Assembly: GCF_023006505.1 (NCBI RefSeq)
Contig: NZ_JALBGV010000025.1
Span: 1 to 64,000, forward strand
Direction of reading: 5' to 3'
DNA: 64,000 nucleotides
DNA from: Neorhizobium sp. SHOUNA12A
GTDB lineage: Bacteria; Pseudomonadota; Alphaproteobacteria; Rhizobiales; Rhizobiaceae
Each line of letters begins with the position of its first letter. The first letter of the stretch is position 1. Positions 1 through 64,000 of the stretch are shown one piece after another. The notes beneath the pieces are model-generated. The model was not told the DNA's origin and did no database searches. It was given only the letters and a program-made list of their open reading frames with translations. The translations under genes were made by a program, and so were the position numbers.

Positions 1-1113
1 CTTGCCGCGATCGCGCAGGAGCGCGCCTCCTGGACGGCTCGGGCGGCGAGCGCCGCCGATCATATCGAGAGCCTCAGAGAACGTGAGGAAGAGGCCCGCG
101 AAGAGATCGCCGATCTCGAAGCCGCGCCCGAGGAATTCGACGACAAGCGCCGTGCGCTGTTGACCGAACTCCAGAAGGCGGAGGAGGCCCGCCGCGCCGC
201 TGCCGATCGGCTGGCCGAGGCGGAAACCTATCAGCGCGAAGCCGACCGGATCGCCGTCGTTGCCCTGTCCGAACTCGCCGAATCGCGGGAGAAACGCGGC
301 CGTGCCGAGGAGCGCCTGGTGTCGGCGGCGGAAAAACGCCACGAGAGCGAGGTCCGTATCCGCGAAACGCTCAATGTCCCGCCGCACGAGGTCCTGCGGC
401 TGGCGGGCCTGAAGCCCGACTCGACGCTGCCCGACGTCCGCGAGATCGAGCGCGAGGTCGATCGCCTGCGCATGGAGCGGGAACGGCTTGGGGCCGTCAA
501 CCTGCGCGCCGACGAAGAGCAGAAGGAGCTTTCCGACAAGCTCGACAACCTGATGCGCGAGCGCGCCGACGTGATCGACGCCATCCGCAAGCTGCGCGGC
601 GCAATCCAGAGCCTCAACCGCGAAGGCCGCGAACGGCTGCTGGCCGCCTTCGACGTGGTCAACGAGCAGTTCCAGCGGCTTTTCACCCATCTCTTCGGCG
701 GCGGCACGGCGGAGCTGCAGCTGATCGAATCGGACGATCCGCTCGAGGCGGGCCTTGAAATCCTCGCCCGCCCGCCCGGCAAGAAGCCGCAGACCATGAC
801 GCTATTGTCTGGCGGCGAGCAGGCGCTGACGGCGATGGCGCTGATCTTCGCCGTCTTCCTCACCAATCCGGCGCCGATCTGCGTGCTGGACGAGGTGGAT
901 GCACCGCTGGACGACCACAATGTGGAACGCTATTGCAATCTCATGGACGAGATGGCGGCCTCCACCGAAACTCGCTTCATCATCATTACCCACAATCCCA
1001 TCACCATGGCCCGCATGAACCGCCTTTTCGGCGTGACAATGGCTGAACAGGGCGTTTCTCAGCTCGTTTCCGTCGATCTGCAGACCGCGGAACTGCTGCG
1101 CGAGGCGAGCTGA
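1..1113 (+). CDS. smc: Chromosome segregation protein SMC, C-terminal part (5' end outside window)
   Basis: SMC is the ATPase core of the bacterial condensin that compacts and segregates chromosomes. The frame is open from base 1, so the start lies upstream; 370 residues are visible. The first two thirds are Glu/Arg/Ala-rich heptad-like sequence, the returning arm of the SMC coiled coil. The end is the C-terminal ATPase head: the ABC signature [13 protein letters not shown] (about 808-846), Walker [11 protein letters not shown] (about 880-910) and the D-loop/H-loop segment ending in ITHNPITM. This order is diagnostic of SMC rather than RecN or RecF. The frame ends in TGA, and the next gene on the strand is 440 bases away, beyond a strong terminator. 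I see no damage in the visible part. Confidence 0.95.
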
Positions 1114-1168
1114 GCGGGTCCGGTTGAGGCGGGTTGACCGTTCCGTCGCACATGATTTTTGCCAGTCA

Positions 1169-1197
1169 TTGACGAGGATCAATTTTCAACTTTATGT
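1169..1197 (+). promoter_or_regulatory. Predicted sigma70 promoter for the candidate small RNA
   Basis: TTGACG (1169-1174) and TTATGT (1192-1197) are separated by 17 bases, giving a predicted start near 1204. It lies in the smc-ppdK gap and points at the three-hairpin region. The -10 is only a moderate match, so the promoter is tentative. Confidence 0.4.
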
Positions 1198-1203
1198 CTC
1201 CGG

Positions 1204-1418
1204 TATAAATTTACCTGCATCTACGTAGAATCACCCATATGGGGGATGTAATTTTCGGATTATTGTTGTTTTGTTGACTGTGGAAGTGGAACGCGCCTGA
1301 GCGTCCATACGCTTCGCAGTCCGACTTGAAAGTTCCCACCCCCCGTCCGGGTTTCCTGTCCCGGGCGGAAAGCTTTGCGGGGCCGCCTGTGATCCGGCCC
1401 CGCAAAGCTTTGTTTTTA
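1204..1418 (+). ncRNA. Candidate trans-acting small RNA with three consecutive hairpins
   Basis: No convincing reading frame occupies this part of the smc-ppdK gap, but it folds as three adjacent stem-loops. Hairpin 1 (1277-1320) is imperfect, with ACTG/CAGT ends and an inner GGA-CGC/GCG-TCC stem. Hairpin 2 has a 9-bp stem, CCGTCCGGG (1343-1351) with CCCGGGCGG (1360-1368), and an exposed UUUCCUGU loop. Hairpin 3 is a classical intrinsic terminator (1369-1418). A C-rich single-stranded stretch (1335-1342) precedes hairpin 2 and could pair with Shine-Dalgarno sequences. This architecture matches rhizobial trans-acting RNAs (established for several alpha-r families), but I cannot assign a family. 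The 5' end rests on the predicted promoter and is uncertain. The region could instead be the 5' leader of ppdK with an attenuator. Confidence 0.5.
1369..1418 (+). terminator. Strong intrinsic terminator
   Basis: A perfect 17-bp stem (AAAGCTTTGCGGGGCCG at 1369-1385 and its complement at 1395-1411) encloses a 9-base loop and is followed by GTTTTTA. It lies 256 bases after the smc stop and 136 before ppdK, so it more likely ends a small RNA than the smc message. Confidence 0.85.
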
Positions 1419-1554
1419 AGCGCTCCCAAGCCCGTTTCGGAACCGCATTCGACCGCTTTTGTTGCGGCGCAACATAATCCTGCCCATATCCGTTTCCAAA
1501 CCGTCATAAAACTTGTAGTTATGCGTAAAAGACTGCGACGGGTGGAGAGCAGCA

Positions 1555-4227
<2,673 letters not shown>

Positions 4228-4243
4228 GCCAAGGGTTCATCCC

Positions 4244-4531
4244 CTATTTCAGATGGTCCGGCCATTTTCGAGACGCGTGAAATATGGCCAGTATCTCCGC
4301 TCGTTCGCGAAGACGATAAAACGCGATATAGGGGGTGCCGGCAATGGTGAGGCGCCGTGTATCTCCATCCGAAGTCAGTCGGCCGACTTTCGGGTGCCAC
4401 GCCAGCATGGAAACAGCTTCCACGATGCGGCGAACCACGTTTTCGGCAGCCTGTGGATTGTCGAGTGCGATATAAGAGCCGATCTCATCGAGATCTTGCA
4501 GCGCCTCGTCCAGCCAGACGAGTTCATCCAT
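4244..4531 (-). CDS. RelE/ParE-family toxin
   Basis: This 95-residue protein has the compact RelE/ParE fold pattern: an N-terminal helical part (WLDEALQDLDEIGSYIALDNPQAAENVVRRI), a PKVGRLT turn, then beta strands with DTRRLTI, YIAFYRL and EILAIFHASRKWP. Members either cleave mRNA on the ribosome (RelE) or poison gyrase (ParE); the sequence alone does not decide, although the YIAFYR and HASRKWP ends resemble ParE more. Its start overlaps the end of the upstream antitoxin gene by 8 bases, so the two are translationally coupled. It converges on ppdK with a 16-base gap. Confidence 0.85.
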   Translation of the reverse strand: MDELVWLDEALQDLDEIGSYIALDNPQAAENVVRRIVEAVSMLAWHPKVGRLTSDGDTRRLTIAGTPYIAFYRLRERAEILAIFHASRKWPDHLK

Positions 4532-4712
4532 TGGGGATGAATTTGCGGATCACCGCGCGCACCGTCTCGGCGGAAGCAAATCGTCCGTCATCAGCCGACT
4601 TTTTTCGCTCTGCCAGTTTTTTGACCTGCCACGCGTGCAGGTCGTCGGCTGCCTCCGTCGGCGCCGGCGAAATAGCATCTTCAATCGAGATTGGCTTCTG
4701 CGGTTCGCTCAT
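4524..4712 (-). CDS. Putative antitoxin of the RelE/ParE pair
   Basis: A 62-residue acidic, Ala-rich protein whose C-terminal half (AWQVKKLAERKKSADDGRFASAETVRAVIRKFIPNG) is helical and resembles the toxin-wrapping tails of RelE/ParE antitoxins. I cannot name its DNA-binding family. The assignment rests mainly on position: directly upstream of the toxin, overlapping it, and just downstream of a long perfect palindrome that would suit autoregulation. No purine-rich ribosome site precedes the ATG, so initiation may be weak or the true start slightly different. Confidence 0.65.
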   Translation of the reverse strand: MSEPQKPISIEDAISPAPTEAADDLHAWQVKKLAERKKSADDGRFASAETVRAVIRKFIPNG

Positions 4713-4732
4713 GGAAGGATCATGGCAGATCG

Positions 4733-4754
4733 AATCGGCTTTTAAAAGCCGATT
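4733..4754. promoter_or_regulatory. Perfect 22-bp palindrome upstream of the TA pair (probable operator)
   Basis: Two 11-bp arms, AATCGGCTTTT and AAAAGCCGATT, meet with no spacer, 20 bases upstream of the antitoxin start. It lacks a T-tract typical of a terminator. Autoregulatory palindromes are usual in front of TA operons, so operator is the preferred reading. Confidence 0.55.
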
Positions 4755-4828
4755 GGGGATGTTTATGTCATGCCGGCCGTCGCCGAAAAAACAAATAGGC
4801 GTTCGGAAATGCAGCCGAGGAGACCATC

Positions 4829-5260
4829 ATGAACCAAGTCACCGTTCTCGCCGTGCCCGTCTTCAGCACGCTCTGCAACGAGGGTTTCCGCCTCCGCCGG
4901 GAGGTCTTCATCGTCGAGCAGAACGTGCCCGCTGACATGGAGTTCGATGCCGACGATCTGACCGCCTTCCACTTCGTCGCCGTTGTTTCGGGCGAGGTCT
5001 GCGGCACGCTGCGGGTCATCTATGCGGAAGATCATGCCAAGATCGGCCGGGTCGCCGTCACCAGCCCGTGGCGCGGCAAGGGCGTCGCCAGTGCCATGAT
5101 CCGCGCTGCCATGGAAGCGCATGGAGAAGCCCGCGGCAACCGCTTTCATCTGGCGGCCCAGAGCGACAAGATCTCCATGTACGAACGTTTCGGCTTCAAG
5201 GCCTATGGCGAAGAATTCTTCGACGTCGGCATTCCCCATTACGACATGAAGAATTTCTGA
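4829..5260 (+). CDS. GNAT-family N-acetyltransferase (ElaA-like)
   Basis: A 143-residue single-domain GNAT protein. The family transfers the acetyl group of acetyl-CoA to an amine, often on a small molecule or protein N-terminus. The acetyl-CoA pyrophosphate-binding motif is RVAVTSPWRGKGVASAMI (about residues 74-91, R/QxxGxG/A type). Upstream, LRREVFIVEQNVP resembles the ElaA subgroup start, and the C-terminal YERFGFKAYGEEFFD is the usual motif B strand. GAGGAG sits just before the ATG. The acceptor is unknown. It stands alone between the divergent TA pair and the VOC gene. Confidence 0.9.
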   Translation: MNQVTVLAVPVFSTLCNEGFRLRREVFIVEQNVPADMEFDADDLTAFHFVAVVSGEVCGTLRVIYAEDHAKIGRVAVTSPWRGKGVASAMIRAAMEAHGEARGNRFHLAAQSDKISMYERFGFKAYGEEFFDVGIPHYDMKNF

Positions 5261-5349
5261 GGTCCGCCGTTTTCCGTTTCTGCCCGTGGGGGTTTAGGAC
5301 GACGACCTTCCCGTGTTAGCTTATCCGCCGGGAGCGACAGGGAGGAAAC

Positions 5350-5709
5350 ATGCCGCGCTTGGACCACGTCAACATTCATACGCGCGACGCCGATGCGATG
5401 GTCGCGTTCCTGGGCAAGGTGCTCGGGGCCGAGGAAGGCTATCGGCCGCCCTTTTCCGACCCGGGCCGCTGGCTTTATCTCGACGGCCATCCCTTCATTC
5501 ATCTGAGCATCGTCACCCGTGACGACGATTTTCCGCCCGGCATGTTCAACCATGTGGCTTTCGGCTTTTACGATCATGACGCCGCCGTCGAGCGGATCAC
5601 GGCGACCGGTTACCGCTTTGAACACGACGCCATACCCGATACCGATATCGGCCAGATCTTCGTCTATGGTCCGGAAGGCCTGAAGATCGAGCTGCAATAC
5701 CGCCGGTGA
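5350..5709 (+). CDS. VOC-family (glyoxalase/bleomycin-resistance fold) protein
   Basis: A single 119-residue vicinal-oxygen-chelate domain: an N-terminal beta-alpha-beta module (LDHVNIHTRDADAMVAFLGKVLG) and a second module ending in IFVYGPEGLKIELQYR. H6, H57 and E115 are in positions that often ligate metal in VOC enzymes (family knowledge, not proven here). GGGAGG precedes the ATG. The substrate cannot be predicted; it could be an isomerase, dioxygenase or thiol transferase. It converges on the dehydrogenase gene with 3 bases between stops. Confidence 0.85.
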   Translation: MPRLDHVNIHTRDADAMVAFLGKVLGAEEGYRPPFSDPGRWLYLDGHPFIHLSIVTRDDDFPPGMFNHVAFGFYDHDAAVERITATGYRFEHDAIPDTDIGQIFVYGPEGLKIELQYRR

Positions 5710-5712
5710 TCG

Positions 5713-7077
5713 TCATTTCACCGCTGCCGTCTGCTGCGCACCGGTGACGCGCCAGACCGTATTGCCGGCGTCGTCGGCAACCAGCAGCGCGCCAGCCTTG
5801 TCGACCGCGACGCCGACCGGCCGGCCGCGGGCCGCCTCGTCCTTGTTGAGGAAGCCGGTGACCACGTCTTCCGCCTTGCCGTTCGGTTTGCCGTCCTTGA
5901 AGGGCACGAACACGACCTTGTAGCCGTTGAACTTGTCGCGGTCCCAGCTGCCGTGTTCGCCGACAAACGCACCGCCCTTGTATTTGGCCGGCAGAGCATC
6001 GGCGGTGTAGAAAGTCATGCCCAGCGGCGCCACGTGCGAGCTCAGCGCATAATCCGGCGGGATCGCCTTGGCGACCAGGTCCGGCCGCTGCGGCTGCACC
6101 CGCGGGTCGACATGCTGGCCGTAATAGCTGTAGGGCCAGCCGTAAAAGGCACCGTCCTTCACCGAGGTCATGTAGTCCGGCACCAGATCCGGCCCGAGCT
6201 CGTCACGTTCGTTGATGACGGCCCAGAGCGCATGGGTGGCCGGCTCGAACGTCAGCCCGTTCGGATTGCGAAGGCCGGTCGCGAAGATCCGCGAACGGCC
6301 GCTCGCCCGGTCCACCTCCCAGATCGCCGCCCGGTCCTTCTCCGCCTGCATGCCGTTCTCGGCAATGTTGCTGTTCGAGCCGACGCCGGCATAAAGCATC
6401 GAGCCATCTGGGCTTGCCACCAGGCTCTTGGTCCAGTGGTGGTCGATCGGGCCGCCCGGAAGCTCGGTCAGCCGCGTGCCGGGATCGGTGATCCTGGTGT
6501 CGCCGGTATTGTAATGATAGCGCATGATCGCGTCGGTATTGGCGACATAGAGGTCGCTGCCGACCAGCGCCACGCCGAATGGCGAACTGAGGTGATCGAG
6601 AAACACACTCTTGGTTTCCGGCTTGCCGTCGCCATTGGCATCGCGCAGCAGGGTGATGCGGTTGCTTTCGCCGCCTTCACCGCCGCCGCCCGTCGTGATC
6701 GACTCGATCCAGCCCATCACAAGGTCCTTCGGCCGTTTGACAGGTTCGAGCCCGGGCGCCTTCGATTCCACCACCAGGATATCCCCGTTCGGCAGCGTAT
6801 AGAGCGAGCGCGGATGCTGAAGCCCGGTCGCCATCGCTTCGATCTTCAGCCCGGCCGCTACTGTCGGCGTTTCGCCGGGCTTCCAGCCAACCACCTTGGC
6901 GAGGTGCATCGGCGGAAACAGATATTGCTGCGGTTCTGGAAGCACGGGGTTGGGGCCGACCTGGCTCATCGGATCGAAGTCGTCGGCGGCCTGTGCCGCC
7001 ACGAGGAAGGTCGAGGAGAAAAGAAGCGCGACAGCGGCGGCGCGTCCGGCGCCTCTGGAGGAAATCATGGACATCAT
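5713..7077 (-). CDS. Exported PQQ-dependent sugar (L-sorbosone/glucose) dehydrogenase-like protein
   Basis: A 454-residue secreted protein. The chosen start gives a signal peptide with a hydrophobic core ending AAQAADDF. The mature part is a six-bladed beta-propeller of the sorbosone/soluble glucose dehydrogenase family: TGLQHPRSLYTLPNGDILVVES, SSPFGVALVGSDLYVANTD, TGLRNPNGLTFEP and GHRPVGVAVD-type repeats, plus GAFVGEHGSWDRDKFNGYKV. Such enzymes oxidise aldoses or aldehydes in the periplasm with PQQ, though many homologues have no proven substrate. Its ATG overlaps the stop of the DUF2231 gene (ATGA), so the two are translationally coupled and probably form one membrane-associated unit. Confidence 0.85.
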   Translation of the reverse strand: MMSMISSRGAGRAAAVALLFSSTFLVAAQAADDFDPMSQVGPNPVLPEPQQYLFPPMHLAKVVGWKPGETPTVAAGLKIEAMATGLQHPRSLYTLPNGDILVVESKAPGLEPVKRPKDLVMGWIESITTGGGGEGGESNRITLLRDANGDGKPETKSVFLDHLSSPFGVALVGSDLYVANTDAIMRYHYNTGDTRITDPGTRLTELPGGPIDHHWTKSLVASPDGSMLYAGVGSNSNIAENGMQAEKDRAAIWEVDRASGRSRIFATGLRNPNGLTFEPATHALWAVINERDELGPDLVPDYMTSVKDGAFYGWPYSYYGQHVDPRVQPQRPDLVAKAIPPDYALSSHVAPLGMTFYTADALPAKYKGGAFVGEHGSWDRDKFNGYKVVFVPFKDGKPNGKAEDVVTGFLNKDEAARGRPVGVAVDKAGALLVADDAGNTVWRVTGAQQTAAVK

Positions 7078-7550
7078 TCGGTTACTCCTACGCCATGGCG
7101 ATAGACCATCGACCAGCCGAGCCAGCCGGTGACGATCAGGATCACGACCGTGACCGCCGAGAGCGTCAGCCCCCAGGGCACGACCGAGGTCCAGGCATCG
7201 CGTGTGTGGATGAACATGTTGATCGTGGCGATGACGAGCACGATCAGGTTGCCGATCACATGCGGCCAGGCGGGGCGTTGGCTGCGGATCGCCCGGTCGC
7301 CGATGAAATCGACAAGCCCGGCGATCGCCGCGATCAAGCCGAGAATAACGCCGGCGCTGATCAGCCAGGCGGAAAAATTCGCCCACATCATCTCCGCACT
7401 TCGCCAATAGGCGATATCGGTCAGAAGCGTGCCGACGAAACACGCGATCGGGAAGGGCACCAGCATCGGATGGATCGGATGTCGGGCAATGCGGGCCGTC
7501 GAATGGGGGGAATGGGAGGTCGTGGAATAATGGGTGGGCGAATGGGCCAT
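7074..7550 (-). CDS. DUF2231 integral membrane protein
   Basis: A 158-residue protein with four predicted membrane spans (about 30-50, 60-82, 98-115, 125-148) and the conserved HPIHPMLVPFPIACFVGTLLTD start of DUF2231. It is a possible haem/quinone-linked membrane partner; function is not established. AAGGA precedes the ATG. It is the first gene of a two-gene operon and overlaps the start of the PQQ-dehydrogenase-like gene, which suggests it anchors that enzyme or takes its electrons (inference from context only). Confidence 0.85.
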   Translation of the reverse strand: MAHSPTHYSTTSHSPHSTARIARHPIHPMLVPFPIACFVGTLLTDIAYWRSAEMMWANFSAWLISAGVILGLIAAIAGLVDFIGDRAIRSQRPAWPHVIGNLIVLVIATINMFIHTRDAWTSVVPWGLTLSAVTVVILIVTGWLGWSMVYRHGVGVTE

Positions 7551-7607
7551 GGGAAACGTCCTTCAAGCCGTCGACTTATTGGGAGACCCAAACAATTCGA
7601 CAGCAGA

Positions 7608-7663
7608 AGAAGTTCCCGGCGGGCGATCGCGCCTGCGTTTCGGCGATCGCCCGCAAAACTTCT
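7608..7663. repeat. Long intergenic inverted repeat
   Basis: A 12-bp GC-rich stem (GCGGGCGATCGC at 7619-7630 with its complement at 7643-7654) is extended by a second 7-bp stem (AGAAGTT 7608-7614, AACTTCT 7657-7663) across a small internal loop. It lies between the lipoprotein gene and the DUF2231 gene, both on the minus strand. No good T-tract follows on that strand, so it may be a weak terminator, an mRNA-stabilising hairpin or an operator. Confidence 0.6.
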
Positions 7664-7675
7664 ACGCTTTTTCGC

Positions 7676-7954
7676 CTAGCGCCGCTCCACGATCACCCGG
7701 CGTTCGACCACCATCGGCCGCCACATCATCGCATCGGCGCGGGACTGCATCGAGCGCCCTTCGGCGCGGCGGTCGAGTTCGATATCGAGCATGCAGCGCG
7801 CCATCGCGTCCGTGCCGCGCCTGAAGCCGTAGCTGGCGCAGGTGGTCTCGTCCGCCGCACGGCGTTCCTCCGGCGTCATCGTCTGGCAGCCGGCCAGCAG
7901 GGCGCCCAGCGGGGCAATAAGCGAGGCGATGAGGAGAAGGCGGTGAGGGCGCAT
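7676..7954 (-). CDS. Small lipoprotein, unknown function
   Basis: A 92-residue protein with a lipoprotein signal: positive N-terminus, hydrophobic core LLLIASLIAPLGALL and lipobox LAGC (Cys23). The mature part is short, charged and has two further cysteines (CASYGFRRGTDAMARCM) that could form a disulfide in the periplasm, then an Arg-rich tail. Similar small lipoproteins are common in rhizobia without a known role. AAGGAG lies upstream of the ATG. It is divergent from the DUF1499 gene, so its promoter region is 7955-8063. Confidence 0.75.
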   Translation of the reverse strand: MRPHRLLLIASLIAPLGALLAGCQTMTPEERRAADETTCASYGFRRGTDAMARCMLDIELDRRAEGRSMQSRADAMMWRPMVVERRVIVERR

Positions 7955-8063
7955 GAGATGAACTCCTTTTCATTCGGCCGGGCTGCAACCTTGGGATTCC
8001 ATTCCGGGCGAAGCTGTTTTACACAGGAGCGAGCGCTTTTGCCATGGAGCCTTTGCCGATCCC

Positions 8064-8957
8064 ATGCCCGTCCGTTTTGTCCGGCCCGTTTCCCATTCGG
8101 CCTATACGGCCCGCAGGCTGGCCTTCTCGGCTCTGGCGCTGTTCGTGATCGCCGCGCTGGCACATCGTTTCGGTCCCCTGGCGACTCCGGATTTCCTGGC
8201 TCTGCTCTTTCTTTCAGCCGCGATCGCCGCCGTTTCCGTGCCTCTGTCGCTGATCGGCCTGATGCGGCTCTGGCAGGTCGGCGCAAGCGGCGGCGTTGCG
8301 GCGACGAAAGGGCTGATCTATGCGGTGGTTCCGCTCGCGGTGGTGGCGACCGGCGCCTTCTATTATTTCACCCTGCCGCCGCTCTACGACATTTCCACCG
8401 ATATTGCCGACCCGCCGCCATGGGTCGCTGAGCCGAAGGCTAGCCAGAAATGGCTGCCGCGCGCGACGGTGATCACGCCTGCCGATCGGCGGGTCCAGTT
8501 CGCCGCCTATCCCGGCCTCACCGGCAGGCGTTACGAGGGCGCGCTCGACCGCGTCTACCAGGGTGTGCAGAAGGCGGTGCTTTCCGCCCGCATCGCGATC
8601 ACGAAGAAGGAAGGCGTCGAGCTGATCGCGCCGGATATCTCCCAGCGTCCCGCGCCGCAGGACGAACAGGCGCCGGTGCCGGACGTGGCGCCGATCCCGC
8701 TGCCGCGCCCGGAACCCTCGCTCGCACCGGTTTTCGTCAATTCCGGCGATGTCCTGCTGCAGGGCGAGGCCCGCACCCTGATCCTCGGCCTGCGTTTCGA
8801 CCTCGTCATCCGGCTGCGGGAAGAGGCCGAGACGACCTCGGTCGATATCCGGGTCGCCTCGCGCTACGGCCCGCACGATCTGGGAATGAGCCAGGCGATC
8901 GCCGAGGATTTTCTTGACCGGCTCGATACCGAACTTCTGGGAATCGCCGGGAACTAA
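8064..8957 (+). CDS. DUF1499 family membrane protein
   Basis: A 297-residue protein with three N-terminal membrane spans (about 17-35, 42-65, 85-105). A soluble DUF1499-type domain follows, starting DRRVQFAAYPGLTGRRYEGALDRVYQGVQKAV and ending DIRVASRYGPHDLGMSQAIAEDFLDRLDTEL. Residues about 200-222 are Pro-rich (PQDEQAPVPDVAPIPLPRPEPS) and probably a linker. Function is unknown; the family resembles lipid-transfer-like folds and is usually monocistronic. Nothing about its neighbours points to a pathway. Confidence 0.75.
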   Translation: MPVRFVRPVSHSAYTARRLAFSALALFVIAALAHRFGPLATPDFLALLFLSAAIAAVSVPLSLIGLMRLWQVGASGGVAATKGLIYAVVPLAVVATGAFYYFTLPPLYDISTDIADPPPWVAEPKASQKWLPRATVITPADRRVQFAAYPGLTGRRYEGALDRVYQGVQKAVLSARIAITKKEGVELIAPDISQRPAPQDEQAPVPDVAPIPLPRPEPSLAPVFVNSGDVLLQGEARTLILGLRFDLVIRLREEAETTSVDIRVASRYGPHDLGMSQAIAEDFLDRLDTELLGIAGN

Positions 8958-9046
8958 AGCATGTCGGGCAAAAGTGTGCAGCGGTTTTGCGATAACGACA
9001 TGCGGAGAAACTAAGGATTTGAAGCGGGTCATGCTAAATCCGAAGG
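8957..9046. repeat. Interspersed rhizobial intergenic repeat
   Basis: The sequence after the DUF1499 gene begins with GCATGTCG (8959-8966), pairs with CGACATGC (8996-9003), and continues with the GTGTGCAGCGGTTTTGCG core. I recognise this block from intergenic regions of many Rhizobiaceae genomes. The assignment is from memory of the family; only one copy is in this window. Confidence 0.5.
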
Positions 9047-9059
9047 ATTGCGGCACGCT

Positions 9060-9971
9060 TCAAGCCGGCCAGTAAGTACCCGCAAGCGACGGCGGGCCTT
9101 CGGTCAGCACGCGGCCTTTCTCGACCAGGTCTTCCAGATGCGCAAGCACCGAAAGGGCCGCCGCTCCATGCAGGCGCGGATCGGTGCTGGCATAGATCAC
9201 CTTGACCATGTCGGGGATCAGCCGGTCACCGGCCTTGATGCGCTCCAGCACGGCGCGTTCGCGCATGCGCCGATGGGTGCGAAGCCCGCGCAGGAACGAT
9301 CCCGGTTCCTTCACCGGCCCGCCATGGCCCGGAAAGAAGATCCGGTCCTCGCGCGGCAGCAGCTTTTCGATCGAGGCCATGAAATCCGCCATCGAACCGT
9401 CCGGCGGCGCGACGATTGTTGTAGCCCAGGCCATCACGTGGTCGGCGGAAAACAGGACGCCGGTTCCTTCCAATGCGAAGGCGGAATGGTTGGCTGTGTG
9501 GCCCGGCGTATGCACGGCCGACAGCGCCCAGCCGTCGCCTTCGATCACCTGGCCATCCGCGACTATGATATCGGGCACGAAGCCGGTGTCGGCGCTTTCG
9601 GCGAACGGGTTGACTTCGCCCGCATGCAGCGGCCGCGAGGCCCGGTGCGGGCCTTCGGCAACGGTCGGCGCCCCGGTCTCCTGGCTCAGCCGACGGGCAA
9701 GCGGGGAATGGTCGCGGTGCGTGTGGCTGATGAAGATATGGGTGACCTCGCGGCCTTTCAGTGCTGCCATCAGCGCTTCGAAATGCGCCTCGTTTTCCGG
9801 GCCCGGATCGATGACCGCCACCGACGAGCCGCCGACGATATAGCTATTGGTGCCGTGAAAGGTGAAGGGCGAGGGATTGTTGACGGTCAGCCGCTGCACG
9901 CCTTCGGCCACGCTGACCGGCACACCGTAGGAAGGAGTGAATTCCATATCGAAGGTAACGTCTTCCGCCAT
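9060..9971 (-). CDS. Metallo-beta-lactamase-fold hydrolase (LACTB2-like)
   Basis: A 303-residue MBL-fold enzyme. The metal-binding motif is FISHTHRDH, with later His/Asp ligands in VHTPGHTANH and FSADHVMAW and a terminal FFPGHGGPV. The C-terminal helical tail (HRRMRERAVLERI ... AALSVLAHLEDLVEKGRV) is the winged-helix-like extension seen in LACTB2-type proteins, which are nucleases or thioester hydrolases. The start was chosen because GGAGG lies 6 bases upstream of this ATG. Substrate is unknown. The gene follows the intergenic repeat and is separated from the upstream lipoprotein gene by a terminator. Confidence 0.85.
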   Translation of the reverse strand: MAEDVTFDMEFTPSYGVPVSVAEGVQRLTVNNPSPFTFHGTNSYIVGGSSVAVIDPGPENEAHFEALMAALKGREVTHIFISHTHRDHSPLARRLSQETGAPTVAEGPHRASRPLHAGEVNPFAESADTGFVPDIIVADGQVIEGDGWALSAVHTPGHTANHSAFALEGTGVLFSADHVMAWATTIVAPPDGSMADFMASIEKLLPREDRIFFPGHGGPVKEPGSFLRGLRTHRRMRERAVLERIKAGDRLIPDMVKVIYASTDPRLHGAAALSVLAHLEDLVEKGRVLTEGPPSLAGTYWPA

Positions 9972-10104
9972 GCCGGGCCTCCGCGCCTGATGCGATATCG
10001 ACGATGGCCACAACGGCGTTGCCGGTTTGCGCCACTCGGATCGCATCGATTGCGCCGTTCAAGGCGCTGGAGAGGTCTAGCACCGCTTTTGCTGCGGCGC
10101 ATTC

Positions 10105-10150
10105 AAAAATAGCCACCGGCCGTCACCCCGTTGGGCGACGGCCGGTGGCT
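10105..10150 (-). terminator. Intrinsic terminator of the 10188-10544 lipoprotein gene
   Basis: A perfect 14-bp stem (AGCCACCGGCCGTC, 10111-10124, with its complement at 10137-10150) has a 12-base loop. Read on the minus strand it is followed by ATTTTTG, directly after the lipoprotein stop. Confidence 0.85.
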
Positions 10151-10187
10151 TTCATGACGTGGATCCGCTATCGCGGGCTCGCTCGCC

Positions 10188-10544
10188 TCAGCTGGCGGCC
10201 AGCAGTTCCGTGCAGTAGCTCGGGCCGTTGGCGCCCGGACGATCGGAAATGATGGTGATGTCGCGGATCACGTAGCTGGAGGAGACGGTGATCTTCGCCG
10301 TGCAGCTGACGCTGGCGCTGCGGCCGCCCTGCTGCTTGATGCGATTATAGCCGCCACGCCAGGTATAGACGGTCGTGGAACCGTCGCTGGTGTCGCTGAT
10401 CGGCGGGCTGAACTTCGCGAAGAACTCGCCGGCCGAGTGGCCCACCCAGCGGCTCTCGATCGGATTGCTGGCAACGCTGACGGTGGTGCAGGCCGAAAGG
10501 GCGAGCGCGAAAAGGGCGGTCGATGCGAGGACGCGGCGGCTCAT
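10188..10544 (-). CDS. Small lipoprotein, unknown function
   Basis: A 118-residue protein with a lipoprotein signal (MSRRVLASTALFALALSAC, lipidated Cys19). The mature domain contains GYNRIKQQGG, a central Cys (SASVSCTAKITVSSSYVIRDI) and a second Cys near the end, possibly a disulfide. The Trp/Gly-rich VGHSAGEFFAKFSPPISDT and TVYTWRGGYN segment is seen in small outer-membrane lipoproteins of Rhizobiales whose role is unknown. AAGGA lies upstream of the ATG. An upstream extension of this frame runs antisense through the tRNA gene and is not credible. Confidence 0.75.
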   Translation of the reverse strand: MSRRVLASTALFALALSACTTVSVASNPIESRWVGHSAGEFFAKFSPPISDTSDGSTTVYTWRGGYNRIKQQGGRSASVSCTAKITVSSSYVIRDITIISDRPGANGPSYCTELLAAS

Positions 10545-10784
10545 GATCGTGAAAAATCCTTCATGTCTTCTGTTGTGCCCGGGAGGCAAGGCTTTTGAGG
10601 CTTTTTGAGGCAAGTCTTTCGAGACTGCACGTAACAGATTTTTGTTAGGCTTCGCGAGGCGATGAACGCCTCTCGACATCAAATTTCTCCTGCGCCGCTT
10701 TTTTGCAACGCCCCAGTTTTCCGCCTTTCCGGAGCGAGGGCGTGCGCGATCGCGAAGCTGTCGCATATTTTTCATGAGCGGCGC

Positions 10785-10813
10785 TTGTGCAATGAAAAAT
10801 GCTGGTCTATAGA
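10785..10813 (+). promoter_or_regulatory. tRNA-Pro promoter
   Basis: TTGTGC (10785-10790) and TATAGA (10808-10813) with a 17-base spacer; a C precedes the -35 as in typical alphaproteobacterial sigma70 promoters. The predicted start, about 10820, is 8 bases before the mature tRNA. Confidence 0.75.
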
Positions 10814-10827
10814 GGCGCCGCTGGTCA

Positions 10828-10904
10828 CGGAGTGTAGCGCAGTCTGGTAGCGCACCACGTTCGGGACGTGGGGGTCGAGTGTTCGAATCACTCCACTCCG
10901 ACCA
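10828..10904 (+). tRNA. tRNA-Pro (anticodon CGG)
   Basis: A 77-base cloverleaf with encoded CCA. The acceptor stem is CGGAGTG/CACTCCG with discriminator A. The anticodon stem CCACG/CGTGG encloses TTCGGGA, giving anticodon CGG. The T-loop is GTTCGAATC. It decodes CCG proline codons, which are frequent in this high-GC genome. The two genes downstream have noticeably lower GC than their surroundings. Confidence 0.97.
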
Positions 10905-11367
10905 GCTGTAGCCCTTGGTATTCATTGCCAAAAAAGCAGGGTTACTAATGTTGCCCGAGCATTTACATCTAACGTTATCCCTAACGATACGATTTTGGTA
11001 CGCATTAGGCTGCCAACGTAAAAAGCCCTCCGAAGAGGCGTTCGGCTCAATCATAGCCGAACCGGGCTCGGACCCCCTTGATCAAGCCGACGCCAAGTCC
11101 GACACGATCCGGCGAGGAACACGACCGTGAGCGCACCAATACCAGCGCGAGGCCCCAACCCAGTGCCAGTCGATGTGATGGGTCAGCCTAAGCTCAATAA
11201 AGAGGATGGACAGTAGGGCAAAGATCTCATGTAGTTTCTCCCAGCACTCGGAACGGGCGCTCGTGAGATAGTTTGACTTGGAAATGATAGGCGCAAATTT
11301 CGCCAGCAGGCGGCTTGCGAATACCGCTTCTACTGGTGCAATGTTCTCGCTGCGCGGAGGGGTTGAT
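10905..11367. other. Gene-free stretch after tRNA-Pro
   Basis: About 460 bases of lower-GC sequence. I see no supported gene. The only clear structure is a perfect 8-bp stem GTTCGGCT/AGCCGAAC (11040-11062) without a T-tract. No duplicate of the tRNA 3' end was found downstream as far as 13060. Confidence 0.6.
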
Positions 11368-12039
11368 ATGAGCGGCAAGGCGAAGTTCTGGACTGTAATT
11401 GTCGTTCTTTGGTTCGGCTTTATGTTCGCCTGGAACCTCTACAAACAGCGCCAGGAGGAGGCGAAGGTCGATACCTTCCGGAATACGGTTTTGGCCAGGC
11501 TGGACGCCGCAGAGAAGTCCTCGGCCACTCCAGCGCAGAAGAGCAAGCAGATTATCGATGCAGCATTTATGGACTGGGGCGCGCTGGACATCGTTAATGA
11601 ACGATACCCCGATCATCCTATCCGACAACGGGCCATTGAACATGTGGCACTGGGCTACCAAGCAATCGATCCCGTTGGATCGCTACCGTTCGAACGGCTA
11701 GCCGATATTGACTGCGCGGGACGGGTCAACAGGGTCACGAAGAAGTCGGGAGGCTACACCCGGGACGACGTCATTGCGGGATGGGCGGTCGCACGGCGCG
11801 ATTTGGAAACGTGGACTCCCAACGTAGCAAATGCCCGTGAGGTATCCAGCGCCTGCGAGCACCGCTTCGCGCTGATCCTGAAGCGCATCGAACCGAAGGA
11901 GACGACAACCGTGAAGGACGTCGGTGCCGTGGCGGGTAAGGTCGTAGGTGAGGTCGGAAGCTGGTGGGACAGCGCCACCAAGCCCCTGTCGGATGCTGTC
12001 GATGAATTCAAGGCTGGCTACAGTTCCGGGAAGAAGTAG
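11368..12039 (+). CDS. Membrane-anchored protein of unknown function (orphan)
   Basis: A 223-residue protein that I do not recognise. An N-terminal membrane span (about residues 7-25, FWTVIVVLWFGFMFAWNLY) is followed by a charged soluble domain with two short hydrophobic helices and a C-terminal Gly/Ser region (VGEVGSWWDSATKPLSDAVDEFKAGYSSGKK). Three cysteines are absent from the anchor and there is no signal cleavage site, so it is probably N-in and periplasmic. The start is set by GGAGG (11356-11360), 7 bases before the ATG. Base composition is less GC-rich than neighbours, and it pairs with the next gene in the same direction, 29 bases apart, suggesting an acquired two-gene cassette. Confidence 0.6.
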   Translation: MSGKAKFWTVIVVLWFGFMFAWNLYKQRQEEAKVDTFRNTVLARLDAAEKSSATPAQKSKQIIDAAFMDWGALDIVNERYPDHPIRQRAIEHVALGYQAIDPVGSLPFERLADIDCAGRVNRVTKKSGGYTRDDVIAGWAVARRDLETWTPNVANAREVSSACEHRFALILKRIEPKETTTVKDVGAVAGKVVGEVGSWWDSATKPLSDAVDEFKAGYSSGKK

Positions 12040-12068
12040 TTCTTGTTACCCAGTGGGAAAAGTATCCG

Positions 12069-12842
12069 ATGAAATCAGAACGCCTCTACCGGATTGATTT
12101 CACCACCACTGAACTCAGGCAGGTGCCCAAGCTCCATTCCGGTTTTCTTGTCACGTCGTGCTTGGCGATCAACGATATATCACTGTCCTTGAGATTGCTG
12201 CTGATGGCGTTAAACAGCAAGTCAAAGCTTTCTGCGAATGCAGATGACGCGATGACGGAGTTCGTGTTCTCCCAGCTTCAGATGATCGAGCGTGGCCTCG
12301 GAGCCAAAATCTATGAGTACCTCAACATGCTCGGGGCCTATCACACCAGATGTAAAAAGGCGAACGACACCATCATGCTTCCCTTGGTGAAGGCGACCCT
12401 GGATGAAGCCGAAAGCATATATCGCGTGGGCGATGCCTACGAGCTTGCTCAATGGTATCGGAACAATGCCTCGTCACATTATCTCGTCAGCCCTATTACC
12501 GATCTGATGATGAAGGCCGACATCGCAGAGGACCACGTTATCTACCTGGCAGAACAGCAAGGGAACGCTAACTACCTCATTGGCGAGCAAGTACTCCTCG
12601 GAAGGCTTTCCCAAGGAAGTAAGAACGGTGAGGAGATGGGCGATCTCCTCAAGAGCTACGGGAAATGGGTGGAAGACACCGCTCGGTTTGTCTTGAAAGT
12701 CCATGGGGACCTCACAGTCGAGCTATTCCAGAAGATTTTTCCGAATAAGATTGCGACGCAGTTCTCGGTGAAGCCAGACCATCATCTGGTGTCGGAAGTC
12801 ACCGAGGCGACACTTCCTGTCCTGTGGTCGTTTCCGAAATAA
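12069..12842 (+). CDS. Soluble protein of unknown function (orphan)
   Basis: A 257-residue, mostly helical, cytoplasmic protein without a recognised domain. It has no signal peptide or membrane span. Features are MNVSxx-free helices such as LLLMALNSKSKLSANADDAMTEFVFSQ (about 45-70 region), a Tyr/His-rich centre (YELAQWYRNNASSHYLVSP) and a C-terminal PVLWSFPK. Its codon use and lower GC match the preceding orphan gene and differ from the flanking LacI and lipoprotein genes. Helical orphans of this size next to tRNA genes are often island cargo or defence genes; that is inference, and no catalytic motif is visible. Confidence 0.6.
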   Translation: MKSERLYRIDFTTTELRQVPKLHSGFLVTSCLAINDISLSLRLLLMALNSKSKLSANADDAMTEFVFSQLQMIERGLGAKIYEYLNMLGAYHTRCKKANDTIMLPLVKATLDEAESIYRVGDAYELAQWYRNNASSHYLVSPITDLMMKADIAEDHVIYLAEQQGNANYLIGEQVLLGRLSQGSKNGEEMGDLLKSYGKWVEDTARFVLKVHGDLTVELFQKIFPNKIATQFSVKPDHHLVSEVTEATLPVLWSFPK

Positions 12843-13062
12843 GACCGGAGCCGGCAGCCCTCAAGGAAGCGTTTAGCTACCCGGCCGCTGGATCGGTCTT
12901 ATCCACAACCCGCACTTTAGCAGGGCGAGATTATACTAGGGATCGCCATCCCGCTAATGCATCATGGCGGCGGGAACGTGTAACTTGTTGAAAGACCTTC
13001 CGGCTCAGGAACCGCTTCGGCGGTAGTGCCTGCACCTGGCAGGGGAGAGGGCCGTAAAGCGC

Positions 13063-14088
13063 ATGCCGCCTAGACGCGCCAGATCGGAACGGGTGACCCT
13101 GCTCGATGTCGCCAATGTTCTCGGAATCAGCTCGATCACCGTGTCCCGCGCCCTGCGAGAGCCGGAAAAGGTGTCCGAACCGCTTCGGCAGAAGATCCTC
13201 CGCCAGGTGGAGCAGATGGGTTACGTGCCCGATCTTGCCGCCCGGGCGCTCGCAAGCCGCCACAACGGCATTATCGGGGTTCTGGCGCCGGCGCTGACCA
13301 ATCATGCCTATCTCGGCATCATGAGCGGCATCGAGGAACCGGTGCGCGATACGGATTTCCGCATCCAGTATGCCAATACCAACCACGATGCGGACCAGGA
13401 ATACCGTCAGGTCAAGCTTTTCCTGTCGCAGCATCCGGCCGGCATCCTGCTGACGGGATTGCAGGACCAGCGGGTCAGCGATCTGCTTGAGCGCGCGCCA
13501 TGCCCGGTGGTTCAGATCGTCGATCTCAACCTGCTGCCCTCGGGTATCGCGGTCGGCATCAATCATCGCGGGGCGGCGGAGACGGCGACGCGCCATCTGC
13601 TTGCCTGCGGATATCGCCGCATCGGCCTGATCGGCGGCAGCCGCGACCTTCGCGCCCAGCGACGGCATGATGGCTATGCGCTGGCGATGCAGGAAGCGGG
13701 GCTCTACGATCCGGGCCTCGTCATGACCGAGCACAAGCAAACGAGCATGCAGCTCGGCTGCGACCTCTTCAAGCGGCTGCTGGAAACGGCGCCCGATGTC
13801 GACGCGGTATTCTGCCAGAACGACGATCTTGCGCTCGGCGCGCTGTTCGAAGCGCAACGGGCGGGACTGCGCGTGCCGGATGATTTCGGGATCTGCGGTT
13901 ATAACGACCTGGATTTTGCGCTCTGCGCCGAACCGAGGCTGACGACCATCCGTGTGCCGCGTTTCCAGATGGGCTATCGCGCCACGGATCTCATCATTCG
14001 CGCCATCAACGACGAATGCCTGCCGAGCCGCGTCGTCCAGCTGCCGTTCGATCTCATCCAACGGGGCTCGACGCGGCCGCTCGCGTGA
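13063..14088 (+). CDS. LacI-family transcriptional regulator (GntR-like)
   Basis: A 341-residue repressor. The N-terminal helix-turn-helix is TLLDVANVLGISSITVSRAL (residues 12-31), followed by the hinge helix (PDLAARALASR) and a periplasmic-binding-protein-like effector domain (ANTNHDADQEYRQVKLFL ... GICGYNDLDFALCAEPRLTTIRVPRFQMG). It resembles the gluconate repressor GntR subgroup, but no sugar catabolic gene is next to it in this window. It is monocistronic and converges on cysN across a bidirectional terminator. Confidence 0.9.
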   Translation: MPPRRARSERVTLLDVANVLGISSITVSRALREPEKVSEPLRQKILRQVEQMGYVPDLAARALASRHNGIIGVLAPALTNHAYLGIMSGIEEPVRDTDFRIQYANTNHDADQEYRQVKLFLSQHPAGILLTGLQDQRVSDLLERAPCPVVQIVDLNLLPSGIAVGINHRGAAETATRHLLACGYRRIGLIGGSRDLRAQRRHDGYALAMQEAGLYDPGLVMTEHKQTSMQLGCDLFKRLLETAPDVDAVFCQNDDLALGALFEAQRAGLRVPDDFGICGYNDLDFALCAEPRLTTIRVPRFQMGYRATDLIIRAINDECLPSRVVQLPFDLIQRGSTRPLA

Positions 14089-14104
14089 CGGGGACTGACA
14101 ACAA

Positions 14105-14128
14105 AAAAGGGACCTTCCGGCCCCTTTT
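14105..14128. terminator. Bidirectional terminator between the LacI gene and cysN
   Basis: The stem AAAAGGG-CC (14105-14114) pairs with GG-CCCTTTT (14119-14128) around TTCC. Each strand ends in a short T-run, matching the convergent gene ends on both sides. Confidence 0.75.
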
Positions 14129-14151
14129 CCATTTCCCGCCGATCGAAACGA

Positions 14152-15651
14152 TCAAATATCTCCACCGGCGTTGGAGAACAGTTCCGCCGCCTGCTTGGCG
14201 GTCATCCGCTTGACCTCGGTCTCGTCGCGGCGGTTGGCGAAGAGTTCGCTTGCCATCAGCTGCTCGGCAAGGTCGGCCGGCAGCGACAGCACGACGCGCT
14301 GGCCTTCGCCCCCTTGGCCACGATGGATGCCGCCGACCTCGCCGCGCTTGGCGGTGATCATGCCGCCGGCCACCGTGTTCAGCGTATCCGGATCGATCAG
14401 GATGAAGGCGCCGGTCGAGCGGTTCTGCTCGTAAGCGTCGAAGACCGCCAGTTCCTCGAAGGAGAGGCGCACCTTGCCGATCGCGTTCATGGCGAGCGTC
14501 GAGGCATGCGGCTGCCACTTGCCGGTCGCAAGCTCAAGCTGGCTGATCGGTTCGACCGCGACGCGCTGGCGGCGCGAACCGCTCTTCAACCAGTAGCGTT
14601 TGCCGGGCTCGATGCCGCCCGGCTGCAGCGACACGAGCTGGGCGTCGAAATGGTGGCCGGTCATCGGCTGGCCGTCGAGCGAAACGATCACGTCGCCGCG
14701 CGCCACGTCCACCTGCCGGTCGAGAACCAGCGTGATGGCATCGCCAGCGACCGCCGCGTTGCGCACCAGGTCGAAGGTGACGATCCGGCTGACATTGGCG
14801 ACCGTGCCGGAAGGCAGGATGACGACGGAGTCGCCCGGCTTCACCGAGCCGCCCGCGACAGTTCCCTGATACCCGCGAAAACTCTCGCCGGGACGGACGA
14901 CACGCTGCACCGGCAGGCGGAAACCGCCGGCCTGGGTGGAACGCACGGTCGCCAGCTCCAGCGTCTCGACCAGGGTCGGACCGTCATACCAGGGCATCGA
15001 GGCATCGGCCGGATAAACGACGTTTTCGCCCTTCAGCGCCGACATCGGGATGGCGGTGATCTGGCGCACACCGAGCGACAGGGCAAATTCGCGGAATTCG
15101 TGCGAGATCCTGTCGAAGATTGCCTTGTCGTAGTTGACGAGGTCGATCTTGTTGACCGCGAGCACGAACTGGCGGATGCCCATCAGGGCGGCGATCGTCG
15201 CGTGCCGGCGGGTCTGTTCGAGAAGGCCGGCGCGGGCGTCGGCAAGCAGGATGGCGAGATCGGCGGTCGAGGCGCCAGTCGCCATGTTGCGGGTATATTG
15301 CTCATGGCCGGGCGTATCGGCGACGATGAACGAGCGCCGGTCGGTCGAGAAATAACGATAGGCAACGTCGATCGTGATACCCTGTTCGCGTTCGGCCTGC
15401 AGGCCGTCGAGCAGCAGGGCGAAGTCCGGCAGGCCGAGGTCGTTCTGGCCGCCCGAGTCGCGGGCAAGCGTCGCGGCCTGGTCTTCCTTGACCGCCTTGG
15501 TGTCCCAGAGCAGCCGGCCGATCAGCGTCGACTTGCCGTCGTCGACGGAGCCGCAGGTGATGAGGCGCAGCGGACGCGTGTCGCGCACCGCCTTCAGGGG
15601 TTCTGCGAAGGGCAGGATGGTCGCCGAGGCGTTTTGGGCGGGAGCGGTCAT
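14152..15651 (-). CDS. cysN: Sulfate adenylyltransferase, GTPase subunit CysN
   Basis: CysN hydrolyses GTP to drive CysD-catalysed formation of adenosine 5'-phosphosulfate (APS) from sulfate and ATP. The 499-residue protein has the translation-factor GTPase motifs: P-loop GSVDDGKST (residues 34-42), DTPGHEQYTRNMATGAS (G3) and NKIDL (G4), followed by two beta-barrel domains. There is no C-terminal APS-kinase domain, unlike NodQ/CysNC fusions, consistent with the adjacent cysH being an APS reductase that does not need PAPS. It is the last gene of cysHDN: its ATG lies 1 base after the cysD stop. Confidence 0.97.
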   Translation of the reverse strand: MTAPAQNASATILPFAEPLKAVRDTRPLRLITCGSVDDGKSTLIGRLLWDTKAVKEDQAATLARDSGGQNDLGLPDFALLLDGLQAEREQGITIDVAYRYFSTDRRSFIVADTPGHEQYTRNMATGASTADLAILLADARAGLLEQTRRHATIAALMGIRQFVLAVNKIDLVNYDKAIFDRISHEFREFALSLGVRQITAIPMSALKGENVVYPADASMPWYDGPTLVETLELATVRSTQAGGFRLPVQRVVRPGESFRGYQGTVAGGSVKPGDSVVILPSGTVANVSRIVTFDLVRNAAVAGDAITLVLDRQVDVARGDVIVSLDGQPMTGHHFDAQLVSLQPGGIEPGKRYWLKSGSRRQRVAVEPISQLELATGKWQPHASTLAMNAIGKVRLSFEELAVFDAYEQNRSTGAFILIDPDTLNTVAGGMITAKRGEVGGIHRGQGGEGQRVVLSLPADLAEQLMASELFANRRDETEVKRMTAKQAAELFSNAGGDI

Positions 15652-15652
15652 C

Positions 15653-16606
15653 TCAGAAATATCCTTCGCGCTTCTTCTTTTCCATCGAGCCGGACTGGTC
15701 GCGGTCGATCGCGCGGCCCTGGCGTTCGGAAACGGTGGCGATTTCGAGCTCGGCGATCACCTCTTCGAGGTTGGAGGCTGTCGAGCGGATGGCGCCGGTC
15801 AGCGGGAAGCAGCCGAGCGTGCGGAAACGGATCATGCCCTGCTGCACGGTTTCGCCGGGCAGCAGTTCAAGCCGCGGATCCTCGGCAAGGATCATCATCC
15901 CGTCGCGCTCCACATAGGGGCGTTCGGCGGCGTAATAGAGCGGCACGAGTGGGATGTCCTCCGCCTGGATGTAACGCCAGATGTCGACCTCGGTCCAGTT
16001 GGAGAGCGGGAAGGCGCGCACGCTTTCCCCTTTCCGAACCATGCCGTTATAGACGTTCCACAGTTCCGGGCGCTGGTTGCGCGGGTCCCATTTGTGGTCC
16101 GGGGTGCGGAACGAATAGATGCGTTCCTTGGCGCGGGAGGCTTCCTCGTCGCGTCGGGCGCCACCGAAGGCCGCGTCATAGCCGCCGGCATCGAGGGCCT
16201 GGCGCAGGGCCTCGGTCTTCATGATGTCGGTGTAGAGCGCCGAACCGTGGCTGAACGGCGTGATGCCTTCCTCGGCGCCGCGCGGATTGGTGTGGACCAC
16301 GAGGTCGAGATCGTATTTCTCGGCGATCTGGTCGCGGAACTCGATCATCTCCTTGAACTTCCACGTCGTGTCCACGTGCAAGAGCGGGAAGGGGACGCGG
16401 CCGGGATAAAAGGCCTTGCGGGCGAGATGGAGCAGGACGGAGGAGTCCTTGCCGATCGAATAGAGCATGACGGGTTTTTCGAATTCCGCCGCCACTTCGC
16501 GAAAGATGTGGATCGCTTCGTTTTCGAGGGCCTTCAGATGCGGATCGAGCGGCGGTCTGGAAACGGGCGGGTTCTTCACTTCCGTTTCCTGTACTGACAA
16601 GGGCAT
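15653..16606 (-). CDS. cysD: Sulfate adenylyltransferase subunit CysD
   Basis: CysD is the catalytic ATP-pyrophosphatase-type subunit that forms APS with CysN. The 317-residue protein carries the PP-loop [18 protein letters not shown] near residue 50, [17 protein letters not shown] and a conserved C-terminal [21 protein letters not shown]. The start was placed at the ATG with GGAGA 6 bases upstream; a longer frame has an 11-residue extension with no ribosome site. It is coupled to cysN (1-base gap) and follows cysH by 42 bases. Confidence 0.97.
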
Positions 16607-16648
16607 TTCGGTCTCCGGGTAGTCTCTAGAAACAAACAAGAAAGAGCT

Positions 16649-17419
16649 TCAGTTCGCTTGGGGGCCAGGCTCTGCGATCGGTTGAGCGGCGTTTTCCGGC
16701 ACATGCAGGCCGCACTCGCGCTTCTCGTCGTTTTCCCACCACCAGCGGCCGGCGCGCTCGGGCTCGCCGGGCTTGATGGCGCGGGTACAGGGTTCGCAGC
16801 CGATCGAAGGATAACCGCGCTTGTGGAGTGGATTGACCGGGATCGCCTCCGACGCCACATGGGCGTTGATCGTCTCGATGTCCCAGTCGGCCAGCGGGTT
16901 GATCTTGATCAGGTTGCGCTCGGCATCGTATTCCGCAAACGGCGTCGTGGCGCGATTGCCCGACTGGCCGCGGCGAAGGCCGGTGATCCAGACGTCGGCG
17001 CCGGCTAAGGCCTTGGCCAGAGGCTTCAGCTTGCGCACATGACAGCAGGCGTGGCGGGCTTCGACGCTGTCGTAGAAGCCGTTGAGACCATATTTCGCGG
17101 CGTATTCGTCGACGTCGTCCTGTTCCGGCCGAAAACGGTGGATCTCGATGCCGTAGCGTTCTTCGGTCTCGCCGATCAGGTCGACGGTTTCCTTGAACAG
17201 CCGCCCGGTTTCGAGCGTCGAGACCTCGACCGGCAGGCAGTGCGTGCCGATCGCTGCTGTGATCACCTGATCCTCGATGCCGAGCGAGGTGGTGAACACG
17301 GCGCGGCCGAGCTCGGCGGCAAGCGCCAGGCGGCCGACAAGGTCGAGGCTTTCAAGCTTTGCGTCGAGGGTGGCGGCCAATCCTAAGCGATCCTGGCCGG
17401 CGGCGTCGTGCAGTGTCAT
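16649..17419 (-). CDS. cysH: Assimilatory adenylylsulfate (APS) reductase CysH
   Basis: CysH reduces APS to sulfite with thioredoxin in the cysteine-synthesis pathway. The 256-residue protein has the PP-loop-like FTTSLGIEDQVI, the two Cys pairs CCHVRK and CEPC that bind a [4Fe-4S] cluster in APS reductases, and the C-terminal catalytic ECGLH. The cluster cysteines distinguish it from the PAPS reductase of enteric bacteria and fit the lack of an APS kinase here. GGAAG lies upstream of the chosen ATG. It is first in the operon cysH-cysD-cysN, divergent from the Rrf2 regulator. Confidence 0.95.
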   Translation of the reverse strand: MTLHDAAGQDRLGLAATLDAKLESLDLVGRLALAAELGRAVFTTSLGIEDQVITAAIGTHCLPVEVSTLETGRLFKETVDLIGETEERYGIEIHRFRPEQDDVDEYAAKYGLNGFYDSVEARHACCHVRKLKPLAKALAGADVWITGLRRGQSGNRATTPFAEYDAERNLIKINPLADWDIETINAHVASEAIPVNPLHKRGYPSIGCEPCTRAIKPGEPERAGRWWWENDEKRECGLHVPENAAQPIAEPGPQAN

Positions 17420-17442
17420 GGGTCTTCTTCCGTGAGCAATTG

Positions 17443-17455
17443 CTGGATTATCCAG
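17443..17455. promoter_or_regulatory. Inverted repeat upstream of cysH (candidate operator)
   Basis: CTGGAT-T-ATCCAG is a perfect 6-bp inverted repeat, 24 bases upstream of the cysH start in the cysH/Rrf2 divergent region (17420-17776). The rest of that 357-base region shows no gene. Rrf2 regulators bind such short dyads; linkage to this one is inference. Confidence 0.35.
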
Positions 17456-17776
17456 ATTCCACGCGCGTAAAGACAGGAAAACCCGTTTCTTCCCATGGTG
17501 ATGCGGAGCAAATATCTCTCCAAAGCGACGCTCACACAGAAAACCTGCCGCCTTAACCAAAAGTGACCGAATTTATCCCGGAAACCCCTGCATTGGTTTG
17601 TATTTTCTCGTGATTTGAGCTATTGCGGGAACATGTCTCCGGGGCTTTGTTTCCCCTGGCGGATATGCAGCCCCTGAGCGCCCTTCCGGCGCCCCCGTGG
17701 ATGCCCCGAACGAAGCTGAACTGAGCGGCGCCGTAAGGACTATTTACCTTGCGGCGGCGCTATTGTCGATGGTTGC

Positions 17777-18235
17777 GTGATGATATCCCAGAAAGCGAAA
17801 TACGCTCTGCGGGCCCTGGCCGCCCTGGCCCAGGCCGATCCCGAAGAGCCGATGCTGATTTCCGAGATTGCCCTCCAGCAGAGCATTCCGAAGAAATTCC
17901 TGGAACAGATCCTGCTCGACCTGAAACGCTCCGGCATCGTCGTTTCCCGCCGCGGCAAGCAGGGCGGTTATCTTCTCCTGAAACCTGCTGACGCCATCAC
18001 CTTCGGCGAGGTCCTGCGCCTGGTCGATGGCCCGATCGCGCCGCTCCCCTGCCTGTCGCAGACCGCCTACCGCAAATGCGAGGATTGCGACGGCGAACAC
18101 CTCTGCGAAATCCGCCACGTCTTCGCCCGCGTCGCCGATGCGACCCGCGACGTGCTGTTCAACACCACGATCGCCGATGCCGTCGAAGGCGCCGGCGACG
18201 CCAAGCCGCCGGTCAGGGAACTGCTGACGGCTTGA
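17777..18235 (+). CDS. Rrf2-family transcriptional regulator with four clustered cysteines
   Basis: A 152-residue winged-helix repressor. The DNA-binding part is AKYALRALAALAQ ... ISEIALQQSIPKKFLEQILLDLKRSGIVVSRRGKQGGY. After it come Cys92, Cys101, Cys104 and Cys110 (CLSQTAYRKCEDCDGEHLC), more than the three used for Fe-S clusters in IscR/RirA, so it probably senses an Fe-S cluster or thiol state. It lies divergently from cysHDN and upstream of the sulfate transporter genes, making it a likely regulator of sulfur assimilation. The frame starts GTG-ATG; either could be used and no strong ribosome site is visible. Confidence 0.9.
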   Translation: MMISQKAKYALRALAALAQADPEEPMLISEIALQQSIPKKFLEQILLDLKRSGIVVSRRGKQGGYLLLKPADAITFGEVLRLVDGPIAPLPCLSQTAYRKCEDCDGEHLCEIRHVFARVADATRDVLFNTTIADAVEGAGDAKPPVRELLTA

Positions 18236-18249
18236 GAATTGCTTCCGGC

Positions 18250-18277
18250 TTGGCGATGTACCAAAATTTGGTATAAT
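18250..18277 (+). promoter_or_regulatory. parDE promoter with overlapping palindromic operator
   Basis: TTGGCG (18250-18255) and TATAAT (18272-18277) are 16 bases apart. The spacer is filled by the perfect palindrome TACCAAAATTTGGTA (18259-18273), which also overlaps the -10. This is the expected arrangement for autorepression by a ribbon-helix-helix antitoxin. Confidence 0.75.
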
Positions 18278-18295
18278 GGCGAGGCAGGAGGCAGC

Positions 18296-18541
18296 ATGGC
18301 TCGAAATACATCCATCTCACTTGGCGATCATTTCGCCAGCTTCATCGACACGCAGGTCGAAAGCGGCCGTTATGGTTCGGCAAGCGATGTCGTCAGGGCA
18401 GGCCTGCGCCTGCTTGAAGAACATGAGGCCCGGGTCAAAGCTTTACAGGACGCTCTGATTGCCGGTGAAGAGTCTGGCCCGCCACAACCCTTTGATAATC
18501 AGGCATTTCTGAAGCGGATGCGAGCGCGTCATGGCCGCTAA
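18296..18541 (+). CDS. parD: ParD-family ribbon-helix-helix antitoxin
   Basis: An 81-residue antitoxin. The N-terminal RHH is typical of ParD (ARNTSISLGDHFASFIDTQVESGRYGSASDVVRAGLRLLEEHE), with a C-terminal acidic toxin-binding tail. It binds ParE and represses its own promoter. AGGAGG sits just before the ATG; an upstream frame extension crosses the promoter and is discarded. It overlaps parE by 11 bases. It lies between the Rrf2 gene and the sulfate-binding protein gene, so the TA pair separates a regulator from a likely target. Confidence 0.92.
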   Translation: MARNTSISLGDHFASFIDTQVESGRYGSASDVVRAGLRLLEEHEARVKALQDALIAGEESGPPQPFDNQAFLKRMRARHGR

Positions 18542-18830
18542 GGGCCGGGACTATAAGCTTTCACCGCTCGCGGAAGAGGATCTTGAGGATATTTGGGGTT
18601 ACACGGTCGAAACGTGGTCTTGGGAACAGGCCGAGCGCTACCACGATGAACTGATCTCAACTCTGGAAGGATTGGCGGCAGGGCGGAAACTCGGTCGGCC
18701 GGTTGATATTCGGCAAGGGTATTTCAAATATTCCGTCGGTGCGCATTGTGTTTTCTATCGGTTTTCCGAAAGCGCGATCGATATTATCCGCATCCTCCAT
18801 CAGAAGATGGACGTCAGCCGACACCTCTAG
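18531..18830 (+). CDS. parE: ParE-family toxin
   Basis: A 99-residue ParE toxin of the RelE/ParE superfamily: LSPLAEEDLEDIWGYTVETWSWEQAERYHDELIS, GRPVDIRQGYFKYSVGAHCVFYRF and a terminal IIRILHQKMDVSRHL. ParE proteins inhibit DNA gyrase; the conserved HQKMD terminus is characteristic. The start overlaps parD, giving coupled translation. It appears intact. Confidence 0.92.
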   Translation: MAAKGRDYKLSPLAEEDLEDIWGYTVETWSWEQAERYHDELISTLEGLAAGRKLGRPVDIRQGYFKYSVGAHCVFYRFSESAIDIIRILHQKMDVSRHL

Positions 18831-19068
18831 TATCTCGCAAATCGCCCGTAAAATTCTCCTCCCACGCCCCAAAATCCCGATTATGGCCGGATTGTGATTT
18901 TGCAAACCCCCCGTTTGCCGACGTTGGCATTCTGTCCATGTAGTGAGGGTTAATGGTTTCTTTGTCGTCGCGGCCCCCCAAAGGGAAACAGTTTTGCCTT
19001 CTTCCCGGCCTCGATTGACTAAGACGACCCAACCGATAGAGTTTTGGCAGAACCACAGGAGGGACCTC

Positions 19069-20115
19069 ATGTTCAAATTTGCCCCGGGATTGGGCTGGCG
19101 GCTAGGTGCGCGTTTGGGCGCCGTCGCTCTCGGTCTGTCCTTGACGGCCGGCATCGTGGCACCGGCTTTTGCCGACAGCCAGCTTCTCAACGTCTCCTAC
19201 GATCCGACCCGCGAGCTCTACAAGGATTTCAACGTCGCCTTCGCCAAATACTGGAGGGCTCAAGGCGGCGAGGATGTGACAATCCGCCAGTCGCACGGCG
19301 GTTCCGGCGCGCAGGCCCGTTCCGTCATCGACGGCCTTGAGGCCGACGTCGTGACGCTGGCGCTCGAAAGCGACATCAACGCAATCGAAAAGTCCGGCAA
19401 GATCAAGGCCGGCTGGCGGGACCGTCTGCCGAACCATGCATCGCCCTACACGTCGACGATCGTCTTCCTCGTCCGCAAGGGCAATCCGAAGGGGATCAAG
19501 AACTGGGGCGATCTGGTGAAGGGCGACGTTTCGATCGTCACGCCCAACCCGAAGACCTCGGGCGGCGCCCGCTGGAACTATCTCGCCGCCTGGGCCTGGG
19601 CCAACGAGGAATACAAAGGCGATCAGGCCAAGATCAAGGCTTACGTCGGCGAGCTTTACAAGCGCGCTCCGGTTCTCGACACCGGCGCCCGCGGCTCGAC
19701 GGTCACCTTCGCGCAACGCCAGATTGGCGACGTGCTGCTTGCCTGGGAAAACGAGGCGTATCTCGCCGGCGAGGAATTCGGCAAGGATGCCTTCGAGATC
19801 GTCGTTCCGCCGATCTCGATCCTCGCAGAGCCACCGGTCGCGGTTGTCGACGCCACGGTCGATTCCAAGGGTACTCGCAAGCAGGCGGAGGCCTATCTGC
19901 AGTATCTCTACTCCGACGAGGGCCAGAACATCGCGGCGAAGCACTTCTATCGTCCTTCGAAGCCTGATGTGGTAAAGCCGGAATTGTTGAAGGCGCTGCC
20001 GAACATCAAGCTCGTCACCATCGACGATCCGATCTTCGGCGGTTGGAAGAAGGCGCAGCCCGAACATTTCGGTGACGGCGGCATTTTCGACCAGATCTAC
20101 AAGCCCGGTAAGTAA
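19069..20115 (+). CDS. sbp: Sulfate ABC transporter, periplasmic substrate-binding protein
   Basis: A 348-residue secreted protein with a signal peptide cleaved after AFA (residue 35). The mature start [17 protein letters not shown] and the motifs [45 protein letters not shown] and KHFYRP are conserved in sulfate/thiosulfate-binding proteins. AGGAGG (19057-19062) marks the ATG. It delivers sulfate to CysTWA, encoded immediately downstream (13-base gap). Whether it prefers sulfate or thiosulfate (Sbp versus CysP) cannot be settled from sequence. Confidence 0.95.
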
Positions 20116-20128
20116 GTCGGAATATTCC

Positions 20129-20986
20129 ATGATCCATAACGCCACTGCCTCACCGGCAAAGTGGCGACTGAAACGGCCGAGCATCATCCCGGGTTTCGGG
20201 TTGACGCTCGGCTTTTCGCTCGCCTACCTGTCGCTGATCATTCTCATCCCCGTTGCTGGCCTGCTCTGGCGTACCGCCGGGCTTGGCTGGAGCGGGTTTT
20301 TCGCTGTTCTGACCGACCGGCGCACGCTGGACGCACTTTATATATCCTTCGGCACGGCCTTCGTGGCCGCGCTGCTCAACGTCGTCTTCGGCACCGTCGT
20401 CGCCTGGGTGCTGACCCGTTACAATTTCCCCGGTCGCCGGCTGATCGATGCGATCGTCGACCTGCCGTTCGCACTGCCGACGGCGGTCGCCGGTATTGCG
20501 CTCGCGGCGCTCTATGCACCGAACGGCTGGGTGGGATCGCTGTTCATGCCGTTCCGCATCGCTTTCACGCCGCTCGGCATCATCGTGGCACTGGTCTTCA
20601 TCGGGCTTCCCTTCGTGGTGCGCACAGTGCAGCCGGTCATGGAAGAGCTGGACCGCGAGGTGGAGGAAGCCGCAGCCACCCTCGGCGCCAATCGCTTCCA
20701 GACGATTTCGAAGGTGATCCTGCCGGGGCTGACGCCGGCGATCCTGACCGGTTTTGCGCTCGCCTTCGCCAGAGGCGTCGGCGAATATGGTTCGGTCATC
20801 TTCATTGCCGGCAACATCCCTTACGTCTCGGAGATCGCGCCGCTGCTGATCGTCATCAGGCTGGAGGAGTTCAACTATGCGGGTGCGACAGCGATCGCCA
20901 CCATCATGCTGACCATCTCCTTCGTGATGCTCTTCGTTATCAACCTCATCCAGGCCTGGAACCGCAGGAGATACGGCAATGTCTGA
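20129..20986 (+). CDS. cysT: Sulfate ABC transporter permease CysT (CysU)
   Basis: A 285-residue inner-membrane permease with about six spans. It has the permease EAA loop (EEAAATLGANRFQTISKVILPGLTPAILTGFALAFARGVGEYGSVIF region) that contacts the CysA ATPase. The N-terminal FGLTLGFSLAYLSLIILIPVAGLLW is typical of CysT. It overlaps cysW by 8 bases, so the two permeases are co-translated. The ATG at 20129 follows the sbp stop closely; a longer frame from 20072 lies inside sbp and is rejected. Confidence 0.95.
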   Translation: MIHNATASPAKWRLKRPSIIPGFGLTLGFSLAYLSLIILIPVAGLLWRTAGLGWSGFFAVLTDRRTLDALYISFGTAFVAALLNVVFGTVVAWVLTRYNFPGRRLIDAIVDLPFALPTAVAGIALAALYAPNGWVGSLFMPFRIAFTPLGIIVALVFIGLPFVVRTVQPVMEELDREVEEAAATLGANRFQTISKVILPGLTPAILTGFALAFARGVGEYGSVIFIAGNIPYVSEIAPLLIVIRLEEFNYAGATAIATIMLTISFVMLFVINLIQAWNRRRYGNV

Positions 20987-21857
20987 AGTCTCCCGCGCAG
21001 TGCTCGGCAACCCGCCGCGATTCCGGAGCCCCGCCGACGAGCGGCCGCTCGCAAAGTTCCTGCTGATCGGGCTGGCGCTGGTTTTCCTCGCCTTCTTCCT
21101 GCTCCTGCCGCTGGTATCCGTTTTCGTCGAAGCCTTCCGCAAGGGTTGGGTGGAATATTACGAGGCCCTGATAGAGCCCGATGCCGCCGCGGCGATCCGC
21201 CTGACGCTTCTGGTGGCTGTGATTTCCGTTCCGCTCAATCTCGTCTTCGGGCTCTGCGCCGCCTGGGCGATCGCCAAGTTCGAGTTCAAGGGCAAATCCT
21301 TCCTGATCACCCTGATCGATCTGCCGTTCTCGATCTCGCCGGTCATCTCCGGCCTGGTCTACGTGCTGCTCTTCGGCTCCAACAGTCTGCTCGGCCCGAT
21401 CCTCAAGAGCCACGGCATCACCATCCTGTTTGCCGTGCCGGGCATCGTGCTTGCCACCGTCTTCGTCACCTTTCCGTTCGTCGCGCGCGAACTGATCCCG
21501 CTGATGGAAGACCAGGGCACCGGCGACGAGGAGGCGGCTCTGTCGCTCGGCGCGTCCGGCTGGCAGACCTTCTGGTACGTGACGCTGCCGAACATCAAGT
21601 GGGGCCTGCTTTACGGCGTGCTCCTCTGCAACGCCCGCGCCATGGGTGAGTTCGGCGCCGTCTCGGTGGTTTCGGGCCATATCCGCGGTCTCACCAACAC
21701 CATGCCGCTGCATGTGGAGATACTCTATAATGAGTATAACTTCGTCGCGGCCTTCGCGGTGGCGTCGCTGCTGGCATTGCTGGCGCTCGTCACCCTTGCA
21801 TTGAAAACCCTTCTCGAACTTCGGTTCGGTGCCGGCGCTGCCGGCGGCAGGCATTGA
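20979..21857 (+). CDS. cysW: Sulfate ABC transporter permease CysW
   Basis: A 292-residue permease with about six spans, pairing with CysT. Recognisable are LLLPLVSVFVEAFRKGW, the spans around FGLCAAWAIAKFEFKGKSFLITLIDLPFSISPVISGLVYVLLFG, and the EAA loop EEAALSLGASGWQTFWYVTLPNIKWGLLYGVLLCNARAMGEFGAVSVVSG. This set is diagnostic of CysW. It sits between cysT and cysA in the standard order. Confidence 0.95.
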   Translation: MSEVSRAVLGNPPRFRSPADERPLAKFLLIGLALVFLAFFLLLPLVSVFVEAFRKGWVEYYEALIEPDAAAAIRLTLLVAVISVPLNLVFGLCAAWAIAKFEFKGKSFLITLIDLPFSISPVISGLVYVLLFGSNSLLGPILKSHGITILFAVPGIVLATVFVTFPFVARELIPLMEDQGTGDEEAALSLGASGWQTFWYVTLPNIKWGLLYGVLLCNARAMGEFGAVSVVSGHIRGLTNTMPLHVEILYNEYNFVAAFAVASLLALLALVTLALKTLLELRFGAGAAGGRH

Positions 21858-21872
21858 AAGGTCTGAGGCTAG

Positions 21873-22910
21873 ATGGAAGTCACCATCAACAATATCCGCA
21901 AGGAATTCGAACGTTTCCCGGCGCTGAACGACGTGTCGCTGAAGATCGCCTCCGGCGAACTGATCGCGCTGCTCGGTCCGTCGGGTTCCGGCAAGACGAC
22001 GCTGCTGCGGCTGATCGCCGGCCTCGATTTCCCGACATCGGGCAAGATCTTCTTCGGTGATCAGGACGCCTCGCACCATTCGGTGCAGGAGCGCAATGTC
22101 GGTTTCGTCTTTCAGCATTATGCGCTGTTCCGGCATATGACCGTCGCCGAGAATATCGGCTTCGGCCTCAAGGTCCGCCCGGCTGCCAGCCGCCCGCCGA
22201 AGACGGAAATCCGCCGCCGGGTCTCCGAACTCCTGGACATGGTCCAGCTCGGCGGGCTCGAGAAGCGGTATCCGAACCAGCTGTCCGGCGGCCAGCGCCA
22301 GCGCGTCGCACTTGCCCGCGCCATGGCGATCGAGCCCCGCATCCTGCTGCTCGACGAACCGTTTGGCGCGCTCGACGCCAAAGTCAGGAAGGAACTCCGC
22401 CGCTGGCTGCGGGAATTCCACGACCGCACCGGCCACACCACCGTCTTCGTCACCCATGACCAGGAAGAGGCGCTGGAACTCGCCGACCGCGTCGTGGTCA
22501 TGAGCCAGGGCAAGATCGAGCAGGTCGGCTCGGCCGACGACGTTTATGACCGGCCCGGCTCGCCCTTCGTCTTCTCCTTCATCGGCGAGTCCTCGCAGCT
22601 CCCGGTCGAGGTCAGGGATGGCACCATGCTTTTCCAGGGCCAGCCGATCGGCATTGCGGAAACCGGCAGCGGGGCAGGGGAACTGTTCTTCCGGCCGGAG
22701 GACGTGACGCTCGTCGACGCGCCGGACGCGCTGTTCGGCAAGGTCACCGCCTGTCGCCGCCTTGCCGGCACCCGCATCGCCGAAATCGACATCGCCAATG
22801 ACGGCCACGCGCCTTATCACGTCGAGGTCGAAGTGCCGCTGCATGCGCCGATCGAACTCGGCAGCGAAACGCGTTTCCGCCCGACCCGTTGGAAGGTTTT
22901 CCGCAAATAA
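21873..22910 (+). CDS. cysA: Sulfate ABC transporter ATP-binding protein CysA
   Basis: A 345-residue ATPase that energises sulfate import. Walker [10 protein letters not shown] (about residues 35-43), signature [14 protein letters not shown], Walker [17 protein letters not shown] and the H-loop [15 protein letters not shown] are all intact. The C-terminal ~100 residues form the regulatory TOBE-like domain ([18 protein letters not shown] ... [14 protein letters not shown]). It is the last gene of sbp-cysT-cysW-cysA and is convergent with the broken ClC gene. Confidence 0.96.
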
Positions 22911-22920
22911 GGTCTAAGGT

Positions 22921-24265
22921 CTAGCTTGCCGTGCGCTCCTCCGCGCGTCTCGCGCGGATGCTGGCGGCGATGAAGGCGCGCGACAGGCCGTGATAAAGTG
23001 GTTCCGGCGAAAGCATGCGCGAGGTGATGTAGCCGAGCATCGACGCCGCCATGATCGGGATGACGGCCTGATGGTTGCCGGTCATCTCGATGATGATCAC
23101 GAAGGCCGTCATCGGCGCCTGCACAACGCCGGCGAAGTAACCCGCCATGCCGAGCAGGGCCGAAAGGGCGACACTGGCCCCGAGGAGCGTTCCGAGTGTT
23201 GCGCCCAACCCGACTCCGACCGATAACGATGGCGCGAAAATACCGCCCGGAATGCCTGAAATCATCGATAGGAAGGTCGCCGCGAGCTTCTCGATGAAAA
23301 ACACCGGCGAGATCGTCTGGCCTTCCAGCATCGATTTTGCCTGATCGTAGCCGGTTCCGAAAGTCTGCCCGCCGGAGACAAGACCGATCGCGGCGACGGC
23401 CAGCCCGCACGCGGCGGCGAGGCCGACAAGCCGCTTTAACGGATCGGGGTGCGCCCAGCGGCGGATGCGGCGCGACGCACGGATCGCAGCGGCGCTGAAG
23501 CCGGCCCCGAGCGCTCCACCGCAGACGCCGCAGACGATTACCATCGCCCAATCGAGGCGCGACGCCGCCATGACGGAGGTCTCACCAAAATAGGTATAAC
23601 TGCCGACCAGTCCGAGCGCCGCAAGGCCCGATACGATAACTGCGGTCAGGACCAGGCCGTTCGAGCGCGATTCATAGGTGCGGCTCATCTCCTCGATCGC
23701 AAAGACGATGCCAGCGAGCGGCGTGTTGAAGGCCGCGGCGATACCGGCGGCCGAACCGGCGAGAATAAGGCCCCGGGGCCTGCGCCATTCCGCCGAAACG
23801 GGCGGCAGCGAGCATGATCGAGGCACCCACCTGAACCGTCGGCCCTTCGCGCCCTATCGAAGCACCGGACAACAGCCCAACGACGGTCAGCACGATCTTG
23901 CCGACGCCAAGCTTCAGCGATAGCAGTCCGAGCCTGTCCGCATCGTCATGGAGATGCCGCGCGGCGATTGCCTGCGGGATACCGCTTCCCTGAGAGTTCG
24001 GAAACACGCGGATCGCCAGCCAGGCGCAGAGGGTAAAGCCGGCGGGTGTCAGAACAATTGGCAGCAGCAAACCGTAGGTCCCGGTTCCGGTCAGGATATC
24101 GAAAAGCCGATGGGCTTCGTCCGCGGCCCGGGCGAAGCCGACGCTGACGACACCGATCGCGATCGCGCCGATCCAGAAAACGATCCGGGGCTTCCAGACG
24201 CGCCAGGAGCCGCGCATGACGCGGGAGCGGCGGAACATCCTGGACCTTCGATTGGGGGTAGTCAT
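22921..24265 (-). pseudogene. ClC-family chloride channel/antiporter gene with a -1/+1 frameshift
   Basis: Two adjacent minus-strand frames together give one ClC protein. The first (24265 down to about 23780) carries GSGIPQAI and the gating-glutamate motif GREGPTVQVGASIM. The second (to 22921) continues with RGLILAGSAAGIAAAFNTPLAGIVFAIEE and GGIFAPSLSVGVGLG. The join falls in CCCCGGGG (23771-23778): removing one base restores ...GGMAQA-RGLILAG..., the expected family sequence. ClC proteins move chloride, often in exchange for protons. Everything else reads well and codon use is normal, so this is either a recent inactivation, a phase-variable homopolymer or a sequencing error. The final C-terminus (SIRARRAEERTAS) reaches a TAG stop. 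Confidence 0.85.
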
Positions 24266-24416
24266 GGAGGGAAGACCTATATTCGCATTCGCTTATTCGC
24301 TTTGGCGGCGATAATTTCAAACCCGTTACACCGAATACGATGTAATCTTTCAACTAAACACCGTCGGGATTGCATTTATTGCGTGACGTTTTTACCTTAA
24401 TCACGAAAAGTTTTTC

Positions 24417-24462
24417 AAAATTGATATGCGTCAATTTTTGATTTGCAATGAACGGGTATGAA
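24417..24462 (+). promoter_or_regulatory. FNR/FixK-type class II promoter of lpiA-atvA
   Basis: TTGATATGCGTCAA (24421-24434) is an FNR/FixK box of the TTGA-N6-TCAA type, set in longer AAAATTGA/TCAATTTT arms (24417-24438). A -10-like TATGAA follows at 24457-24462. The implied start near 24469 puts the box centre at -41.5, exactly the class II activation position. The lpiA ATG is 54 bases further on. The region 24266-24416 shows nothing else. Confidence 0.7.
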
Positions 24463-24522
24463 CCTCACGGGCGCAGGCCCTGACGAACGCTGGCGTAAAG
24501 TTCTTTCTGTGACGGGTAACCT

Positions 24523-25842
24523 ATGGCAGATTTTGCCCAACTCGACGACACCTCCGAGCCGGTTTCCGGTTCGCCGGCAAAGCATTCTGCTCAAACTGCC
24601 GTGTCGATGGGAAGGGTACTGATTGACCGCCTTACCCCAGATACCGGCGTTCTCCTGGCATTCGGTCTGGCCCTGCTTGTGGTTTCGCTGGGCGTCAATC
24701 TTTTCCTGGAGGAAAGCCTGGCGAGGCTCGGCTGGAGCCTGCTTCTGTCGAACAGCGATATTCATGCGCCGACCGGTCTGGCGCTGACGCTGCTGATCGG
24801 CACATTCGCCACCAACCGGCTGCGGCGCCCGCGACGCTGCCGCAAGCCGCCGGCGAACGACGATATGGACCGCGCCATCGAAATCCTCGCCACCCAGCCG
24901 AATGCCAGTGCCGGCCTGGTGCGCCTCGGCGACAAGAAGATCCTGTTTTCCGAGTGCGGCAAGGCTTTCATCATGTACGCCCAGCAGGGCCGTTCCTGGG
25001 TGGCCTTGTTCGATCCTGTCGGCTGTCGCAAGGCCTGGTCCGGCCTGACGCTGAAATTCATGGAACATGCCCGCCAGGCGGGCTGCCGCGCTGTTTTCTA
25101 CCAGGTCTCCCCGGATTTCCTGCCGGTCACCGTCGAAGCCGGGTTGAGGCCCTACAAACTCGGCGAACAGGCGGTCGTCGATCTGACGAAATTCGATCTC
25201 AAGGGCGGCGCCTGGCTGAAGCTGCGCCGGTCCATCAACCGTGCCGAACGCGACGGCCTGCAATTCTCCATGCTGCAGCCGCAGGAGGTGCCGGCTGTCC
25301 TCGATGAGTTGCTTGCCGTTTCCAGTACCTGGCTCGAAGCCCAGAACGCTGCCGAAAAAGGATTTTCGCTCGGCACGTTCCAGCCGCGATATGTTGCGGC
25401 CGGGCCGGTCGCGGTCATCCGCCTCGAAGGCCGCATCGTCGCCTTCGCCAATATCCTTTCGGTCGCGTCCGACGGCGACGCCTTCATCGACCTGATGCGG
25501 CATATTCCCGATACCCATCGCGGCATGATGGACCTGCTCTTCGTGCGCATCATGGAGCACATGAAGGCGCAAGGGTTCCGTACGCTCAATCTCGGCATGG
25601 CGCCGCTTGCCGGTCTCTCGACCCACAACAAGGCGCCGCTCTGGAACCATGTGGGCGAACGGATATTCAGGAGCGGCGAGCGTTTCTATAATTTTCAGGG
25701 CGTGCTGGCATTCAAGGCCAAGTTCGATCCGGAATGGCAGCCGCGGTATCTGGTCGTCTCCGGCCGCGGCATGCCGGTCGTTTCGATGCTCGACATTACC
25801 ATGTTGATCGGTGGCGGGCTGAAGGGCATCCTTCGCAAATGA
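24523..25842 (+). CDS. lpiA: Lysyl-phosphatidylglycerol synthase domain protein (LpiA/MprF, lacking the flippase part)
   Basis: LpiA transfers lysine from lysyl-tRNA to phosphatidylglycerol, lowering the negative charge of the membrane and helping acid and peptide resistance. The 439 residues correspond to only the C-terminal catalytic DUF2156 half of MprF/LpiA (usual length above 800): DMDRAIEILATQPNASAGLVRLGDKKILFSE, GRSWVALFDPVG, LRRSINRAERDGL and HRGMMDLLFVRIMEH are the dual GNAT-like folds. Only two membrane spans precede it (about 40-60 and 82-102), so the N-terminal multi-span flippase is missing. Its stop overlaps the atvA start (ATGA). No remnant of the missing half is visible upstream. 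Confidence 0.85.
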   Translation: MADFAQLDDTSEPVSGSPAKHSAQTAVSMGRVLIDRLTPDTGVLLAFGLALLVVSLGVNLFLEESLARLGWSLLLSNSDIHAPTGLALTLLIGTFATNRLRRPRRCRKPPANDDMDRAIEILATQPNASAGLVRLGDKKILFSECGKAFIMYAQQGRSWVALFDPVGCRKAWSGLTLKFMEHARQAGCRAVFYQVSPDFLPVTVEAGLRPYKLGEQAVVDLTKFDLKGGAWLKLRRSINRAERDGLQFSMLQPQEVPAVLDELLAVSSTWLEAQNAAEKGFSLGTFQPRYVAAGPVAVIRLEGRIVAFANILSVASDGDAFIDLMRHIPDTHRGMMDLLFVRIMEHMKAQGFRTLNLGMAPLAGLSTHNKAPLWNHVGERIFRSGERFYNFQGVLAFKAKFDPEWQPRYLVVSGRGMPVVSMLDITMLIGGGLKGILRK

Positions 25843-27197
25843 GGCTTCTGCCGATTGTTTTTGCCGGTATCACGCTGGCCGCTGCCATCTTCAATATCGT
25901 CTCCGAGCCGGCCCTGAAGACCAAGAGCCTTCCGACGGACCGGATCTCCTTCCCCGAAGGCAAGGCGACCGGCGTCGTGGTGCTGCTTTCGGATGGCGAG
26001 GGCTGGACGGATCGCGAAGAGCAGGTTTCCGAGGTGCTGACCGCGCATGGTGCGCTGGTGGTCGGCGTGGATATTCGCAGATATTATGCGGCGCTCGAAG
26101 AAGAGCGGGACGACTGCCTGTACCTGGTCTCCGATATCGAGACCCTGTCGCATCAGCTGCACCGTTCGGCCGACATTGCCAACTATCACCCGCCGGTCGT
26201 GGCGGGGATCGGTGCCGGCGCGACGCTGGCGCTCGCGATCGCCGCCCAGACACCGGATTCGACGATCGCCGAGACCCTCGCCATCGATCCCCAGACCACC
26301 ATCCCGCTATCGACCATTCTCTGCACGCCGGCCCCCAAGACGCCCGTTCCCGGCGGCACGGTCTACGGCCTGACGGAAGGCGACCTCCCCAATCCGATCC
26401 GTGTCGTCTTCAGTCCGTCAGCCGACGCGGCAGGTCGCATCCATGCCGAAGAACTAAAGGAGATCCATCCCGCGATCGAGTTCCGCGAAACGGCTGAGGG
26501 CGCGGATGTCGCCTTGCTGGAGAATATATCGGCCATCGCCCGGAGGCTCGCCCATTCCGCTTCGCCGCTCAATCTGCCGATCGTGCCGATCCACGCGACG
26601 CCGAAGCACAACACGATGGCGATCATCTATTCCGGCGACGGCGGCTGGCGCGATATCGACCAGCAGCTCGGCGCCTATCTGAAGGAAGAGGGCATCCCGG
26701 TCGTCGGCGTCGATGCGCTGCGTTATTTCTGGAGCGAGCGGACGCCGGAACAGACCGCCGCCGATCTTTCGCGGATCATGACCTCCTACCGAAAGCGGTG
26801 GAACGTCGATAATGTCCTGCTGATCGGATATTCCTTCGGTGCCAATGTCCTGCCGGCCACCTATCGGCTTCTGCCGGAGGCCGACAAGCGGGTGATTACG
26901 CTTGTTTCGCTTCTGGCGCTGTCGCATCACGCGGATTTCGAGATCGACGTGGGCGGCTGGCTCGGTATGCGCGGCACCGGCCACGGTGATCCTGTCGACG
27001 ACCTGCGCAAGGTCGAGCCCTCCAAGATCCAGTGCATCTATGGGCTGAAGGAAAAGGACAGCGGCTGCCCTGCCGTCAGGGAAATCCAAGGCGCCCAGGT
27101 GCTCGCCCGCGAAGGAGGCCACCATTTCGACGGCGACTACCGCGCCCTCAACCGCCTGATCGTCGACAGGGCCGTGGCGCTGATGGCCGTCAACTGA
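25839..27197 (+). CDS. atvA: Lysyl-phosphatidylglycerol hydrolase-like protein AtvA/AcvB
   Basis: A 452-residue periplasmic protein that is the usual partner of LpiA. AcvB of Agrobacterium is known to hydrolyse lysyl-phosphatidylglycerol and to support virulence; AtvA of Rhizobium is needed for acid tolerance. An N-terminal export signal (MRLLPIVFAGITLAAAIFNIV) is followed by two alpha/beta halves. The C-terminal VirJ-like half holds GDGGWRDIDQQLGAYLKEEG and the nucleophile motif GYSFGAN. The second half of the active site likely includes the terminal REGGHHFDGDY. The ATG overlaps the lpiA stop, so the synthase and hydrolase are produced in a coupled ratio. Confidence 0.9.
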   Translation: MRLLPIVFAGITLAAAIFNIVSEPALKTKSLPTDRISFPEGKATGVVVLLSDGEGWTDREEQVSEVLTAHGALVVGVDIRRYYAALEEERDDCLYLVSDIETLSHQLHRSADIANYHPPVVAGIGAGATLALAIAAQTPDSTIAETLAIDPQTTIPLSTILCTPAPKTPVPGGTVYGLTEGDLPNPIRVVFSPSADAAGRIHAEELKEIHPAIEFRETAEGADVALLENISAIARRLAHSASPLNLPIVPIHATPKHNTMAIIYSGDGGWRDIDQQLGAYLKEEGIPVVGVDALRYFWSERTPEQTAADLSRIMTSYRKRWNVDNVLLIGYSFGANVLPATYRLLPEADKRVITLVSLLALSHHADFEIDVGGWLGMRGTGHGDPVDDLRKVEPSKIQCIYGLKEKDSGCPAVREIQGAQVLAREGGHHFDGDYRALNRLIVDRAVALMAVN

Positions 27198-27305
27198 CGT
27201 TCGATCGCGGGGCTGACGTTCAAGAGACGGTGGTAGCTGGCGGCAGGTGGATCCGGTTCTTGTAGGCTGGTTTCGTCGCATCATTTTTAGTATTATCGAT
27301 CAATC

Positions 27306-27539
27306 ATGGCTGTGGAGGCTGACTTGCAGACCGTTGTTGAGTTGCCAGAAGCTGAAGTCGAGGCACTGGACCGTCTGGCGCAGAAGGAAAACATATCTCG
27401 GTCTGTTCTGATCGAGCGTGCTGTGCGCGATTTTCTGCAAAAAAGTGACAAGCAAAAGAGAGCTGAAGCTTTTGGCCTGTGGGGTGATCGCGCCGTGGAC
27501 GGCTTGGATTTTCAACGAAAAGTCCGCGGTGAATGGTGA
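27306..27539 (+). CDS. Ribbon-helix-helix antitoxin (VapB-like)
   Basis: A 77-residue antitoxin of the CopG/RHH type: TVVELPEAEVEALDRLAQKENISRSVLIERAVRDFLQ, followed by a basic/acidic tail (KSDKQKRAEAFGLWGDRAVDGLDFQRKVRGEW) that would wrap the toxin. It overlaps the PIN-toxin gene by 7 bases. Its start could also be a TTG 18 bases downstream, preceded by GGAGG; the shorter form still contains the whole RHH domain. Confidence 0.88.
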   Translation: MAVEADLQTVVELPEAEVEALDRLAQKENISRSVLIERAVRDFLQKSDKQKRAEAFGLWGDRAVDGLDFQRKVRGEW

Positions 27540-27910
27540 GCGATAGCGCCCTTCTCGATACGAATATTATTGTCGATTATCTGAACTCCGTACCCGAAGG
27601 GCGTGAGGAATTTGAACGATACGGAAATCCATGCATCAGCATTGTGACGTGGATGGAGGTGCTCGTCGGCGTGCCTCCACATCTTGCTGCGGCAACCCGA
27701 GAATTCCTGAATGCTCTGAATATCATCGCGCTCGACGATGCGGTTGCCGAGCGGGCTGTGGCTCTTCGCCAGAGGCATAAGATGAAGCTACCCGATGCGA
27801 TCATCTGGGCGAGCGCGGATATTCATTCAATGCTGCTCGTCACAAGGAACACGAAGGACTTTCCTGCAAATCTGCCGGGAATTCGCGTACCTTACGTTCT
27901 GCGCCACTGA
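27533..27910 (+). CDS. vapC: PIN-domain ribonuclease toxin (VapC-like)
   Basis: A 125-residue PIN-domain protein. VapC toxins cleave specific tRNAs or rRNA with a metal ion held by acidic residues. Visible are the first Asp in SALLDTNIIVDYLN, a Glu in TWMEVLVG, and the later acidic pair in KLPDAIIWASADIHSMLLVTRNTKDF. All four conserved acidic positions appear present, so it should be active. The overlapping upstream antitoxin confirms the pairing. Its stop abuts the convergent betA stop without a gap. Confidence 0.92.
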   Translation: MVSDSALLDTNIIVDYLNSVPEGREEFERYGNPCISIVTWMEVLVGVPPHLAAATREFLNALNIIALDDAVAERAVALRQRHKMKLPDAIIWASADIHSMLLVTRNTKDFPANLPGIRVPYVLRH

Positions 27911-29563
27911 TCACCGATCACTCACCATCGCCCGCGGATTGACCCAGGGTTCCTGATTGCTGCGGGGCAGGGGCGTCCTGCCGAGGATATGATCGGCTGC
28001 CTTCTCTCCGGTCATGATCGAGGGGCCGTTGAGATTGCCATAGGTCACATGCGGGAAGATCGACGAGTCCGCGACCCTTAAGCCCTCGATGCCGATCACC
28101 CGGCATTCCGGGTCGACCACGGCAAGCGGATCGTCGGCGCGGCCCATGCGGCAGGTGCCGCAAGGGTGATAGGCGCTTTCCAGGTGCTCGCGCAGGAAGG
28201 CGTCGATCTGGTCGTCCGTCTCGACCTGTTCGCCCGGCTGGATTTCCGGCCCGCGATACTGGTCGAATGCCTTCTGGGAAAAGATCTCTCGGGTCAGCCG
28301 CACGCAATAGCGGAACTTCTCCCAGTCTTCCGCATGGCTCATATAGTTGAAGCGGATCACCGGATCGGTCTTGGGATCGGGCGATCGCAACGTCACGCTT
28401 CCGCGCGATTTCGACAGATTATAGCCAACATGCACCTGGAATCCGTGGCTTTTCGCCGCCGCGCGGCCGTCGTAGGAGATTGCTACCGGCAGAAAATGGT
28501 ATTGGATATCAGGCTGCGTGAGCCCGGCGCTTGAGCGTAGGAAGGCGCAGGCCTCGAACTGGTTGGAGGCGCCGAGGCCGCCCTTCGACAGCAGCCATTG
28601 TGCGCCGACCACGCCCTGCCAGAACCAGGGCAGCCAGGAATAGAGCGATACCGGTTTGGTCGAAACCTGCTGGAAATAGAATTCCATATGGTCCTGCAGG
28701 TTGGCGCCGACGCCCGGCCGGTCGGCCGTGACTTCTATGCCCATCTCCTTCAGATGGTCCGCCGGCCCGATGCCGGAGAGCATCAGCAGTTTCGGCGAGT
28801 TGAAGGAGGAGGCCGAGACGATCACCTCGCGGTTGGCGCGGATCACCTCGCTGATCCCGCGGCGAAAAATCTCGACGCCGACGGCGCGGCCGTTCTCGAT
28901 GACGATCTTCTGCGCCAGCCCATAGATCAATTCGACATTCTTGCGCTTCAGCGCCGGCCGCAGATAGGCGTTGGCGGCGGACCAGCGCCGGCCGTTATGG
29001 ATCGTCTGTTCCATCAGCCCGAAACCTTCCTGCTTCGAGCCGTTATAGTCCTGCGTCATCTCGAAACCGGCCTGGGAGCCCGCCTGGATGAAGGCATGGA
29101 AGAGCGGATTGGTCACCGGCCCACGCTTTACATGCAGTGGCCCGTCCGTGCCGCGCCAGCCTTCCTCGCCGCCATGGCTATGCTCCATGCGCTTGAAATA
29201 GGGCAGCACGTCAGCATAGGCCCAGCCGGTCGCCCCAAGCTCTTCCCAGCGGTTATAGTCTTCGGCGTGCCCCCGGACATAGACAAGCCCGTTGATCGAC
29301 GACGACCCGCCGATCACCTTCCCGCGCGGTGCGGTGATGCGGCGGTTGTTGAGGTTCGGTTCGGGCTCGGAAAGATAACCCCAGTTGTAGCGCTTCATGC
29401 TCATCGGCCAGGCCAGAGCGCCCGGCATCTGGATGAACGGCCCGAAATCGGATCCGCCGGCCTCGATGACGATCACCGAATTTTTGCCGTCCTCCGACAG
29501 GCGGTAGGCCATGGCCGAGCCTGCCGAACCGGAACCGATGATGACGAAATCTGCCTGAAGCAT
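27911..29563 (-). CDS. betA: Choline dehydrogenase BetA
   Basis: BetA oxidises choline to betaine aldehyde, the first oxidation towards the osmoprotectant glycine betaine. The 550-residue protein is a GMC flavoprotein: N-terminal FAD motif [15 protein letters not shown] (residues 7-21), [14 protein letters not shown], and C-terminal HPCGTCRMG with [17 protein letters not shown]. The start is the ATG at 29563; a longer frame (to 29653) runs into the intergenic repeat and has no homology-like sequence. It is the last gene of betC-betB-betA and is separated from betB by a 246-base gap containing a palindromic element. Confidence 0.95.
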
Positions 29564-29606
29564 GTCAGTATTCTCCAGACATCTTTTTGAGGTCGTGACG
29601 TGCCAG

Positions 29607-29778
29607 CCCCCCTCTGGCCTGCCGGCCATCTCCCCCACGGGTGGGGAGATCACAACTGGCCCGACCTTCCCGCCAAATTGACCACGGGCCGAGTCGCTGC
29701 GCCTGTTGTTTGGGGAAGCCTGCGCCCCCAGCCAATCTCCCCACTCGTGGGGGAGATGGCCGGCAGGCCAGAGGGGGG
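29607..29778. repeat. RIME-like palindromic intergenic element, copy 1
   Basis: A 172-bp element bounded by 32-bp perfect inverted arms that begin CCCCCCTCTGGCCTGCCGGC (29607-29638, complement at 29747-29778). Each end also folds on itself (ATCTCCCC/GGGGAGAT). This is the mosaic structure of Rhizobium intergenic mosaic elements; a close relative lies at 52105-52258. It lies inside the bet operon between betB and betA. Confidence 0.8.
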
Positions 29779-29809
29779 CGGACTTGCGCGACGACAGCCG
29801 TGGTGAACA

Positions 29810-31273
29810 TCAATACGGCGCCTCGACCTTGCCCATGCCCACATAGACCGTCTTCAGCTCGGAATAATGCTCCAGCGCCGCCAGCGAATTCTCCCGTCCG
29901 AAGCCGGATTGCTTGGAGCCGCCGAAGGGGATCTCCACCGGGCAGAGATTGTAGGTGTTGATCCACAACGTCCCGGCCTCCAACTGATCCGCAACCCGAT
30001 GTCCACGCGTGAGATCGCTGGTGAACACCCCGCCCGAAAGGCCAAATTCGGTGCCGTTGGCGCGGGCGATCACTTCGGCCTCGTCGTCGAAATCGAGCAC
30101 GCACATGACAGGCCCGAAAATCTCCTCGCGGGCGATCGTCATCTCGTCGGTGACGTCGGCGAACACAGTCGGCTGCACGTAGTAACCTTCGCCGGTGACG
30201 TGGTTGGGAATGCCGCCGCCGGTGATGAGCGTTGCACCCTCAGCCTTGCCCTTTTCGATATAGCTCATCACCTTCTGGCGCTGGTCGAAGGAGACCATCG
30301 GGCCGATCTGGGTCGTCTCGTCCATAGGATCGCCGATCACCATGTTTTCCGTGCGTGCCTTGAGGCGCGACAGGAATGTCTCCTTGATGCTCCGCTGCAC
30401 GAAGACGCGGGTGCCGTTGGAGCAGACCTGGCCGGTCGAATAGAAATTGCCGAGCATCGCTCCGCCGATCGCACTGTCGATATCGGCGTCGTCGAAGACG
30501 ATCAGCGGCGACTTGCCGCCGAGTTCCATCGTCACATGCTTGAGGCTCCCGGCTGCCGCTGCCGCCACCTTGCGGCCGGTCGGCACCGAGCCGGTCAGCG
30601 ATACCTTGGCGACATCGCGATGGTTGGTGAGCAGCGGTCCGGTCGTCCGGTCGCCCTGAATGACGTTGTAGAGCCCCTTCGGCAACCCGGCTTCCATGAG
30701 AATTTCAGCAATCTTCAGCGCCCCGAGCGGCGTGTTTTCCGAGGGCTTGAACACCATGGCATTGCCGCAGATCAGCGCCGGGGCGCCTTTCCAGCAGGCG
30801 ATCTGCTGCGGATAGTTCCAGGCACCGATGCCGACGCAGACGCCCAGAGGCACCCGTTTCGTATAAGCAAAGTCCTGCCCCAGCGGAATGTAGCTGCCGT
30901 TGAGTCCTGCCGCTGCGATACCCCCGAAAAATTCGAAGCTGTCGGCGCCCGAAGTCGGGTCGGCGACGATGGTTTCCTGGATCGGCTTGCCTGTATCGAG
31001 CGTCTCCAGTTCGGAAAGCTCGCGGTTGCGCTCCCGCATGATGTCGGCGGCGCGCTTGAGGATGCGGCCGCGGGCGGTCGGGCTCATCGCCGCCCATTCA
31101 GGCTGGGCACGCTTGGCGGCGGCAATCGCCCTCTCGACGATCGACGGCGTCGCCGCATGCAGGCGTGCGATCACCTCTCCGGTCGCCGGATAGAGGCTTT
31201 CGATGACGGTGCCGTCGGTATCCTCGACATATTCGCCGTCGATGAAATGGCTGGCGATCGGCTGGGCTTTCAT
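29810..31273 (-). CDS. betB: Betaine aldehyde dehydrogenase BetB
   Basis: BetB oxidises betaine aldehyde to glycine betaine with NAD(P)+. The 487-residue aldehyde dehydrogenase has the cofactor motif [16 protein letters not shown], the general-base glutamate in [18 protein letters not shown] and the catalytic cysteine in [14 protein letters not shown]. The C-terminal [31 protein letters not shown] is typical of BetB. Its ATG lies 1 base after the betC stop, so the two are coupled. Confidence 0.96.
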
Positions 31274-31274
31274 C

Positions 31275-32798
31275 TCATTCTCCGCGCGGGTAGCGTTTGG
31301 ACTCTTCGAGATTGTCGAGGTTCATGTGGTTGCGCATGTAGCGCTCCGATGCTTTCTGCAAGGGCTGGTGGTCCCAGGGGTAATAGGCGCCGTTGCGCAG
31401 CGCCTCGTAGACCACCCAGCGCCGCGCCTGGCTTTCGCGCACCGCCGCGTCGAAGGCACCCATGTCCCACCGATCCTCCCGCTTGCGCCGGAACAGGGCA
31501 ACGATCTCGGCAAAGTCCGGATCGTCGGCAAGGTTATTGAGCTCTTTGGGATCGGTTTCCAAATCGAACAATTGGTCCGGATCGAGCAAACAATGGATAT
31601 ATTTCCATTTGCCCTCCCGGATGGCGACGAGCGGCGCATAAGAGCCTTCGGCGGCATATTCCATCAGCACCGGGCTCGTGCGCGGAACACCCTCCATCAT
31701 CGGCTTCAGGCTCTCGCCGTCCGTCCAGGGCTTGATCTCGTCCATCGAAATGCCGGCGAGGTCGCAGAGCGTCGGCGTCACGTCGAGGTTGGAAACCGGT
31801 GCCAGATGCTGGGCAGGGGGCACGCCGGGACCGGCGATCATCAGCGGCACGCGGGCCGAACCTTCGAAGAAGTTCATCTTGAACCACAGCCCGCGCTCGC
31901 CGAGCATGTCGCCATGGTCGGAGCAGAACAGGATGATCGTGTCGTCCAGCATCCGTGTCCGCGTCAGCGTGTCGACCAGTTCGCCGACCTTCTCGTCGAT
32001 ATAGGAGATGTTGGCGAAATAGGCTCTTCGCGAGCGGCGGACATTCTCCTCCGTCACGTTGAAATTCTTGTAGTCGCAGGAAAAGATGATCCGCTTCGAA
32101 TGCGGGTCCTGGTCTTCGAGCGGGATCGGCCCGACGTCCGGCAGTAGGTGCTCGCAATCCTCGTAGAGATCCCAGAACTTCTTCCGCGCCACATAGGGGT
32201 CGTGCGGATGGGTGAAGGAGACGGTCAGTGCCCAGGGGCGCCGCTTCGCATCGTCCCGCTCGCGGGCGAGGTGATAGAGCTTCTGGTTGGCGAGAAAGGC
32301 GACTTCGTCGTCATATTCCATCTGGTTGGTGATTTCGGCGACGCCCGCGCCGGTCACCGAACCGAGATTATGATACCACCAGTCGATCCGCTCACCCGGC
32401 TTGCGATAATCCGGCGTCCAGCCGAAATCGGCCGGATAGATATCGGTCGTCAGCCGGTCCTCGAACCCGTGCAACTGGTCAGGCCCGACGAAATGCATTT
32501 TTCCCGACAACGCCGTGTAATAACCGGCGCGGCGCAGGTGATGCGCGAAGGTCGGGATCGACGAGACATATTCGGCGGCATTGTCGTAGACCCGCGTCCG
32601 GCTCGGCAGCTGTCCTGCCATGAACGAGGCACGCGCCGGCGCACAGAGCGGCGAGGACGTGTAATTGTTGACAAACCGGGCGCCGCGCGCGGCAAGCGCC
32701 TTGAGGTTCGGCGCATGCAGGAACGAAGCCGGCCCATCGGGAAACAGCGTCCCGTTCAGCTGGTCGACCATGACGATGAGGATATTGGGTTTGGTCAT
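31275..32798 (-). CDS. betC: Choline sulfatase BetC
   Basis: BetC hydrolyses choline-O-sulfate (and phosphorylcholine) to choline, feeding the Bet pathway. The 507-residue sulfatase carries the formylglycine signature [11 protein letters not shown] with the modified Cys at position 52, metal ligands in [12 protein letters not shown], and the later [29 protein letters not shown]. The length and C-terminal [16 protein letters not shown] match rhizobial BetC. It is the first gene visible in the operon; the upstream position where betI normally lies is occupied by repeats, so the regulator is elsewhere or absent. Confidence 0.96.
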
Positions 32799-32868
32799 GC
32801 TGTCCTCAAAAGTCGACGTGGGCGCCCAAGGCGCGGATTGTCACGCATAGCATGCCGCTTGGTGGGGC

Positions 32869-33058
32869 GTGGATTCTCGGGTCAAGCCCGAGGATGACGG
32901 AGCGTATGGGATCGATCGGCGAAATAGGAAACGTTGCAATTCGCTCAGAGGTCTCTTTGGGCATCTGTCGCACTTCCCTCTCCGTAGTCATCCCGGGGCC
33001 TCTCCGTCGTCATCTTGGGCCTCTCTGTCGTCATCCTCGGGCTTGACCCGAGGATCCA
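32869..33058. repeat. Inverted pair of alphaproteobacterial palindromic repeats
   Basis: A unit containing TCTCGGGTCAAGCCCGAGGA (about 32869-32899) faces an inverted copy containing CCTCGGGCTTGACCCGAGGA (33029-33058). Each is itself palindromic (CTCGGG-TCAA-GCCCGAG type). The same unit recurs as a pair at 40353-40466. This occupies most of the 532-base gap between betC and the HdeD-like gene, where no gene is supported. Confidence 0.8.
32977..33041. repeat. Degenerate 22-bp tandem repeat, three copies
   Basis: Copies of about CCTCTCCGTCGTCATCTTGG begin at 32977, 32999 and 33020, with period 21-22. The last runs into the inverted palindromic unit, so the tandem array appears derived from it. 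Confidence 0.7.
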
Positions 33059-33330
33059 GCCGCGCGCTCTGCTGCGGATGGGCCGCGATACGTCATCACC
33101 TGCAATGCCGCCTTCGGGGAGGGTGCTCGTTACGCTTCGTCTCTTGGCTGTCACCATTTCGATCGTGCCTTAGATTCCCTCAGTGAAATGAGTTATTTTT
33201 GATCCTCTCGCCAATCAAGAAGCGATTGCGAACCTTCCTGTCGCAAAAGCGCGCCGTTGACCCGGATCAAGCCTACTCCACATCTTATCCCTTAATGTTC
33301 GGGTGAGGTTCTTGCAAAAGGGGGTTGGCC

Positions 33331-33879
33331 ATGACGTTTGGTCTGGATACGCCGTCGGTCGCGACGGTCCGTGATAAGTGGGGCTGGTTTCTGGCCCTCG
33401 GCATTCTGTTGCTGATCCTCGGTTTTCTCGCCCTCGCCAATCTCTTGGTGGCGACCGTCGCGTCGGTCTTTTACATTGGCATGATGATGCTGACGGGTGG
33501 CATCGCCTATCTCGTCCATGCTTTCCAGGTGAAAGGCTGGGATCATATCCTGTTCTGGGCGGCAAGCGGCATCCTCTATACCATTGCCGGTCTGCTCGCC
33601 TTCTGGAATCCGGCGCTGACCGCCGCCATCGTTACCTTCTTCATAGCGATGGCGCTGATCGTCGCGGGCATTTTTCGCCTCTGGATCGGGCTCAAGATGC
33701 GGCCGATGCGAGGTTCCGGATGGTTCATTTTCGGCGGCGTCATAACAGGGCTTGCGGGTCTCGTCATCGCCTTCGGCTGGCCGGTCAACAGCCTTTGGAT
33801 CCTCGGCCTGTTCTTGGCGATCGATCTCACGATACAGGGCTGGGCACTGATTGCGCTGGCGCTTGCGGCCAAGGCCTGA
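33331..33879 (+). CDS. HdeD family (DUF308) membrane protein
   Basis: A 182-residue inner-membrane protein with six predicted spans, alternating LALGILLLILGFLALAN, VFYIGMMMLTGGIAYL, ILFWAASGILYTIAGLLAFW, AIVTFFIAMALIVAGIFRL, GWFIFGGVITGLAGLVIAFG and LWILGLFLAIDLTIQGWALIAL. This is the DUF308 triple-hairpin pattern of HdeD, an acid-stress membrane protein in Escherichia coli; function in rhizobia is unproven. AGGGGG six bases before the ATG fixes the start. It stands alone. Confidence 0.85.
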   Translation: MTFGLDTPSVATVRDKWGWFLALGILLLILGFLALANLLVATVASVFYIGMMMLTGGIAYLVHAFQVKGWDHILFWAASGILYTIAGLLAFWNPALTAAIVTFFIAMALIVAGIFRLWIGLKMRPMRGSGWFIFGGVITGLAGLVIAFGWPVNSLWILGLFLAIDLTIQGWALIALALAAKA

Positions 33880-34053
33880 AGCACGTTGAGGTTGCGGTTA
33901 AGCCTTTCAAATATTGCATAAAAATGCCTTTTATCGTCACAAAACTTTCATCCAAGCTTCATGTTCGGGAAAGGTATTTTTGACCAATTTCCGGGAACCT
34001 GACATTCGTGTTTTAGGCATGTTTTAGGCCATTGCGCAGTGGAGTAATGAGTA

Positions 34054-35859
34054 ATGTCGTCTGCGGCCATCTTGGAACCGGGCGTTTTCCGCCGGTATGC
34101 GAGCGATCAGCTTGTCACCCTGGCAAAATTGGTTCTGGAAAATGCCTTCCAGCCGATCGTCGAAGTCGGCACCGGTTCCGTCTTCGGTTATGAATCGCTG
34201 CTGCGCGGCCAGGAACGGATCGGTTTCTCCTCACCGCTCGAACTGCTCGATGAGGCCCAGGAGACCAGCCAGCTTCTGGCACTCGAACAGATGATGGCAA
34301 CCCGGGCGCTGGCGAAATTTGCCAGCCTGCCGGATTTCTCGTCCCAGACGCTGTTCCTCAATCTCGACGTCCGGCTGATCCGCCATGGCAAACATTTCCT
34401 CGAAAAGGTCGTGCAGCACCTGCGCAAGGCGAATATCGCCCCGTCCTCCGTCTGCTTCGAGTTCTCCGAGCGTTTCGACAATACCAGCGTGCCGGAATTC
34501 GCCGATCTGGTCACTCAGATGCGGAAGGAAGGCTTCAAGCTGGCGATCGACGACTTCGGCGTCGGCCATGGTGAAATGAAACTGCTCTGCGACTATCCGG
34601 TCGATTATCTGAAGATCGACCGCCATTTCGTCGCCGGCATCGACAAGAACCCGCGCAAGCGCCACCTCGTCAAGAACATCGTCAGCATCGCCCACGTGCT
34701 CGGCATCCGCGTCATTGCCGAGGGCATCGAGACGGAAGCGGAATTTCTCGTCTGCCGCGAATACGGCGTCGATCTCGTCCAGGGCTGGTTCATTGCCCGG
34801 CCGACGACCTTCGTGTCCGAACTGCAGCCGTCCTTCCCCTATCTCGCCGATATCGGCCGTACCCGTCGCTCCAGTCAGTCGCTCGACGAAATCCTCATCC
34901 GCAAGCAGATCGAACACCTGCCGACCGTCTATGAGAACCAGAGCATCGACAGCGTCTTCGACCTGTTCCGCCGCAATCCGCGCCAGGCCTTTTTCCCGGT
35001 GCTGAATGCCAATGGCGAGCCGCGCGGCGTCATCAACGAATACCATCTCAAGGAATATATCTATCAGCCCTTCGGCCGCGATCTCCTGAAGAACAAGGTC
35101 TACGAACGCTCGATCTCGCATTTCGTCGACCGCGCCCCGATCGTCGGGCTGGATGCGGAAGCCGAGGAACTGATGACCCTATTTGCCAATATGGAAAACA
35201 GCGCCTGCGTCATCCTCACCGAAAACATGCGGTATGCGGGGGTCGTCTCGGCCGCCTCGCTGATCAAGGTCATCAACGAAAAGCAGTTGAAGATCGCCCA
35301 GGACCAGAACCCGCTGACCGGCCTGCCGGGCAACCGCGCCATCCGCGATTTCATGCAGGAGACCGGCCGCGACGACGACGAGACCCGCTTCTTCTGTTAT
35401 TGCGACTTCGACAACTTCAAGCCGTTCAACGATCATTACGGCTTCCAGATGGGCGACCATGCGATCTCGCTGTTTGCCGCCCTGGTGAAGCGTTATTTCT
35501 TCTCCGATGGCGACTTCCTCGGTCATGTCGGCGGCGACGACTTCTTCATCGGTGTTTGCGACTGGACCCGTGAGGAACTCAATGAAATCCTCGGGCGCTT
35601 GCTCTCCGATTTCCACGACGACGTCGTCCAACTCTATTCCCCGGAAGAGCGTGCTGCCGGCAAGATCCGCGGTCACGACCGCTCCGGCACGGAGCGGGAT
35701 TTCCCGTTGCTGCGCTGCTCGATCGGCGTGCTTGAACTGCCCCAGGGCCTGTTGCTTGACGATGTCGGCCGCATTGGTGCGGAAATCGCCACCGTCAAGG
35801 CGCAGGCCAAGGAAAACGAAGCCGGTCTGTTTTTCGCGAGTTTCGGCGAGACAAAATGA
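34054..35859 (+). CDS. EAL-CBS-GGDEF signalling protein
   Basis: A 601-residue cytoplasmic cyclic-di-GMP protein with the unusual order EAL (about 28-265), a CBS pair (about 285-410) and GGDEF (about 430-595). The EAL signature is changed to ESL (E47-S48-L49), but the downstream metal and catalytic residues look retained (EFSERFD, IDDFGVGHGE, YLKID, AEGIET, QGWFIARP). The GGDEF motif reads GGDDF (493-497), a Glu-to-Asp change still found in some active cyclases. CBS domains usually bind adenosine nucleotides and could gate activity. There is no membrane span. Activity of each half is uncertain. Confidence 0.9.
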   Translation: MSSAAILEPGVFRRYASDQLVTLAKLVLENAFQPIVEVGTGSVFGYESLLRGQERIGFSSPLELLDEAQETSQLLALEQMMATRALAKFASLPDFSSQTLFLNLDVRLIRHGKHFLEKVVQHLRKANIAPSSVCFEFSERFDNTSVPEFADLVTQMRKEGFKLAIDDFGVGHGEMKLLCDYPVDYLKIDRHFVAGIDKNPRKRHLVKNIVSIAHVLGIRVIAEGIETEAEFLVCREYGVDLVQGWFIARPTTFVSELQPSFPYLADIGRTRRSSQSLDEILIRKQIEHLPTVYENQSIDSVFDLFRRNPRQAFFPVLNANGEPRGVINEYHLKEYIYQPFGRDLLKNKVYERSISHFVDRAPIVGLDAEAEELMTLFANMENSACVILTENMRYAGVVSAASLIKVINEKQLKIAQDQNPLTGLPGNRAIRDFMQETGRDDDETRFFCYCDFDNFKPFNDHYGFQMGDHAISLFAALVKRYFFSDGDFLGHVGGDDFFIGVCDWTREELNEILGRLLSDFHDDVVQLYSPEERAAGKIRGHDRSGTERDFPLLRCSIGVLELPQGLLLDDVGRIGAEIATVKAQAKENEAGLFFASFGETK

Positions 35860-35961
35860 CCTAGGCGGCGGAACGCCGCCTTCCTATCAGCCGGGGACTG
35901 TCCTAAGTCAGTGCCCGACGCCGGCCGTAAGTCGATGGCTGGTTCTGAGAGGAGTCCTTCC

Positions 35962-36963
35962 ATGCCGCTTCCCACCGAAATGCGTTTCGTCGATCTGCCG
36001 TCCTTCGGAGAGCCGGAGGTGATGACCATCGCGAACGGTCCGCTGCCGGCGGTGCGACCGGGCGAAATCCTGGTCAGGGTCGAGGCGGCGGGCATCAACC
36101 GTCCCGATGTGCAGCAGCGCAAGGGCGCCTATCCGCCGCCGAAGGATGCAAGCCCGATCCTCGGCCTGGAAATATCCGGCGAAGTGGTAGCGCTTGGCGA
36201 GGGCGTTAGCGAATTCAAGCTCGGCGACAAGGTCTGCGGGCTCGCAAACGGTGGCGGTTATGCGGAATATTGCGTCGTGCCGGCGGGCCAGGCGCTGCCC
36301 TGGCCGAAGGGTTTTGACGCAGTGAAGGCCGCGGCGCTGCCGGAAACCTTCTTCACCGTTTGGGCCAATCTGTTCCAGATGGCGGGCCTGACCGAAGGCG
36401 AAAGCGTGCTCATCCACGGCGGCACCAGCGGCATCGGCACCACTGCCATCCAACTCGCCAAAGCGTTCGGCGCGACGGTCTACGCGACGGCCGGCTCCAC
36501 GGAAAAATGCGAGGCCTGCGAAAAGCTCGGCGCGGTCAAAGGCATCGACTACAGGACCGAGGACTTTGCCGAGGTCATCAAGGCGGAAACCGGCGGCCGG
36601 GGCGTCGATGTCGTGCTCGACATGATCGGCGCGGCCTATCTTGAAAAGAACCTCTCGGTTCTCGCCAAGGACGGCTGCCTGGCGATCATCGCTTTCCTCG
36701 GCGGCAACGTCGCTGAAAAGGTCAACCTGTCGCCGATCATGGTCAAGCGCCTGACGGTCACCGGCTCGACCATGCGCCCGCGCACCGCGGACGAAAAACG
36801 CGCTATCCGCGACGATCTCCTGGCTGAGGTCTGGCCGCTCCTGGAAGACGGAACGGTCGCGCCGGTCATCCACTCCGTCTTGCCGTTCGCAGAGGTCGTT
36901 GAGGCCCACAAACTGATGGAAACCAGCAGCCACATCGGCAAGATCGTGGTGACGCTTGCATAG
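35962..36963 (+). CDS. Zinc-independent quinone oxidoreductase (QOR/PIG3 type)
   Basis: A 333-residue medium-chain dehydrogenase that reduces quinones with NADPH. It has GroES-like and Rossmann parts: [37 protein letters not shown] and [31 protein letters not shown], without the zinc-binding cysteines of alcohol dehydrogenases. AGGAG lies upstream of the ATG. The last 57 bases (36907-36963) have a diverged copy at 37627-37671, beyond the inserted higBA genes, so the present 3' end may have been rebuilt during that insertion. Confidence 0.92.
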
Positions 36964-36968
36964 TCGTC

Positions 36969-36997
36969 TTGTAGAGCTATACTTGTTTTGATATAAA
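36969..36997 (+). promoter_or_regulatory. higBA promoter
   Basis: TTGTAG (36969-36974) preceded by C, and TATAAA (36992-36997), with a 17-base spacer, begin 6 bases after the oxidoreductase stop. The predicted start, about 37004, leaves a very short leader before the higB ATG at 37010. Confidence 0.7.
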
Positions 36998-37009
36998 TCG
37001 TGGACCGAT

Positions 37010-37321
37010 ATGAAGCGGCTGGAATTTCTCGGAGATGCGTTGGATCGCCTGCGGGATTTTCCGGAGGTCGCCCGTAAGGAAATGGGCGTCCAGTTGCACA
37101 AAATTCAACTCGGCCTTGAGCCGAGCGACTGGAAGCCGATGACGACGATCGGAGCGGGTGTGCGGGAAATCCGCATCCGCGACGAAGCGGGCGCTTTTCG
37201 CATCATCTACGTGACCAGAATAGAAGATGCCGTCTACGTCCTGCATGCGTTTCAAAAGAAGACGCAGCAGACGGCAAAGCGGGATCTGGATATCGCCACC
37301 GCGCGTCTGCGGCAGATCTGA
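37010..37321 (+). CDS. higB: HigB/Gp49-type toxin
   Basis: A 103-residue RelE-superfamily protein of the Gp49/HigB subgroup: RLEFLGDALDRLRDFPEVARKEMGVQLHKIQLGLEPSDWKPM, then GVREIRIRDEAGAFRIIYVTRIEDAVYVLHAFQKKTQQT. HigB proteins cleave mRNA on translating ribosomes. The toxin-first order and the immediately following XRE-type gene are characteristic of higBA. It has its own promoter directly after the oxidoreductase stop. Confidence 0.9.
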   Translation: MKRLEFLGDALDRLRDFPEVARKEMGVQLHKIQLGLEPSDWKPMTTIGAGVREIRIRDEAGAFRIIYVTRIEDAVYVLHAFQKKTQQTAKRDLDIATARLRQI

Positions 37322-37334
37322 TTGGATTGGACCT

Positions 37335-37616
37335 ATGGAACGTCAGAGCTTTTCAAATGTCTGGGACGCGCTGGAAAACACCCCGGCGGAAGCGGCCAAT
37401 ATGTCTATGCGTTCCGCTCTGCTGATTGCGATCGAGCAGAAGGTCCGGAACTGGAATGTGACCCAGAAGGATGCTGCGGCTCGCCTCGGCATCACCCAGC
37501 CGCGCCTGAACGACTTGCTGCGGGGCAGGATCGCAAATTTCAGTCTGGACGCACTCGTTGAATTGGCTGGGAAAGTTGGGCTTTCCGTCCGGCTGGATAT
37601 CGCGGACGCAGCCTGA
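37335..37616 (+). CDS. higA: HigA-type XRE-family antitoxin
   Basis: A 93-residue helix-turn-helix protein: KVRNWNVTQKDAAARLGITQPRLNDLLRGRIANFSLDALVELAGKVGLSVRLDI is a clear XRE HTH of the HigA/Gp48 type. It neutralises HigB and represses the operon. It starts 13 bases after the higB stop. A longer frame into higB is out of register with any homology and is rejected. Confidence 0.9.
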   Translation: MERQSFSNVWDALENTPAEAANMSMRSALLIAIEQKVRNWNVTQKDAAARLGITQPRLNDLLRGRIANFSLDALVELAGKVGLSVRLDIADAA

Positions 37617-37626
37617 TCTCCGATCC

Positions 37627-37671
37627 CACAAGCTGATGGAAATCGGCAAGATCGTTGTGACGTTGAGCTGA
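37627..37671 (+). pseudogene. Displaced 3' end of the quinone oxidoreductase gene
   Basis: In the frame that ends at 37671 this reads [14 protein letters not shown]-stop, against [18 protein letters not shown]-stop at the end of the intact gene (36907-36963). The copy lacks 12 bases and has several third-position changes. It begins 10 bases after higA. This looks like the original gene end left behind when higBA inserted. Confidence 0.8.
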
Positions 37672-37767
37672 AGGGGAGAATCTGCCTCGATCAAAGCTGG
37701 CGAATTCTAGGGGCGGATGGTCGCTTCCGCAACTCAATTAAATTCGCGATCGTTTATATAACGTGGC

Positions 37768-37796
37768 TTGCAGACTCAGGCTTTGGCCCCTACCTT
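37768..37796 (+). promoter_or_regulatory. Promoter of the 24-residue-peptide transcript
   Basis: CTTGCAG (-35 TTGCAG at 37768-37773) and TACCTT (37791-37796) with a 17-base spacer give a start near 37803, 31 bases before the short open reading frame. Confidence 0.55.
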
Positions 37797-37833
37797 TTAA
37801 TCATCGTCAACGTAGTGAAAGGAAGGTGATCCA

Positions 37834-37908
37834 ATGTCTAGTGAGATTTCGGTCTGTGTAACGGGCAATGGAAAGGTGGCGGTCTTGACGGGGCAACCCT
37901 CGGCCTGA
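37834..37908 (+). CDS. 24-residue peptide in a short independent transcript
   Basis: The peptide MSSEISVCVTGNGKVAVLTG-QPSA is preceded by GGAAGG (37821-37826) 7 bases before the ATG and lies 31 bases from a predicted start site. Beyond it come a C-rich stem region (CGGGG at 37923 pairing with CCCCG at 37941, and GGTT-CGTTC-AACC after it) and an intrinsic terminator at 37974. The unit therefore looks like a small mRNA or dual-function RNA of about 195 bases. I recognise no family. The single cysteine and GNGK are notable but not diagnostic. Translation is unproven; the frame could be chance. Confidence 0.45.
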   Translation: MSSEISVCVTGNGKVAVLTGQPSA

Positions 37909-37973
37909 ACCTCATCTTCCTTCGGGGAGCTCACGAAGCGCCCCGGGTTCGTTCAACCGGACCAAACTCATGG

Positions 37974-37998
37974 AAGGGTCGCCTCGAGCGGCCCTTTT
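37974..37998 (+). terminator. Intrinsic terminator after the short transcript
   Basis: AAGGGTCGC (37974-37982) pairs with GCGGCCCTT (37988-37996), including one G-T pair, around CTCGA, and is followed by TTCC. It separates the short transcript from the DUF1127 gene. Confidence 0.7.
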
Positions 37999-38074
37999 CC
38001 ATTTTATGGCCCTTCATTCAAAGCCGCTTTACTGGCTGGCGGCTCTTCATTTTTCATTATTTCTAATATGAGAA

Positions 38075-38099
38075 CACCTATGCGCCCCTCGCATAGGTG
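38075..38099. repeat. Perfect 10-bp hairpin upstream of the DUF1127 gene
   Basis: CACCTATGCG/CGCATAGGTG with loop CCCCT, 121 bases upstream of the ATG. There is no T-tract, so it is either an operator dyad or a 5' leader hairpin. Confidence 0.6.
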
Positions 38100-38219
38100 G
38101 CCTGCCAAGTGGGCGCTTTCAGTGCACGTTTGATGAGCTTATATAAGCGTCATCGAAGCAAACGAGAGCGCCAAGGACTGGCGCTCAAGCTTCGAAAATC
38201 CCAGGAAAGGGGAACCATC

Positions 38220-38366
38220 ATGAACGTCGCACGCACTCTCAACAATTGGCGCAAGTATCGTCAGACGGTTGCCGAACTGGGCCGTATGACACCGCGCGAA
38301 CTCAACGATCTCGGCATCGCCCAGGGCGATATCCGCCGGGTTGCGCGTCAGGCCGTCGGCTTCTGA
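38220..38366 (+). CDS. DUF1127 small arginine-rich protein
   Basis: A 48-residue basic protein with the DUF1127 signature: TLNNWRKYRQTVAELGRMTPRELNDLGIAQGDIRRVARQAVGF. These small proteins in alphaproteobacteria bind RNA and affect small-RNA turnover, phosphate and carbon responses in Agrobacterium and Rhodobacter. GGAAAGGGG precedes the ATG; the leader contains the hairpin at 38075-38099. A strong terminator follows, so the gene is monocistronic. A longer frame upstream has no homology and is not used. Confidence 0.92.
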   Translation: MNVARTLNNWRKYRQTVAELGRMTPRELNDLGIAQGDIRRVARQAVGF

Positions 38367-38392
38367 TCGCCATCTGACCTCTATTTATGTCG

Positions 38393-38416
38393 AACGCCCG
38401 CATCCGCGGGCGTTTT
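38393..38416 (+). terminator. Intrinsic terminator of the DUF1127 gene
   Basis: A perfect AACGCCCGC/GCGGGCGTT stem (38393-38401, 38406-38414) with loop ATCC is followed directly by TT, giving a TTTT tail. Confidence 0.88.
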
Positions 38417-38439
38417 GCATTTCATGCATAGCTGCCATC

Positions 38440-39177
38440 TTAAATCCCGATCCGCCCGAGTGCCGGCACCTTGATGCCGGGATTGGCGAAATCGAGGCCT
38501 GCGACCAGGCCGAGGAAGTGCACCTCAAACCCGCTGCGCAGGCCGGCCGATAGGCCGATGAGGCCGCGCACGGTCAGATGTATGTCGCGCCAGTCGTCGT
38601 CCACGTGGATGAATTCGCCGTCCGGCAGATAGTCGCGCCCAACTGCGTGCGGCGGCAGCACGGCGTCGAGTTCCGGCACGGTCCGCAGCACATGGGCGAC
38701 GAAGGTGTTGGAGTTCGGTCCCGGCCAGATCGTGTAACCGCCCGGCTTGGCATAGGGGTAGGCGGCGATCGCGCCCTCGATCTTGGGGATCAGCAGTTCC
38801 GCCTTCGGGCCGGTCACCGAGGTGACGAGCTGCGGCGTGTTGGAATACCAGTAGGCGTCAGGCGAATAGCCGTTACGGCGGATCGGCGAACCCCAGCCGA
38901 CCTTGTCGTAACGCGTATAGGTTTTCGCGCCCTTTTCCTTGAAGACGATCCAGGCATGGCTCGCGACCGCGCCCTTCAGGCCTCCCGTCGTCGCCAAGAA
39001 GACGTAGATTGCCGCTTCGTTGCTTGTCTCAGGTTTCGGCAGGATGCCCGCCGACGACCAGCGCGCATCGCGCCAGCCCGACGGCCGGTCCCTGATCGCC
39101 CACAACCCTGCCGACGCGAAGGTCGGAACCAGGTAAACGATGAAGATGACCAGAAACAACCGCTTAACCGATTTCAT
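38440..39177 (-). CDS. DUF3750 family exported/membrane-anchored protein
   Basis: A 245-residue protein with an N-terminal hydrophobic segment (VKRLFLVIFIVYLVPTFASAGLWAI) that is a signal or anchor, followed by the DUF3750 domain: YVFLATTGGLKGAVASHAWIVFKEKGAKTYTRYDKVGWG, then YPYAKPGGYTIWPGPNSNTFVAHVLRTVPELDAVLPPHAVGRDYLPDG. The HAW, NSNTF and GRD segments resemble a cysteine/transglutaminase-like fold (weak inference). Function unknown. An in-frame ATG 12 bases upstream (39189) is an alternative start. It diverges from the asparaginase gene. Confidence 0.8.
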   Translation of the reverse strand: MKSVKRLFLVIFIVYLVPTFASAGLWAIRDRPSGWRDARWSSAGILPKPETSNEAAIYVFLATTGGLKGAVASHAWIVFKEKGAKTYTRYDKVGWGSPIRRNGYSPDAYWYSNTPQLVTSVTGPKAELLIPKIEGAIAAYPYAKPGGYTIWPGPNSNTFVAHVLRTVPELDAVLPPHAVGRDYLPDGEFIHVDDDWRDIHLTVRGLIGLSAGLRSGFEVHFLGLVAGLDFANPGIKVPALGRIGI

Positions 39178-39271
39178 ACGGCCCCCCATGAAAATCCCGC
39201 CGGACTCGTTTAAGAGCCTGTGATATCGCCAGACGATAGGCACATTGAAACCGGCAATTTCAGGACAGACC

Positions 39272-40279
39272 ATGCAAAACCCCGTTACCGTCGAAGTCAC
39301 TAGAGGCAACCTGGTCGAAAGCCGCCATCGCGGGCTCGGTGCCGTCGTCGATGGTGACGGCAAGGTGCTGTTTTCGTTCGGGGAGGCGGAAGCGCATGTT
39401 TTCCCCCGTTCCGCCAGCAAGGCTATGCAGGCGCTGCCGCTCATCGAAAGCGGTGCGGCGGATGCCTATGGCTTCGGCAACAAGGAACTCGCCTTTGCCT
39501 GCGCCTCCCATTCCGGCGAGGACGCGCATGTGGCGATGGCCGCCTCGATGCTGAGCAAGGCCGGCCGCGACGACAGCGCGCTCGAATGCGGCGCCCATTG
39601 GTCCTCGGAACAGGCGGTGCTGATCCATCAGGCCCGCACCATCGAAGCGCCGACGGCACTTCACAACAACTGCTCCGGCAAACATTCCGGCTTCGTCTGC
39701 ACCTGCGTCCACACGGGAATGAACCTGGAAGGCTACGTCGATTACGACCATCCGCTGCAGGCCGAAATCCGCGGCACGATGGAAACCTTGACCGGCGCCA
39801 TCATCGGCCACCAGAATTGCGGCACCGACGGCTGCTCGATCCCGACTTATGCGGTGCCGCTGAAGGGCCTTGCCCACGGTTTTGCAAAAATGGCGACCGG
39901 CAACACCCTGTCCGCTGAGCGCGCCAAGGCCTCGCGCCGGTTGATGGATGCCTGCATGGCCGAACCCTTTTATGTCGCCGGCACCAACCGCGCCTGCACC
40001 AGGCTGATGGAAGTCGCGCCCGGCAAGATCTTCGCCAAGACCGGCGCCGAAGGCGTCTTCATTGCAGCACTTCCCGACCAGGGCATCGCCATGGCGGTGA
40101 AATGCGAGGACGGCACGACGCGCGCCGCCGAAGCCATGATCTTCGCCCTGATCGCCCGCTATTTCGAAAAGGGCGGCGATGTGCATGGCAAGCTGATGGC
40201 GATGGCCAACAAGCCGATGAAGAACTGGAACGGCATCCATGTGGGCGATGTCAGGGTGACCGACGCGCTGTTTGCGTGA
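39272..40279 (+). CDS. L-asparaginase II (ReAV/AsnII type)
   Basis: Hydrolyses L-asparagine to aspartate and ammonia. The 335-residue protein belongs to the Rhizobium etli ReAV family, which is unrelated to the classical EcAII fold. The Ser-Lys tandem SASK (Ser47-Lys50) and a second nucleophile serine in ACASHSGEDAH (Ser79) match the known active site. Cys134 (NNCSGKHSGF) and a Cys near 188 (GHQNCGTDGC) match the zinc-binding cysteines of ReAV. The C-terminal KTGAEGVFIAALPDQG is also conserved. A start ATG at 39272 is preceded by AGGACA; the longer frame is unsupported. It probably supports growth on asparagine. Confidence 0.9.
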   Translation: MQNPVTVEVTRGNLVESRHRGLGAVVDGDGKVLFSFGEAEAHVFPRSASKAMQALPLIESGAADAYGFGNKELAFACASHSGEDAHVAMAASMLSKAGRDDSALECGAHWSSEQAVLIHQARTIEAPTALHNNCSGKHSGFVCTCVHTGMNLEGYVDYDHPLQAEIRGTMETLTGAIIGHQNCGTDGCSIPTYAVPLKGLAHGFAKMATGNTLSAERAKASRRLMDACMAEPFYVAGTNRACTRLMEVAPGKIFAKTGAEGVFIAALPDQGIAMAVKCEDGTTRAAEAMIFALIARYFEKGGDVHGKLMAMANKPMKNWNGIHVGDVRVTDALFA

Positions 40280-40352
40280 GGTTGGCGAGACTGCTTCGGT
40301 CGGAATACAATCCACCGGACAAGGCTTTGGGGCAGCCGGCTCCCATATACGC

Positions 40353-40466
40353 CGTCATCCTCGGGCTTGACCCGAGGATCCATCCACGCGAAGTCCTTCG
40401 CATGAAAAAAAAGTCCCTTCGCCGCAGACGCGGCGGTGGATCCTCGGGTCAAGCCCGAGGATGACG
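40353..40466. repeat. Inverted pair of alphaproteobacterial palindromic repeats, second locus
   Basis: A unit with CCTCGGGCTTGACCCGAGGA (40353-40386) faces its inverse (40436-40466) across a 49-base centre. The units match those at 32869-33058. No gene is supported between the asparaginase and DeoR genes (40280-40531). Confidence 0.85.
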
Positions 40467-40531
40467 ACCACGAGGATAGGGCGTGCCATAGAGTGGCGAG
40501 CAGGCGTCACTTGCGGCGGCAAAGCGCCGCC

Positions 40532-41287
40532 CTAACTCTCGGCCACATGAACCCCCACCGCCCGATAGGGTGCCAGCCGCTCCTCCTCGATCCCCTCCTG
40601 CACGATCATGCCCGACAATCCCGAAACCGGCATGATCACGTGCGGCGAGACCGCATCCAGCTTTTCCGCCGTGACGAGCGTGATCGTCTCCATCGAACAT
40701 GCTGCGATATGGCGCTTGATCGCCGCCTCCTCGAAATCGCCGGTCGAGAGCCCGCGCACTGGATGGGCGGCGGTGATGCCGAGGAAGAAGATGTCCGGCC
40801 GCATCAGCGCGATCTGCGCCATCGCCGCGGCGCCGGTCGCCACCATTGAATGTTTGTAGAGTTTTCCGCCGATCAGGATCACCTCCGCCGTCGGATGATG
40901 CTCGAGGTCCGCCGCGATCGTCGGGCTGTGGGTGACGACGGTGAAGCGGAAATCGCGGGGTAGCGCGCGGGCGATTTCCGCCGTCGATGTGCCGCCGTCG
41001 AGAAAGATCGTCTGGCCAGGTTTCACCATGTCTGCTGCGGCCTTGCCAAGCCGCTGCTTCACATCCGATGACACCACCCTGCGGGCGGAAAAATCCGGCA
41101 GGTCGGGAGAGGCCGGCATCGCCCCGCCATGCACGCGCCGCAGCAGTCCTTCCGCCGCCATCTCCCGAAGATCCCGCCGGATCGTATCCTCAGATAGCGA
41201 AAACTCTTCCGCCGCCCGTTTGGCGACGACCTGTCCCTCCTGGCGCAGCATATCGAGGATGAGGCTCTTGCGTTGGCTTGTCAGCAT
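40532..41287 (-). CDS. DeoR-family transcriptional repressor
   Basis: A 251-residue repressor: N-terminal DeoR HTH (ILDMLRQEGQVVAKRAAEEFSLSEDTIRRDLREMAAEGLLRRVHGGA), then the sugar-phosphate-binding domain with FLDGGTSTAEIARAL and VITAEKL-type C-terminal sequence (TLVTAEKLDAVSPHVIMPVSGL). DeoR proteins sense phosphorylated sugars or nucleosides. It is divergent from the DUF4406 gene, and the space between contains a 79-bp-wide inverted repeat suited to a looping repressor. Confidence 0.9.
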   Translation of the reverse strand: MLTSQRKSLILDMLRQEGQVVAKRAAEEFSLSEDTIRRDLREMAAEGLLRRVHGGAMPASPDLPDFSARRVVSSDVKQRLGKAAADMVKPGQTIFLDGGTSTAEIARALPRDFRFTVVTHSPTIAADLEHHPTAEVILIGGKLYKHSMVATGAAAMAQIALMRPDIFFLGITAAHPVRGLSTGDFEEAAIKRHIAACSMETITLVTAEKLDAVSPHVIMPVSGLSGMIVQEGIEEERLAPYRAVGVHVAES

Positions 41288-41297
41288 GGTCTTGACT

Positions 41298-41376
41298 CTG
41301 CACGAAATTGCATGAATAAGCGCATTTATGCCTGATATTGCCGCTGATGTAAAGCATTTCAGGCTAATTCGTGCAG
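41298..41376. promoter_or_regulatory. Long-range inverted repeat between the DeoR and DUF4406 genes
   Basis: CTGCACGAA (41298-41306) and TTCGTGCAG (41368-41376) are perfect 9-bp inverted copies 61 bases apart. Between them GCATGAAT-AAGCGC-ATTTATGC (41310-41331) is a second, 7/8-matched dyad. DeoR repressors often bind two spaced sites; this arrangement would suit DNA looping. Confidence 0.55.
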
Positions 41377-41412
41377 TTCCGCGATGGATGCGGACAAGTT
41401 GGAGAAGCGAAG

Positions 41413-41769
41413 ATGTTGATCTTGATTGCAGGCCCTTACCGCTCGGGCACCAATGACGACCCTCAGAAGATGGCCGAGAACCTGAAACGGCTCGAAGCGC
41501 CGTCCCACGCGCTGTTCGAGGCCGGTCACGTGCCGATGATCGGCGAATGGGTGGCGCTGCCGGTCTGGCACGCGGCCGGCGGAAAGCATGTCGGCGACGA
41601 TCTCTACGAGGAGATCTTTCACCCGGTCGCCGGACGCCTGCTGCAGCTCTGCGAAGGCGTGTTGCGTCTGCCGGGTGCCTCCAAGGGCGCTGACAACGAC
41701 GTCAGGATTGCCAATGAGCGCGGCATTCCGGTCTGGCGTCGGCTGGAGGATGTGCCAGGAGTCAGTTGA
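41413..41769 (+). CDS. DUF4406 nucleoside-deoxyribosyltransferase-like protein
   Basis: A 118-residue protein with the nucleoside 2-deoxyribosyltransferase-like fold: MLILIAGPYRSGTNDDPQKMAENLKRLEAPSHALFEAGHVPMIGEWVALP, and LQLCEGVLRLPGASKGADNDVRIANERGIPV. The GPYRSG start and GASKGAD nucleoside-binding loop are typical. DUF4406 members are often in phage or metabolic contexts; substrate is unknown. GGAGAAG precedes the ATG. It is divergent from a DeoR repressor, hinting that a nucleoside or sugar phosphate is the signal. Confidence 0.8.
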   Translation: MLILIAGPYRSGTNDDPQKMAENLKRLEAPSHALFEAGHVPMIGEWVALPVWHAAGGKHVGDDLYEEIFHPVAGRLLQLCEGVLRLPGASKGADNDVRIANERGIPVWRRLEDVPGVS

Positions 41770-41850
41770 CCGGCGTCAATTGATCGCCGGTTTGAGGCTT
41801 TCGGCTTCGAAAAACCGTGTTAGAACATCGCCGCTCAACGGAGGATTTTC

Positions 41851-42483
41851 ATGTATACGCTGTTCTTTTCGCCCAATGCCTGTTCGCTGGCCAGCCATAT
41901 CGCGCTTGCCGAATCCGGTCTTCCCTACGAGATCAAGTGGGTGAAATTCGCCGACAAGGAACAGCAGTCGGAAGCTTTTCTGAAGATCAATCCGAAAGGC
42001 CGTGTTCCGGCACTCGCGACCGATCGGGGCGTCATCACCGAGTCCGTTGCGATCCTCGCCTTCATCGCCCAGGCGGCACCCGATGCGAAGCTTGCGCCGC
42101 TCGACGACCCGTTCCTGTTCGGCAAGATGCAGGCGTTCAACGCCTATATAGCCTCGACGGTGCATGTCGCCTATGCTCATTGGCGCCGCGGTTATCGCTG
42201 GGCGGACAACCAGTCCTCCTTCGACGACATGGTCGCCAAGGCGCCAAAGGTCTTTCATGACTGCTTTCAGGTGATCGAGGACTCGTTGCTCGAAGGCCCC
42301 TATGTGCTCGGCGAAACCTATTCGGTCGCCGACCCCTATCTCTACCTGATGACCGACTGGCTCGCCAACATGAAGCTCGAACGTGCGGACTTCCCGAAGG
42401 TCAATGCGCATTACGAGCGGATGAGACAGCGTCCGGCCGTTCAGCGTGCCCTGGCCGAGCAGGCTGCCGCGACCGCGGCCTGA
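41851..42483 (+). CDS. Glutathione S-transferase
   Basis: A 210-residue GST with an N-terminal thioredoxin-like domain (MYTLFFSPNACSLASHIALAESGLPYEIKWVKF, INPKGRVPALATDRGVITESVAILAFIA) and a C-terminal helical domain (FQVIEDSLLEGPYVLGETYSVADPYLYLMTDWLA). Cys11 in SPNACS and the bacterial beta-class pattern suggest a Cys-type GST. It conjugates glutathione to electrophiles or reduces disulfides; natural substrate unknown. It converges on the MmcQ/YjbR gene. Confidence 0.93.
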   Translation: MYTLFFSPNACSLASHIALAESGLPYEIKWVKFADKEQQSEAFLKINPKGRVPALATDRGVITESVAILAFIAQAAPDAKLAPLDDPFLFGKMQAFNAYIASTVHVAYAHWRRGYRWADNQSSFDDMVAKAPKVFHDCFQVIEDSLLEGPYVLGETYSVADPYLYLMTDWLANMKLERADFPKVNAHYERMRQRPAVQRALAEQAAATAA

Positions 42484-42496
42484 TCCCTCTAGTGTG

Positions 42497-42850
42497 CTAA
42501 CCCCGGTAGGTGGCGGCAAGCTTTTTCGGCGCCCGAAAGCGCCATGCCGCCACCAGCCGTACTTTGAGTTCCTCGTCGCCGATCTCCTCGATCCTGACCG
42601 GCAGCGACGGCCAGCCGCGATAATGGTCGCTCTGGAAATAGATCTCCGGCGCCATCTCGATCAGCCGCTCCTTTTCGTCGACCGGAATGGCGAGCACGAT
42701 GGTCTCGTTATTCTTGATCGAGACGAAAGCCTTGCCGCCCACCTTCAATGACGGTGTGCCGTAATGGGTCGATTGCTCGACCTCGGGCAGCCCTGCTTGG
42801 GCCGCGAGCAGTTTCAGCCGCTCGAATATCGAATTTTTGACGTCAGGCAT
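42497..42850 (-). CDS. MmcQ/YjbR-family protein
   Basis: A 117-residue protein of the MmcQ/YjbR fold: THYGTPSLKVGGKAFVSIKNNETIVLAIPVDEKERLIEM, then YRGWPSLPVRIEEIGDEELKVRLVAAWRFRAPKKLAATY. The family is predicted to bind DNA through a cyanobacterial double-psi-like fold, but the function is unknown. The ATG at 42850 is chosen; a GTG three codons upstream is possible. It is convergent with the GST gene. Confidence 0.82.
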   Translation of the reverse strand: MPDVKNSIFERLKLLAAQAGLPEVEQSTHYGTPSLKVGGKAFVSIKNNETIVLAIPVDEKERLIEMAPEIYFQSDHYRGWPSLPVRIEEIGDEELKVRLVAAWRFRAPKKLAATYRG

Positions 42851-42886
42851 ATGATCCACCCTTTCGGGACGCGGATCATAAGGCCG

Positions 42887-43087
42887 TCAGGCGCATTTCG
42901 CGAGAGGCGCTTTGTTGCGGTTCGTCTCAGCGTGAAGCGGGCGCGGGAAGGGCAGGTCGGCAAGCTGCCGCAGGTCCATCGCGCGGATGTCGGGATGACG
43001 GAACGGGTCGTTCGACTGCAGGTCCGTCAATGTTTCGGGCGTTTCCAACCAGGTTTTCAGGTTCAAGAAAATCTTCAGCGGTCCCAT
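42887..43087 (-). CDS. Small protein of unknown function, divergent from a LysR regulator
   Basis: A 66-residue protein: MGPLKIFLNLKTWLETPE, then the motif HPDIRAMDLRQLADLPFPRP. The MDLRQLADLPF core echoes the DUF1127 motif (M.p.eL.DLgi), so it may be a distant or extended member; this is tentative. GAGGTG lies six bases before the ATG. It is divergently transcribed from the LysR gene with a perfect dyad just upstream of its ribosome site, which suggests LysR control. Confidence 0.6.
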   Translation of the reverse strand: MGPLKIFLNLKTWLETPETLTDLQSNDPFRHPDIRAMDLRQLADLPFPRPLHAETNRNKAPLAKCA

Positions 43088-43099
43088 GACCGTCACCTC

Positions 43100-43118
43100 G
43101 CAAATTGTTACCATTTGC
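43100..43118. promoter_or_regulatory. LysR-type dyad between the small gene and the LysR gene
   Basis: GCAAAT-TGTTACC-ATTTGC is a perfect inverted repeat and fits the T-N11-A geometry of LysR-type binding sites. It is 12 bases upstream of the small gene's ATG (on the minus strand) and 70 bases before the LysR start. Confidence 0.6.
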
Positions 43119-43188
43119 AAAGGCAATATCGGCTCTGTTGCTCCCATTTTCAATTGAGTTCTTGAGAAGAAGATTATAGAAAATCTAT

Positions 43189-44085
43189 ATGGGCAATCTC
43201 AACCTCGTGCATCTCAACGGCTTGCGGGCGCTGGAGGCGGTCGGCCGCCTCGGCTCGCTGCAGGCGGCGGCGGACGAGCTCGGCGTGTCAGTCGGCGCCG
43301 TCAGTCAGCAAGTCATCAAGGCGGAAGCCCAGCTCGGCCAGCCGGTCTTTCAGCGCCTGCCGAAGGGCATGATGCCGGCCGACTCGGCGCGGCCGATGCT
43401 GGCGCGGCTGACCGAAGGATTTCATGCGCTGTCTGAAGCGGTGGTGATCGGCCGCCAGCAGGACGATGCGCTGCTGACCATTTCCGTCGCACCGGTGTTT
43501 GCGGCGCGCTTCCTCGTCCACCGGCTCGACCGGTTCTCAAGCCTGCATCCGGAAATTCGGCTGCGGATCGATGCGACGACCAGGCTTGCCGATCTCGGCG
43601 TCGACGATATCGATCTCGGCATCCGCGTCGGGCCGGGCACCTGGCCGGGCGTCGATGCCGAACTGCTGATCGAGCAGACGGTGTTTCCGGTCTGCTCGCC
43701 GGCGCTTGCAGAAAAACTGAACGAGCCGAAGGACATCCTGAAACTGCCGGCGATCATTGACGGTCCCTCGATGTTTTCCTGGGAGATCTGGCTGAACGAG
43801 GCGGGATTGTCCGGCGCCGGCATGGCGACCCGCCACGTCTTCAACGACGCCTCGCTCTGCCTCGACGCAACGATCGCGGGCCAGGGCGTGATGCTCGCCT
43901 GGCATACGCTCGCCACCTACGCGCTGGAACAGGGGCGGCTGATCGAGCCGTTTTCGATCCGGGCGCATACCGGCATGGGGCATTATCTCGTCACCCGCGC
44001 CGGCGCACGATTGCCGGCGAAGGTGAAGGCTTTCCGGGATTGGCTGAAGACGGAACTGCCGCCGCTCTCGGAGAGCCGGAAATAA
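43189..44085 (+). CDS. LysR-family transcriptional regulator (GcvA-like)
   Basis: A 298-residue LTTR: winged HTH LNGLRALEAVGRLGSLQAAADELGVSVGAVSQQVIKAEAQLGQPVFQRLPKGM at the N-terminus and a substrate-binding regulatory domain after residue 90 (SVAPVFAARFLVHRLDRFSSLHPEIRLRIDATTRLADLGVDDIDLGIRVGPGTWPGV). The GcvA-type start LNGLRAL places it in that subgroup, which often controls amino-acid or drug genes. Its end is 4 bases from a convergent GST gene. Confidence 0.93.
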   Translation: MGNLNLVHLNGLRALEAVGRLGSLQAAADELGVSVGAVSQQVIKAEAQLGQPVFQRLPKGMMPADSARPMLARLTEGFHALSEAVVIGRQQDDALLTISVAPVFAARFLVHRLDRFSSLHPEIRLRIDATTRLADLGVDDIDLGIRVGPGTWPGVDAELLIEQTVFPVCSPALAEKLNEPKDILKLPAIIDGPSMFSWEIWLNEAGLSGAGMATRHVFNDASLCLDATIAGQGVMLAWHTLATYALEQGRLIEPFSIRAHTGMGHYLVTRAGARLPAKVKAFRDWLKTELPPLSESRK

Positions 44086-44089
44086 AGCG

Positions 44090-44749
44090 TTACGCCGGTT
44101 CGGCGGTCCGCTTGTCCCACATTGCCTTGAAGCCCGGGCGGGCCTGGGCGGCCTCGATCCAGGCTTTCAATGCCGGGCGGCTGTCGAACAGCGGCGCGTA
44201 CCCTTGAGCATAACGCACGACTTCCGCGACGTTGATGTCGGCAACGGTGAAGCGGCCGCCGACCATGTGGCTAGTCCTGGAAAGGTGCTTTTCGAGCACG
44301 TCGAACGGACGCTTCAGGGTGCGGGCGGCAACCTCGATATCGGCCTTGCCCTCTTCCGTTTCTGCCCGGCCGCCGGCGATCGTGGCGGAGATCTTCAGGG
44401 CAGGGGTCTCGACGCTGGTTGCGCCGAACAGCGACCACTGCACCATCTGGCCTTCTTCTGCGATATCCTTCGGGCCGAGCTCGCCGCCGTATTTGCGGGC
44501 GAGATAGAGCGTGATGGCGAGCGATTCGTGCAGCACGAAACCGTCGTCATCCATCGACGGGATCGAGCCCATCGGGTTGATCGCCAGGAATTCCGGCGAC
44601 AGCGTGTTGATCGGCGCGCCAGCCGCCATCGGTTCGGGCAGGCGGTAGCCCTGGATGATCGGTACCTGTTCGAAAGGAATACCCAGTTCTTCGACGAGCC
44701 AGAGCGGGCGCGTGGCGCGCGAGCGATAAACGCCATAGATTTTCAGCAT
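44090..44749 (-). CDS. Glutathione S-transferase
   Basis: A 219-residue GST: N-terminal MLKIYGVYRSRATRPLWLVEELGIPFEQVPI with Ser/Arg instead of the beta-class Cys, INPMGSIPSMDDDGFVLHESLAITLYLARKY, and the C-terminal domain LSRTSHMVGGRFTVADINVAEVVRYAQGY. It is likely a Ser- or Tyr-type GST of unknown substrate. The same gene neighbourhood has a second, different GST at 41851. Confidence 0.9.
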   Translation of the reverse strand: MLKIYGVYRSRATRPLWLVEELGIPFEQVPIIQGYRLPEPMAAGAPINTLSPEFLAINPMGSIPSMDDDGFVLHESLAITLYLARKYGGELGPKDIAEEGQMVQWSLFGATSVETPALKISATIAGGRAETEEGKADIEVAARTLKRPFDVLEKHLSRTSHMVGGRFTVADINVAEVVRYAQGYAPLFDSRPALKAWIEAAQARPGFKAMWDKRTAEPA

Positions 44750-44853
44750 TAAAGTCCCTCCAGAAAATGCGAGCGCAAGCTACGGGCAGCGCGGGCAAAA
44801 CGGAAGACCAATCCGCGTTGGACGATGATGAAAGTTTTCGATGAATCAAGCGG

Positions 44854-46233
44854 TCAAGCGACCCGGTTGTTCTCGATCGTCAGATGCTTGAACCCTTGGG
44901 CCTGCCCGTCGCCGCGCACCAGCTCGGCCGTGGACGGCGCCTTCCAGCGATAGCCGATCACCGCCCCGTCCTTCACCGCCTCGAACAGGTTGCCGGCAAT
45001 CAGCGCGCTGCCGGCCCCTTCGACCACGGTGACCGCACAGCCAACCGTCGCCTGCCGGACGATATTGTTGCTGGCGAGCACGTTGCGCAGATAGGGCCCG
45101 AAACCGAGCGCCAAGCCCCAGAGCGGCACGTTCTCGATGACATTGCCGGTCACCGCGGTATCCGCCTCCACGCTGATGCCGACCCCGAAGATCGCTCCGT
45201 CCATCACATAGGGGCCGGTGGGCTTCAGGTTGCGGACGATATTGTTGGCGACGGTCGCAAGCCTTCCGCCTTCGTTGAAATTGACGACCGATATGCCGTT
45301 CGCGGCTCCGTCGACGATATTGCCTGAGACCATCGCACCCTCGAAGGCAAATTCCACGTAGATCGCCGTCTCGCCGGAGGCAAGGCAGGTATTGTTGGCG
45401 ATCTGGGCATTCGAGGCGCTGTTGGCGCGGATCGCCGAAAAGGCCGATTGCGAGATTTGGTTGCCGGTCACCATCACGTTGTCGGCCCGGAACAGGTTGA
45501 TCGCGTTCCCATACTGGCCGGTGCCGCCGTTGGTGGCGCCGATCCGGGAGATACGATTGCCGGAAACGATCGTGCCGTCGGCGCCCTTGGTCCACCGATA
45601 GATCAGGATGCCGCCATTGCCGCAGTCGGAGACCGTATTGCCGGTGACCGAAAGTCCGCTGCTCTCGACCGCATAGAGGCCATATTCGGCGGCTCCGGAA
45701 ATCCGGCTCCGCTCGATCCGCCCGCCACAGCGCTCGAATTGCACGGCGGTCTTGCGGGCACCGATGATCTCGCAATTGTCGATGACGATCTCACCGATGC
45801 CACGCATATGGACGAGCGCCGGGCTCTGGTCGTCGAGCCGGCGGTTCGCTCCGTCGATGACGATGTTGGAAAGCTCGATGCGGCGCACCCCGTCGGCCGT
45901 AAGCATCCGTCGGTCACCGGAATAGACGAGCCGCGACGCGCCCGGTACGCCGGTGATGCGCGTACCTTCGGGCAGGTCGAGATTGGACACCGGGTAGTTT
46001 CCGGGCGGCAGGAAGACCGGCATGTTCTGGCGCGCCGCCTTGGCGATAATCTCTGCGAGTTTGCGGTTCTGCTTGTCTCCACCGTCAGGGGTGACGCCAT
46101 GCGCACCGGCATCGATCGAGCCGCGCAGATCGACCGACGGAAAGCCTTGTGGGGCGGAGAAAACGCGGGGAGGCAAGGTTCCGGCAGCCGCCGCACCCGC
46201 GATCATCGTCAACGCCGCCCGTCTCGAAATCAT
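44854..46233 (-). CDS. TIGR03808 Tat-exported beta-helix repeat protein
   Basis: A 459-residue protein with a twin-arginine signal (MISRRAALTMIAGAAAAGTLP). The mature part is a right-handed beta-helix of repeated NxVxxNxI-type coils such as VTGNTVSDCGNGGILIY, VSGNRISRIGATNGGTGQYGNAINLF, VSGNIVDGAANGISVVNF and LIAGNLFEAVKDGAVIGY. The family is restricted to Alphaproteobacteria and its role is unknown; the helix fold suggests polysaccharide binding or lyase-like activity. The N-terminal segment (SIDAGAHGVTPDGGDKQNRKLAEII) and pectate-lyase-like coils fit this. It is monocistronic. Confidence 0.88.
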   Translation of the reverse strand: MISRRAALTMIAGAAAAGTLPPRVFSAPQGFPSVDLRGSIDAGAHGVTPDGGDKQNRKLAEIIAKAARQNMPVFLPPGNYPVSNLDLPEGTRITGVPGASRLVYSGDRRMLTADGVRRIELSNIVIDGANRRLDDQSPALVHMRGIGEIVIDNCEIIGARKTAVQFERCGGRIERSRISGAAEYGLYAVESSGLSVTGNTVSDCGNGGILIYRWTKGADGTIVSGNRISRIGATNGGTGQYGNAINLFRADNVMVTGNQISQSAFSAIRANSASNAQIANNTCLASGETAIYVEFAFEGAMVSGNIVDGAANGISVVNFNEGGRLATVANNIVRNLKPTGPYVMDGAIFGVGISVEADTAVTGNVIENVPLWGLALGFGPYLRNVLASNNIVRQATVGCAVTVVEGAGSALIAGNLFEAVKDGAVIGYRWKAPSTAELVRGDGQAQGFKHLTIENNRVA

Positions 46234-46459
46234 CCAGCGCCTCCTCCTGGCGTCAATAAAGCATTTTCTATGCCAGTCCTTTATATTGTTATTACGCTAA
46301 AAGTCTTGGACAGCTCAGTAAAAAGACTTCTGCCCAAGCTTCAATCATGGCAATTTCACGATGATTTTAAGCAACGATAAGGAATTCTCCGTCATGCTAT
46401 AGGGCAATTGGCGCGAGTTCCCGCGTATTTTCTGTTGAAAATGAAAAGGAGGCACTCGG

Positions 46460-47989
46460 ATGGCGGGACCCATGTCGCATAGCATGCCCTTGACGTTTGC
46501 CCCCGATCCGCTCGACGAGCTCTGCAGCCGTCTCCTGCGCGTTTCCACCGACAGCGATATCGACCTCGACGTTGCCCTGGTCACGCTCGAACTGGAAACC
46601 CGTACCCTTCTCGATCAGCTCCCGGACTTCATTTACGTAAAGGACCGTCGCGGCCGCTTCGTCTTTGCCAATGCCGCAGCCGGCCGCAGCAGCAAGCTGC
46701 ATGAAGGCAACGACCTGATCGGCAAGACGGATTTCGACATTCTCGATCCTGAAACCGCGCGCGAATTGTTTCTTGTCGAACAGGAGATCATGTCGACCGG
46801 CGTGGCGATCGACGGTCGCGAGGAGCGCGTCAAGCTGGGCGACGGCCGTGTGCTCTGGCTTACTACCTCCAAAATGCCGCTGCGTGATGTTCACGGCCAG
46901 ATCGTCGGCCTGGTTGGCATTTCCCGCAACATTACCGAGCGCAAGCGCCAGGACGACCGCCGGCACGGCCATGCGCGTCTTCTCGAGATGATCGCTCGCG
47001 GCCAGCCTTTGACGGCGGTTCTAGATGCGCTGGTCAAGACGGTGGAGGATGAGCTGGACGACGTCACGGCCTCGGTCCTGTTTCTCGAAGAAGGTACGGA
47101 CCGGCTGCGTCACGGCTCGGCGTCCAGCCTTCCGCCGGCCTATGTGAAACTGATCGATGGCATCGAGATCGGCCCGAAGGTCGGCTCCTGCGGCACCGCC
47201 GCCTGGCGACGCGAACCTGTCTTCGTCAAGGACGTGCTGACCGATCCGCTCTGGGACAATTATCGCGAACTGGCGCTGAGATTCGGCTTTCGCTCCTGCT
47301 GGTCGACGCCGATCATGGGCGCTGACGGGCGGGTGCTTGGCACGTTCGGGCTCTATTCCGATGCGCCGCGCGAACCGACCGAGCTCGAACTCGAGCTGAC
47401 CGCGATGGCGACTGATATTGCCGGCATCGCCATCGAGCGCGCCCGCTCGGAGGAGCGCATCCACCACATGGCCCATCACGATCCGCTGACCGGCCTGCCG
47501 AACCGGACGCTGTTCTGGGCGCAGTTCAGCCGCGCCCTGCATGAGGCCCGCCGCGAGAAACGCAAGGTCACGGTCGCCTATCTCGACCTCGACAATTTCA
47601 AGCAGATCAACGATACGCTGGGTCACGCGGCCGGCGACGAGGTGTTGAAAACGCTGTCGTGGCGCATGGTCAACTGCGTCCGCGTCACCGATCTTCTGGT
47701 TCGCCTTGGCGGCGACGAGTTCGCGATCGTCTTCAGCAATGTCAGTCACGACGAACTCGGATTGATGCGCCGACTTCAGGAATTGCGAACCGCGATCTCG
47801 AAGCCGATCGTCATCGACGACCAGAGCGTCACCGCCACCTGCAGCATGGGCGTCGCCTTCTTCCCGCAGGATGGCGATACGCCGGAAGAACTGCTCGCCC
47901 GCGCCGACCGCGCCATGTACGAAGCCAAGGATCTGGGCCGAGACCGCCTGCGGGTCTCGCATGTGCCGGGCGACGGCCTCGGCATTTAG
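46460..47989 (+). CDS. PAS-GAF-GGDEF diguanylate cyclase
   Basis: A 509-residue cytoplasmic cyclase making cyclic-di-GMP. A PAS domain (about 45-155: LLDQLPDFIYVKDRRGRFVFANAAA ... IVGLVGISRNITERKR) and a GAF domain (about 170-320: VGSCGTAAWRREPVFVKDVLTDPLW ... RSCWSTPIMGADGRVLGTFGLY) precede GGDEF (about 335-495) with an intact RLGGDEFAIV (GGDEF at 417-421). The feedback-inhibition I-site RVTD (408-411) lies five residues before it, as in product-inhibited cyclases. No EAL domain or membrane span is present. It complements the EAL-CBS-GGDEF protein at 34054. Confidence 0.95.
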   Translation: MAGPMSHSMPLTFAPDPLDELCSRLLRVSTDSDIDLDVALVTLELETRTLLDQLPDFIYVKDRRGRFVFANAAAGRSSKLHEGNDLIGKTDFDILDPETARELFLVEQEIMSTGVAIDGREERVKLGDGRVLWLTTSKMPLRDVHGQIVGLVGISRNITERKRQDDRRHGHARLLEMIARGQPLTAVLDALVKTVEDELDDVTASVLFLEEGTDRLRHGSASSLPPAYVKLIDGIEIGPKVGSCGTAAWRREPVFVKDVLTDPLWDNYRELALRFGFRSCWSTPIMGADGRVLGTFGLYSDAPREPTELELELTAMATDIAGIAIERARSEERIHHMAHHDPLTGLPNRTLFWAQFSRALHEARREKRKVTVAYLDLDNFKQINDTLGHAAGDEVLKTLSWRMVNCVRVTDLLVRLGGDEFAIVFSNVSHDELGLMRRLQELRTAISKPIVIDDQSVTATCSMGVAFFPQDGDTPEELLARADRAMYEAKDLGRDRLRVSHVPGDGLGI

Positions 47990-48055
47990 AACGTAAGCCC
48001 AAAAACGGCCCCGTGTCGGACATTCAAGAGTGCGGCTCTGATCTTCCAGGAGTGG

Positions 48056-48406
48056 CTATAGCAAGAACCCTGTAACCCATTCTGCGCTGTAGAATCCTGC
48101 GGCAAGAATAATCGCGATGGCAAACAGTCCGGTCCAAATACCCGGCATAGCGAAGGGCGACAAAATAGCCATTGCGGCGATACCACCCCAGACCAACAAT
48201 GATCCCAGGTAGATTTCCTTGTTCGCATAGACCCAGGAAAGGTCACCCTCCGCTCCCCAAGGATAGCACCCCTGCGTATTATCGGGGTTTGGCCAGCATG
48301 CAGACGCCTTCGAGGCTACGAAGTAGTCGACGATGAGCATCAGGAGGAAAGCACAAAGAAATGCTTGGACGATCATTTCGATGAGGCTGGGCTTGCGGAA
48401 CGTCAT
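48056..48406 (-). CDS. Small membrane protein, unknown function
   Basis: A 116-residue protein with three predicted spans (SLIEMIVQAFLCAFLLMLIVDYF, IYLGSLLVWGGIAAMAILSPF and IWTGLFAIAIILAAGFYSAEW) and a two-Cys periplasmic loop (SACWPNPDNTQGCYPWG) that could be disulfide-bonded. I do not recognise a family. GAGGC precedes the ATG; a longer upstream frame overlaps the orphan parD gene and is rejected. No partner is evident. Confidence 0.55.
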   Translation of the reverse strand: MTFRKPSLIEMIVQAFLCAFLLMLIVDYFVASKASACWPNPDNTQGCYPWGAEGDLSWVYANKEIYLGSLLVWGGIAAMAILSPFAMPGIWTGLFAIAIILAAGFYSAEWVTGFLL

Positions 48407-48519
48407 ACTTGCCTCGCAAAGCCACGTCCCGTGGCTGGGTTGCCGTTTTCTCGCGTAATATAGGCTTGGATCTGTGCGAAATCTAAGCGAGCGCTGCAGA
48501 GATGGCGAAGCTGGCGCAA

Positions 48520-48765
48520 TCAAAAGCCTTCCTTGGCAAGCTTTTCGAATTCGGCTTCCAGAAAAACATCGAGTTCCTCCTCGCTGACGTCTCCGCCGGC
48601 CTCGATTGACCGCCGCAGGGTTTCCCTCAGTGCCGAAAGCTTCGCCTCGCGCTCCTGCACCAGTCGCAGGCCTTCGCGCACCACGTCGCTGGCCGAACCG
48701 TAGCGCCCGTCCTGCACAGCTTCCTCGATGAATTTTTCCCAGCGGGGACCAATCGAAACATTCAT
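48520..48765 (-). CDS. ParD-family antitoxin without a visible toxin (orphan)
   Basis: An 81-residue RHH antitoxin: NVSIGPRWEKFIEEAVQDGRYGSASDVVREGLRLVQEREAKLSALRETLRRSIEAGG, closely resembling the ParD at 18296 (RYGSASDVVR.GLRL is shared). The C-terminal tail is acidic. No ParE-like frame follows it on the minus strand: the next sequence downstream holds only the unrelated membrane protein gene. It may be a solitary antitoxin, an anti-addiction gene or the relic of a lost pair. Confidence 0.85.
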   Translation of the reverse strand: MNVSIGPRWEKFIEEAVQDGRYGSASDVVREGLRLVQEREAKLSALRETLRRSIEAGGDVSEEELDVFLEAEFEKLAKEGF

Positions 48766-48773
48766 GCGCGTGC

Positions 48774-48819
48774 CTCCAGTTTCTACCCAAAATTATACTG
48801 GAGTAAAACTTATGCGCAA
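48774..48819 (-). promoter_or_regulatory. Promoter and inverted-repeat operator of the orphan parD
   Basis: On the minus strand TTGCGC (48819-48814) and TATAAT (48797-48792) are 16 bases apart. Inverted CTCCAGT/ACTGGAG copies (48774-48780 and 48797-48803) flank the start region. This resembles the regulatory layout of the complete parDE at 18296. Confidence 0.6.
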
Positions 48820-48820
48820 T

Positions 48821-49372
48821 CTACGCCATTGGCGGAGACGCTTCGGAGAGCGCGTCGTCCGGGGATTTTTCCGGCGTCACGAACACCTCCTCGTAGCTCG
48901 ACACGAATTTTTCGAACAGCAGCGAGAACGTGTGAAGTTCGTCCTCCGGCCAGTCCTCCAGGACGCGTGCCAGCAGGGAGCGTTTGACGGAACGGATCTC
49001 GGCCAGCAGGCCGTCGCCCAGTTCGGTGCGCACGACCAGCGAACGGCGGCCGTCCGCCTGGGAGGCGTCGCGGCGCAGGATGCCGCGGGCGACGAGATCG
49101 GCCACCAGCCGGCTGCCGCGCGAGGGGTCGATACGCATCGCCTCGGCAATCGCGCCCACCGTCACCTCGCCTTCGATGCGGCGCATCACGTCCAGCACGT
49201 CTAGATGCGAGATTTCCAGGCCTGGCGCGATATTGGCGATTGCGGTGCGGCCGATGATCCGCCGGCCGATCAGAATTCGCATCCGCCCGAGCATTTCGCT
49301 CACGCGGGCCACGTCCTCGGGGGAGGGTGAGGCGGCAGCGGATTTCCGGTTCAAAAGGCTCTTGCTCGTCAT
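48821..49372 (-). CDS. MarR-family transcriptional regulator
   Basis: A 183-residue MarR repressor with the winged HTH (GLEISHLDVLDVMRRIEGEVTVGAIAEAMRIDPSRGSRLVADLVARGILRRDASQADGRRSLVVRTELGDGLL). Divergent MarR/MFS pairs usually encode a drug efflux pump and its ligand-sensing repressor. The ATG at 49372 is preferred; one 12 bases upstream (49384) is also in frame, and neither has a strong ribosome site. Dyads in the shared promoter region are described separately. Confidence 0.88.
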   Translation of the reverse strand: MTSKSLLNRKSAAASPSPEDVARVSEMLGRMRILIGRRIIGRTAIANIAPGLEISHLDVLDVMRRIEGEVTVGAIAEAMRIDPSRGSRLVADLVARGILRRDASQADGRRSLVVRTELGDGLLAEIRSVKRSLLARVLEDWPEDELHTFSLLFEKFVSSYEEVFVTPEKSPDDALSEASPPMA

Positions 49373-49438
49373 GTTGCCGAACATATCAAAGCCGATGAGG
49401 CTTTCCAACCGGTCTTTGCCCTGCGCATCAAAGTGCCG

Positions 49439-49467
49439 TTGACAATTATATGCTGAAGGCACATAAA
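49439..49467 (+). promoter_or_regulatory. MFS pump promoter with MarR operator in the spacer
   Basis: TTGACA (49439-49444) and CATAAA (49462-49467) are 17 bases apart. The spacer is filled by the near-perfect dyad TTATATGC-TGAAG-GCACATAA (49446-49466, 7 of 8 positions), placed for repression by the divergent MarR protein. Confidence 0.72.
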
Positions 49468-49490
49468 TTTCTGACACTTTGGATTGACCC

Positions 49491-51023
49491 ATGGATATGA
49501 CCCGTCCGGCCCATGTGCCGCTCGTCGCCAACCACCGCCAGCGGTTGGTGATCTTCTGCTTTTTGCTGACGGCGCTGTTCATGGCGACGCTGGACAACCA
49601 GATCGTCTCGACGGCGCTGCCGACGATTGTCGGCGAGTTCGGCGAACTGGAGCGTTTCGGCTGGATCGGTTCGGCCTATCTCCTCGCCAGCAGCACGTCG
49701 ATGCCGATCTACGGCAAGCTCGGCGATCTGTTCGGCCGCAAATACGTGATGCTGGCGGCGATCGTCATCTTCACCGTCGGTTCGCTCACCTGCGGGCTTG
49801 CCTGGTCGATGGATTCGCTGATCGCCTCACGCGTGCTGCAGGGGTTCGGCGGCGGCGGCATCATGGTGTCGATCTTCTCGATCAATGCCGACCTGTTCGA
49901 GCCGCGCGAGCGGGCGAAATACCAGAGCTATTCGAGCCTGGTGATCATGGCCTCCGGCAGCCTCGGCCCTCTGCTCGGCGGCACGATGAGCGAACTGTTC
50001 GGCTGGCGGTCGATCTTCCTGATCAACCTGCCGATCGGCATCATAGCCGTCACCGGCATTTCGCTTCTGCTTCCCTATCGCCGCCCGATCCGCAAGCCGA
50101 AGATCGATTATCTCGGCGCGGTCCTGCTGGCGGGAACCGTCGCGAGCGTCGTCGTCTGGGCCGACAGCGTCACGCTGTTCGGTTCGCTGGTCGCCTGGCA
50201 GTCGATGGTGGTCGTGGCGGCGGGCGCGCTCTGCGCCGTGCTGTGGGTCTTCGTCGAAGGGAAGGTGCCGGAGCCGATCGTGCCGCTGAAACTGTTCCGC
50301 GATTCGACCTTTTCCCTGTTCCTGATCGTCTCCTTCTGTACCGGCGCGGTGGCGATCGGCATGGCCAATTATTTCGCGCTCTTCCTGCAGACGACCACCG
50401 GTCTGTCGCCGACGACCGCAAGCCTCTGTTTTGTCGCCACGACCCTCGGCATCGTCATCGGCTCTCTGTCGACGGGCCGGCTGATCTCGATCACCGGCCG
50501 CTATAAGCCGTTCACGCTGATCGGCCTGTCGCTGAATATCGTTGCCCTCCTCATCTTCTCGCAGCTTCCGGTCGGAACCCCGATCTATGTCATCCTCGGC
50601 TTCATGCTGATGCAGGGCCTGGCGATCGGCTTCGGCCAGCAGGCGCCGGTCATCGGCGTACAGAATTCAGCCCCCCGCGAGGATGTCGGCGCTGCCACCG
50701 GCGCGGTGACGCTGATGCGCATGGCCGGCGCCTCGATCGCCATCTCGGTCTATGGCGCGATCGTCGCCGCCGGCATCCGGGGTGTCGGCACCAGCATTCC
50801 GGGCGTCGAGGATATCGGCTCGCTGACGCCGCTGATGATGCTCGCATTGCCCGAACCGTCGCAGATCGCGGTCCACACGCTTTATACGGAGGCCTTCATG
50901 CCGGTGTTCATGGCCGGCAGCGCCATGGCGCTGATCGGCCTCATCGCCGCCCTGATGCTGAAACCGGTCCGCCTGCCGCAGGCGGTGATCGCCGATAAGA
51001 AGCCGGCCACCGCCTCGGAGTGA
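49491..51023 (+). CDS. MFS multidrug efflux transporter (DHA2 family)
   Basis: A 510-residue pump with about 14 membrane spans. It has the DHA2 signature: first span LTALFMATLDNQIVSTALPTIVGEFG (motif D1), loop 2-3 motif YGKLGDLFGRKYVM (motif A), and RVLQGFGGGGIM (motif B), followed by LGPLLGGTMSELFGWRSIFLINLPIG (motif C). It exports hydrophobic or cationic compounds by proton antiport; substrates unknown. The adjacent MarR gene would respond to the same compounds. The gene has its own strong promoter and is monocistronic. Confidence 0.93.
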   Translation: MDMTRPAHVPLVANHRQRLVIFCFLLTALFMATLDNQIVSTALPTIVGEFGELERFGWIGSAYLLASSTSMPIYGKLGDLFGRKYVMLAAIVIFTVGSLTCGLAWSMDSLIASRVLQGFGGGGIMVSIFSINADLFEPRERAKYQSYSSLVIMASGSLGPLLGGTMSELFGWRSIFLINLPIGIIAVTGISLLLPYRRPIRKPKIDYLGAVLLAGTVASVVVWADSVTLFGSLVAWQSMVVVAAGALCAVLWVFVEGKVPEPIVPLKLFRDSTFSLFLIVSFCTGAVAIGMANYFALFLQTTTGLSPTTASLCFVATTLGIVIGSLSTGRLISITGRYKPFTLIGLSLNIVALLIFSQLPVGTPIYVILGFMLMQGLAIGFGQQAPVIGVQNSAPREDVGAATGAVTLMRMAGASIAISVYGAIVAAGIRGVGTSIPGVEDIGSLTPLMMLALPEPSQIAVHTLYTEAFMPVFMAGSAMALIGLIAALMLKPVRLPQAVIADKKPATASE

Positions 51024-51060
51024 TCTGGCGTCCGACCGTTTTTGCCCTATCTTCAAGGGC

Positions 51061-52071
51061 ATGAAACCAGAGGCGCTGCTTCATCCCACCCCGGCCGGGC
51101 TGTTCTGCCCGATCGGCCGTTTCCATGTCGATCCGGTCCGTCCCGTCGAGCGGGCACTGATCACCCACGGCCATTCCGACCACGCCCGCGCCGGCCACGC
51201 CAAGGTTCTGGCGACGCGCCAGACGCTCGACATCATGCGGCTTCGTTACGGCGAGGATTTCTGCGGCGAGGAGCAGGCGGCCGCCTTCGGTGAGGAGATC
51301 GATGTCGAAGGCGTGCGGGTGAGTTTTCACCCCGCCGGCCATGTGCTCGGTTCTGCCCAGATCGCCATCGAGAGGCAAGGTCTGCGCATCGTTGTTTCGG
51401 GCGACTACAAGCGCGGCGTCGATCCCACCTGCGCACCTTTCGTGCCGGTCGCCTGCGACGTCTTCATCACCGAGGCGACCTTCGGCCTGCCGGTCTTTCA
51501 CCACCCGGATCCGAAAGACGAGATCGACAAGCTGCTGACCTCGCTGAAACAGTTTCCCGAACGCAGCCATCTCGTCGGCGCCTATGCGCTCGGCAAGGCG
51601 CAGCGGGTCATCCGGCTGATCCGCGATTGCGGGTATCACGAGCCGATCTTCATCCATGGCGCGCTCGCAAGACTCTGCGATTATTATGTCGGCCAGGGCA
51701 TCGACCTCGGCGATATAAGGCCTGCGACCGTCGAGAAGAGCAGCCCCGACGCCTTCAAGGGCGCGGTCATCGTCGGCCCGCCCTCGGCCTTTCAGGATCG
51801 CTGGGCGCGCCGCTTCAACGAACCGCTGATCGCCTTTGCCTCCGGCTGGATGATGGTGCGCCAGCGCGCCAAACAGGGCGGCGTCGAACTGCCGCTGGTC
51901 ATCTCCGATCACTGCGACTGGCCGGAACTGCTGTCGACCATCGAGGAGATCGACCCATCTGAAGTCTGGGTGACACACGGCCGCGAGGAGGCGCTGGTGC
52001 GCTGGTGCGAGCTGAAGAACATCCCCGCCCGGCCGCTGCATTTGGTGGGCTATGAGGATGAGGGGGATTGA
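51061..52071 (+). CDS. Ligase-associated DNA damage response exonuclease (MBL fold, TIGR04122)
   Basis: A 336-residue metallo-beta-lactamase/beta-CASP-type nuclease with the metal motif ITHGHSDHARAGH (HxHxDH), the later FHPAGHVLGSAQI and VSGDYKRG, and the distal VISDHCDWPELL and THGREEALVRWC. This family accompanies an ATP-dependent DNA ligase and often Lhr-Core helicase and an MPE phosphoesterase in a four-gene repair module. Here the ligase follows after a palindromic element, but no helicase or phosphoesterase gene is in the window on this strand beyond it. The substrate is presumably damaged DNA ends. Confidence 0.93.
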   Translation: MKPEALLHPTPAGLFCPIGRFHVDPVRPVERALITHGHSDHARAGHAKVLATRQTLDIMRLRYGEDFCGEEQAAAFGEEIDVEGVRVSFHPAGHVLGSAQIAIERQGLRIVVSGDYKRGVDPTCAPFVPVACDVFITEATFGLPVFHHPDPKDEIDKLLTSLKQFPERSHLVGAYALGKAQRVIRLIRDCGYHEPIFIHGALARLCDYYVGQGIDLGDIRPATVEKSSPDAFKGAVIVGPPSAFQDRWARRFNEPLIAFASGWMMVRQRAKQGGVELPLVISDHCDWPELLSTIEEIDPSEVWVTHGREEALVRWCELKNIPARPLHLVGYEDEGD

Positions 52072-52104
52072 TGGGGATGGACTTTTCCGCTCGTGCCGCC
52101 GACA

Positions 52105-52258
52105 CCCCCCTCTGCCCTGCCGGGCATCTCCCCCTCAAGGGGGGAGATCGGCAAGACGCGCCTGCGTCGCCCAGTCTTCGACGTTTGCTGGTGGCTAAAC
52201 ATTGCCGCGATTCGATCTCCCCCCTTGAGGGGGAGATGCCTGGCAAGGCAGAGGGGGG
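52105..52258. repeat. RIME-like palindromic intergenic element, copy 2
   Basis: A 154-bp element bounded by inverted arms beginning CCCCCCTCTGCCCTGCCGGG and ending with its near-complement (two mismatches), each arm folding on itself (ATCTCCCCCTC/GAGGGGGAGAT). It shares the layout and end sequence of copy 1 (29607-29778). It separates the exonuclease gene from the ligase gene. Confidence 0.82.
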
Positions 52259-52294
52259 TAAGCTACACGCCGCGCCCTCAAAGAGGGGGCAAAA

Positions 52295-53920
52295 GTGAAA
52301 CCCTTCGCCACCCTCCTCGACCGCCTCGTCCTCACCCCGTCCCGCAACGGCAAGCTCACCCTTCTCGCCGACTATTTTCGCGATACGCCCGATCCCGACC
52401 GCGGTTACGGCCTCGCCGCACTTGCAGGCGGCCTGGATCTGAAAAGCGTCAAGCCGGCCATGCTGCGCGATCTCGTGTTGGAACGAATGGATCCGGTCCT
52501 CTTCCAGTATTCCTACGATTATGTCGGCGATCTCGCCGAGACCATCTCGCTGGTCTGGGACGGCACCCGCAAGGACGAAATCGACGACGAGCACCAGCCG
52601 CGCCTCGGCGAGGTCGTCACCAGAATGAACTCGCTCGGCCGCACCGAGGTGCGCCCCGCCGTCCGCGACCTGCTCGACAAGCTCGATACGTCGAGCCGCT
52701 TCGCCTTCCTGAAGCTCGTCACCGGTGCGCTACGCATCGGCGTTTCCGCCCGCCTCGCCAAGCAGGCGCTGTCGGATATGAGCGGAAAAGACGTCACGGA
52801 AATCGAAACCCTCTGGCACGGGCTGACCCCGCCTTATGAACCGCTGTTCGCCTGGCTGGAGGGCAGGGCTGACAAACCGGTTCTGGCGACGCCGGCGATC
52901 TTCCATTCGGTCATGCTCGCCAATCCGGTCGAGACGGGCGATCTCGAAAAGCTGGACCCCGCCGATTACGCCGCCGAGTGGAAATGGGACGGCATTCGGG
53001 TGCAGATGTCGAGCTACGGCGGCACGAAGAAGCTCTATTCCCGCTCCGGCGACGACATCACCGGCGCCTTTCCGGATGTCGTCGGGTCGATCAATTTCGA
53101 GGGCGTCATCGACGGCGAACTGCTGGTCGGCGGTACCGCCCGCTCCAACAGTCCGACGCGCACCTTCTCCGATCTGCAGCAGCGGCTGAACCGCAAGACG
53201 GTGACAGCCAAGATGCTCGACGACTACCCCGCCTTCGTGCGTGCCTACGACCTGCTGTTCGAAAGCGACCTCGATATCCGCGCCGAGACATTTTTCGAAC
53301 GTCGCAGGCGGCTCGCCGACGTGATCGAACGGGCGCCGCACGACCGTTTCGATCTTTCCGAACTCGTGCCGTTCACCACCTGGGACGAACTCGACCGCAT
53401 CCGCGTCGCGCCGCCTGATCCGGTCATCGAAGGGGTGATGATCAAGCGCAAGGACAGCCCTTATCAGGCCGGCCGCCTCAAGGGGCCATGGTTCAAGTGG
53501 AAGCGCGACCCCTACAATATCGACGCGGTGATGCTTTATGCCCAGCGCGGTCACGGCAAGCGGTCGAGCTATTATTCCGACTTCACCTTCGGCGTCTGGG
53601 CCGAGACGCCGGATGGCGAGGCGCTGGTGCCGGTCGGCAAGGCCTATTTCGGCTTTACCGATGCGGAGCTCGAAGTGCTCGACAAGTTCGTGCGCGACAA
53701 CACGGTCGACCGCTTCGGGCCGGTGCGGGCGGTGCGCGCGGACCCGGATTTCGGCTTCGTGCTGGAAGTCGCCTTTGAGGGCATCAACCGCTCGACCCGC
53801 CACAAGTCGGGCGTCGCCATGCGCTTTCCACGCATCGCCCGCCTGCGCCAGGACAAGCTGCCGCGCGACGCCGACCGGCTGTCGACGCTGACGGCAATGG
53901 TGGACGCCAAGGCGAATTAG
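52295..53920 (+). CDS. ATP-dependent DNA ligase (TIGR04120-type)
   Basis: A 541-residue ligase. The adenylation motif is EWKWDGIR with the lysine at residue 230, followed by the nucleotidyltransferase motifs (IDGELLVGG, FYFERRRRLADV and EGVMIKRKDSPYQAG) and a C-terminal OB domain (YADFTFGVWAETPDGEALVPVGKAYFGFTD ... RRVRADPDFGFVLEVAFEGI). The start GTG at 52295 has AGAGGGGG upstream. Such ligases join nicks in a repair module with the exonuclease at 51061. The window does not contain the Lhr-Core or MPE partners. Confidence 0.95.
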   Translation: MKPFATLLDRLVLTPSRNGKLTLLADYFRDTPDPDRGYGLAALAGGLDLKSVKPAMLRDLVLERMDPVLFQYSYDYVGDLAETISLVWDGTRKDEIDDEHQPRLGEVVTRMNSLGRTEVRPAVRDLLDKLDTSSRFAFLKLVTGALRIGVSARLAKQALSDMSGKDVTEIETLWHGLTPPYEPLFAWLEGRADKPVLATPAIFHSVMLANPVETGDLEKLDPADYAAEWKWDGIRVQMSSYGGTKKLYSRSGDDITGAFPDVVGSINFEGVIDGELLVGGTARSNSPTRTFSDLQQRLNRKTVTAKMLDDYPAFVRAYDLLFESDLDIRAETFFERRRRLADVIERAPHDRFDLSELVPFTTWDELDRIRVAPPDPVIEGVMIKRKDSPYQAGRLKGPWFKWKRDPYNIDAVMLYAQRGHGKRSSYYSDFTFGVWAETPDGEALVPVGKAYFGFTDAELEVLDKFVRDNTVDRFGPVRAVRADPDFGFVLEVAFEGINRSTRHKSGVAMRFPRIARLRQDKLPRDADRLSTLTAMVDAKAN

Positions 53921-53967
53921 GCGGTGCCGTTCCCGAATCGTTGAATGGACAGCGCCTTTGGCGAGTG

Positions 53968-54981
53968 ATGAAATCAGAATCGCGCGCAACGGAAGAAATG
54001 GATTCCGCAGACATGGCATCAAAAGACATGGCATCAGACCGCATCATTGCCCCGAATTCCCGCTCGATACGCGACGGCGTCACACGCCGGACGCTTTTGG
54101 CGGCCGCCGCCGGCGTTTCGGCCGCTGCCATGTTGCCGGCCGGGGCGCGCGCGGAATTCCCCATTCCGGACGTTCCTCCGCTTGAGAAGGAAGACTATGG
54201 CGAAGCCCGCAAGCGGTTCCATACCAATCTCTTGAGGAAGGGGCCTTCTCCTGAACAGTCTGCCCCGCTCGGCACGCCCGCAGGCGCCAGGAGGGTGATG
54301 TATCGCGGCGGCCCCGACGGTTCGATCGAACTGATCGCCTGGATCTCGCCCTATGAGCCTTCCGCGAAGCTGAAGCCCGCGGTTCTTTTCCTGCACGGCG
54401 GCAACGCCACCGGTGACGGCCATTGGGAACTGATGAAGGCCTATTGGGAAGCCGGTTACGTCGTCATGCTGCCCTCGTTCCGCGGCGAAAACGGCCAGGC
54501 CGGCAATTATTCGGGCTTCTACGACGAGACATCGGATGCGCTCGCTGCCGCAAGCTACCTGGAGGACCTGCCGGGGATCGACAAGAACCGCTTCTTCCTC
54601 GCCGGCCATTCGAATGGCGGCACGCTGGCGCTGCTCGCCTCGATGACCCGAAAATTCCGCGCCTCGGCGCCGATCTCTGCCGGCGTCAATTCCTGGCGTT
54701 ATTTCGGCCGCTTCGAGCGCGAAGTCCGTTTCGACGAAAACGACCAGCAGGAATTCGTCATGCGCTCCTCGGTCTGTTTCGGCCACAGCCTCAAATGCCC
54801 GACGCTGCTGCTGCGCGGCACCGAGGAACGCCCCTTCGATGCCGACCACCAGCTGCTGATGGATCGGGCAAAATCGACAGGCGTTTCCATCGAGGCAAAG
54901 CTCTTGCCCGGCAACCACAACGGCGTCGTGCCGGGCGCGGTCGCCGAGAGCATCCGCTTCTTCAACCAGGTCATAGGGTAG
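53968..54981 (+). CDS. Tat-exported alpha/beta hydrolase (dienelactone hydrolase/prolyl-oligopeptidase-like)
   Basis: A 337-residue periplasmic serine hydrolase. The twin arginine signal is TRRTLLAAAAGVSAAAMLPAGARAE (R40-R41), after a long pre-region. The nucleophile motif is GHSNGG in FFLAGHSNGGTLALLAS, with the acid in LLLRGTEERPFDADHQLLMD and the His in LLPGNHNGVVPGAV. The substrate is unknown. The N-terminus contains a small tandem duplication, DMASKDMASD, so the exact start is uncertain (53941, 53968 or 53998). It is downstream of the ligase by 47 bases but unrelated. Confidence 0.85.
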   Translation: MKSESRATEEMDSADMASKDMASDRIIAPNSRSIRDGVTRRTLLAAAAGVSAAAMLPAGARAEFPIPDVPPLEKEDYGEARKRFHTNLLRKGPSPEQSAPLGTPAGARRVMYRGGPDGSIELIAWISPYEPSAKLKPAVLFLHGGNATGDGHWELMKAYWEAGYVVMLPSFRGENGQAGNYSGFYDETSDALAAASYLEDLPGIDKNRFFLAGHSNGGTLALLASMTRKFRASAPISAGVNSWRYFGRFEREVRFDENDQQEFVMRSSVCFGHSLKCPTLLLRGTEERPFDADHQLLMDRAKSTGVSIEAKLLPGNHNGVVPGAVAESIRFFNQVIG

Positions 54982-55029
54982 GGTCGAGTGCCCCTGTCAT
55001 TTTGACGATTTTCGCACTATCTTTCGACC

Positions 55030-55257
55030 ATGGAAACTGCGCAGGACCGCACCATTATTCCAGCAGATTACCCGGAACTGAAGCAGCTCGTCTGGAGCCG
55101 CGATCCGTTGCGCCCGATTCCGGCCGAGGAGGTCTTCTCCATCTATGAGCGCAATTGGCGTTTTGTGGATGAACGCGGCCTCACCAGGCGGGAGGCCGAT
55201 CTCATCGAGGATCTGGCGCGGGCCTTCGGCGGGGGCGTGATGCTCAAATCCCGATGA
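55030..55257 (+). CDS. Small hypothetical protein, possible nucleotidyltransferase-system partner
   Basis: A 75-residue acidic protein: PADYPELKQLVWSRDPLRPIPAEEVFSIYERNWRFVDERGLTRREADLIEDLARAFGGGVM. The pattern resembles short proteins found directly before AbiEii/nucleotidyltransferase-like toxin genes (from memory, uncertain). It overlaps the next very short frame (ATGA), indicating coupling. No HTH is evident. It follows the alpha/beta hydrolase by 48 bases. Confidence 0.5.
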   Translation: METAQDRTIIPADYPELKQLVWSRDPLRPIPAEEVFSIYERNWRFVDERGLTRREADLIEDLARAFGGGVMLKSR

Positions 55258-55358
55258 AAGATTTCGTTCTCCCCGAACATCAGATCATTGCCGAAGCACT
55301 CTCACGGATGACCATCCGCCTCTGGCTGGAGCTTGAGGTTCGCTCCGGCGACATTTGA
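55254..55358 (+). CDS. 34-residue frame overlapping the preceding gene
   Basis: The ATG overlaps the stop of the 75-residue gene and the frame reads MKDFVLPEHQIIAEALSRMT-IRLWLELEVRSGDI. The beginning, with LPEHQIIAEALSRM, resembles the N-terminus of nucleotidyltransferase (AbiEii-like) partners, and the frame stops before any catalytic motif. It may be a truncated relic of such a partner or a chance frame. Confidence 0.3.
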   Translation: MKDFVLPEHQIIAEALSRMTIRLWLELEVRSGDI

Positions 55359-55423
55359 CCAGCCTCGCGCCAGCCGCATCTGCGATGGTCGGCCCAGACG
55401 TCATCTGCTGGAAGCGGGTTCCC

Positions 55424-56248
55424 ATGCCATTCTCCTTTCGATCTTTCCGCCGAACCCTTGGGCTTTCCGTCACGCTCGCTGCGACCGCTGCGGTCAGCGG
55501 CTGCCAGATTCCCTTGGTCACCGATACCAGCCGCATGAACCCCGACGTCTTCGTCCAGGAGACGTCGCCGGTCTTCAACGTCGCACCCTATGCGGATCCG
55601 CCGTCGAACCAGCCGCCTCCGATGCCGGGCGCCATTCCGCACAAGCGCCAGCTCTATCCGTCGACTTTCCACCAGACCTACGGGTTGCCGATTTCCAACC
55701 CGGTCCACCGGGCGATGTATGGCGTGATCCGCGATGACGGCCACACGCTTCCGGCAATCCCTTATTCGCGCATCGATGCCCGCTATCTGCGCCAGGACGT
55801 TGACTACCAAACCAATGAAGCGCCGGGCACGATCGTCGTCGATACCAGGGAGCGCTTTCTCTATCTCGTGCAGCCGGCCGGCAAGGCGATCCGTTACGGC
55901 GTCGGCCTCGGCAAGGCCGGTTTCGCCTGGCAGGGCCGCGGTGTCATCCAGCGCAAGGCGGAATGGCCGCGCTGGACGCCGCCGGACGAGATGGTCGCCC
56001 GCCAGCCGGATCTGCGCAAATTTTCGGCCGCCGAAGGCGGTGCCAATCCCGGGCTCAACAATCCGCTCGGCGCCCGCGCGCTCTACATCTTCAAGGATGG
56101 CCAGGACACGCTCTACCGGGTGCATGGTACGCCGGACTGGCAGTCCGTCGGCAAACAGACCTCGTCCGGCTGCGTGCGCATGCTCAACCAGGATGTCATC
56201 GACCTCTTCGATCGCGTGCCCTCGGGCACTCAGATCGTGGTCCTCTGA
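55424..56248 (+). CDS. L,D-transpeptidase (ErfK/YbiS/YkuD family), lipoprotein
   Basis: A 274-residue enzyme that forms 3-3 cross-links in peptidoglycan or links lipoproteins to it. The N-terminus has a signal with lipobox VSGC (Cys27). The YkuD domain (about 130-274) contains HGTPDWQSVGKQTSSGCVRM, with the catalytic Cys in SSGC and the upstream conserved His in YRVHGT. A Pro-rich segment (PPSNQPPPMPGAIPHKRQ) precedes it. A strong terminator follows, separating it from a paralogue. The ATG at 55424 has no strong ribosome site; a longer frame is not supported. Confidence 0.93.
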   Translation: MPFSFRSFRRTLGLSVTLAATAAVSGCQIPLVTDTSRMNPDVFVQETSPVFNVAPYADPPSNQPPPMPGAIPHKRQLYPSTFHQTYGLPISNPVHRAMYGVIRDDGHTLPAIPYSRIDARYLRQDVDYQTNEAPGTIVVDTRERFLYLVQPAGKAIRYGVGLGKAGFAWQGRGVIQRKAEWPRWTPPDEMVARQPDLRKFSAAEGGANPGLNNPLGARALYIFKDGQDTLYRVHGTPDWQSVGKQTSSGCVRMLNQDVIDLFDRVPSGTQIVVL

Positions 56249-56277
56249 ACGCCGCAACAGGCTTGGCAACAGACGGA

Positions 56278-56301
56278 AAGAGCGGCGATGCCGCTCTTTT
56301 T
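56278..56301 (+). terminator. Intrinsic terminator of the first L,D-transpeptidase gene
   Basis: AAGAGCGGC/GCCGCTCTT (56278-56286, 56290-56298) with loop GAT is followed by TTT. Confidence 0.88.
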
Positions 56302-56474
56302 CGTTCGATTCATCTCATGGGTTTGAACCGCCGTGTAGGTCTCGTGAATAGTTGATTAACGACCGCGGACCTATCTTCCCTGCGGAAGGAGCGAGTCGGA
56401 ACTTTTCGGCCGCCCTGCCGTTAAAGAGCGATTTTGCTGTTCCCTGCGTTTCCTATCGGACGGTCCTGCCTCAG

Positions 56475-57176
56475 ATGATCCTGAACCCTTCGTTTTCCCG
56501 CCGGAGTTTTTTGTCTCTCCTCGGTGCGGGTGCGGCCTCCACGCTTGCCGGCTGCGCCTCGTCGGTGCCGCGTCCGCTGGCGACCACGGTTGCCTTCCGA
56601 CCGGAGCCCATTGAAGGTCCGCCGTCGGAACTGGATGTGATGTACGGTTCCATGGTCGACGGCGGTTTCGTCATTCCGGCGATACCCTATCGGCAGATCA
56701 ACCCACGCTATTACCGCCAGCAGGTCGTCGATCCGACCGGTGAGCGTCCAGGCACCGTCGTCGTCGATACCGCCTCGCGTTTCCTCTACCTCATCGAGCC
56801 GGGCGGCACCGCGATGCGTTACGGCGTCGGCATCGGCCGCGAAGGGTTCGCCTGGCAGGGCGAGGGCGCCATCCAGTGGCGGCAGAGATGGCCGAAATGG
56901 ACGCCGCCGGACGAAATGGTCGCCCGCCAGCCGGAACTCACCAAATATTCGGCCAAGAACGGCGGCATGCCGCCCGGCCTTCTGAACCCGCTCGGTGCCC
57001 GCGCGCTCTACATCTTCAAGAACGGCCAGGATACGCTCTACCGCCTGCACGGCTCGCCGGAATGGAATTCGATCGGCAAGGCCGTCTCGTCGGGCTGCGT
57101 GCGGCTGATGAACCAGGATATCATCGACCTTTACGACCGCGTGCCGGAAAAGGCGCGTATCGTGGTGTGGCAGTAA
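56475..57176 (+). CDS. L,D-transpeptidase (YkuD family), Tat/lipoprotein paralogue
   Basis: A 233-residue paralogue of the preceding enzyme: FLYLIEPGGTAMRYGVGIGREGFAWQGEGAIQWRQRWPKWTPPDEMVARQPEL and HGSPEWNSIGKAVSSGCVRLM with catalytic Cys. The signal has a twin-arginine start (SRRSFLSLLGAGA, R9-R10) and lipobox LAGC (Cys27), so it is Tat-exported and lipidated. The two genes are tandem but separated by a terminator, so they are separately controlled. Upstream frame extension to 56352 is rejected. Confidence 0.93.
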   Translation: MILNPSFSRRSFLSLLGAGAASTLAGCASSVPRPLATTVAFRPEPIEGPPSELDVMYGSMVDGGFVIPAIPYRQINPRYYRQQVVDPTGERPGTVVVDTASRFLYLIEPGGTAMRYGVGIGREGFAWQGEGAIQWRQRWPKWTPPDEMVARQPELTKYSAKNGGMPPGLLNPLGARALYIFKNGQDTLYRLHGSPEWNSIGKAVSSGCVRLMNQDIIDLYDRVPEKARIVVWQ

Positions 57177-57243
57177 TCTCTGTCACAGACGCTTGCTAAT
57201 CATCCCAGGCGCAACCTAGATTTGCGCCGAAAGGGATTTGCGC

Positions 57244-58128
57244 ATGGTCGAGATCGACACCGCTCTCGTGAAAAACCTGATAGCCGCCCAGTTTCCCGAT
57301 TGGGCGGATTTGTCCGTGCGGCCGGTCGCGAACGGCGGCTGGGACAACCGCACCTTCCATCTCGGCGAGACCATGCTGGTGCGCGTGCCGAGTGCCGAAC
57401 GTTATGTCGCGCAGGTGGAGAAGGAGCACCGCTTCCTGCCGGCGCTTGGCCCCCGATTGCCGCTTCCCATTCCAGTCCCCCTCGGGCTCGGAAAGCCGGG
57501 CGAAGGTTATCCCTGGCCCTGGTCGGTCTATGCCTGGATCGCGGGTGACCGATCCAGCCTCCGGACGATCGCCAATCTGGTCGTTTTTGCTGAGGATCTG
57601 GCCGATTTCCTGCGGGCCCTCTGGAAGATCGACGCATCCGACGGCCCGCCTGCCGGCCCACACAATTTTTTCCGCGGCGGATCGCTTCAGGTCTATGACG
57701 CGGAGTCCCGCCGCTCGATCGATATCCTCTCTGGCGAAATCGATGTGCCGCTGATCACCGAAATCTGGGAACGGGCGCTCGCCTCGACCTGGAAGAACAG
57801 GCCGGTATGGGTGCATGGCGACGTCGCCGAAGGCAACCTGGTTGTCCGCGACGGACGGCTTGCCGCCGTGATCGATTTCGGCAATTCCGGCATCGGCGAT
57901 CCTGCCTGCGACCTCGTCATCGCCTGGACCCTGTTCGACGAACCCGCAGCCCATGCTTTCCGCAATCGGGTGAGGCTCGACGCCGAGACCTGGGAAAGGG
58001 CGCGCGGCTGGTGCCTGTGGAAAGCGCTGATCACGGTTGCCGGCGAACCCGGCACAAATCCGCTGGTCAGGGATGAGCATCGCCGCTGGATCGACCGGAT
58101 CGTCGCGGATCACCTCGGCCAGGCCTGA
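57244..58128 (+). CDS. Aminoglycoside phosphotransferase/kinase-like protein
   Basis: A 294-residue APH-family kinase: nucleotide-binding start NGGWDNRTFHLGETMLVRVPSAERY, the Brenner motif VWVHGDVAEGNLVV and the DFG-like IDFGNSGIGDPACDL. Members phosphorylate aminoglycosides, macrolides or small metabolites such as homoserine or choline. The substrate is not evident; most chromosomal rhizobial members are not resistance genes. AAAGGG precedes the ATG at 57244 (a TTG two codons earlier is possible). Confidence 0.85.
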   Translation: MVEIDTALVKNLIAAQFPDWADLSVRPVANGGWDNRTFHLGETMLVRVPSAERYVAQVEKEHRFLPALGPRLPLPIPVPLGLGKPGEGYPWPWSVYAWIAGDRSSLRTIANLVVFAEDLADFLRALWKIDASDGPPAGPHNFFRGGSLQVYDAESRRSIDILSGEIDVPLITEIWERALASTWKNRPVWVHGDVAEGNLVVRDGRLAAVIDFGNSGIGDPACDLVIAWTLFDEPAAHAFRNRVRLDAETWERARGWCLWKALITVAGEPGTNPLVRDEHRRWIDRIVADHLGQA

Positions 58129-58190
58129 TCTCTGCGGGAACTAGGCTGGAACTTTTCCGTTGAATTGCGTGGAATGTTCTGGAGGAAGCC

Positions 58191-58598
58191 GTGCAGCAGA
58201 ATTCATTATGGCGAGCCTATAGCTACGCTTGGATCACCCTGGCATTTTTTGCTTTCAGTCTTATCGGACATTGGCTGTTCGGCTGGTTCGCCTTTGTCCA
58301 GGAACAGGCCGAGCACGGACAGCCGGTGGAATTTTCCCCCTATCTGGTGGAAATGCTGCGCGACACCTTCGAAAACTGGCAGTCGGAATTCCTGCAGCTG
58401 CTCTGGCAGGTCGGCGGGCTCGCCTTCTTCCTGTTTCTGGGCTCGCCGCAATCGAAGGAAGGCTCCGATCGGCTGGAGGCGAAGATCGATGTCATCCTGC
58501 GCAGAGTGGATCCCGCCGACGGCGAAAGCGTGATCCGGGAATTGGACGAGCGTTATTCAGGCCGCCATACGGACGAGCCGGAAGCCCACAAGACGTGA
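58191..58598 (+). CDS. DUF6766 family membrane protein
   Basis: A 135-residue protein with two predicted spans (ITLAFFAFSLIGHWLFGWF and LLWQVGGLAFFLFLGS) and a charged cytoplasmic tail (KEGSDRLEAKIDVILRRVDPADGESVIRELDERYSGRHTDEPE). The family appears across rhizobia without known function. A GTG start is preceded by GGAGG. It follows the kinase gene by 62 bases and could be co-transcribed with it. Confidence 0.75.
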   Translation: MQQNSLWRAYSYAWITLAFFAFSLIGHWLFGWFAFVQEQAEHGQPVEFSPYLVEMLRDTFENWQSEFLQLLWQVGGLAFFLFLGSPQSKEGSDRLEAKIDVILRRVDPADGESVIRELDERYSGRHTDEPEAHKT

Positions 58599-58654
58599 GC
58601 GGCGCAGGTTCTGCCACCCTTGCGTTGACCGGTCTCGACCGGCGACGGAGACTA

Positions 58655-59140
58655 TCAGACAGGGAACAGTGTCTCTTTTTCGCTTCCCGCTTTCGTCAGC
58701 CTTTCCTTGAGCGCAACCAGTTCGTCGCGCAGTGCCATGGCTTCCTCGAAGCTGCAGCCGGTGGCTTTGCCGATTGCTGCGGTGACCCCGGCCGCCTGGG
58801 TTTTCAGTTCTCTGCCCTTTTTCGTCAGCAAAATCTTCACCTGCCGCTCGTCGTCGCGGTCACGCTTGCGGGCGACGAGGCCGGATTGTTCGAGCCGCTT
58901 GAGGAGAGGGGAGAGCGTGCCGGAATCCAGCCCCAGCCGGTCGCCGATCGCCTTCACCGGCTGGTCGTCCTCCTCCCAGAGCGCGATCATCACCAGGTAT
59001 TGCGGATAGGTGAGGCCGAGCGGTTCCAGCAGCGGCTTATACGTGCGGGTGAAGGCATGCGCCGCGTCGTAGATCGCAAAACACAGCTGCGCATCGAGCT
59101 CGATCTCGAAATTATCCGCGTTGCGCGCTTTTTTCTGCAT
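58655..59140 (-). CDS. ohrR: OhrR, MarR-family organic peroxide sensor
   Basis: A 161-residue MarR repressor of the 2-Cys OhrR type: reactive Cys20 in ELDAQLCFAIYDAAHAF and a second Cys129 in KATGCSFEEAM, matching the Xanthomonas-type sensor. The winged HTH is YLVMIALWEEDDQPVKAIGDRLGLDSGTLSPLLKRLEQSGLVARKRDRDDERQVKILLT. Organic hydroperoxides oxidise the Cys pair and release it from the ohr promoter. Start chosen at MQKKARN; a longer frame is possible. It is divergent from ohr. Confidence 0.92.
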   Translation of the reverse strand: MQKKARNADNFEIELDAQLCFAIYDAAHAFTRTYKPLLEPLGLTYPQYLVMIALWEEDDQPVKAIGDRLGLDSGTLSPLLKRLEQSGLVARKRDRDDERQVKILLTKKGRELKTQAAGVTAAIGKATGCSFEEAMALRDELVALKERLTKAGSEKETLFPV

Positions 59141-59201
59141 GGCCGGTCCTGTCTTCACGTGCCTGTGCTCTATCTTTTTCGGCAAGCGCATTTTCGCAGG
59201 C

Positions 59202-59230
59202 TTGACGACGAAATGCAATGCGCGTAATTA
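59202..59230 (+). promoter_or_regulatory. ohr promoter
   Basis: TTGACG (59202-59207) and TAATTA (59225-59230) with a 17-base spacer. The OhrR operator starts 2 bases after the -10. Confidence 0.72.
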
Positions 59231-59231
59231 G

Positions 59232-59258
59232 ATTGTGCGCAATTTGATTGCGGACAAT
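59232..59258. promoter_or_regulatory. OhrR operator (inverted 12-mers)
   Basis: ATTGTGCGCAAT (59232-59243) and ATTGCGGACAAT (59247-59258) are inverted copies with one mismatch across a TTG centre. It directly overlaps the expected transcription start of ohr and lies between ohr and ohrR. Confidence 0.68.
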
Positions 59259-59301
59259 TTTTAACCCAGCACGACTATCAAAGACCAAGGGAGTTAGACC
59301 C

Positions 59302-59724
59302 ATGCCTATTCTCTACACCACCAAGGCTTCTGCCACCGGCGGCCGCGCCGGCCATGGCGCCTCCGAAGACGGCGTTCTCGACGTCACGCTGACCGTTCCG
59401 AAGGAACTCGGCGGCGACGGCGCCCGCGGCACCAATCCGGAACAGCTCTTCGCTACCGGTTATTCCGCCTGCTTCCTCGGCGCGCTGAAGAACGTTGCCG
59501 GCAAGGAAAAGGTCAAGATCCCGGATGACGCCAAGGTGACGGCGACCGTCGGCATCGGCCCGCGCGACGACGGCAAGGGTTTCGGCATCGAAGTATCTCT
59601 CCTGGTGGACATTCCGGGCATGGACAAGGCCCAGGCCGAAGACCTCGTCGCCAAGGCACACATCGTCTGCCCCTATAGCCACGCGATGCGCACTTCGACC
59701 GAAGTGCCGGTCTCGGTCGCCTGA
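59302..59724 (+). CDS. ohr: Organic hydroperoxide resistance protein Ohr
   Basis: A 140-residue OsmC/Ohr-family thiol peroxidase that reduces organic hydroperoxides with lipoyl/dihydrolipoamide-type electron donors. The peroxidatic Cys is in GTNPEQLFATGYSACFLGAL and the resolving Cys in KAHIVCPYSHAMR; both are present. A G-rich start MPILYTTKASATGGRAG is characteristic. Transcription is from the promoter at 59202; OhrR faces it. A terminator lies just downstream. Confidence 0.97.
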   Translation: MPILYTTKASATGGRAGHGASEDGVLDVTLTVPKELGGDGARGTNPEQLFATGYSACFLGALKNVAGKEKVKIPDDAKVTATVGIGPRDDGKGFGIEVSLLVDIPGMDKAQAEDLVAKAHIVCPYSHAMRTSTEVPVSVA

Positions 59725-59748
59725 TCGTTCTGAAGATTTCCGAAATGG

Positions 59749-59775
59749 AAAGCCGGCCGCTCGCGCCGGCTTTTT
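59749..59775 (+). terminator. Intrinsic terminator of ohr
   Basis: AAAGCCGGC (59749-59757) pairs with GCCGGCTTT (59765-59773) around a 7-base loop and is followed by TT. Confidence 0.88.
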
Positions 59776-60234
59776 CTATTTGATCCCGCCCAGCGTCGCC
59801 CGCAGTTCTGCTGGTCCGCCTTCGCCAAGCTCAGCGTCGATCTCCGCATGCACTCGCTTCCAGATCGGCAGGGCGGCCGACAGCATGGTCATGCCGTCAT
59901 CGGTGAGGCGCAGCAGCCGGCCGCGCCGGTCCTTCGGATCGACGGTGGTTTCCACCAGGCCGCGCCGCTCCAGCACTTTCAGTGCCGCCGTCAGCGTCGT
60001 GCGGTCCATCGCGAGCAGGGTGGCGACCTGGCTCATCGGCGCCGGCTGCGGCCGGTTCAGCGACATCATCAGCGAGAATTGCCCGTTGGTAAGCCCGATC
60101 GGCTTCATTGCATTGTCGAAACGCCGGGCCAGCGCCCGCGCCGCCCGCTGCACATGCAGGCACAGGCACGTGTCGCGTACCAGCAGCGTCGTTGAAAAGG
60201 GAATCACTTCGATGGTCGGGGTGTTTGACAGCAT
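59776..60234 (-). CDS. MarR-family regulator, divergent from DUF899 operon
   Basis: A 152-residue MarR repressor with two close cysteines (TCLCLHVQRAARALARRFDNAMKP, Cys23 and Cys25) and the HTH LMMSLNRPQPAPMSQVATLLAMDRTTLTAALKVLERRGLVETTVDPKDRRGRLLRLTDDG. The Cys pair could make it a redox sensor, like OhrR. It is divergent from the DUF899-DUF1579-VOC genes, with a perfect 12-bp palindrome between. It is the likely repressor of that cluster. Confidence 0.88.
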   Translation of the reverse strand: MLSNTPTIEVIPFSTTLLVRDTCLCLHVQRAARALARRFDNAMKPIGLTNGQFSLMMSLNRPQPAPMSQVATLLAMDRTTLTAALKVLERRGLVETTVDPKDRRGRLLRLTDDGMTMLSAALPIWKRVHAEIDAELGEGGPAELRATLGGIK

Positions 60235-60257
60235 CGGAAGAGTATGTTGATATCAAC
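60225..60257 (+). promoter_or_regulatory. Promoter of the DUF899 operon with overlapping MarR palindrome
   Basis: TTGACA (60225-60230) and TGATAT (60248-60253) are 17 bases apart. The perfect palindrome GTTGATATCAAC (60246-60257) overlaps the -10, so binding would block polymerase. The -35 lies within the first codons of the divergent MarR gene. Confidence 0.68.
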
Positions 60258-60287
60258 TTATTCTGTCAAGCATAGGAGGAGCCTGTC

Positions 60288-61040
60288 ATGGATGTCACCA
60301 TGTCCCCGAAAAACCCTGTCGTCAGCCGCGAGGAGTGGCTGGAAGCCCGGCGCAAGCTGCTGGCTCTGGAAAAGGAAGAGACCCATCTGCGCGACAAGGT
60401 GCGCGCCGAGCGTCAGGCAATGCCCTGGGTAAAGGTCGACAAGGACTACGTGTTCGACACTCCGAAGGGCAAAAAGTCGCTCGCCGAACTGTTCGACGGC
60501 CGCAGCCAGCTGCTCGTCTACCATTTCATGCTCGGCCCGGACTGGGATGCCGGCTGCCTCGGCTGTTCATTTCTCTCGGACCATATCGATGGCGCTCTGC
60601 CGCATCTCAACAACCACGACGTCACCTATGTCGCGGTGGCCCGCGCGCCGCTCGACAAGATCGAGGCCTACAAGAAGCGCATGGGCTGGAAATTCCCCTG
60701 GGTCTCGTCCTTCGGCAGCGATTTCAACTTCGATTATCACGTCTCCTTTACCAAGGAGGACCTCGCCAAGGAGAAGGTGTATTATAACTTCCGCGAAGTC
60801 CCGCCGTCAGAGGCGCATGACGAGCTGCCGGGTCTTTCCGCCTTCTACAGAAACGAGGCGGGCGAGATCTTTCATACCTATTCCAGCTATGCCCGCGGCG
60901 GCGAAGAGCTGATCGGCACGCTGATGATCCTCGACCGGGCACCACTTGGCCGCAACGAGGATTCGACGATGAATTTCGTCAAGCGCCACGACGAATACGA
61001 ACAGAAGCCACAGGAGACGGCTTCATCCTGCTGCCATTGA
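60288..61040 (+). CDS. DUF899 thioredoxin-like family protein
   Basis: A 250-residue protein: LSEEWLEARRKLL-type start, KVDKDYVFDTPKGKKSLAELFDGRSQLLVYHFMLGPDWDAGCLGCSFLSDHIDGALPHL, with a CxxC pair (GCLGCS) in a thioredoxin-like fold. DUF899 proteins are predicted thioredoxin-like oxidoreductases of unknown substrate. The C-terminus ends SSCCH. GGAGGAG precedes the ATG. It heads a cluster of four small detoxification-like genes under a Cys-containing MarR. Confidence 0.87.
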   Translation: MDVTMSPKNPVVSREEWLEARRKLLALEKEETHLRDKVRAERQAMPWVKVDKDYVFDTPKGKKSLAELFDGRSQLLVYHFMLGPDWDAGCLGCSFLSDHIDGALPHLNNHDVTYVAVARAPLDKIEAYKKRMGWKFPWVSSFGSDFNFDYHVSFTKEDLAKEKVYYNFREVPPSEAHDELPGLSAFYRNEAGEIFHTYSSYARGGEELIGTLMILDRAPLGRNEDSTMNFVKRHDEYEQKPQETASSCCH

Positions 61041-61081
61041 ACGGGTTCATTCTGGCGCTTCGAAAAGAGGAGGAGGAAAAG

Positions 61082-61561
61082 ATGAGCACGATGGAAATGC
61101 CCAAGCCGCAGGTCGAACACGGCTTTCTGGAAAGGATGGTCGGCCTCTGGGAGGTGACGTCCACCAGCATGGGCCATGACGAAAAATGGGTCGAAGTCTG
61201 CCGGTCGCTGAACGGCATCTGGTTCGTCGCCGAAGGCAGCGGCGAGATGCCGGGTGGCGGTGGCCCCGCCACCACCATTCTCACTCTCGGCTACGATCCG
61301 GCCAAGGGCAAATATGTCGGCACCTGGCTCGGCACGATGATGAACCATCTCTGGGTTTATGAGGGGGAGGTGTCGGACGACGGATCGGCGCTCAATCTCT
61401 ATACGACCGGCCCGGATTTCGCCAATCCCGGCAAGACCGGCGACTACCGCGAGCAGATCATCTTCACCGATGACGATCACCGCGTCTTCAATTCCAGCGC
61501 AAAACAGCCGGACGGCTCCTGGAAGCAGTTCATGGAGGCGAACTACGCCCGCAAGCGCTGA
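61082..61561 (+). CDS. DUF1579 family protein
   Basis: A 159-residue protein with the DUF1579 pattern LERMVGLWEVTSTSMG and TILTLGYDPAKGKYVGTWLGTMMNHLWVYEGEV, a lipocalin-like fold of unknown function. GAGGAGGAAA precedes the chosen ATG at 61082; an earlier in-frame start at 61037 overlaps the DUF899 gene by 4 bases. It belongs to the DUF899 cluster. Confidence 0.82.
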   Translation: MSTMEMPKPQVEHGFLERMVGLWEVTSTSMGHDEKWVEVCRSLNGIWFVAEGSGEMPGGGGPATTILTLGYDPAKGKYVGTWLGTMMNHLWVYEGEVSDDGSALNLYTTGPDFANPGKTGDYREQIIFTDDDHRVFNSSAKQPDGSWKQFMEANYARKR

Positions 61562-61621
61562 GCCTTGCGTGTGTCTAATTCAACGCGTCGGTCGACGCAG
61601 TCATTCGTAGAGGAGACGACC

Positions 61622-62434
61622 ATGTTGCAGACCGTTACCGGGTCTCGATCCGAGACCCATGGCAAATTCATCTGGGTCGAGCTGATGACGCCTGATACCG
61701 ATGCCGGCGGAAAATTCTATTCGTCGGTGGTCGGCTGGAAGATCAAGGAAATGTCGATGCCCGACATGCCCGCCTATTTCCTGTTCGAAATGGGAGAGGG
61801 CGACAATCGGCCGGGCGTCGGCGGCATGATGAACTTTCCGCCGGAACTCGAAGGCAAGATCCCGCCGAACTGGACCGGTTATGTCGCAGTCGACGACGTC
61901 GATCAGATGGCGAAGGACTATGTCGCCAATGGCGGCCGCGTCCAGCGCGAGCCGGAGGATATTCCGGGCATCGGCCGTTTCGCGGTCGTCGCCGATCCGC
62001 ATGGTGCGGTCATCTGCATCATGACGCCGATCCCGCCGGAGAACCCGCCGCAGGCACTGGCGCCCGATGCCGTCGGCAATGTCGGCTGGCGGGAACTTTA
62101 CGCCGGCAACGGCAAGGAAGCCATGGACTTCTACGGCAAGATGTTCGGCTGGACGCTCGACCACGATTTCGACATGGGGCCGATGGGCACCTACCACATC
62201 TTCTCCCATAACGGCCGGCAGATCGGCGGCATGATGACCAAGCCGGCGGAAGTGCCGATGGCTTGCTGGTGCTACTATTTTATCGTCGACTCGATCGACG
62301 CCGCAATCGCCCGGTTGACGGCAGGCGGCGGCAAGGTCGTCCATGGCCCGATGGAAGTTCCCGGCGGCTCCTGGATCGTCCAGGCGCTCGATCCGCAGGG
62401 TGCTTTCTTCGCGCTGACTTCCGCGAAGAAGTAA
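61622..62434 (+). CDS. Two-domain VOC (glyoxalase-like) protein
   Basis: A 270-residue protein with two consecutive VOC domains (about 14-130 and 150-265): FIWVELMTPDTDAGGKFYSSVVGWKIKEM, then VGWRELYAGNGKEAMDFYGKMFGWTLDHDFDMGPMGTYHIFSHNG and PGGSWIVQALDPQGAFFAL. Such proteins are often 27-kDa antigen-like (Cfp30B) glyoxalase-superfamily members, function unknown. GAGGAG precedes the ATG. It is the third gene of the DUF899 cluster. Confidence 0.88.
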   Translation: MLQTVTGSRSETHGKFIWVELMTPDTDAGGKFYSSVVGWKIKEMSMPDMPAYFLFEMGEGDNRPGVGGMMNFPPELEGKIPPNWTGYVAVDDVDQMAKDYVANGGRVQREPEDIPGIGRFAVVADPHGAVICIMTPIPPENPPQALAPDAVGNVGWRELYAGNGKEAMDFYGKMFGWTLDHDFDMGPMGTYHIFSHNGRQIGGMMTKPAEVPMACWCYYFIVDSIDAAIARLTAGGGKVVHGPMEVPGGSWIVQALDPQGAFFALTSAKK

Positions 62435-62444
62435 GCGGCATAGT

Positions 62445-62482
62445 CTGTTTTGGCAGGTGTTGGCTGTTTTGGCAGGTGTTGG
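62445..62482. repeat. Perfect 19-bp tandem duplication
   Basis: CTGTTTTGGCAGGTGTTGG occurs twice head to tail (62445-62463, 62464-62482) just after the VOC gene. It looks like a recent duplication in the intergenic region. Confidence 0.9.
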
Positions 62483-62562
62483 CCCTCATTCTGAAGTGCA
62501 TGTGGAGGCGTTGAAAAGACGCCGGCATGTCGCCAAAGGGTGAGGGCCTTCCCTTTTTATGT
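62481..62562 (+). terminator. Nested inverted repeats, probable terminator of the DUF899 operon
   Basis: GGCCCTCA (62481-62488) pairs with TGAGGGCC (62539-62546) over a 50-base loop that holds a smaller GGCGT-TGAAAAG-ACGCC hairpin. AAAGGG (62533-62538) can also pair with CCCTTT (62549-62556), followed by TTA. Several alternative folds compete, so it is either a weak terminator or a structured leader of the next gene. Confidence 0.5.
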
Positions 62563-62643
62563 TTCGAAAAACTGATTGCAAAGTGGAACTAGTTTGGTAG
62601 GTTGGAGCCAATTGCAGATCGCAACTGGTTCAAGGGGAAAGTT

Positions 62644-63330
62644 ATGTCCGATTCCAAACTGACATTCCTGATCGCCCACGGCGCCTGGACCGGCGGCTGG
62701 TCCTGGGAGCGGGTGCTGACCCGCCTGCATGCCAGGGGCCACCGCGCCTACGCGCCGACGCTGACCGGGCTTTGCGAGCGCAAGCACCTGGCGAGCCCCT
62801 CCGTCAACCTCGACACCCATATCGATGACCTGGTCAACGAGGCGGTCTACAAGGACCTGACGGATATCGTGCTCGTCGGCCATTCCTATGGCGGCATCGT
62901 CGCCACCGGCGTTGTCGAGCGTATGCCCGAGCGCATCCGCTCGATCGCCTATGTCGAGGCCTTCATCCCCGAGGACGGCATGAGCTTCACCGACTACGAT
63001 CCGGAGGGAGATTATTCCGCGCCGATGATCCCGGTGCCGGAAGGCCCCGGCGGTCATATGCGCGAAGAAGACGAGCTGTGGGCTGCACCCAAGGCGACGC
63101 CCCAGCCTTCCGGCACGCTGCGGCAGAGGCTGAAAGTCACCGGCGCCTATCAGCGCGTCCCGAAAAAGACCTTCATCGTCGCGACCGGCTGGGACGGGCC
63201 GTTTGGCCGGATGTCGGAGAAATATCGCGGCGCTCCCGGCTGGACCGTGCATGAGCTTGCCTGCGGCCACGATATCCCGATCGACATGCCGGACGAACTG
63301 ACGGCACTGCTGATCGAGGCGGCCCGATGA
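62644..63330 (+). CDS. Alpha/beta hydrolase (plant-esterase/MhpC-like)
   Basis: A 228-residue serine hydrolase: FLIAHGAWTGGWSWERVL (oxyanion HG), nucleophile VLVGHSYGGIVATG and the C-terminal His in LACGHDIPIDMPDEL. The family includes methylesterases and hydroxynitrile-lyase-like enzymes of plants and bacteria. AAGGGGAAAG precedes the ATG. Substrate is unknown. Expressed with the next gene (21-base gap). Confidence 0.88.
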   Translation: MSDSKLTFLIAHGAWTGGWSWERVLTRLHARGHRAYAPTLTGLCERKHLASPSVNLDTHIDDLVNEAVYKDLTDIVLVGHSYGGIVATGVVERMPERIRSIAYVEAFIPEDGMSFTDYDPEGDYSAPMIPVPEGPGGHMREEDELWAAPKATPQPSGTLRQRLKVTGAYQRVPKKTFIVATGWDGPFGRMSEKYRGAPGWTVHELACGHDIPIDMPDELTALLIEAAR

Positions 63331-63351
63331 GGAACGGTTAAGGAGTGGCCG

Positions 63352-63915
63352 ATGGCAAAACTGGTGTTCGAGATGATGATCTCGCTCGACGGCTATATCA
63401 ACGACGCCCGAGGCGATTTCGACTGGGGACATATCGACGCCGAGGTGCATGGTCACGCCAACGGAGAGGGGCGCCGCTGCGGCCTCGCCGTCTACGGCCG
63501 GCGCATGTACGAGACCATGGCCTTCTGGCAGACCTATCGGGGCGATACGCCGTTCGAGGCGGAATATGCGGAAATCTGGCGGCAGACCGACAAGATCGTC
63601 GTCTCGAAGACCTTGAACGAGCCGAAGACGCCGCGCACTAAACTGGTGACCTCTCTCGATGTCGATGCGATGCGCGATCTGAAGGCGCAAACCGGGGGGA
63701 ATATTTTCGTCTCCGGCCCGACGCTTGCCGCCGACTATCTGGATGCCGGCCTGGTCGACGAGATCGGCATCTATTACGTCCCCGTCGCGGTCGGCGACGG
63801 TACGCCGATGTTCCAGACCCGGAACAAGGTGAAACTCGCGCGCACCGAAGAGGTGCCCTTCACCAACGGCACCGTCTTTATCCGCTACGACGTCCTGAAT
63901 GGATCTAACGGATAG
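63352..63915 (+). CDS. RibD C-terminal/dihydrofolate reductase-like protein
   Basis: A 187-residue protein of the DHFR/RibD-C fold: MAKLVFEMMISLDGYINDARGDFDWGHIDAEVHG, YGRRMYETMAFW, and GGNIFVSGPTLAADYLDAGLVDEIGIYYVPVAVGDGTPMF. It lacks a deaminase domain, so it is a NADPH-dependent reductase of unknown substrate, common in regulators and drug-response clusters. It is 21 bases downstream of the hydrolase gene. AGGAG precedes the ATG. Confidence 0.85.
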   Translation: MAKLVFEMMISLDGYINDARGDFDWGHIDAEVHGHANGEGRRCGLAVYGRRMYETMAFWQTYRGDTPFEAEYAEIWRQTDKIVVSKTLNEPKTPRTKLVTSLDVDAMRDLKAQTGGNIFVSGPTLAADYLDAGLVDEIGIYYVPVAVGDGTPMFQTRNKVKLARTEEVPFTNGTVFIRYDVLNGSNG

Positions 63916-63987
63916 AATCTGGGGCCTGGTACCAGAGCGGATGTCGCCTCAAACTATTCTGAATACGCTGGGTGGAGGTTTTGCAGC

Positions 63988-64000
63988 ATGGCGAAACTCG
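63988..64000 (+). CDS. Start of a further gene (cut by window end)
   Basis: GGAGG (63974-63978) lies 9 bases before an ATG that begins MAKL. This is identical to the start of the preceding RibD-like gene, so a paralogous second reductase gene is plausible. Only four codons are visible. Confidence 0.35.

Follow-up and report, generated by a model that had tools for sequence, protein, structure and literature searches.

A conserved FixK-type box upstream of a flippase-less lpiA-acvB operon in Neorhizobium sp. SHOUNA12A

The window analysed here, a stretch of 64 kb from Neorhizobium sp. SHOUNA12A, carries a two-gene operon for lysyl-phosphatidylglycerol (lysyl-PG) metabolism. The first gene, lpiA (24523..25842, + strand), encodes a protein of 439 amino acids with a phosphatidylglycerol lysyltransferase catalytic domain (PF09924 at residues 122-411) and two likely membrane segments that were identified by eye. 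This short LpiA aligned only to residues ~500-870, the C-terminal part, of solved full-length MprF/LpiA. The N-terminal flippase domain of the full-length protein (about 860 amino acids) is absent from it, and its score of 439.2 bits lies below the cut-off of 600 for bifunctional MprF. The second gene, acvB/atvA (25839..27197, + strand), encodes a lysyl-PG hydrolase (PF06057, VirJ) and, from the start chosen, overlaps the end of lpiA by 4 bases. AcvB matched the AcvB crystal structure 9xhm over most of its length (E value of 9.4e-140) and retains the GYSFGA and HH motifs, the catalytic Ser/His residues being those named in PMC13197417. Directly 5' of the operon, we found a clc chloride channel/exchanger gene and a CysA-like ABC transporter gene. 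The clc gene (22921..24265, - strand) is divergent and, in this genome, divided between two frames; it is part of the neighbourhood rather than of the promoter, and its two halves share one frame at the corresponding loci L037 and L041. A VapC-like PIN-domain toxin gene, identified by a weak match, lies 3' of acvB (27533-27910).

The earlier note on this DNA had presented the operon as the lpiA-atvA pair known for acid tolerance. This description was right for the gene family and wrong for the locus, since the window operon is a second lpiA-acvB copy, encoding an LpiA that has no flippase half. Indeed, the canonical lpiA-acvB, with a full-length LpiA of 860 amino acids and AcvB, is located elsewhere in the genome (L110:2042-5991, on contig C185). 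The acid-inducible lpiA-atvA/acvB operons of R. tropici, S. medicae and A. tumefaciens share with the window copy the order of a lysyl-PG synthase catalytic domain followed by the AcvB hydrolase, but the window copy differs from them in its short synthase without flippase half, in its locus and in its FixK-type box. The tcsA-tcrA-fsrR-lpiA locus of S. medicae is likewise a regulated lysyl-PG operon, whereas the window operon is preceded by clc and the CysA-like gene. FsrR was considered as the regulator and rejected: the S. medicae protein consists of receiver and histidine kinase domains in which Pfam finds no DNA-binding domain, and no TTGA-N6-TCAA occurs between fsrR and lpiA.

Upstream of the short lpiA lies a putative 22-bp operator of the FixK/FNR type, AAAATTGATATGCGTCAATTTT (24417..24438, + strand), the core of which, TTGA-N6-TCAA, reads TTGATATGCGTCAA at 24421-24434. 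The arms widen to AAAATTGA/TCAATTTT, giving two perfect 8-base arms within 22 bp centred at 24427.5, and the dyad TTGAY-N4-RTCAA, a feature of class II Crp/Fnr sites, is present. A -10 element, TATGAA (24457..24462, + strand), follows 22 nt past the box and implies a predicted transcription start near 24469 (+ strand), which would place the centre of the box at -41.5. Hexamers 16 to 18 nt 5' of TATGAA matched TTGACA at no more than two of six positions, and a spacing of 15 gave three of six. Such a weak -35 is as expected for an activator-dependent promoter. A consensus promoter scan returned no promoter here; it requires a final T in the -10 element and is thus blind to TATGAA. Class II promoters with the site at -41.5 are known for FNR of E. 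coli, and the lpiA promoter resembles them in its 22-bp site at a predicted -41.5 and its -10, and may do so in lacking a good -35; in contrast to E. coli FNR, the FixK predicted to act here has no N-terminal cysteine cluster, and oxygen would be sensed upstream by FixL.

We then considered how often this motif occurs by chance. TTGA-N6-TCAA was found at four sites in the window, whereas 100 shuffled versions contained 0.56 on average and never more than 2. The extended form AATTGAYNNNNRTCAATT had no second mismatch-free match in the whole 6.56-Mb genome, and the shorter TTGAYNNNNRTCAA matched at 44 sites genome-wide against 2 for a reversed-pattern control. Among these 44 sites were some located 5' of ccoN/fixN, ccoG/fixG, hemA, hemH and ccmC, which are low-oxygen genes and accepted FixK targets; further sites lie upstream of genes encoding OmpW-, Usp- and DoxX-type proteins and a zinc alcohol dehydrogenase. 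When the 24 sites with a plausible downstream gene were chosen out of the 44 (26 orientations), a TA was present at offset 22 in 7 of the 26 orientations, the highest value of offsets 12 to 34, with fixN and fixG among those lacking it. This weak genome-wide peak indicates that the strict geometry belongs to lpiA more than to the regulon as a whole.

Conservation of the box was investigated in 57 genomes of the genus. A protein search returned LpiA matches in 51 of them, 38 of which have the short type described here, and the DNA upstream of all 38 short lpiA genes was scanned. The full box (TTGAY-N4-RTCAA) was present in 15, a degraded box (TTGAY-N4-RTCA) in 7 and neither in 16. With a weight matrix trained in part on these same lpiA boxes, the full boxes scored 24.2 to 31.3 and three degraded ones (L033-L035) 17.0 to 18.1. 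The other four (L038, L039, L041 and L103) scored 4.5 to 5.6, no better than chance sites in the unboxed genomes, the best of which reached 8.0; these doubtful cases had been termed degraded boxes for a distance to lpiA close to that seen at L036 and L037, which have full boxes. TTGA[TC]-N4-[AG]TCAA served to pick the 15 full promoters, so that the eight TTGA/TCAA columns, invariant by construction, were excluded from the count of conserved positions. Outside the columns fixed by selection, 8 of 106 columns were invariant in a gap-free anchored alignment: the two A before the core, the two T after it, the T of TTGAT, the -10 TA and one other base. Seven of the eight are thus box positions or A/T edges (five) or the -10 TA (two). 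Adding L033-L035 left 7 of 107 columns invariant, and across all 22 boxed promoters a single column remained outside the chosen ones.

The distance from box to TA was exactly 22 nt in all 18 promoters of the first two groups (15 full plus L033-L035), and elsewhere between offsets 12 and 34 a TA was seen in 4 of the 18 at most at any one offset. None of the four doubtful loci had TA at offset 22; in L038 and L039 it lies a single base further on. The retention in relatives of the box, at precisely the same distance from the -10, is the strongest evidence that the box is real. The earlier note had described a TTGA-N6-TCAA box in a 22-bp palindrome centred 41.5 bases before the start implied by TATGAA, which the sequence and the conserved spacing bear out, and had named a lack of conservation in close relatives as one of the outcomes that would refute it; with a full box at 15 of the 38 short lpiA genes and the spacing kept in 18 of 18 counted promoters, conservation holds. 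As read from these alignments, this is the pattern of a box kept by selection with class II geometry. A conserved relic devoid of present function is very unlikely: although 4 of the 22 boxes (L038, L039, L041 and L103) are badly degraded and without a correctly placed -10, box edges and -10 TA are fixed in 15 genomes, in which spacer and flanks vary.

Outside the genus, a full box was found at none of the 13 short lpiA loci in the stretch read (L012, L069, L071-L075 and L104-L109), of which several have uncertain starts and two (L108 and L109) are incomplete; L107 has a degraded box at a different place. In the 2.0 kb retrieved 5' of the canonical lpiA-acvB of the genome, no TTGA-N6-TCAA occurs, and none was found in the stretches fetched upstream of the canonical operon of two relatives. 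Directly 5' of the 22 boxed promoters, we observed cysA in 17 and clc in 4 (this genome, L037, L041 and L046), and L044 matched neither. A second conserved block with arms CGTGR...TCACG (GCGTGACGTTTTTACCTTAATCACGAAAAGTTTTT; 24381..24415, + strand) lies directly 5' of the box. This block is kept in 11 of the 22 aligned boxed promoters, these 11 being near relatives of one another, and may be the site of another regulator; a reading as an ActR/RegR site, by its consensus, was also considered.

Next, the question arises of what protein would bind the box. A regulator outside the Crp/Fnr family (e.g., a MarR-type repressor or an acid-response regulator), for which TTGA-N6-TCAA would be a coincidence, is improbable. 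Two observations would suit such a protein: many of the genome's FixK-like sites, those of fixN and fixG among them, do not have the A/T edges kept in the 15 full promoters, and PMC9048898 describes the regulator of low-pH lpiA-acvB induction outside S. medicae as unknown. However, the exact -41.5 spacing in all 18 counted promoters fits a Crp/Fnr-class activator, and the core agrees with the motif found at fixN, fixG, hemA, hemH and ccmC.

Six Crp/Fnr proteins were read in this genome, three of which, encoded on contigs C160, C173 and C143, have an E-x-x-SR recognition helix. The C160 protein, a FixK of 216 amino acids with an ETVSR helix and without N-terminal cysteines, is encoded behind fixL, fixJ and a small receiver gene (L226 cluster). 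In searches with NCBIfam models, FixJ scored above its curated cut-off; below theirs were FixL (501.7 versus 850 bits, E value of 1.9e-150), FixK (187.2 versus 300 bits, E value of 2.3e-55) and the receiver, which is weakly FixT-like. A stretch of 34 residues in FixL looks haem-PAS-like. The fixL, fixJ and receiver genes were called by position and sequence in 16 neighbourhoods, one of which ends at a contig end, and the family scan covered the neighbourhood of this genome only. Among the best 40 of 1049 plasmid relatives of the C160 FixK, those listed at the top are S. meliloti records, and one S. meliloti FixK gene among the matches listed lies just 5' of ccoNOQP on pSymA.

The cluster and its putative sites resemble the FixLJ-FixK microoxic regulon known in S. 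meliloti, R. tropici and Bradyrhizobium, the likeness extending to the arrangement of fixL, fixJ, a weakly FixT-like receiver and fixK, to the haem-PAS-like FixL and to the TTGA-N6-TCAA boxes at fixN, fixG, hemA, hemH and ccmC. Unlike in that regulon, the target here is a membrane-lipid operon, and the box is kept in four genomes in which no full ccoN was found. Background on the regulon comes in part from PMC3557214 and PMC4417242.

The earlier note had proposed control of the FNR/FixK type, and the two halves of this proposal fared differently. The FixK of the FixL-FixJ-FixK cluster tracks the box, while an Fe-S-type FNR/FnrN was rejected as the main regulator, because an N-terminal cysteine cluster is missing from all six of the Crp/Fnr proteins that were read from the genome. 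Cysteine-cluster Crp/Fnr proteins were observed in two box-bearing relatives (L187 of G048 and L188 of G025), and L185 of G038 may also have such a cluster.

The co-occurrence of box and regulator genes was surveyed across the genus. A FixK of the C160 type (identity of at least 60%) was present in 23 genomes, comprising all 22 with a box, full or degraded, plus G020, a genome devoid of short lpiA. Thus, all 22 boxed and none of the 16 unboxed lpiA genomes have it. FixJ exceeded its cut-off in 26 genomes, i.e., these 23 plus G022, G034 and G035. FixJ was thus found in 22/22 boxed versus 3/16 unboxed lpiA genomes (Fisher's P of 1e-7, ignoring kinship) and, when the four doubtful cases are moved to the unboxed group, in 18/18 versus 7/20 (P of 1.6e-5, again ignoring kinship). 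The association is confounded by phylogeny: on an LpiA tree of 37 genus rows and 3 outgroups (G047, in which lpiA is split over two frames, was omitted), four label changes suffice for three labels over the 37 rows, so that it follows descent. Moreover, lpiA has no box in G022, G034 and G035 despite the presence of fixJ and of a FixK homologue with 50 to 55% identity, which counts against the FixK reading. Each of the 16 unboxed genomes has FixK homologues of 31 to 37% identity, indicating that distant family members do not explain the distribution of the box.

The box could also be a true Crp/Fnr activator site used by another member of the family, such as the ETVSR protein of C173, the EALSR protein of C143 or an NnrR-like, nitric-oxide-responsive protein. 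We regard this as unlikely, while giving it more weight than the other alternatives. Three further Crp/Fnr proteins with an SR helix are indeed among those read: a second ETVSR member near fixNOQP (C173), the EALSR-type protein, whose gene has its own box, TTGATCGATGTCAA, just upstream (C143), and a protein with an HTVSR helix (C77), as in NnrR. These candidates are set against the joint tracking of the box by FixK and FixJ and against the FixK homologues of 31 to 37% identity, helices unread, in every unboxed genome. The FixK of the fixL-fixJ-receiver-fixK cluster is the best candidate regulator of the lpiA box. The presence of fixNOQP was rejected as an explanation of the box, since G025, G029, G038 and G048 keep a full box with no or weak ccoN matches (G038 is 78% complete, and G048 has 6% contamination).

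From the box, its geometry and conservation, and the regulator genes that co-occur with it, all of which were observed, we infer binding, induction, oxygen dependence and a lipid effect at lpiA-acvB. We propose, with a probability of about 0.73, that the locus has an activator-dependent, sigma-70-type promoter under FixK, which would drive the flippase-less lpiA and acvB at low oxygen. At low oxygen, the haem-PAS kinase FixL would phosphorylate FixJ, and FixJ~P would raise fixK expression. A FixK dimer on the 22-bp box at -41.5 would then act as a class II activator, recruiting RNA polymerase to a promoter that has a -10 but a poor -35. Transcription of the short lpiA, for the lysyl-PG synthase without flippase, and of acvB, for the hydrolase, would be expected to increase lysyl-PG turnover in microoxic conditions, apart from the canonical full-length lpiA-acvB. 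As judged from the sequence evidence, the low-oxygen reading of this promoter is well supported. Whether the lineage keeps two lysyl-PG cycles, one of the acid type with flippase and one flippase-less, low-oxygen pair controlled via FixLJ-FixK, we consider an even question.

A conserved FixK-type promoter on the paralogous copy would connect oxygen with a cationic membrane lipid in a way open to direct test, and raises the question of what role a flippase-less synthase plays when paired with a periplasmic hydrolase. If the proposal is true, the oxygen-sensing cascade would have membrane charge among its outputs, and this without need of the cbb3 oxidase (no full ccoN was found in four boxed genomes), and the link of FixLJ-FixK to membrane charge would perhaps be older in the lineage than its symbiotic use. 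In the literature surveyed, consulted in part and with the primary R. tropici and S. medicae lpiA papers aside, there was no report of control of lpiA, mprF or lysyl-PG by FixK, FixJ, FnrN or Fnr or by microaerobic conditions. An acid input to FixK via ActR is possible, fixK being named among the ActR targets in PMC2651895.

The window contains three further FixK-type boxes. TTGACGAGGATCAA (1169-1182) is followed 21 nt later by TATAAA and lies 372 bases before the ATG of ppdK (1555-4227), which encodes a pyruvate phosphate dikinase. TTGACCCGGATCAA (33257-33270) lies 5' of a gene for an HdeD-family (DUF308) membrane protein (33331-33879). The fourth box of the window, TTGACCGGCGTCAA (41766-41779), is located where one reading frame ends, 71 bases 5' of a gene that, by eye, is glutathione S-transferase-like. 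Elsewhere in the genome, three copies of TTGACAGCTGTCAA were observed within 1.4 kb at L169 (contig C175, 7200-12000), and another is present at position 1354 of C156; the cluster at L169 looks like the site of another regulator or a repeat.
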